From IMG/VR virus record IMGVR_UViG_3300030090_001695, positions 1 through 24,777 of that record: DNA of 24,777 nucleotides; one strand, given 5' to 3'. Every line of letters starts with the position of its first letter. Within the stretch, counting starts at the first letter, position 1. The DNA is from a virus. A program made the translations under genes and the position numbers. Of the stretch, positions 1 to 24,777 are shown piece by piece. Under the pieces are notes generated by a model. That model saw nothing but the letters and a program-made list of their open reading frames with translations. It did not search any database and was not told where the DNA came from.

Positions 1-27
1 CGGACAAATGTTTCCAGACAAAAAGCG

Positions 28-255
28 ATGGCTAGAACACGACGCAAACCAAGAGCAATTGCTGGTACAAAAAGTAATGGCCTTCCAAAGCCAAGAGTAT
101 CTGATACTGGTGGGGGCATGAGGCCACCAAAAGTCAAACGTCCAAAGCCAAGAATATCCGATACTGGTGGGGGCATGAGGCCGCGTAGAAAAACAGATCC
201 ACGTAGGGCAAGGGCAATAGCACAACAACGTAACACTCGGCGCGGTCGCAGATAA
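28..255 (+). CDS. small basic protein with internal duplication, function unknown
   Basis: A 75-residue, very Arg/Lys-rich protein with almost no acidic residues. It carries two copies of a 14-residue motif, PKPR(V/I)SDTGGGMRP, at about residues 20-33 and 39-52, plus an RRGRR C-terminus. Such composition fits nucleic-acid binding, but no family is recognised. The reading frame is open to the left edge, so a start further upstream cannot be excluded. ATG 28 is preferred because another frame ends in TAG at 33-35, giving the same 8-nt ATGGnTRR-type overlap seen at 2204 and 3395. That short open stretch at the left edge may be the tail of an upstream gene. The next gene starts directly after the stop. 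Confidence 0.6.
   Translation: MARTRRKPRAIAGTKSNGLPKPRVSDTGGGMRPPKVKRPKPRISDTGGGMRPRRKTDPRRARAIAQQRNTRRGRR
84..182 (+). repeat. imperfect 42-bp direct repeat inside the first gene
   Basis: Copies at 84-125 and 141-182, offset by 57 bp (19 codons), differ at two positions by eye. They encode the duplicated SDTGGGMRP-containing motif in frame. High nucleotide identity suggests recent duplication. Confidence 0.85.
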
Positions 256-471
256 ATGCGTCAATGGCTAAAAGCAGTCATTGAATACAATGCGATTGCC
301 CGTCTTACGATGATTGCAAGCATAGCAATGTCTTGGCGATGCGCTGAGTGGTTTATGAACCTTGAAGATCCTACCATGCAACAGAGTGCGTTCGTTTCAG
401 TTATCATGGGTGTGATGACTGGTATATTCGGTATCTGGATGGGGCAGGAAAACAGAGCGAAGAAGCAATGA
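256..471 (+). CDS. putative holin-like two-helix membrane protein
   Basis: A 71-residue protein with two predicted membrane segments, about residues 13-34 and 44-63. They are separated by a short acidic loop (NLEDPT) and followed by a charged tail ending NRAKKQ. Size, two-helix topology and position two genes before a T4-type lysozyme fit a holin or similar membrane component that would let the endolysin reach the cell wall. No holin family signature is certain from sequence alone. The ATG follows the upstream stop directly, and its TGA overlaps the next ATG (ATGA), indicating coupled translation. Alternative: an unrelated phage membrane protein. Confidence 0.55.
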   Translation: MRQWLKAVIEYNAIARLTMIASIAMSWRCAEWFMNLEDPTMQQSAFVSVIMGVMTGIFGIWMGQENRAKKQ

Positions 472-662
472 ATGTAATTATCTGGTCGTTGGTATTGACT
501 GTGTGTACACCTAACGGTCAATGTTTCAATCAAACTGTTCAGTGGTTCGACAAAGAGAACGAATGCCTTCGTTACAAACAGATATATGAAGACATTCCAA
601 AGGATGGTTCATGGGCCTCTGTTGAGTATAAGTGCGGTATAATAGGAGCTATGGAAATATAA
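468..662 (+). CDS. small Cys-containing secreted-like protein (paralogue of 2204-2410)
   Basis: A 64-residue protein starting with a hydrophobic stretch (MNVIIWSLVLTV) resembling a short signal or anchor, followed by a polar region with four cysteines. The segment with ECL, a basic/aromatic helix and a second Cys (about residues 33-56) matches the layout of the 68-aa protein at 2204-2410. The two may be paralogues placed either side of the lysozyme. Function is unknown; an envelope role in lysis or superinfection is only an inference from context. It starts in an ATGA overlap with the holin-like gene. Confidence 0.6.
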   Translation: MNVIIWSLVLTVCTPNGQCFNQTVQWFDKENECLRYKQIYEDIPKDGSWASVEYKCGIIGAMEI

Positions 663-1204
663 TGTCCATATTCAAAATGGAGAATACTGCTAATCATCCG
701 TGGGAAGGGCAAAAAATTATGAAGTATAACGAGTCGCATTTCTTGGATAAGCTTATTGAACATGAGGGTATGGTGCTGACTGTGTATCAAGATACGCTTG
801 GCATAGACACTATAGGCATAGGCCGTAACTTAAAAGACAGAGGCATTAGCAAAGAAGAACTAGATTACATGGACATACCAAACATGGACGTTGTTTACGA
901 GCATGGTATAACTGAAGCTGATGCACGTTATCTTGCGCTGAACGATATTAAGATTGTAGAAAATGAGTTGTGCAAAGTCCATGAGTGCGTAGAGGATTTA
1001 GATGCGGTTCGCCAACTCATACTTATGGACATGGCCTTTAATATGGGTGTTCCCCGCCTGTGTAAATTTAAAAAGATGTGGAATGCAATATACGAACATA
1101 ATTTTGAAGCCGCAAGTTTTGAGATGATGGATTCGCGTTGGGCACGTCAAGTGGGTAACAGGGCTAAGAAGCTTTCAGATGCTATGAGAACAGGAGAATT
1201 TTAA
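662..1204 (+). CDS. endolysin, T4-type lysozyme (glycoside hydrolase 24)
   Basis: A muramidase expected to cleave the N-acetylmuramic acid-GlcNAc bond of peptidoglycan at the end of infection. The catalytic triad spacing of T4 lysozyme (E11, D20, T26) is reproduced exactly: Glu in EHEG, Asp nine residues later in VYQD, Thr six after that in DTIGIG. The family's C-terminal elements are also there: a FNMG segment and a final SRW...QVGNRAKKLS...RTGEF stretch. There is no signal peptide, so export depends on a holin. Start is uncertain. ATG 662 overlaps the upstream TAA and is used here. ATG 719 (MKYNES) follows a GGAAGGG ribosome site and gives a length closer to T4 lysozyme. A GTG at 632 is less likely. 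Confidence 0.93.
   Translation: MSIFKMENTANHPWEGQKIMKYNESHFLDKLIEHEGMVLTVYQDTLGIDTIGIGRNLKDRGISKEELDYMDIPNMDVVYEHGITEADARYLALNDIKIVENELCKVHECVEDLDAVRQLILMDMAFNMGVPRLCKFKKMWNAIYEHNFEAASFEMMDSRWARQVGNRAKKLSDAMRTGEF
1192..1196 (+). promoter_or_regulatory. ribosome binding site deciding a GTG start
   Basis: AGGAG lies 8 nt before GTG 1205, inside the last codons of the lysozyme gene. It supports the GTG as start of the following gene. Confidence 0.7.
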
Positions 1205-1540
1205 GTGTCTAGTATTTTTGAAAAAACAGGGCGTATTAGCTTTGGAGAACAAATATCGGGTTTATTTAGCAAGGACGAAAAGTCAAATGTATTACCAACG
1301 GAGTATCCTGCAGACGCTAATAAAGATCTTCACCGGGAGTACTATGAAAAATACAGCAAGTCTATGAAAAATTTGTACAAAGAGAAAGGTATGGAAATAC
1401 CTGACTTTCTTTCAAATGCAACAAGTTATATAAAACACCGTATGGGCGGTGGTGCCGCTGCATTTACTGACCCTAGAAAAAAAGTATACGGTGGTAAAAT
1501 TCAACCGCGTGGAAGTGCCCGTAGCACGGAGACAAGGTGA
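1205..1540 (+). CDS. hypothetical protein, 111 aa
   Basis: Unrecognised soluble protein. The N-terminal half is acidic/polar; the middle is helical with many Tyr and Lys (EYYEKYSKSMKNLYKEKG). A MGGGAAAF stretch and a basic tail (DPRKKVYGGKIQPRGSAR) follow. It begins with GTG immediately after the lysozyme stop, backed by an AGGAG 8 nt upstream, and its TGA overlaps the next ATG (TGATG). No membrane segment or known motif is visible. Position inside the lysis/small-gene cassette gives no firm clue. Confidence 0.7.
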   Translation: MSSIFEKTGRISFGEQISGLFSKDEKSNVLPTEYPADANKDLHREYYEKYSKSMKNLYKEKGMEIPDFLSNATSYIKHRMGGGAAAFTDPRKKVYGGKIQPRGSARSTETR

Positions 1541-1797
1541 TGCCAATAGAAATAAAACCAAATGGTAAAGATTACCCTGATAAACCTCGTAAAGCTGCTC
1601 CTAGTGCAGAAGTGGGGGATGACGGTGTCGATGAAATGAATGATCTTATTCAAAAACAAAAAATGGAGCATCGTGCAAATATTGCTGTAGGTAGAGTTAC
1701 AAGAATAACGCCGGGGTTTCCTTCTACAAGAGATGCTAAAAGTATGTTGAGGAAAAAAAGATTAGCTGAAAAACGTAATGACCCTGTTTCAACCTAA
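1540..1797 (+). CDS. hypothetical protein, about 85 aa
   Basis: Small polar protein with an acidic centre (EVGDDGVDEMNDL) followed by a Lys/Arg-rich C-terminal half (MLRKKRLAEKRND). No known domain is recognised. Two start codons are adjacent (GTG 1537, ATG 1540). The ATG is preferred because it overlaps the preceding TGA in the TGATG arrangement common in this gene train. It is likely helical and soluble. Confidence 0.65.
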   Translation: MPIEIKPNGKDYPDKPRKAAPSAEVGDDGVDEMNDLIQKQKMEHRANIAVGRVTRITPGFPSTRDAKSMLRKKRLAEKRNDPVST

Positions 1798-1812
1798 ACA
1801 ACGATCAGCCTA

Positions 1813-2211
1813 ATGCCAACTAGAGTTAATGAGAATACAGAAGTTGCGTTACCATTACGTAACATAATAAGCATGGTTGCTGCCGCTTCTATAGCAACGT
1901 GGGCGTACTTTGGTATTATTGAACGCTTGAATCAGATAGAAACTAACATCACTATGATGGAAGCTGATTTGGGTCAGAACACAGAGTTTAGAATTAAATG
2001 GCCTAGAGGCGAGATGGGTAGTCTCCCCGCAGATAGCGAACAGTTCATGCTGATTGAGCATTTAGCCAGTGAACTAGAAAAACTGCAGACAGACATAGAG
2101 GGGGGCAAAGCTCCTTATGATCAACAACAAAAGCTGACATTAGAATTTTATGAAAAGCGAATTACTAATTTAGAAGAGAATATAGAGAAGCTGCGAAACG
2201 GCGATGGTTGA
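1813..2211 (+). CDS. membrane-anchored coiled-coil protein, function unknown (spanin-like topology)
   Basis: A 132-residue protein with a short N-terminal tail, one membrane helix at about residues 17-36, and a long extramembrane helical part. Coiled-coil-like stretches lie at about 36-55 (IIERLNQIETNITMMEADL) and 95-130 (EFYEKRITNLEENIEKLRNG). Between them is a FRIKWPRGE segment. I recall similar proteins from marine viral metagenomes as uncharacterised. The topology is that of an inner-membrane spanin (Rz-like), and the neighbouring holin and lysozyme candidates agree. No matching outer-membrane lipoprotein is obvious, so spanin is only a hypothesis. It ends with an 8-nt overlap with the next gene. 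Confidence 0.75.
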   Translation: MPTRVNENTEVALPLRNIISMVAAASIATWAYFGIIERLNQIETNITMMEADLGQNTEFRIKWPRGEMGSLPADSEQFMLIEHLASELEKLQTDIEGGKAPYDQQQKLTLEFYEKRITNLEENIEKLRNGDG

Positions 2212-2410
2212 GTTAACTTTTGTATTGCTGTTAGTTATGGGGGGTGAAAAGGTAGAATACACACCCTATCAATCTTTATCCGAATGTTTGTCCGTTCGTC
2301 GTAAGATAAAACGAAACGTAGGCCCAACTAATAACTTTGACCAAAAGTGGTCGTGTAAAGAGCTAAAAGTAAAAGTGAAGGACGGAGAAATAATAGAATT
2401 TGTAAATTAA
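2204..2410 (+). CDS. small Cys-containing secreted-like protein (paralogue of 468-662)
   Basis: A 68-residue protein beginning with a hydrophobic stretch (VELTFVLLLVMGG), then a polar basic domain with two cysteines about 20 residues apart (SECL... and WSCKEL). The ECL-helix-W-x(1-3)-C layout matches the 64-aa protein upstream of the lysozyme. Function is unknown. It starts inside the end of the membrane-coiled-coil gene (ATGGTTGA, 8-nt overlap), so its translation is probably coupled. Confidence 0.6.
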   Translation: MVELTFVLLLVMGGEKVEYTPYQSLSECLSVRRKIKRNVGPTNNFDQKWSCKELKVKVKDGEIIEFVN

Positions 2411-2435
2411 AGAAACCAACAAACGAGGAATAAAA

Positions 2436-2915
2436 ATGATTGCGGAAACCCTTGCGGGTATTGCTTTAGTAAAGAGTGCCGTAGACGGGATCAAATCTGC
2501 AATAGGGACAGCGAAAGACGTTGGAGAGATTGCAGGGCACATAGACAATCTCTTAACTGGTGAAAAACAAGTACAACAACAAAGGGCACGTAAATCCGGT
2601 GTTGGTCTGGGAGATCAATTCGGTATTAAGTCTGTCGCACAAGAAATCATAGACGCACGACTTGCACAAGAACAAGTCCAAGAAATGCGAACCATGATAG
2701 ATATGCGGTTTGGCCCCGGTACTTGGCAAAGTATAGTGGACGAACGGGCACGACGCATACAACAAGCAAAAGAAGCAGAAAGAGCAGCAAGGATTCAAGC
2801 AAGACGCGAACATGAAGAGTTCATGGAAGGTTTGAAACAGTCAGTGTTAGTTAGTTTAGTTGTAGCTGTAGCAATGGGTCTGTTCTTTGCATTCCTTGTG
2901 TTTCTCCCAAAATAA
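2436..2915 (+). CDS. helical protein with C-terminal membrane anchor, function unknown
   Basis: A 159-residue protein. The N-terminus is amphipathic, Ala/Gly/Ile-rich (residues 1-40). The middle holds a FGPGTWQSIVDERARRIQ segment. A charged, Ala/Arg/Glu-rich helix (about 100-130) follows, then a C-terminal membrane helix at about 134-156 ending LPK. That makes it a tail-anchored protein with a long cytoplasmic helical domain. A GAGGA ribosome site lies 6 nt before the ATG. It is the last gene before the promoter at 2917-2945, so it probably closes the upstream lysis/small-gene unit. Possible roles are membrane disruption or virion/tail morphogenesis; neither is shown by the sequence. Confidence 0.75.
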   Translation: MIAETLAGIALVKSAVDGIKSAIGTAKDVGEIAGHIDNLLTGEKQVQQQRARKSGVGLGDQFGIKSVAQEIIDARLAQEQVQEMRTMIDMRFGPGTWQSIVDERARRIQQAKEAERAARIQARREHEEFMEGLKQSVLVSLVVAVAMGLFFAFLVFLPK

Positions 2916-2916
2916 C

Positions 2917-2945
2917 TTGACTAAACAAAGTTTTTAGATTATAAT
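2917..2945 (+). promoter_or_regulatory. sigma70-type promoter, TTGACT-N17-TATAAT
   Basis: A -35 box TTGACT (2917-2922) and a perfect -10 box TATAAT (2940-2945) are separated by 17 nt, the optimal spacing for bacterial housekeeping sigma factor. The expected transcription start is near 2952, just before the ribosome site of the next gene. It lies in one of the few intergenic spaces on the plus strand and would drive the 74-aa gene and the tail genes beyond. Confidence 0.8.
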
Positions 2946-2951
2946 ACATTC

Positions 2952-2960
2952 AGAGGGAGA
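2952..2960 (+). promoter_or_regulatory. strong ribosome binding site
   Basis: AGAGGGAGA lies 4-12 nt before ATG 2965 and just after the predicted transcription start, giving a very short leader. Confidence 0.65.
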
Positions 2961-2964
2961 AATT

Positions 2965-3189
2965 ATGAAACAGCTTGCAAAGGATGCTCTAAGGTACAGA
3001 ATTGAGGGGCAAAAGAAAAGTGCAGAATACACTATCACAAACTACCTTAACAATCCGACAGCGATTGGTGAGCATCCCGATTTGCTTGCAGAAATTGAAA
3101 CGGCTCTTAAAGATTGGGATGAAGCGAATGGTAAACTGGAAGCGTTGGAAAATTTTGAACATGATAACTATCAAGCGTTGTTTGATTAA
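2965..3189 (+). CDS. hypothetical protein, 74 aa
   Basis: First gene after the consensus promoter. A soluble, helical, mainly acidic protein: a basic first 20 residues (KQLAKDALRYRIEGQKKSAE), then an acidic helical C-terminal half (LLAEIETALKDWDEANGKLE). No catalytic motif is visible. I recall similar small proteins from marine phage genomes without assigned function. A strong ribosome site just upstream suggests high expression. Its stop is followed by about 200 nt that hold only tiny ORFs before the tail adaptor. Confidence 0.75.
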   Translation: MKQLAKDALRYRIEGQKKSAEYTITNYLNNPTAIGEHPDLLAEIETALKDWDEANGKLEALENFEHDNYQALFD

Positions 3190-3289
3190 GTATGTTGGCT
3201 GGGGTTTGCTGTACTGTGGCAAGCCCTTTACTTCGATTGGGAACTGGTTTTGGAAAAAGCACAAAAAAGTACTGGATTTAAACGACTGA
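3161..3289 (+). CDS. possible tiny protein (35-42 aa), low confidence
   Basis: In a frame offset from the 74-aa gene, ATG 3161 (or TTG 3182) opens a 42- (or 35-) codon frame. It is rich in aromatic residues (GWGLLYCGKPF, NWFWKKHKK) and ends DLND. The part after 3189 is not overlapped by another gene, and its aromatic/basic composition looks protein-like. No clear ribosome site is visible, and the start is ambiguous. It could be a small membrane-associated peptide or a chance ORF. Confidence 0.35.
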   Translation: MITIKRCLIKYVGWGLLYCGKPFTSIGNWFWKKHKKVLDLND

Positions 3290-3312
3290 TACGACATCAA
3301 CCAAAAAATACA

Positions 3313-3402
3313 ATGTACAAAAAAGACGACTTGGTTAGGGTTGCAAACTTACCCGGTGGTATGAAACGATACAAATTAAAAGGCAGCAAAGCACATGGCT
3401 AG
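3313..3402 (+). CDS. possible tiny protein, 29 aa
   Basis: ATG 3313 opens a 29-codon frame (MYKKDDLVRVANLPGG... KAHG) that ends in TAG at 3400-3402. That is an 8-nt overlap with the start of the tail adaptor gene (ATGGCTAG), the same junction type seen at 28 and 2204. The peptide is basic, and its LVRVANLPGGM stretch resembles a small beta-barrel strand. No good ribosome site is visible. It fills most of the remaining gap before the adaptor and may serve mainly for translational coupling. Confidence 0.4.
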   Translation: MYKKDDLVRVANLPGGMKRYKLKGSKAHG

Positions 3403-4459
3403 TACATATCTGCAACTTGTAAACGAAGTCCTACGTGACATGAATGAGGTTGAGTTGACCTCTGCTACGTTTGCTAGTTCTCGCGGCGTTCAAACTACTG
3501 TAAAAGATTACGTGAATCGTGCGATTGCAGACATTATCAATTCCGACTTAAATTGGCCTTTTACTCATGCAAAAGGTTCTATAGATGTGATTGCAGGAAA
3601 GGCTCTTTACAGCCACGCTTCAATAGCATCTACACTCAAATATGTAGACTATGACAACATGTTCTTGCAACCAAAGAACTATATTACTAATGGTACTTAT
3701 GAAGTAGATGGATCTTCAAGCATAGCAGGATGGACAACAGTTAGTGGCACACCTGCTGCAAGCACAAAGTTTGGTAACACTTTGTTGCTTACAAATGCAG
3801 AAGCAACACAAGAAATATCAGATCTTATAGTAGGTAGATCGTACATAATTCTTACCCAAACAAGTGGCGCAACACTTACCCTAGAGGTTGGCACAAGTTC
3901 TGGCGCGGCACAAACAACATCTAAAACACTTACAATAGCGAGTGGCAACGAAGTATTACTGGCAGAAACATCTTTTACAGCTACAGCTACAACACACTTC
4001 GTTAGTTTTACAGAGTCGTCGGGTAATGCTGCATACGTTAAGTTGGTTGAGCTTGGTGAGAATCTTGTTCCCATACCCCTAAAGTATTTATCATACGAAG
4101 AGTACACGGAAAGATTTAGAGAACGAGATTCAAAGGCTGATGTAGATAAGTTCAATGATCCAGAATATGTGTACACATCATACAATGATGAGATTGGTCT
4201 TACCCCCATACCGGACACGAGTAACAGAACTCTTGAATTTGATTACTATGTAACAAACACCGCTTTATCTGCAGCAACAGATACAAGCATTATACCTACA
4301 CGGTTTGAACCTGTGATAGTATCAAGAGCAAAGTATTATACCTATATGTTCCGTTCTGATACACAGACAGCACAGTTTGCATTGAAAGAATATGAAGACA
4401 ACTTGAAACGTATGCGTGTTGAGTTGCTTAACAGAAAAGATTATATGAGAGCAGTGTAA
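3395..4459 (+). CDS. tail adaptor / tail tubular protein A-like, with inserted beta domain
   Basis: A 354-residue homologue of the podovirus adaptor family (T7 gp11-like), which forms the ring joining portal and tail nozzle. The helical N-terminal part (about 1-90, YLQLVNEVLRDMNEVEL... VNRAIADIIN) and C-terminal part (about 228-354, with ...VIVSRAKYYTYMFRSD... helices) make up the family fold. Between them, residues about 95-225 form a Ser/Thr/Gly-rich beta domain (GWTTVSGTPAAS, then alternating strands) resembling a carbohydrate-binding or jelly-roll module. That insert makes the protein longer than T7 gp11 (about 196 aa). The nozzle gene follows after 1 nt. Confidence 0.82.
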   Translation: MASTYLQLVNEVLRDMNEVELTSATFASSRGVQTTVKDYVNRAIADIINSDLNWPFTHAKGSIDVIAGKALYSHASIASTLKYVDYDNMFLQPKNYITNGTYEVDGSSSIAGWTTVSGTPAASTKFGNTLLLTNAEATQEISDLIVGRSYIILTQTSGATLTLEVGTSSGAAQTTSKTLTIASGNEVLLAETSFTATATTHFVSFTESSGNAAYVKLVELGENLVPIPLKYLSYEEYTERFRERDSKADVDKFNDPEYVYTSYNDEIGLTPIPDTSNRTLEFDYYVTNTALSAATDTSIIPTRFEPVIVSRAKYYTYMFRSDTQTAQFALKEYEDNLKRMRVELLNRKDYMRAV

Positions 4460-4460
4460 T

Positions 4461-6440
4461 ATGCCTGATTTAGAACTTCAGGGTGTTTCCCCGTTATCAT
4501 TTAACTGTGAAGGGGGTCTTGTGCTAAACAGGTCCACCTTTATTATGCAACCCGGTCAGGCACTTGAGTTAGAAAACTTTGAGCCAGACGTAGGTGGTGG
4601 ATACAAACGCTTACTGGGTTTTAGACCTCTTGTGAACCAAATTGTACCACAAACAAATAATTCTACTGAGGCTGTTCTTTTAACAACCAAGTTTAACAAC
4701 TTTGTATTGGCTGCTAGGGGAGAAAGAATATTTAGTTCTGCATCAACAGAGTTAGCGATAAAAATAACATCTGGCACATCTATGACGGGGTCAGGTACGA
4801 TTACAGTAAACAGCACAACAGGGTTTAGTAGTAGTGGTACAATACAAATAAATTCAGAAATATTCACATACACTGGTAAATCTGCAGGTGCATTTACAGG
4901 TGTAACACGAGCAACAAGTAGCACAACAGCGGCTAATCATATAGTCACAGATGTAGTTTCAGAAACATGGACAATTAGAGACACGGACCGAACAAACGCC
5001 GCAAGATACAATTTTGAAAAGTACAATTTTGATGGCACTGACAAAATAATAGTAGTCGATCAAGTAAACAACCCAACGATATTTAATTCTTCTTTATCAG
5101 CTACAGACATTTCACCATCTACTGGAACTGGTCAAAACACACAAGTATTAGTTGCAATAGCTTCTGGCACAAGTATGACAGGTGCTGGCACAATAACGGT
5201 AGTTGACACCACTGGATTTAATAGCTCTGGTTCTCTACTCATAGGATCTGAAACATTCACATACACTGGTAAATCCTCTACTACATTTACAGGTGTTTCA
5301 CGTGCAACTTTAAGCAGTGCAGCGGCAGATCATTCTGTAGGGGACGCTGTCTTCGATTTGTTTCCCCCCACAGTAGGGGGTGCAAAATTTGTGGTGGCAT
5401 TTAAAGAACACATGTTTTATGCTGGGATGTCAACTAATAAACAAGAAATTGTATTTAGTGCTCCGTTTGATGAAACAAGTTTTTCCGCTGCTTCTGGTGC
5501 AGGTAGTATACGGGTTGATGATGAAATAACAGGATTAAAAGTCTTTAGAAGTGACTTATTCATATTTTGTAAAGACAGAATATTTAGATTATCAGGTTCT
5601 TCACAAGCAGATTTTGCTATTGTTCCTGTCACAAGAAACATTGGTTGCATAAACGGGTTTAGTATTCTTGAATTTGCGGGAGATTTGGTTTTCTTAGGTC
5701 CAGACGGACTTCGCACAGTTGCTGGTACTGCTCGTATTGGTGACGTTGAGTTGGGGACAATAAGTGGTAATGTACAGCAGTTGTTTAGGGAAAATCTTGA
5801 CGATGCAGATGCGTTTGTTTCTTTGGTCATACCTGATAAAACGCAATACAGAATATTCTTTTCAAAAGCTACGGGCACAGCCAGTGCAACCATAGGTGTG
5901 ATTGCAGTGATGAAGGGACAGGCGTTTGAGTTTTCTACAATGAAGGGCATACGTCCCGCCTGTGCAGATACTGTGATTGAAGACGGGGATGTAATCGTAG
6001 TGCATGGTGGCTTTGACGGGTTTGTCTACAGGCAAGAAAAAGGTAATACGTTTGATGGAACACTCATAAATGCAAAGTACAGAAGCCCAGATTTAAGTAT
6101 GGGTGATCCGGGTGTTCGTAAGCACATGCAGCGTGTTAATGTAAACTATGCACCGGAATCTACCATCGATGCTGACTTGTTTGTTCGATACGATTATGAA
6201 TCAAATACTTCAACAAGACCTGCCGCGTATCCGTTAGATAGTACAAATGTTGCAGGTTTGTATGGCACGTCGATTTATGGCAGTGCAGTGTACGGTGGAC
6301 CTTCACAACCTATTGTTCGTAAAGCAGTAGAAGGTTCAGGGTTTGCAGTTGCTTTACGGGTGGAAGATGGGGCAACTGCCACAGCCCCATATACTTTAAA
6401 AGGGTTTCAATTAGAATTTCAAGTGGGAGCGAGAAGGTAA
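4461..6440 (+). CDS. tail nozzle / tubular protein B-like (T7 gp12 / P22 gp10 type)
   Basis: A 659-residue tail protein directly after the adaptor. The N-terminus (GGLVLNR... MQPGQALELENFEPD, GGYKRLLGFRPL) has the pattern typical of nozzle/tail-stabilisation proteins of short-tailed phages. The rest is beta-rich (LFIFCKDRIFRL..., GDLVFLGPDGLRTV), consistent with a beta-propeller. Two related domains of about 60 residues, at 104-163 and 235-294, are an internal duplication (SGTSMTG.GTITV ... FTYTGKS...FTGV.RAT). It would close the tail tube and hold the fibres. The next gene starts immediately after the TAA. Confidence 0.8.
   Translation: MPDLELQGVSPLSFNCEGGLVLNRSTFIMQPGQALELENFEPDVGGGYKRLLGFRPLVNQIVPQTNNSTEAVLLTTKFNNFVLAARGERIFSSASTELAIKITSGTSMTGSGTITVNSTTGFSSSGTIQINSEIFTYTGKSAGAFTGVTRATSSTTAANHIVTDVVSETWTIRDTDRTNAARYNFEKYNFDGTDKIIVVDQVNNPTIFNSSLSATDISPSTGTGQNTQVLVAIASGTSMTGAGTITVVDTTGFNSSGSLLIGSETFTYTGKSSTTFTGVSRATLSSAAADHSVGDAVFDLFPPTVGGAKFVVAFKEHMFYAGMSTNKQEIVFSAPFDETSFSAASGAGSIRVDDEITGLKVFRSDLFIFCKDRIFRLSGSSQADFAIVPVTRNIGCINGFSILEFAGDLVFLGPDGLRTVAGTARIGDVELGTISGNVQQLFRENLDDADAFVSLVIPDKTQYRIFFSKATGTASATIGVIAVMKGQAFEFSTMKGIRPACADTVIEDGDVIVVHGGFDGFVYRQEKGNTFDGTLINAKYRSPDLSMGDPGVRKHMQRVNVNYAPESTIDADLFVRYDYESNTSTRPAAYPLDSTNVAGLYGTSIYGSAVYGGPSQPIVRKAVEGSGFAVALRVEDGATATAPYTLKGFQLEFQVGARR
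4770..5343 (+). repeat. duplicated domain within the nozzle gene
   Basis: Two diverged in-frame copies lie at about 4770-4949 and 5163-5342 (offset 393 bp, 131 codons). They encode the SGTSMTG...FTYTGKS...FTGV domain twice. A short identical stretch around 4862-4882 and 5255-5275 marks the best-conserved core. Confidence 0.85.
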
Positions 6441-8630
6441 ATGGGCGCAAATTATACACGGCAGTCCACGTACACTGATGGTGATACGATCAGTGCTGCT
6501 GATACCAACGATGAATTTGACCAACTGCTTGCGGCATTTGCAGCAAACACCGGGCATAGTCACGACGGCACAACGGGAGAAGGTGGACCTATCACCGCAT
6601 TAGCCACAAACACAATTACGTTTGGAACGGGTGCGGATACGGACATAGTCATAACGTTTAATGCAAACACCAATGACGGTGTTATATCGTGGATGGAAGA
6701 TGAAGATTACTTCCAGTTCTCAGACGAAATACTAATGACCGCAACGGAAAAGATTTTATTTCGTGATACAGCTTTGTCTATAAGTTCAACTGCCGACGGA
6801 CAGCTTGATATTGATGCTGATACAGAAGTTGAAATTACTGCTCCGCTTGTTGAGATATCTGCAGATGCAACAGTGGGGGATGACTTTACACTAAAGTCTG
6901 ATGCTGCTGTTCTTGGTTTTGGAGCAGATACAGATGTAACTTTGACGCACGTTGCCGACACAGCCCTATTGTTAAATAGTTCCCGGCAACTGCAGTTTGG
7001 TGACAGCGGAACATATATTCATCAATCAGCCGACGGTGTGCTTGATCTTGTATCCGATACAGAGATAGAGATCAATGCAACTACAATTGATGTGAATGGT
7101 ATCTTAGATCTTTCCAGTCAGCTACGTATGCCGGACAATACTGTAAACAAAATACTTGTAGCAGATGGCACCAGCTTTGAAGAAAAAGCTGTTGGTGATT
7201 TATCTGCACTCAGCAGCGTTGCCTCTGGTGACTTACTTCTTATTGTTGACGTTGATGATAGTAACAATCTAAAAAAGATAACCAGATCTGACTTGGTTAC
7301 AGGTCTTGCTTCTGGAACTATGACTGACGTTGTGGATGATACTAGCCCACAGCTTGGCGGTAACTTGGACATGAATGGTCAAGATATCGTGACTACATCC
7401 AACGCAAATATTGAGTTAGCTGCTAATGGCACAGGTCATGTAGTTATAAAAGGAAATACTAATCAAGGTGCTTTAACTCTTAATTGTGAAAATAATAGTC
7501 ATGGACAAAAGATTATTGCAGCATCACATAGTGATTTAAGCAGTGCTTCTGGTTACCCCTCTACTTTAACACTTCCAAGCGGGGGTTCTGCTAGTCAATC
7601 AATAATCACTACAGACTCAACACAAACACTTGCAAATAAAACACTAACTACACCTGTGATAGCAGAGATAGATAGCTCTGCAGATATTACCTTAGATGCA
7701 GATGCTGATATCGTGCTTGACGCTGCAGGGGGTAATATTGAATTTAAAGATGCAGGAACATTACAGTTAACCATTGACATGGACGGAACTGCTGGGGCAC
7801 AAGTTATACAGCTTGGTGTGGACAGTGATGATCTAATATTCAAGCAATACGATGGCTCAACTGTGCTGACTTTGGACGATGACACGACAGTCAAAGTTGC
7901 AACAGATCTTACAGTTGGGGACGATTTAGGTTTGATCTCTGACGGTGCTGTAGTAACTTTTGGTGCCAACTCCGAAATCACTCTAACTCACGTACATGAT
8001 TCAGGTCTTGCACTAAAACATACTGCTACTGGTGATGACAAGCCTATTGTCCTTACACTTCAAACTGGCGAAACAGATATTGCAGCGGATGATGTTATTG
8101 GCTCAATTAACTTCCAAGCACCGGATGAAGGCACAGGCACAGATGCTATACTGGTGGCAGCAGGTATAGAAGCTGTATCGGAAGGAGACTTTAGTTCATC
8201 TAACAATGCTACTAAGTTATCCTTCAAGACAGCAGCTTCAGCAGCAGCAGCAGAGACTATGTCTTTATCTTCAACAGGAAGTCTTACAATAGCAGGTAAG
8301 GCAGTTGGACCTGCTCCTACAGCAGTTACTTCTGGCAGTGAGGGTACTTCAAATCACCTAACTCACGACTTATCTAAAAATAACAACTTTATCACTACGT
8401 GTAGTGCGGCTGATGATATTGAATTTACTAATCTTACGGCTGGTCAATCGGGAAATATAATGTTTGTTAAAAGCGGAACAAATCAACCAACAGCATCTGC
8501 TGAAGTTGCCATAAACGCCTCTGCACTAACCAGCTTGGCAACAGCAGGAACTTATCATATGACGTATTTTGTAAAGGCTACATCTGGTGGAAATCATGTG
8601 TTGGTATCAGTTTCAGGAGCGTTGACCTAA
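6441..8630 (+). CDS. tail fibre protein with repeated beta modules
   Basis: A 729-residue Asp/Thr/Ser/Gly-rich protein with very few basic residues. The N-terminal 50 residues (YTDGDTISAADTNDEFDQL, then GHSHDGTTGEGG) are the probable virion-attachment part. The HSHDG stretch holds the HxH motif that binds metal in other fibres. Repeats follow: an ADGxLDI...DTE(V/I)EI module at about 112-140 and 191-218, and a TVGDD...GFGA(D/N)...TLTHV module at about 144-178 and 491-525. The C-terminal about 100 residues (TSGSEGTSNHLTHDLS... to the end) look like a separate distal domain. It is expected to be a trimeric, surface-exposed host-recognition fibre. Its TAA overlaps the next ATG (TAATG). Confidence 0.82.
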   Translation: MGANYTRQSTYTDGDTISAADTNDEFDQLLAAFAANTGHSHDGTTGEGGPITALATNTITFGTGADTDIVITFNANTNDGVISWMEDEDYFQFSDEILMTATEKILFRDTALSISSTADGQLDIDADTEVEITAPLVEISADATVGDDFTLKSDAAVLGFGADTDVTLTHVADTALLLNSSRQLQFGDSGTYIHQSADGVLDLVSDTEIEINATTIDVNGILDLSSQLRMPDNTVNKILVADGTSFEEKAVGDLSALSSVASGDLLLIVDVDDSNNLKKITRSDLVTGLASGTMTDVVDDTSPQLGGNLDMNGQDIVTTSNANIELAANGTGHVVIKGNTNQGALTLNCENNSHGQKIIAASHSDLSSASGYPSTLTLPSGGSASQSIITTDSTQTLANKTLTTPVIAEIDSSADITLDADADIVLDAAGGNIEFKDAGTLQLTIDMDGTAGAQVIQLGVDSDDLIFKQYDGSTVLTLDDDTTVKVATDLTVGDDLGLISDGAVVTFGANSEITLTHVHDSGLALKHTATGDDKPIVLTLQTGETDIAADDVIGSINFQAPDEGTGTDAILVAAGIEAVSEGDFSSSNNATKLSFKTAASAAAAETMSLSSTGSLTIAGKAVGPAPTAVTSGSEGTSNHLTHDLSKNNNFITTCSAADDIEFTNLTAGQSGNIMFVKSGTNQPTASAEVAINASALTSLATAGTYHMTYFVKATSGGNHVLVSVSGALT

Positions 8631-11161
8631 TGCTATTTGGTTCATCTGGTTCAGGTCTTGGTGGTAAAGGTGATGTTGGTGGATCGTTAGGTTCGTTCTA
8701 TAGTCATACCATTGATCAATCGTTAAAACTAGATGATGGATCTGGTGGACACCTCACAATATCTTCCGCATCTCCGACAGCAACTAATAGAAAAAAAGTT
8801 GCAATAAGTTGTTGGGTAAAACGAGCAATGATAAGTGCAGAGGTCAACACTGTATTTTGGGCAGATAGTGCGGGGCTTATGCTACAGTTTTTTGCCGCAG
8901 ATAGTATTTACATTTATGATAACGGTGCTGGTGGGTATCAAGCCTATGTGCAACCATCATCAGGAGTTGACCGACTTTTTCGTGATCCTAGTGCTTGGTA
9001 TCACATAGCCTTGATTATTGATACCACTCAATCTACGGCGGCAAACAGATCAAAACTTTATATTAACGGTGAATTAAATGCCCAGAATAGTTACCCCGGA
9101 GAAGACACTCTCATAAATTGGCACACAGGAAGCACCATGAAAATTGGTAATCCTAATGACTCAACTGATCTGGGTGGGTACATAGCTGAGTTTATTTCTA
9201 TTGATGGTCAAGATGTTTCAATATCTGATTTTGGCGAGACGAAGGATGGAGTTTGGGTTTCAAAGGATGTGTCAGGTTTGACATTGGGCGACGCAGGGTT
9301 TTATCTTAAATTTGATGATGATTCAGATATCGGCAATGATTCAGGCTCAAACAATATTGACTTTACTGGAAGCAACTTAGCCGCAAACGATGTCGTGCCA
9401 GACAGCCCTACTAATAACTGGTCAACCCTAAATCCATTAAAAGTAAACACCCAAACACAAGCTTTTGCTGAAGGTAATTTAGATTTCAGTAGTACGCAAA
9501 CAGGCAACAATCCTGCGGTTACAAGCACATTTGCAGTTACAAGTGGCAAATGGTATTGGGAAGTATACATTCGCGCACAGGGCAACACAGCGAATAGTGT
9601 TGGTATAGCTAGTAATCCAAACGATTTAGAAAATGATGCGTCTGCTTTGTATGGAAAAGCAACGGCATTTAGCTATCAAGCGAGTGGTAGTAAACGAAAC
9701 AACAACTCAGATTCAAGTTACGGGGATAGTTGGACAACAGGAGATATTATTGGTGTTGCATTAGATTTAACTGCTGGTGCTGTTTATTTTTATAAAAACG
9801 GTAGTATTCAAAATAGCGGCACGGCTGCTTTTACAAGTTTAAGCGGTGAGTTTACGTCTTATAGTCTAGTGTATGCCAGTGGCGCACAAGTTTATAATTT
9901 TGGACAAGACGACACTTTTGCTGGTAATAAAACATCTGGTTCTGCTAATGACTCTGATGATAGTGGGCTGGGGCAATTTTATTATTCTGTCCCATCTGGA
10001 TACAAATCCCTTTGTGCATCCAACCTACCAGACATAACGATTGGCCCCGGACAAGCCGCCCAAGCTGATGATTATTTTAACACGGTGCTGTATACTGGCG
10101 ATGGTGCATCGTCTAATGCCATTACAGGCGTTGGCTTCCAGCCTGATTGGGTTTGGATAAAATCAAGAAGTGCTGCTACAATACATAACTTGTTTGATGC
10201 AGTAAGAGGGACAAAACTATTACAGGCTCAAGCTGCTGATGGGCAACAAGATAATGCTAATTATTTGACTGCTTATGGTGCTGATGGTTTTACAGTAGGT
10301 AATAGTTCTAATGTAAATGCGTCTTCAGCTACATTTGTAGCATGGAATTGGAAAGCTGGTGGCACACCTACCGGGGATAATTCTGCAGCAAACAGTGCGG
10401 AACCAACAGCAGGTTCTGCTAAAGTAGACGGATCTAATCAAAGTGGTGCATTTTCTGGCTCTCCATCTATAGCTATTAAAAGACTTTCAGCAAACACTAC
10501 GGCGGGATTTTCTATTGTAATGTGGACAGGAACAGGTTCAGCAGGGACAATTCCTCATGCTTTGACGGAAGCTCCTGAATTTATATTTGTTAAAAATTTA
10601 GATGACGACACAAAAAATTGGAATCTTTATCCAACTGTGCTGGGTAATAATTATCTTGAATTAAACGGTTCAGGTGCTGCCTTTTCAGGCAGTTCATACT
10701 TTAACAATACCGCTCCAACTGCAGATGTTTTTAGTGTTGGCACTGCTGGCTCTACTAATGCAACTGGCTCTAGTAATTCAGATGGTGAACCGGATGATTA
10801 TGTAGCTTACTGTTTTCATAGTGTTGAAGGTTACAGTGAGTTTGGTTCGTACACGGGTAATTTTAACGCACAAGGCCCATTTATCCACACAGGATTCAGG
10901 CCAGCTTGGGTTATGCTGAAACGCACAGATTCGTCAGATAGTTGGATGTTAAGAGACAGTGTAAGAAACCCATTCAATGTTACAAACTTAGCCATAACTC
11001 CTAATGGGTCTGGTGCGGAATATGCAGACAGTACGTTGATTGACTTCACCAGTAACGGTTTCAAATTGAGGCATCAAAACAGTCTTATGAATGCGAGTGG
11101 TGGTACGTTTATTTACCTCGCCTTTGCTGAAGCCCCGTTTAAATTTGCTAATGCAAGATAG
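8630..11161 (+). CDS. multidomain tail adhesin: LamG-like, SPRY-like and repeated beta modules
   Basis: An 843-residue protein. A Gly-rich N-terminus (about 1-22) is followed by a LamG/concanavalin-type jelly roll at about 25-215 (TISCW-like strand ISCWVKR, WYHIALIIDTT, KLYINGEL, MKIGNPND). A SPRY-like domain lies at about 295-420 (WYWEVYIRA, SVGIAS, GDIIGVALDLTAGAVYFYKNG). The rest holds three diverged copies of a module recognisable by F(Q/R)P(D/A)WV(W/M)(I/L)K-type strands, at about 482-578, 615-728 and 733-843. All these folds bind glycans or proteins in other systems, so a surface receptor-binding role is likely. It follows the fibre gene in a TAATG overlap. Confidence 0.78.
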   Translation: MLFGSSGSGLGGKGDVGGSLGSFYSHTIDQSLKLDDGSGGHLTISSASPTATNRKKVAISCWVKRAMISAEVNTVFWADSAGLMLQFFAADSIYIYDNGAGGYQAYVQPSSGVDRLFRDPSAWYHIALIIDTTQSTAANRSKLYINGELNAQNSYPGEDTLINWHTGSTMKIGNPNDSTDLGGYIAEFISIDGQDVSISDFGETKDGVWVSKDVSGLTLGDAGFYLKFDDDSDIGNDSGSNNIDFTGSNLAANDVVPDSPTNNWSTLNPLKVNTQTQAFAEGNLDFSSTQTGNNPAVTSTFAVTSGKWYWEVYIRAQGNTANSVGIASNPNDLENDASALYGKATAFSYQASGSKRNNNSDSSYGDSWTTGDIIGVALDLTAGAVYFYKNGSIQNSGTAAFTSLSGEFTSYSLVYASGAQVYNFGQDDTFAGNKTSGSANDSDDSGLGQFYYSVPSGYKSLCASNLPDITIGPGQAAQADDYFNTVLYTGDGASSNAITGVGFQPDWVWIKSRSAATIHNLFDAVRGTKLLQAQAADGQQDNANYLTAYGADGFTVGNSSNVNASSATFVAWNWKAGGTPTGDNSAANSAEPTAGSAKVDGSNQSGAFSGSPSIAIKRLSANTTAGFSIVMWTGTGSAGTIPHALTEAPEFIFVKNLDDDTKNWNLYPTVLGNNYLELNGSGAAFSGSSYFNNTAPTADVFSVGTAGSTNATGSSNSDGEPDDYVAYCFHSVEGYSEFGSYTGNFNAQGPFIHTGFRPAWVMLKRTDSSDSWMLRDSVRNPFNVTNLAITPNGSGAEYADSTLIDFTSNGFKLRHQNSLMNASGGTFIYLAFAEAPFKFANAR

Positions 11162-11170
11162 GAGAAAATA

Positions 11171-11740
11171 ATGCCGTGGAAATGTGCGGGTAATATAATA
11201 AAACCCGGTAAAGAATTTAAGGATGCTTCAGGAAGTCTACACGGTAGGTTGTGGATGAGGCATAGTGCCGAAGATAAAGCTAGATTTGGTATTACTTGGG
11301 AAGATCCACCAGCATCAGAAGCACCATTTGATAACAGGTTTTATTGGGGTCGCCAAAGTGACGGTACGCTCATACCTAAAAGTTTGACAGATACAAACGA
11401 AGTAGATTCAGACGGTAATCCTGTAAATGGACCAGACGGTAATCAAATTGTAACGCCCGGATTAAAAACCACATGGGTTGCACAAACAAAGCGCACGGCA
11501 AACGACAAGCTCACAGTGCATGATTGGTACGTTACTCGTAAAGCAGAAAAGTCTACAGCAATACCTAGTTCAATTACAACATACAGGGATGCAGTTCGCA
11601 CCAAATGTGCAGAAATAGAGACAGCTTTGAATAATGCAGCCAATCTTACAGCGTTTATGGCGTTGTTTGAAAATGAACTTAATTCAGATGGTAGTCTAAA
11701 GACGATTGCTAAAATCAACGACTGGCCCGACGAGGTATAA
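11171..11740 (+). CDS. tail-fibre-assembly-like protein
   Basis: A 189-residue protein just after the adhesin gene. The C-terminal half has the layout of phage fibre-assembly/chaperone proteins: a DWYVTRKAE segment near residue 119, then IP and a TTYRDAVRTKCAEIE helix, ending with INDWPDEV. The N-terminal half (MPWKCAGNIIKPGKEF, WMRHSAEDKARFGITWEDPP) contains short aromatic strands. It could help fold or attach the preceding fibre/adhesin, or be a small virion component. An AGGAG ribosome site overlaps the stop codon of the adhesin gene (11160-11164), which couples the two. Assignment rests on motif resemblance and position. Confidence 0.6.
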   Translation: MPWKCAGNIIKPGKEFKDASGSLHGRLWMRHSAEDKARFGITWEDPPASEAPFDNRFYWGRQSDGTLIPKSLTDTNEVDSDGNPVNGPDGNQIVTPGLKTTWVAQTKRTANDKLTVHDWYVTRKAEKSTAIPSSITTYRDAVRTKCAEIETALNNAANLTAFMALFENELNSDGSLKTIAKINDWPDEV

Positions 11741-11743
11741 CGC

Positions 11744-13081
11744 ATGGCAGATTTAACAGGTAAAACGGGCGATGCTCTGAGTGAAGAGCTTGTTAAAGCG
11801 CAAACTGAACAAGCGGAACAAACCGAACTCGATCCAAAACAAAAGATAACTCCAGTTGAATTAACGGAGAAGGAAAACGAACTCTTAACAGATACAAATG
11901 TTAAGATGAATGAAGTTTCTGCAGCAGTTCCGTCTGAGTTAGATTCAGCTATGTATGATCAAAGTGCTGTTGAAAAACAAGCAGCAAATACATACGCAGC
12001 TAAACAAGCAGTAGCCCCATCAGACATGGCAGCAGCAAAAGGCAGTCCATCAGATGATGCGTTGGTAGAAGCGGCACAAGGCAGTATTTCAGGAGATTCA
12101 TTAGCTACAGCCCAAACTGCAACTTTAGACCCACAAGCAACTGTCCAATATCAACTAGGGCAGTTAATGAGTTCGATACAGGCAGGTCAACCTTTACCTG
12201 CATGGGCTGCACCTCAAGTCCGTAAAGTAAGTGCAATTATGCAACAGCGCGGTTTAGGGTCAAGCTCTATGGCTGCAGCAGCTATGATACAAGCCATAAC
12301 TGAATCGGGTGTGGAGATAGCTGCAAGAGACGCTGACAAGTATGCAACCATGCAGTTAGCAAATCTAACAAATAAACAGCAAGCAGAGTTACAAAATGCG
12401 ACAGCGTTAGCTAACATGGACATGGCTAACTTGAACAACAGACAACAAGCAGCGGTTCAAAACGCAAAAACATTTTTGGCTATTGATACACAAAATTTAA
12501 CAAACGAACAACAAGCAAACACCATAAATTATCAGTCTGCTGTTCAAATGAAATTGTCCGATCAAGCTGCAGCAAATGCCGAACTACAGTTCAATGCAAA
12601 GTCCAAAAATCAAGTTGATATGTTTTTTGCAGAACTAGGATCACAAATTGAATCTGCAAATAAACAACGTGCGGTTGCTGTTGATCAATTCAACGTGAAT
12701 CAGTCAAGTGCCATGAGCCAGTTCAATGCGTCTATGGAAGCATCTAGGCAACAGTTCAACGCAAATATGCAATCCACTATTGATCAAAGTAACGTGGCTT
12801 GGCGTAGACAGATAAACACAGCGAACACTTCAGCCATAAACATGGCTAATCAACAAAACGTACAAACACTTTTGGGATTGAATCAGAACTCACTAAATAA
12901 CTTGTGGCAGTTATACAGGGATCAGGCTTCTTGGTCTATGCAAATATCACAAAACCAAGAAGACAGGGCACACAACGCAGCTATGCAATCTGCTGCGATA
13001 GCTGGTAATAAAGACCTGTATGAAGATCAGTTTGATGATTTCTTGAAAGTAAAAGCAATAGATTCAATATTCAGTATATAG
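11744..13081 (+). CDS. hendecad-repeat coiled-coil virion protein
   Basis: A 445-residue Ala/Gln/Asn-rich protein without Cys. The first about 130 residues are acidic and probably flexible. From about 195 to 350 it is a long helix with exact periodicity: NL(T/N)N.QQA starts at residues 207, 229 and 251 (22-residue steps), and QFN occurs at 282, 315, 326 and 337 with QSN at 348 (multiples of 11). An 11-residue (hendecad) repeat forms right-handed coiled coils. The end (YEDQFDDFLKVKAIDSIFSI) is amphipathic. I recall similar proteins from uncultured marine phages as uncharacterised. Position before two giant proteins suggests an internal or ejection-apparatus component. Confidence 0.72.
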   Translation: MADLTGKTGDALSEELVKAQTEQAEQTELDPKQKITPVELTEKENELLTDTNVKMNEVSAAVPSELDSAMYDQSAVEKQAANTYAAKQAVAPSDMAAAKGSPSDDALVEAAQGSISGDSLATAQTATLDPQATVQYQLGQLMSSIQAGQPLPAWAAPQVRKVSAIMQQRGLGSSSMAAAAMIQAITESGVEIAARDADKYATMQLANLTNKQQAELQNATALANMDMANLNNRQQAAVQNAKTFLAIDTQNLTNEQQANTINYQSAVQMKLSDQAAANAELQFNAKSKNQVDMFFAELGSQIESANKQRAVAVDQFNVNQSSAMSQFNASMEASRQQFNANMQSTIDQSNVAWRRQINTANTSAINMANQQNVQTLLGLNQNSLNNLWQLYRDQASWSMQISQNQEDRAHNAAMQSAAIAGNKDLYEDQFDDFLKVKAIDSIFSI

Positions 13082-13091
13082 TAGGTGGGAT

Positions 13092-13610
13092 ATGAGTATT
13101 TTTTCAACGGTAATGAAGGCAGTTGGTGGTTCTGTAGGTACTGCAGTTACTGCAGGTCTTGATAAGGTAAAAACTTATTTACCTCAAGGTGTGCAAAATT
13201 TTTTAACGACGTACTCCCCCATATCTTCTGCAGATATAGGGACAGAAATAGGCAATATAATTGGAAATATTGGTTCCGTCCCTGATCCAAATGATCCACA
13301 GGCACGGCTGCGAAGACCCAGTACAAGGTTTAGCGATCTGCCTTCTCCCGGAGTGATTTCTGCCAGATCCATGACAAGCCAACGACTGAACGCTCCGGGA
13401 AAAGCAGCTTTGATGCCGCTTGGTTCTACTCAACTAATATCAAAAGCTATTCAAGATGCACGAGTACAAAGTAAACTTGCAAAACTTGGTGGTTTCAACA
13501 TACCAACTCCCAACTTGAAAGGCGGCATTACCATATCTTTAACCAGTGCAGCCGTGCCTAGCGCAACATTATCACGTAAATACGGAACGACAACAACAAA
13601 GGTGACGTAG
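13092..13610 (+). CDS. hypothetical virion-associated protein, 172 aa
   Basis: Unrecognised protein. The N-terminus is Gly/Val/Ala-rich and hydrophobic (MKAVGGSVGTAVTAGLDKV). An amphipathic stretch with many Ile/Gly (TEIGNIIGNIGSV) follows, then a Pro/Arg-rich linker (PNDPQARLRRPSTRF) and a basic C-terminal region ending in a Thr-rich strand (RKYGTTTTKVT). The hydrophobic N-terminus could interact with membrane, as in ejection proteins; this is inference from composition and neighbourhood. A GGTGGG ribosome site precedes the ATG. Confidence 0.65.
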   Translation: MSIFSTVMKAVGGSVGTAVTAGLDKVKTYLPQGVQNFLTTYSPISSADIGTEIGNIIGNIGSVPDPNDPQARLRRPSTRFSDLPSPGVISARSMTSQRLNAPGKAALMPLGSTQLISKAIQDARVQSKLAKLGGFNIPTPNLKGGITISLTSAAVPSATLSRKYGTTTTKVT

Positions 13611-13611
13611 A

Positions 13612-14169
13612 ATGGCATTCGATAAGATCACACCTCTAGCTGCACCACCGGGACATTCCCTAACGGATGAACCCGGAAAGTGGGCATGGGAAAGACCACC
13701 CCAACATGCAGATCCCGATGAAGCTTTGGACTTTGTTCTTGATAAATTAGAAGAACCGTCCCGTAAAAGGGATATGATGCGGATGCTTGCAGCGGGTATA
13801 TCTATTGAAGAACTTGTATCACAGATCGCATTCAAAGGATTTATGCAAGGATTTTACACACCGGATGTTGCTGAGTTAATAAAGCCAAGCATAGCTATAT
13901 ACCTGTACTATGAGGGATTGCAAGAAGGATTTGAACCTCGTATGATGTTTGATCAAGCAGATGAAGAAGCAAAGGATGAAATGGCGGGTGAAGTCGATGA
14001 TGTTTCTTTCTTTAGAATACTTAAACAAAGAAATCCAGAGTTATTTAATGCCATGAATGAAGAACTAAACAAACAAGAACGATTACAAGTTGAAATGATG
14101 GCAAAAACTAAACAGCCTGACATGCCAGAAGAAATACCGCAATCATTTTTAGCTATGGGAGATAGGTAA
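13612..14169 (+). CDS. hypothetical protein, 185 aa, helical acidic
   Basis: A mostly helical acidic protein. A Pro-rich N-terminal arm (LAAPPGHSLTDEPGKWAWERPP) is followed by helical segments (EALDFVLDKLEEPSRKRDMMRML, EELVSQIAFKGFMQGF, IAIYLYYEGLQEGFEP). A Met/Gln/Glu-rich tail ends ...FLAMGDR. No membrane anchor or catalytic motif is visible. It sits 1 nt after the previous gene and 1 nt before the 983-aa gene, so it is almost certainly co-translated with the virion proteins. It could be a minor structural protein or an assembly chaperone for one of the giant proteins downstream. Confidence 0.68.
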   Translation: MAFDKITPLAAPPGHSLTDEPGKWAWERPPQHADPDEALDFVLDKLEEPSRKRDMMRMLAAGISIEELVSQIAFKGFMQGFYTPDVAELIKPSIAIYLYYEGLQEGFEPRMMFDQADEEAKDEMAGEVDDVSFFRILKQRNPELFNAMNEELNKQERLQVEMMAKTKQPDMPEEIPQSFLAMGDR

Positions 14170-14170
14170 T

Positions 14171-17122
14171 ATGGCAGATCCGTTATTGTTAGGCGTATAC
14201 GCTGTAGGAAGAATGCTTGCTTCAAGTAGCGCGGCTAGAGCAAAAGAACAAGAAGAAGAAAAAAAGAAGAAAGAAGATCTTCAAAAGGCTAATGCTGAGA
14301 GGGTGGTTTCGTATTTCGGTAGAAAAACTCCGGATGGACCAATTCAACCCTTGAATTTTATGGAAAGAAAATTTCCTGATTACGACGTGACACATGTGCA
14401 GTTTGGAACTAACGCACCTGTAAAACAAGACCCTGTAACTAAACCTGTTCCTGTATACACTGTAGATGGAAGAGGCAATGACCTGTTTACAGAAGCAGAC
14501 TTGGATAAATTAATTGTGCCCATGCTTGGAAAATTTGGCACTAAAGATGAAATTATGAAACTTGCTACTCGCGTTGGCACACAAGATGTGACGAAAACAA
14601 CAGGAAGGCCAATTGGAACCCCTAATTTTTTTCCACAGGACATGAGAACAAGGCCTGAAGATGAAAGTGTTTTTAAGTTCTATGCAGAAGATCCAGATGG
14701 ACAGGCAATTACCGGAGATACCGAAACAGAAGTCAGACAAGCACTAAAAGATGGGCAAGTAAAAGATTTCGATACTATCCCAATCGGTCAAATTGAAATG
14801 AAAGGGGATAGAAGAGTCTCAAAGGTAGAGTATCCTGAACAAGAAGACGATCCTGTAGTACGAAAAACATTAGTAGATGCGTACAAAATAGATCCAACAA
14901 ATGGAAAGCCCGACCTTAACTCTTTTGGTCCAATCCCCCTAACAGACTATTACAAAGCTCCAAGCAGTTTTAAGGTTGTTGGTCAGCCCTATGAGCTTAA
15001 AGGAGACACAAACGAAAGAAACTTTGTAGCAGGGTTAGAAATAGCAGATTTAAAAGGTGCTATGGACCAATCCCTTAATGTACTGAACGTAAGTTACACA
15101 TTAGATGGAGAAGATAAAAAGTTCTCAATTCCTGCAGAAAGTAAAACTGTAAAGCCATATGTGCAGCTACAACTTTTACAAGATTTTATCGCAGGTCTTC
15201 CAAAAACAGAAAGCGGTGCAATTGATTTTAGAAAAGTACGAATGGGTGAGGAACAAATAGCAAACCTTGCATTTTCTGCGGCTCAGATCGTTAAACTTAA
15301 TAATCAAGCACGAACACAAGCGGGGGATCTCATACCAAATAATGAACTGGTGGTGGATGCTGCTTTGTATGTTAATAATAGCTACCGCCAGTTACGACTC
15401 ATACCGGGGTTTGAACAAGAACTAAGATATATAGCAAATTTGGATACCAGAGAAGCCATAGAAAATGTGACAAATCAACACTCTGTAAATCCAGAAACAG
15501 GACTGCCACAGGAAGTTGTGGTCATAGAACAATCGACGAGTGTTCCTGAAGCGGTACACAATGATCCTTCTGGAGTGGATTCGGACGCACAACAGTCAAC
15601 CAATGCTGTACCATTAACTGTATTTTCAGCCGCACCATATCCCCCACGATACAAAAATACGGTGGATTTTGTCTTAGCAGACATGTCCGGGAATGGAACA
15701 CCAGACAATGTTCGTAAAGCTAAAGAAAATTTTGGAACTCTTATTAATTACAAAAAGACTCCTGACGGGGGACTTGCAAGAGGTCCAAATAGAGAGCTTT
15801 TAATATTAGATGATCAACCATCTTTAGACTTTTTAAACTATGTAACTCAAACAACCATACCCGGCGGTGGTGGGAATCTATATCCAATTTGGAAAAACAT
15901 GCTTTTACTTGGAGCCGAACAAACAAACGTAAATGCAGATGTTGCAAAGGCTATTCGCATTCAATTTAACGCTGAAGTAGGCGATAATTTTGAATTAGGA
16001 AAAAACTTGATAATGGCATTTTCACCTGATGCTACCGGAAACAAAAGGGACCAAATACTGTTCACCGCTCAAACTGGTAAAAATTCAAAAAAATATGACA
16101 AGTTACAACAGCAGAAACTTGCCGAAGCTGACTCAGCATCCACTGCCATAAGAATTGGTGATCTGATGCTACGTAATTACTTCTTAGACAACGGGCAGGA
16201 AATACCGTTTGGCACGGCACTTGGTCAGTTTTTTGTAGGAATAGACGGTGCTTTGTATAATTTACGAACGGCTCTTCCGTCGGTTGGTAGATTAGTTGAT
16301 ACGTTATTAGGGCAAGGTAAATTACGAGAAGTTACTCAGTCCGAAGCGTTCACGACAGCCGAAGCAAGTATATACGGGGTTGATGAAAATGGCGAAAGAG
16401 CATTTGTAAATGTTTTAGAAAATTCTACCGCTGATGAAATAGCTGCTATGGCTGAAGAAGAAGGTAAAACTGTAGCTCAATTTAAAGCAGATGAAAGAGC
16501 AGCAAGAAAAGCAAATAGAGCGTTGTTTGAAAAAACAGTTGCCGGAATAGTGTCGAATGATGAAGCGGTCAGAAAACTTGCCATACGAAATTACTACAGA
16601 TTCATGTTAGCATATTCTGTGGCCGCTGCAATTCAAGGGGGCACAGGTGGACGAACAATATCCGACCAAGACGTTCAAAATGTGTTAAACGCATTTAAAA
16701 TGAATACTGTAGGTGTAAAACCATCTACAGAAAGAGCAATAATCAGGGAAGTCATATCCATGATGAGCGGCAGAGAAAAGTTTGCAAGAGCCATAGCTGC
16801 AGGTGGCAATGAAGCTTACGCTGCACTCAAGCTGCAGGAGCTTCTATTACCTAGCTCCATGATGGGAACAAATATGACAATAGACTCATTTATTGAAGCT
16901 GTGGAGCAACCCGGACCAGCAGACGATCAAGTGGATCAAACTGGAGCAGCAGCAGGGTATGATCCGGATGCTGATACACGCACAGAAGCTCAAAAACTAA
17001 AAGCTGTGAACGACACGCAAGATCCTACTTTTGGACAAGAATTTGATAGTCTGGATGAAGCTCGTCAAGCCGGAATCAGTGTGAATAGAATCCTACTAAA
17101 CACCTTACCTGTACGGGAATAA
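14171..17122 (+). CDS. large virion protein (983 aa), candidate internal/ejection protein
   Basis: A 983-residue protein. The hydrophobic N-terminus (LLLGVYAVGRMLASSSAARA) is followed by a highly charged helix (KEQEEEKKKKEDLQ). The long middle, about 60-600, is mixed alpha/beta with no motif I recognise. A helical C-terminal third includes TADEIAAMAEEEGKTVAQF and a hydrophobic stretch near 809-825 (FMLAYSVAAAIQ). The last about 70 residues are acidic. Together with the next gene it occupies the place where short-tailed phages often encode internal virion proteins that are ejected to extend the tail through the envelope. That role is inferred from size and order; no enzymatic domain is visible. 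Confidence 0.68.
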   Translation: MADPLLLGVYAVGRMLASSSAARAKEQEEEKKKKEDLQKANAERVVSYFGRKTPDGPIQPLNFMERKFPDYDVTHVQFGTNAPVKQDPVTKPVPVYTVDGRGNDLFTEADLDKLIVPMLGKFGTKDEIMKLATRVGTQDVTKTTGRPIGTPNFFPQDMRTRPEDESVFKFYAEDPDGQAITGDTETEVRQALKDGQVKDFDTIPIGQIEMKGDRRVSKVEYPEQEDDPVVRKTLVDAYKIDPTNGKPDLNSFGPIPLTDYYKAPSSFKVVGQPYELKGDTNERNFVAGLEIADLKGAMDQSLNVLNVSYTLDGEDKKFSIPAESKTVKPYVQLQLLQDFIAGLPKTESGAIDFRKVRMGEEQIANLAFSAAQIVKLNNQARTQAGDLIPNNELVVDAALYVNNSYRQLRLIPGFEQELRYIANLDTREAIENVTNQHSVNPETGLPQEVVVIEQSTSVPEAVHNDPSGVDSDAQQSTNAVPLTVFSAAPYPPRYKNTVDFVLADMSGNGTPDNVRKAKENFGTLINYKKTPDGGLARGPNRELLILDDQPSLDFLNYVTQTTIPGGGGNLYPIWKNMLLLGAEQTNVNADVAKAIRIQFNAEVGDNFELGKNLIMAFSPDATGNKRDQILFTAQTGKNSKKYDKLQQQKLAEADSASTAIRIGDLMLRNYFLDNGQEIPFGTALGQFFVGIDGALYNLRTALPSVGRLVDTLLGQGKLREVTQSEAFTTAEASIYGVDENGERAFVNVLENSTADEIAAMAEEEGKTVAQFKADERAARKANRALFEKTVAGIVSNDEAVRKLAIRNYYRFMLAYSVAAAIQGGTGGRTISDQDVQNVLNAFKMNTVGVKPSTERAIIREVISMMSGREKFARAIAAGGNEAYAALKLQELLLPSSMMGTNMTIDSFIEAVEQPGPADDQVDQTGAAAGYDPDADTRTEAQKLKAVNDTQDPTFGQEFDSLDEARQAGISVNRILLNTLPVRE

Positions 17123-17123
17123 C

Positions 17124-20100
17124 ATGGCAATTGATGATCAAAAAACACTAGAAGAACAGATGCTGCAAATTCAGCAGGATCAGGTAAAACGCTCTATGGG
17201 AGTCGGTGCTCCCGGTACACCAACCAGTGTGACACCGCCACCGTTTAGTGGGGTGGGGGCAGTGGGTCAATTTGAGGGAAAAAGTCGGTTTCCCGCTTTA
17301 AAAACCACCGGGGATTTCAATACCTTTGAAGGTGGTTTTGACCGTCCTGTGTTTGAAAAAGAAAAAGAGCCGCTGGATTTAGGTTTTGGTTTGTTTAGCA
17401 GGGACATAAGTTTGGGTATAGATCTACCTACAGATGTAAAAGTCACGATAGCTGATCCTGCTAAAATAACTCCAGCACTACGCATCCAACAAGTAATGGA
17501 TTTTGAAAATCCAAAAATCGTCACAGGCTTTGAAAAATCGTTGGGTGTAAGAAACAAGAATGGTAAAGAGCTATACTTTAGAGAAGATCAAGGTTATGCA
17601 GAACGTTTAGATGCGGCAAATCGTTTTGGGGCAACGTCCATAATTAAAGAAGATGGAAACCTGTTTAAGATCCCGTGGGAAAATAAAATTTATGACATGA
17701 CTCGTTTGCAAGACCCAGATCAAATGTTGCGATACGATGTGGATACAGGAGAAATTGAATTAGGCCCAACAGGAAAAGCACAAAGACAGATAGTCACTGA
17801 ACAAATTAGGGCTGGTGATGTAACTCGTGAGGAGTTTGAACGTATTCGTGACGCAAAAATGTTAGGCAGTTTAAATTTTACGGACCCTGAAGTAGCCAAA
17901 CCTATGTTTGCAGACTTTTTAAATAACAAACTAATTCAGGGGGGCATAGAAGACGCTCGTACCCGTGCGGATTTAATAAACGCAAGTATAACGACGTTTT
18001 CTATGGATGATCATAGAAAGATAGCTTCAAGCATTGGTGAAAATACTATTAGATTCACTTTAGGTATGGGTCTTTGGGGATTTGGTGAGACTACTGATGC
18101 AGCCATCAAGATCATAAACGAACTAGGAATAAAGTTTGGCAACCTTGATGAAATACCTGAAGAAGACATGGGCTGGGCTGACATACGACAATCTGATCGT
18201 CGTGAAGCCATAATGGAACAGATCTGGATACCTTTCTCACACATGTTGATTGCAGAAGCCGCTCAACGAGGTGTTGAAATTTCCCTTGCTGACGCGGAGA
18301 CGTATATTTCTACTTTAACTGGTTTAGTCCCTCGCATAGCAAAGCTAACAGGGGAGTTTGCTTTACCAAGTAGAATGGCTGCTTCCGTGTCAAAAAAGCT
18401 GGCTGTAAACAGTCGCGCCGATTTTATGCAATACTTTTTACAAAAAACAGGGCAAAGGTATTACAACAAAGATACCCGTCGGTACGAAGTAAAAGATGTA
18501 TCGCCGGATGAACAACGACAGTTTGATGACATATTAGATGAATACGTACAGATAAAGGCTGGGAGAATCTTGGATGAAACTACGGGCACGTTTACAGATG
18601 CACCTTCATGGTTAACGAAAATAAAAGCTGGCACGGTAGAAAATAGAATTAGACGTGGCACACAGATAGCTGATTCAAAACTAACTGCTGAAAGTAGAAA
18701 AGAAGTCATAGACGCCACAACATATTTAGATAACGCAATAACAAGAAGAGACGCATACGCTGCCGGGATACAAAAAAGAAGAAGCGCAGGTAAAACAATA
18801 ACAGAAGCAGATTCAGTAAAACTACGTTCATTAACCGCTACGGTTGATGCAGCGGTACGCTCTAAAAGAAGGGCAGAATTATTTAGTTCAACCCCTAAAT
18901 TTATGAGAGATATAGGTGTAACCGATGCCTTTATGATAATGGGAGCAGCGACTGTAGGTCATTTCTTTCAACAGAACACGGATACTGAGGGAGTTACTGG
19001 CGATGCCATGATGGGAGAGCTTTTTGGTTTAGGTGCCGGAATCGCTCTTTCGTTAACTGCAGGGTCAGTTCCTGCTGCTTTAGATTTCATAAAGAAGAAG
19101 AACTTTCTATTCTATGGATCTGGAACTAAAAAGGGTTACACCGCATGGTTGGCTAAAAATATATCTACCCTAGCCCCAGAATTACAACAACAAATTACTA
19201 TGAGAGCACAGGCAATAGATGATATTCACACAACGTTAGTCGCGGAAGGTTTGGACCCCGGCCTGTTGGATTTAGGATTTGCAGAGATAAGTGGACTTGT
19301 AACATTAAAATCTTTGGAAGATATGGTTAGGAGTAAACTATCAACGGGGCAAATTCAAAATTTTGATGTGGGGCATTTACAAGAAATAATGCAATATCAA
19401 AAGGAACTTGTAGCAAATTTACGTCAAGTTGCATCAGGTTTGGGTAGTGGAATAGGCGGGACTCCAAAGGGAGATTTTAGAAAAATCATTGACATGGCTA
19501 TACAACAAGGCCAAGAGTCTGCAGAAAGGCTTTCAAAGGATCTTAAAATCATAAACAAACGCGGTGTAGAACATTACCTTGATATAACTCGTGGAAATAC
19601 TATGGCTCATCAAAAAGGCCAAACAAATGATGGGTTTGAAAAGGCTCTGGATAGACTGGATGAAGACAATCTTGTGGACGCTGATTCTTTACCAAGAGTT
19701 ACATTCAATCAACAGGTAGATGACGCACATTCAAGAATACATGAAGAACTGGGACAAAAAGCAGACTATACCAGATCAGAACTTGCGAACATAAGTCAAA
19801 CAAAAGTTGCGGTTACAGCAGCCACTGGCCCTACGATTAAAGCGGCTGGACAGTCTGAAGAAGTAACTATAGCTAGTTTAGAAAAAACAGGGGATCTTTT
19901 AGCCGCTTTATCAGAGTCTCGTCATGCAGCAGAAAAAGCAAAAGCAAAACGTCCGTACGCTATACTTGATCGTGGACAATTTATTGATGTAGATGCAGAT
20001 GGTAATATACTTGGTGCAGTTCCCGGAAATCCAACGGTGAATGTTGCAACAATATTTGACCAAATATTTGTTGGTGTAGAAGATTTACCATCAGCCAAGT

Positions 20101-22250
20101 TAAGAGGTGCTACCGTAACATCCGGCGAAATGGCAAATTTTGATGAAACCGTCCAGATATTATCTGAACCCTATTTTATCTCCCTTGCAGAAGGAAGCGA
20201 TCAATCTGTTAAAGAAGTCGTTGATGCTATGGTGCTTGCTGCACAGGATGACGGACTAAAAATAGTTAAAGGTTTATCAAAACAAACTCAACTTGTGCGT
20301 TGGTTGCGTAAAACTGCAGCAGAGGAAGGCTCAGAACTAGATGCGGGTCTTGAAATGACGTTCTCTCAACTTAGAGAGTTTGATAAGAGCATTCGGCACT
20401 TAGCAAACAGATCTTACGCAAGAGGAAACAATACAAGAGGTGAAATATATACAAACATAGAGAACGCTATTCAAACCAAATTCGATCAGTTTGAAGTTGT
20501 AAATCAAAATGGTGATCGTGTTTCAATAAATGATCTCAGTGTTATGACGGTGAACGACGTTGGTGAAGACGTGCCTGTTAGTGTACGACAGCTTTTAGAT
20601 GAAGGAAATGCAGGATGGGCTAAATTTAAATCCAACTGGTATGATCAAAATGAAAGAGCAATCATGCCCAAGTGGATGAGTTGGGGAGATAGAAGTTTTG
20701 GTCCTGCAACCAGAGATGAACCTCTTGGTATACGGTATGGAAGAACACCAGACACTTGGTTTGATGTGAAAAAGATAGGGGCAATGGACCCACAAGTAGA
20801 GGGATTTGAATTTTACAAATCTTTACGACGAACTTTAGGAAGGGAAGTTGTAAATACTGATGGGTCAATTGAGTATGCTCTTGTAGAAGGTGAAAGCACA
20901 ACTATTGCTCTTGAAAAAATAGTAAAAACTGCTATAGCAGATTACGTTATTTCTAATAGAATCAACATGTCACCAGATCAGTTAGCCAAAGTAGCAACTA
21001 ATATGAACGCTACGTTTACTATGAAAGGTGCTGATGGAAAAATAAAACCCCTGTTGGACATAGAATCTGTGATAGATGATGCCATAGGTTACAGTAGAAA
21101 ATCTGTGGGGGATCAGGCATATGAAGCAGCTAACGCCACTGCACGAAACAATATCGAAACTGCAATTGAAAAAGCAATAGAACCTGCTGAAAAAGCTTTA
21201 CGAGAAAAACAGTTAGCAATAAGTGTTCTGGAGAGATTTACCGGACAGAAACTAAAAGATGATCAGATAGCTGATGCGTTGGTTTCTGGTGGTGCTTTAG
21301 AACTAGAAAAACTTAGAACTCAATTGAAATCTGCGAGTAAAGGCAAGTTCTCCGATGAACAAATTGATAAGATACTTGCAGATATATATGTAGACTCTAT
21401 GGAACAAAGAGTTTTCTACAACACAAACAGAAGCATACAAACTGCAGAGGGAGATAGCATAGGCAGAGAACTCATAAACGTAGATGAAATCGAACGTATG
21501 CTTGGTGTAAACGATAAAGAAAAAGCTCCCATAATACGTAAATTGATTGGAGAAAGAAGATACAGAGTTTGGCAAGCAATGAGTGATCTTATGACTTCAC
21601 GAGAAAATCATTACAAAAAATCTGATTTTGAAGTGACAGGAGTTCCAAGATCGTTTGCTATGGAGTCGTATATAAGTAGGTTGTACGCTCTCAACAGAGG
21701 TGTTATAAGCACAAAGTATGTGGTGGCAGAAGCAACCCTCATGGCGTTTAGAAGTAGAAGATTCAGAACTGCATCCGAAATATTGAAAGACCCTGCGTTG
21801 GGAGAAATGTTTATAGAGATGGTTCGTTCCGGCAAACCTTTTTCTCCAAACATGAACCAAAGCGATCAATTCATATCTGCCCTAACAGTAGCTTTTGCCA
21901 AAACAGCAAACCAAATAGGAAACCCAGAACCCAAAACTATGTACGATCAATATGGTAGAGAGTTCAAAATTTTACGCGACGTAAATTCAAGCAATATAAT
22001 AAAAACGGGTAGAGATGTGTCATTTGATATAGAAGCTCTAAAAGAAATAAGTGCAAAGAGAGGATTCAATAACGTACAGGAGTTTATTGAAAAAGAAAAC
22101 ATAACCAGAATGGAAGATGGTAGATATTACGGAGTTCCAATACCTCAATTCCCAGAAATACAGAGGGCACAACAACAAAACTTTGCAACCGAAAGCGGCC
22201 CACTTACTGGTGCGCCTTTTCTTAAATCGCCATTAGGCACTGCTCAATAG
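17124..22250 (+). CDS. giant virion protein (1708 aa), candidate internal/ejection protein
   Basis: The largest gene here, 1708 residues, starting 1 nt after the 983-aa gene. A Pro/Gly-rich N-terminal arm (about 25-60) leads into a mostly helical, charged protein. Hydrophobic segments occur near 308-330 (FTLGMGLWGFGETTDAAIKII) and 600-655 (FMIMGAATVGHFF, then LFGLGAGIALSLTAGSVPAAL), which could insert in a membrane. Long helical, coiled-coil-prone stretches lie around 1330-1440. Size and location recall T7 gp16, an ejected channel protein, but I see no N-terminal lytic transglycosylase motif, so the similarity is positional. The C-terminus ends Pro/Gly-rich after a FNNVQEFIEKENI segment. Confidence 0.7.
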   Translation: MAIDDQKTLEEQMLQIQQDQVKRSMGVGAPGTPTSVTPPPFSGVGAVGQFEGKSRFPALKTTGDFNTFEGGFDRPVFEKEKEPLDLGFGLFSRDISLGIDLPTDVKVTIADPAKITPALRIQQVMDFENPKIVTGFEKSLGVRNKNGKELYFREDQGYAERLDAANRFGATSIIKEDGNLFKIPWENKIYDMTRLQDPDQMLRYDVDTGEIELGPTGKAQRQIVTEQIRAGDVTREEFERIRDAKMLGSLNFTDPEVAKPMFADFLNNKLIQGGIEDARTRADLINASITTFSMDDHRKIASSIGENTIRFTLGMGLWGFGETTDAAIKIINELGIKFGNLDEIPEEDMGWADIRQSDRREAIMEQIWIPFSHMLIAEAAQRGVEISLADAETYISTLTGLVPRIAKLTGEFALPSRMAASVSKKLAVNSRADFMQYFLQKTGQRYYNKDTRRYEVKDVSPDEQRQFDDILDEYVQIKAGRILDETTGTFTDAPSWLTKIKAGTVENRIRRGTQIADSKLTAESRKEVIDATTYLDNAITRRDAYAAGIQKRRSAGKTITEADSVKLRSLTATVDAAVRSKRRAELFSSTPKFMRDIGVTDAFMIMGAATVGHFFQQNTDTEGVTGDAMMGELFGLGAGIALSLTAGSVPAALDFIKKKNFLFYGSGTKKGYTAWLAKNISTLAPELQQQITMRAQAIDDIHTTLVAEGLDPGLLDLGFAEISGLVTLKSLEDMVRSKLSTGQIQNFDVGHLQEIMQYQKELVANLRQVASGLGSGIGGTPKGDFRKIIDMAIQQGQESAERLSKDLKIINKRGVEHYLDITRGNTMAHQKGQTNDGFEKALDRLDEDNLVDADSLPRVTFNQQVDDAHSRIHEELGQKADYTRSELANISQTKVAVTAATGPTIKAAGQSEEVTIASLEKTGDLLAALSESRHAAEKAKAKRPYAILDRGQFIDVDADGNILGAVPGNPTVNVATIFDQIFVGVEDLPSAKLRGATVTSGEMANFDETVQILSEPYFISLAEGSDQSVKEVVDAMVLAAQDDGLKIVKGLSKQTQLVRWLRKTAAEEGSELDAGLEMTFSQLREFDKSIRHLANRSYARGNNTRGEIYTNIENAIQTKFDQFEVVNQNGDRVSINDLSVMTVNDVGEDVPVSVRQLLDEGNAGWAKFKSNWYDQNERAIMPKWMSWGDRSFGPATRDEPLGIRYGRTPDTWFDVKKIGAMDPQVEGFEFYKSLRRTLGREVVNTDGSIEYALVEGESTTIALEKIVKTAIADYVISNRINMSPDQLAKVATNMNATFTMKGADGKIKPLLDIESVIDDAIGYSRKSVGDQAYEAANATARNNIETAIEKAIEPAEKALREKQLAISVLERFTGQKLKDDQIADALVSGGALELEKLRTQLKSASKGKFSDEQIDKILADIYVDSMEQRVFYNTNRSIQTAEGDSIGRELINVDEIERMLGVNDKEKAPIIRKLIGERRYRVWQAMSDLMTSRENHYKKSDFEVTGVPRSFAMESYISRLYALNRGVISTKYVVAEATLMAFRSRRFRTASEILKDPALGEMFIEMVRSGKPFSPNMNQSDQFISALTVAFAKTANQIGNPEPKTMYDQYGREFKILRDVNSSNIIKTGRDVSFDIEALKEISAKRGFNNVQEFIEKENITRMEDGRYYGVPIPQFPEIQRAQQQNFATESGPLTGAPFLKSPLGTAQ

Positions 22251-22261
22251 AGGATGATGAA

Positions 22262-22687
22262 ATGAAACAATACAACAATGGTCCACGTAAAACCATGTCA
22301 TACGGGGGTATGCCAATGCGTAAACCCATGATGAAGGGTGGAAAAGTAAAAAAGATGCAAGCAGGGGGAAAGGCAAAGAAAAAGGCATCCCCTATAATGC
22401 CAGCAACTCCTATGACAGCCGCTAGTCAGAGAACACCTATGGCAATGGGTGGCATGTCTGCTACACAACAGCAGCAGAACATGCAGCAGAATATGATGCC
22501 AACCAATATGACATCTGGACAGATGAATCAAATGCAGACTGACATGATGCAGTCACCGAAGTTGCGGATGGCACCGGGAGGAACTGCATTTGGTATGTTA
22601 AGTGTAAAAGCGGGAGTGGATAACAATCCTAATCCAACTCAAGCAGATCGTATAGTTGGAGCAAAAAAGAACAAGCGTAAATCTTAA
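22262..22687 (+). CDS. Met-rich basic protein, 141 aa
   Basis: Low-complexity protein: 22 of 141 residues are Met, with many Lys, Gln, Gly and Asn. A basic Gly/Lys N-terminal part (PMMKGGKVKKMQAGGKAKKK) is followed by a Met/Gln/Thr-rich centre (about 50-105) and a basic end (GAKKNKRKS). It is probably disordered and could bind nucleic acid or pack inside the capsid. Function is unknown. A GAGGATGATGA ribosome-site region separates it from the giant protein. It is the last plus-strand gene, and its TAA overlaps the stop codon of the convergent minus-strand gene. Confidence 0.65.
   Translation: MKQYNNGPRKTMSYGGMPMRKPMMKGGKVKKMQAGGKAKKKASPIMPATPMTAASQRTPMAMGGMSATQQQQNMQQNMMPTNMTSGQMNQMQTDMMQSPKLRMAPGGTAFGMLSVKAGVDNNPNPTQADRIVGAKKNKRKS
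22684..22687. other. convergent stop-codon overlap between the two operons
   Basis: The plus-strand TAA (22685-22687) and the minus-strand TAA (22686-22684) overlap within TTAA. No hairpin plus T-run terminator is visible on either side by eye. Confidence 0.85.
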
Positions 22688-22905
22688 ATATACCTGCTCG
22701 ACTTGTCCATCATTTCATCTCCCATAGACTGCAAGTAACGCAAAAGGGATGCTACAGAGTGTGAACCTTCGTACTCCGGCATCCCTTTGTTCATGGTGGA
22801 TTCAAATTCTTCAGGTGGCACACCATCCCATATCAGTTCAACGTTTCCGTCCTGATTCAAGTATGCTGTAAATTGAAATAGATTAGCCTTGTGCTTCTTT
22901 GACAC
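22684..22905 (-). CDS. hypothetical protein, 73 aa
   Basis: Last gene of the minus-strand operon. A 73-residue soluble protein with a basic start (MSKKHKANLFQF), a beta-like middle (AYLNQDGNVELIWDGVPPEEF) and a helical C-terminal half (VASLLRYLQSMGDEMMDK). No family is recognised. The start is GTG at 22905, supported by AGGAG 7 nt upstream. It overlaps the end of the nuclease-like gene by about 23 nt, so translation is coupled. Confidence 0.7.
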   Translation of the reverse strand: MSKKHKANLFQFTAYLNQDGNVELIWDGVPPEEFESTMNKGMPEYEGSHSVASLLRYLQSMGDEMMDKSSRYI

Positions 22906-23368
22906 TATCTAGCTCCTGTATGGCTAGGTTGTAACAGTCAGCTTTGAAAACAAAGCCGTTGGCAGGGTCAACATCCCCTGTCCTGTATCGTGTCGCTTTT
23001 TTGTAAAACTCTGGCTTGGTTATCTCGCCAAGTATCCACGCTTTACTGTGGTCGGTAAGTATGCGAACAAACACGTAACTGTCGCAATCCTGTTTGGTTC
23101 CGTGTGCTGCAACAGAACAATCGTAGTTTGGTGCTGGCTTGGTATTGCACCGCTTGGTCTTCACGTCAACACGTCGGTTTCCTACCACCAGATCAAAGTC
23201 CTTACTATTAGCTTCTGTGCCGCCCGTGTAGTCCTCTACAACGATCTCGCCTATAGCACCCACCACATTAGATAGACTGCCCGTTATGCTGCCCTGTAGA
23301 TTGCCTACAGTGGCAGCTTTCTTTTTGGCACGGGCAATAATCTCAGGTGTTATCTTTATCTGTATCAT
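22883..23368 (-). CDS. PD-(D/E)XK nuclease-like protein
   Basis: A protein of about 161 residues carrying the core signature of the PD-(D/E)XK nuclease superfamily. An N-terminal helix holds Glu (VVGAIGEIVVEDY, E41), then Asp in a strand (KDFDLVV, D59), then VDVKTK (D68, K70). These residues would bind Mg2+ and cut DNA. Four later Cys residues could be structural. Members range from restriction-type to repair and phage recombination nucleases, so the substrate is unknown. Next to RNR, a part in DNA turnover for dNTP supply is plausible but inferred. The start is uncertain: ATG at 23368 or 23374 overlaps the zinc-ribbon gene by about 25-30 nt, and the frame is open further upstream to 23419. 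Confidence 0.62.
   Translation of the reverse strand: MIQIKITPEIIARAKKKAATVGNLQGSITGSLSNVVGAIGEIVVEDYTGGTEANSKDFDLVVGNRRVDVKTKRCNTKPAPNYDCSVAAHGTKQDCDSYVFVRILTDHSKAWILGEITKPEFYKKATRYRTGDVDPANGFVFKADCYNLAIQELDSVKEAQG
22913..22917 (-). promoter_or_regulatory. ribosome binding site deciding a GTG start
   Basis: AGGAG on the minus strand, 7 nt before GTG 22905, lies inside the nuclease-like gene. It supports the unusual start codon. Confidence 0.75.
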
Positions 23369-23540
23369 CGTCATGTTCTTTATGATCTTCATGTTCATGG
23401 TTGGGATAATAGACCTCAACCCACGACTTACATTTGGGACACTCTAAACAACTAAGTACAGTGTATCGGTTGTCCGATAGTTCGTCTACATCGTGGTCCC
23501 CAACCCACCTTAACTCTGTGTTACAGTGCCAACACTTCAT
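23343..23540 (-). CDS. small zinc-ribbon protein, 65 aa
   Basis: A 65-residue protein with two metal-binding knuckles, C3-W-H-C6 and C31-L-E-C34-P-K-C37, the pattern of a zinc ribbon. A His/Asp/Glu-rich tail follows (about 48-64, HEHEDHKEHDDD). The ribbon could mediate nucleic-acid or protein binding; the tail could bind metal. Its ATG overlaps the TGA of the RNR gene (ATGA), so it is translated with RNR. Function is unknown; a small regulator or a partner of the nuclease-like protein are possibilities without direct evidence. Confidence 0.75.
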   Translation of the reverse strand: MKCWHCNTELRWVGDHDVDELSDNRYTVLSCLECPKCKSWVEVYYPNHEHEDHKEHDDDTDKDNT

Positions 23541-24777
23541 GCCGCATTCAAGTCCACTACTTCACAGACACCAGCAGTACAAGCAAGCTCTCGTGATCCG
23601 CTTGTATTATCTTCTTTCTCAAACTCTGTAAGTTTGTTCCAGTCGATTCTAATATGGCTGTATGTCTGCTGCCAATCATAATAGTCATCAGGTTCAATAT
23701 CTTGATATGGTGCCTGTTGATATGTGTGATCACTGTGTGGCAAGAAAGAAACACCAGATGCGACATCGAAGTTTTCATATACCCACGCACCAACTTCCAT
23801 CCACTCATGTTCCTTCACAGTCACTGTGATAGATGGCTTGTGTTCACACCAGTGTATGGCGTAGGTTTTCCACAATTCTAACTGTTGTATAGCTGTCATC
23901 TGTGTGCGTGTTACTGCACCATCTGGTGATCTCATGGCAAACGAAAAGACTGTGACACTGTCCGGCTTCATCATATCCCTCTCATTGTGCACACCTTCTT
24001 CAATCAAGAACTGTGTCAACGGATCTTTGTTGTCACCACGAACCGTGCGGATGTAGTAATCATTGTGCCGTGCATGAATGCCACTAGCTGCGTCCACGAG
24101 TTGAGATACAGTACCCGACGGCTTTACACAGGTGATTGCTGCACTCTGAGGTATTCCAAGCATGTTCGCAAAATTCTTGTTTGTGTCCACCGCTTCTTGA
24201 CGCATTTCTTCTAACCAACGCTTGCTGTCTACGTTTTTTGAAAGCACGTGATGATCCATGATACCAGTCAAGGATACGCCCAACAAACGTTCTTCTTCTG
24301 TGTTGTCCTTCCATACTTTCCTCAAGTATTTGAAATCTGTAAGAGTTGATTGCAAGGTACCCAAGATAGTCGCAATACGGACCTTTCTCTTTAAGCTATC
24401 CAGCGTGTCGGTTTCACGAACTACAACCTCTGACAAGTTACAGAACTGATAGCCACGTAGGATGATTTCTGAACATGGATTTGTACCCCACATATGACCT
24501 GTTTCACGTCGCCCGTTACGAGCAACCTGCTTGTCTGCAGCCTCACGGTTAAACATACCACGTTCGCCTGACTTGCTGTCATACAGCGCAAGCCACTCAC
24601 GCATGAACGTGCCCATCTCCGGCTTTGACTTGTAGGCAACAGAGTTATTAGCCAATGCACGTTGTGGCTCTGTCTCCCACCACTGCCCTGACTTAGCGTG
24701 TGCCATCTGATCATCATTTAGATTAGATAAGCTAATCAAAGCAGAACGACGAACACCACCGACAACTACAACTTCAC
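23537..24777 (-). CDS. class II (B12-dependent) ribonucleoside-triphosphate reductase, C-terminal part, cut by window edge
   Basis: Reduces ribonucleotides to deoxyribonucleotides using adenosylcobalamin; the monomeric RTPR (NrdJ) type fits best. The frame is open to the right edge (VVVVGGVRRSALISLSNL), so only about 413 C-terminal residues are present. Counting from a TTG at 24739: the active-site pair C89 and C100 in NPCSEIILRGYQFC matches the spacing of C408/C419 in the Lactobacillus enzyme. The catalytic Glu two residues after the first Cys is present. A PSGTVSQLVDAASG loop follows, and a C-terminal redox pair (ACTAGVC, CX4C) matches C731/C736. The partner Cys (C119 equivalent) lies outside the window. 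It supplies dNTPs for phage replication and is probably the promoter-proximal gene of those visible in this operon. Confidence 0.93.
   Translation of the reverse strand, partial: EVVVVGGVRRSALISLSNLNDDQMAHAKSGQWWETEPQRALANNSVAYKSKPEMGTFMREWLALYDSKSGERGMFNREAADKQVARNGRRETGHMWGTNPCSEIILRGYQFCNLSEVVVRETDTLDSLKRKVRIATILGTLQSTLTDFKYLRKVWKDNTEEERLLGVSLTGIMDHHVLSKNVDSKRWLEEMRQEAVDTNKNFANMLGIPQSAAITCVKPSGTVSQLVDAASGIHARHNDYYIRTVRGDNKDPLTQFLIEEGVHNERDMMKPDSVTVFSFAMRSPDGAVTRTQMTAIQQLELWKTYAIHWCEHKPSITVTVKEHEWMEVGAWVYENFDVASGVSFLPHSDHTYQQAPYQDIEPDDYYDWQQTYSHIRIDWNKLTEFEKEDNTSGSRELACTAGVCEVVDLNAA

Follow-up and report, generated by a model that had tools for sequence, protein, structure and literature searches.

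The rod gene and its neighbours

The stretch of DNA analysed here, which we call the window, is virus record IMGVR_UViG_3300030090_001695 and comprises 24,777 bases. It encodes a 445-aa protein, probably a virion protein judging from the position of its gene, in which a conserved anchor leads into two arrays of 11-residue units joined by a conserved junction (Table 1).

Table 1. Parts of the rod gene and the genes that follow it in the window
Feature	Position	Strand	Basis
445-aa hendecad-rod protein	11744..13081 (including stop)	+	ORF list; homologues in 20 IMG/VR contigs and 27 phage records, later 467 ORFs
Residues 1-132, variable N-terminal part, mostly predicted disordered	11744..12139	+	AF2 pLDDT <50 for residues 25-132
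Residues 150-205, conserved N-terminal anchor PAWA...RGLGSSSMAAAA...EIAxxDA	12191..12358	+	Near-invariant alignment columns; AF2
Residues 207-272, upstream array of 6 hendecad units (NLxNxQQA) with a strong 22-residue period	12362..12559	+	
Residues 273-305, conserved junction DQAAxNAxxxFNAxSxNQ; Asn ladder interrupted (D273, F295), register kept	12560..12658	+	
Residues 306-382, downstream array of 7 hendecad units of the QFNxNQ type, with WRR anchor (W353)	12659..12889	+	
Residues 383-445, C-terminal helix with LWxxYRD anchor and tail	12890..13078	+	
172-aa neighbour	13092..13610	+	Associated by position only
185-aa neighbour	13612..14169	+	phmmer matches in seven phages (E 1e-25 to 6e-9)
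983-aa neighbour, gp15-like by position and size only	14171..17122	+	
1708-aa giant neighbour, gp16-like by position and size only	17124..22250	+	Hydrophobic segment at about residues 597-656

Among homologues, which range from 435 to 1141 aa, the N-terminal part is swapped for unrelated extensions and the C-terminal tails differ; judged by motif, 44 of the 467 ORFs end in an S74 chaperone domain. The N-terminal anchor is predicted to form a helix-turn-helix leading into the rod, with an AF2 pLDDT of 70-87 at the anchor start. We found no match to the 445-aa protein in PHROG, NCBIfam, the PDB or the ejection families in Pfam, and a Foldseek search gave no PDB fold and, in a viral library, mainly homologues. 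The only Pfam match, to GHMP-kinase (E 0.004, below the cut-off) over the GLGSSSMAA anchor, was rejected as motif mimicry or chance. The RGLGSSSMAAAA anchor (12248-12283, residues 169-180) sits in a predicted helical turn and resembles the GHMP glycine-rich motif, giving weak GHMP-kinase matches in 11 of 39 members.

Homologues are found in HMO-2011, Roseobacter CRP phages, Pelagibacter phages HTVC033P/103P/104P/115P, Sinorhizobium phage phiM6, Rhizobium phages, Aeromonas phages MQM1 and 1233, Vibrio phage CHOED, Pseudoalteromonas phage Slicky01 and many IMG/VR contigs, mostly annotated as "hypothetical protein". Both phage1322_25 of HMO-2011 and CHOED_013 of CHOED carry that annotation; they and their relatives are true homologues that have the same anchors, register and gene order, with rods 66 and 11 aa longer, respectively, than that of the window. 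The homologue of phage isolate ctYwJ313 (L036:2050-4641) carries the label 'huntingtin', an artefact that evidently arose from its low-complexity, Gln/Pro-rich sequence.

Of the genes next to the rod gene, the 185-aa ORF, which bears no family name, is the best conserved (seven phages); its homologues of 164-188 aa, several of them with two hydrophobic helices, follow the rod gene in the phages compared, usually within a gene or two, and it is a candidate small pore protein. The 172-aa neighbour has no detectable relatives among these phages, and the 983-aa protein has no family match and is not conserved in sequence among them. Indeed, the large neighbours are not detectably conserved between the named phages and the window, and gp15/gp16-like proteins are likewise reported as poorly conserved (PMC8954989). 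Wherever we read this block in the named phages, the rod gene is followed by one or a few small genes and then by large proteins, and both these annotated neighbourhoods and the window ORFs place it at the head of a block ending in a much larger protein, as is the case for podophage ejection proteins. As regards the gp16-like giant neighbour, the RCA phages, which are related, have a gene named internal virion protein D (PMC6918029).

Upstream of the rod gene lie receptor-binding genes, including one of 843 aa with SPRY and DUF7483. Repeated modules (TVGDDFTLKSDAAVLGFGADTDVTLTHV / TVGDDLGLISDGAVVTFGANSEITLTHV) occur in the 729-aa protein (6441-8630), and the 659-aa protein (4461-6440) has two similar inserts (SGTSMTGSGTITVNSTTGF... 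/ SGTSMTGAGTITVVDTTGF...). A small downstream ORF (22262-22687) shares a KGGKVKKMQAGG-type glycine/lysine motif with the rod protein of HMO-2011, where it lies in the N-terminal part (KGGMIRKMQTGG; L021:10861-12981).

An eleven-residue register

The initial annotation described an exact 11/22-residue repeat in this protein, a claim that we can confirm and that proves to have been understated. The motif positions are exact, with NL[TN]NxQQA at residues 207, 229 and 251, QFN at 282, 315, 326 and 337, and QSN at 348. The periodicity analysis that it proposed, carried out as identity autocorrelation over residues 195-360, gives peaks at lags of 22 (z 7.1), 44 (z 5.9), 11 (z 4.0) and 33 (z 3.0), and the best of these values was reached by none of 2000 shuffles. 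Both motif sets lie in one register, as N207 and the Asn of QFN at 284 are 77 residues apart. When the sequence is wrapped at 11, Asn stands at 14 of 16 successive unit starts between residues 207 and 372 (207, 218, 229, 240, 251, 262, 284, 306, 317, 328, 339, 350, 361 and 372), the only exceptions being D273 and F295, and the register extends past residue 350, where it had been thought to end, to about residue 382. Among the neighbouring proteins no comparable lag-11 repeat was detected, the best signal at this lag being one z value of 3.5, from the 1708-aa protein. At the DNA level the repeats of the rod are ancient, with about 38% base identity at lag 66, and Tandem Repeats Finder detected no 33- or 66-bp array in the window rod. 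Because the repeats share so few bases at this lag, assembly collapse is unlikely here.

The same register is found across the family. In 2381 units from 85 clusters below 70% identity, Asn makes up 66% of position 1, and residue identity across homologues is enriched 1.82-fold at lag 11 and 2.44-fold at lag 22, against 0.84-fold at lag 7. The rod is rich in Ala, Gln, Asn and Leu (Asn and Gln together about 29%), with 1.3% Gly, 3.9% Val and few basic residues. Among the 85 cluster representatives there is not one proline in 27,211 rod residues, compared with 1971 in 33,435 residues (5.9%) upstream.

Rod length changes in whole units

To compare rod lengths we built ungapped HMMs of the GxGSS...PIAxxDA helix and of the WRR...LWxxYRD segment, anchors that do not belong to the motif repeats, and 467 ORFs from HMO-2011-type and related podophages have both; this set is redundant, and its matches in metagenome contigs are unverified assemblies. 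The anchor-to-anchor distance equals 161 + 11k residues in 466 of the 467, where 161 is the distance in the window protein, which shows the full family signature (PAWA/GxGSS/PIA and WRR...WxxYRD anchors at 161 + 11k). More than 20 non-zero length classes exist, from -44 to +616 aa, corresponding to rods of 12 to 72 units (117-777 aa between anchors), and the whole-11 rule holds for every cluster, whether these are formed at 60% identity (46 of 46) or at 70% (85 of 85). The sole exception (L425, ORF from 1949) has a single-residue insertion adjoining the C anchor, just before WRR. As a control, the 35 distinct C-terminal tail lengths of the same proteins scatter over all residues modulo 11. The comparison of homologues suggested earlier, for whole units gained or lost, thus came out almost perfectly, and loss of spacing, which would have counted against the repeat, was not seen: the register is kept in all homologues examined, apart from this one-residue slip. 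When the rod is split at the DQAAxNAxxxFNA junction, both parts vary in elevens, the upstream one from -44 to +616 and the downstream one from -22 to +132. A length-matched antiparallel hairpin is disfavoured because the two segments vary independently.

Closely related pairs show how units come and go. The DNA of two members (L316 and L332) is identical over the compared stretch outside one 66-bp (22-aa) gap that ends in motif repeats; in another pair (L147 and L171), with 92% DNA identity, there is one 33-bp (11-aa) gap flanked by QFN-coding repeats; and other close pairs have single gaps of 66, 121 and 110 aa. Inside one 72-unit rod a 330-bp tandem duplication (110 aa, ten hendecads) is present in 3.6 copies with 80% matches (L372:1069-2250), an array type that assembly collapse could affect, and across the family the length classes form ladders in 110-aa steps. 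The clean 33- and 66-bp gaps at motif repeats therefore point to slippage or recombination between these repeats as the supply of whole units, whereas the near absence of other indels despite great divergence, together with the freedom of the tails, points to selection for the register. Replication slippage or recombination would deliver 33- or 66-bp units, and selection would purge those changes that break the facial register. One could argue instead that the rule is mainly mutational, with repeat slippage yielding only 33n-bp indels and a register that is structurally meaningless, since both closest indel pairs break inside motif repeats and tandem 330-bp copies exist. We think this very improbable: in most members the repeats are far diverged, yet non-11 indels occur in 1 of 467 ORFs over rods of 117-777 aa and down to 22-30% identity, the tails of the same proteins show free indels, and Asn, facial hydrophobicity and the absence of proline are conserved too.

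Predicted structure and hydrophobic faces

AF2 predicts the rod to be helical throughout, at low confidence. With 41 sequences it gives helices at residues 175-283 and 287-444 (mean pLDDT 50), and with 59 sequences, over residues 133-445, a series of helices with short breaks, several at register Asn (207, 251, 284, 317), at a mean pLDDT of 65. Residues 195-350, for which the initial annotation had asked for a long helix, are thus predicted as helix in both models, short breaks apart, and the absence of proline supports a helix through the repeat.

On an 11/3 helical wheel, two opposite hydrophobic stripes appear, at positions 2/10 and 8/11 (with 4), about 165 degrees apart; between them lie charged positions 5 and 9 on one side and polar positions 3 and 7 on the other, with Asn at position 1. 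The second harmonic of the wheel is accordingly much larger than the first, at 0.40 versus 0.08 over homologues and 0.37 versus 0.08 in the window protein (p 0.003). This facial reading requires that the helix be real, because the second harmonic on such a wheel has the frequency of a 2.2-residue period. Both that period and an Asn at every 11th position would also fit a beta-solenoid of 11 residues per turn with an Asn ladder; AF2, however, shows helix and no strand, and the composition, rich in Ala, Gln, Asn and Leu and with so little Gly and Val, also speaks against it, so that we regard a solenoid as extremely unlikely.

Two stripes favour helices with neighbours on two sides, and they argue against both a lipid-binding helix with one face and a plain coiled coil with a single seam. 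Hendecad (11/3) coiled coils resemble the rod in having an 11-residue register and unit-wise length changes that preserve it, but they have one seam, whereas the rod has two stripes and Asn at nearly every register repeat. Hence the earlier reading of the protein as a hendecad coiled coil stands for the 11-residue register, present across many units, and for the long helix, as far as the low-confidence and briefly interrupted AF2 models go, but not for the single hydrophobic seam expected at a, d, e and h, in place of which the two-faced pattern is found. Repeats of 11 and 22 helix-forming residues are also what an amphipathic membrane-surface helix of the synuclein/perilipin/apolipoprotein type would show, one that coats or deforms the host membrane during ejection. 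We consider this quite unlikely, as the hydrophobic residues form opposite stripes rather than one face, leaving almost no first harmonic, basic residues are few, and Asn and Gln are so abundant. Staves of a bundle or barrel fit the modelled two-stripe helix better than does either a simple coiled coil or a lipid-binding helix.

Possible role in DNA ejection

We propose a long alpha-helical rod, free of proline and with a single 11-residue (three-turn) register, which belongs to the phage DNA-ejection module as a stave-like channel part, a reading that we regard as about evenly balanced between right and wrong and for which we infer the ejection role, the oligomeric state and the handedness. 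That the rod forms part of an ejection tube, as the initial annotation had suggested, is plausible from synteny and from the S74 domain that the family shares with DNA-ejection proteins. Each helix would pack against a neighbour on both sides, so that several copies line up like the staves of a helical bundle or barrel, with the register Asn forming repeating polar layers or hinge points. Stored in the virion, the rod protein would be ejected together with the 185-, 983- and 1708-aa proteins encoded after it, and it would then line or scaffold part of a trans-envelope channel, 16 units spanning about 26 nm if they form one straight helix (here and below, lengths in nm are calculated for a fully straight rod at 1.5 A per residue). 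The homologue of Roseobacter phage CRP-235 (L033:1684-4218) has an N-terminal LysM domain (PF01476) as well as a C-terminal S74 chaperone; together the two may put the rod at the peptidoglycan, and the LysM fits with periplasmic contact. A typical podovirus head measures about 60 nm. The longest rods (72 units, about 119 nm if straight) could not lie straight in such a head, which means that they are either stored in folded form or external.

The S74 domain (PF13884) bears on two readings at once. S74 tails are confined to one clade, all of one length class, and their closest matches outside the family include, besides a spike/chaperone protein from an Octadecabacter virus, several Vibrio phage proteins for DNA injection/transfer, which fall in phrog_598 and phrog_4287 ('DNA ejection'). 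Trimeric tail fibres typically carry S74 as well, and the window protein is without it; these points count against the ejection model, as do the low AF2 confidence and the breaks that the second model places at several register Asn. The main alternative is an external trimeric fibre or spike whose shaft is the rod: three strands would form a right-handed 11/3 coiled coil, and S74, where present, would serve as the trimerisation module. Besides the S74 tails of that one length class, the rods longer than a capsid diameter favour such a fibre, and free length variation is typical of fibres. Yet the receptor-binding genes lie upstream while the rod gene heads a block of large gp15/gp16-like proteins, the close S74 relatives sit on P22-type DNA-ejection proteins, two-faced helices are unexpected for a plain trimer, the LysM of the CRP-235 homologue is on the N-terminal side, and the window protein is not S74-bearing. 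A fibre therefore seems to us a serious but distinctly less probable explanation than a channel part. The position of the gene in the virion module and the disordered, variable N-terminus would equally suit a rod that stays in the head, as a scaffold or as a DNA/portal spacer that is not ejected; the links to the ejection block and the presence of S74 on DNA-ejection proteins make this improbable.

More speculatively, the family might represent a new class of ejection channel or scaffold in abundant marine podophages, made of side-by-side, two-faced hendecad staves with Asn layers, whose length (about 20 to 119 nm extended) is tuned in 11-residue steps, perhaps to the host envelope, although we hold the full proposal to be doubtful. 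The rod looks like a variant not described before, a hendecad-built ejection-module protein of unit-quantised length. Our literature searches returned nothing relevant on phage internal proteins with hendecad or 11-residue repeats, neither a structure nor virion proteomics for any rod-family member, and no study of the delivery machinery of HMO-2011-type phages, which are described as dominant and broadly distributed in the ocean (PMC9038755). The quantisation of length provides a direct, testable rule that ties helix geometry to evolution, and the natural series of 12-72 units could serve cryo-EM work as well as the question of how the length of a phage's envelope-spanning parts is determined. 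The register also gives a recognisable signature to what has been a conserved hypothetical protein.

Comparison with known ejection systems

The P22 gp7-type ejection proteins of Vibrio phages PVA1 and 199E37-1 resemble the rod family in being encoded by the first gene of the ejection block and in carrying a C-terminal S74 that is 41-46% identical to that of the CRP-235 homologue, but they have no 11-residue repeat and no similarity to the rod outside S74. Indeed, similarity in sequence to known ejection proteins of the T7 gp14 / P22 gp7 class is lacking, and hhalign profile comparisons of the rod with T7 gp14 (probability 0.3%) and with P22-like ejection proteins were negative.

The gp14-gp15-gp16 ejectosome of T7 shares with the rod locus a block of virion genes that follows the tail tube and nozzle genes in small-then-giant order, and its helical proteins build a trans-envelope channel (PMC8954989, PMC11784390), in which gp14 is a hexamer of paired helices (PMC11784390). 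Unlike the rod, T7 gp14, gp15 and gp16 show no lag-11 signal, and gp14-like proteins are of near constant length, at 181-240 aa (PMC8954989), whereas the rod varies from 12 to 72 units.

In the Pseudomonas phage DEV, a schitovirus, gp72 and gp73 are described as a helical tube of about 300 A, made of a helical protein and a small pore protein (PMC10925440). The passages of that description that we consulted do not mention a hendecad register for gp72:gp73. The DEV layout of helical tunnel, small membrane pore and giant protein (gp72/gp73/gp71) is analogous to the rod, the 185-aa protein and the giant protein of the window. The gene layout, the S74 likeness and this resemblance to DEV therefore lead us to favour a stave-like component of an ejection channel.
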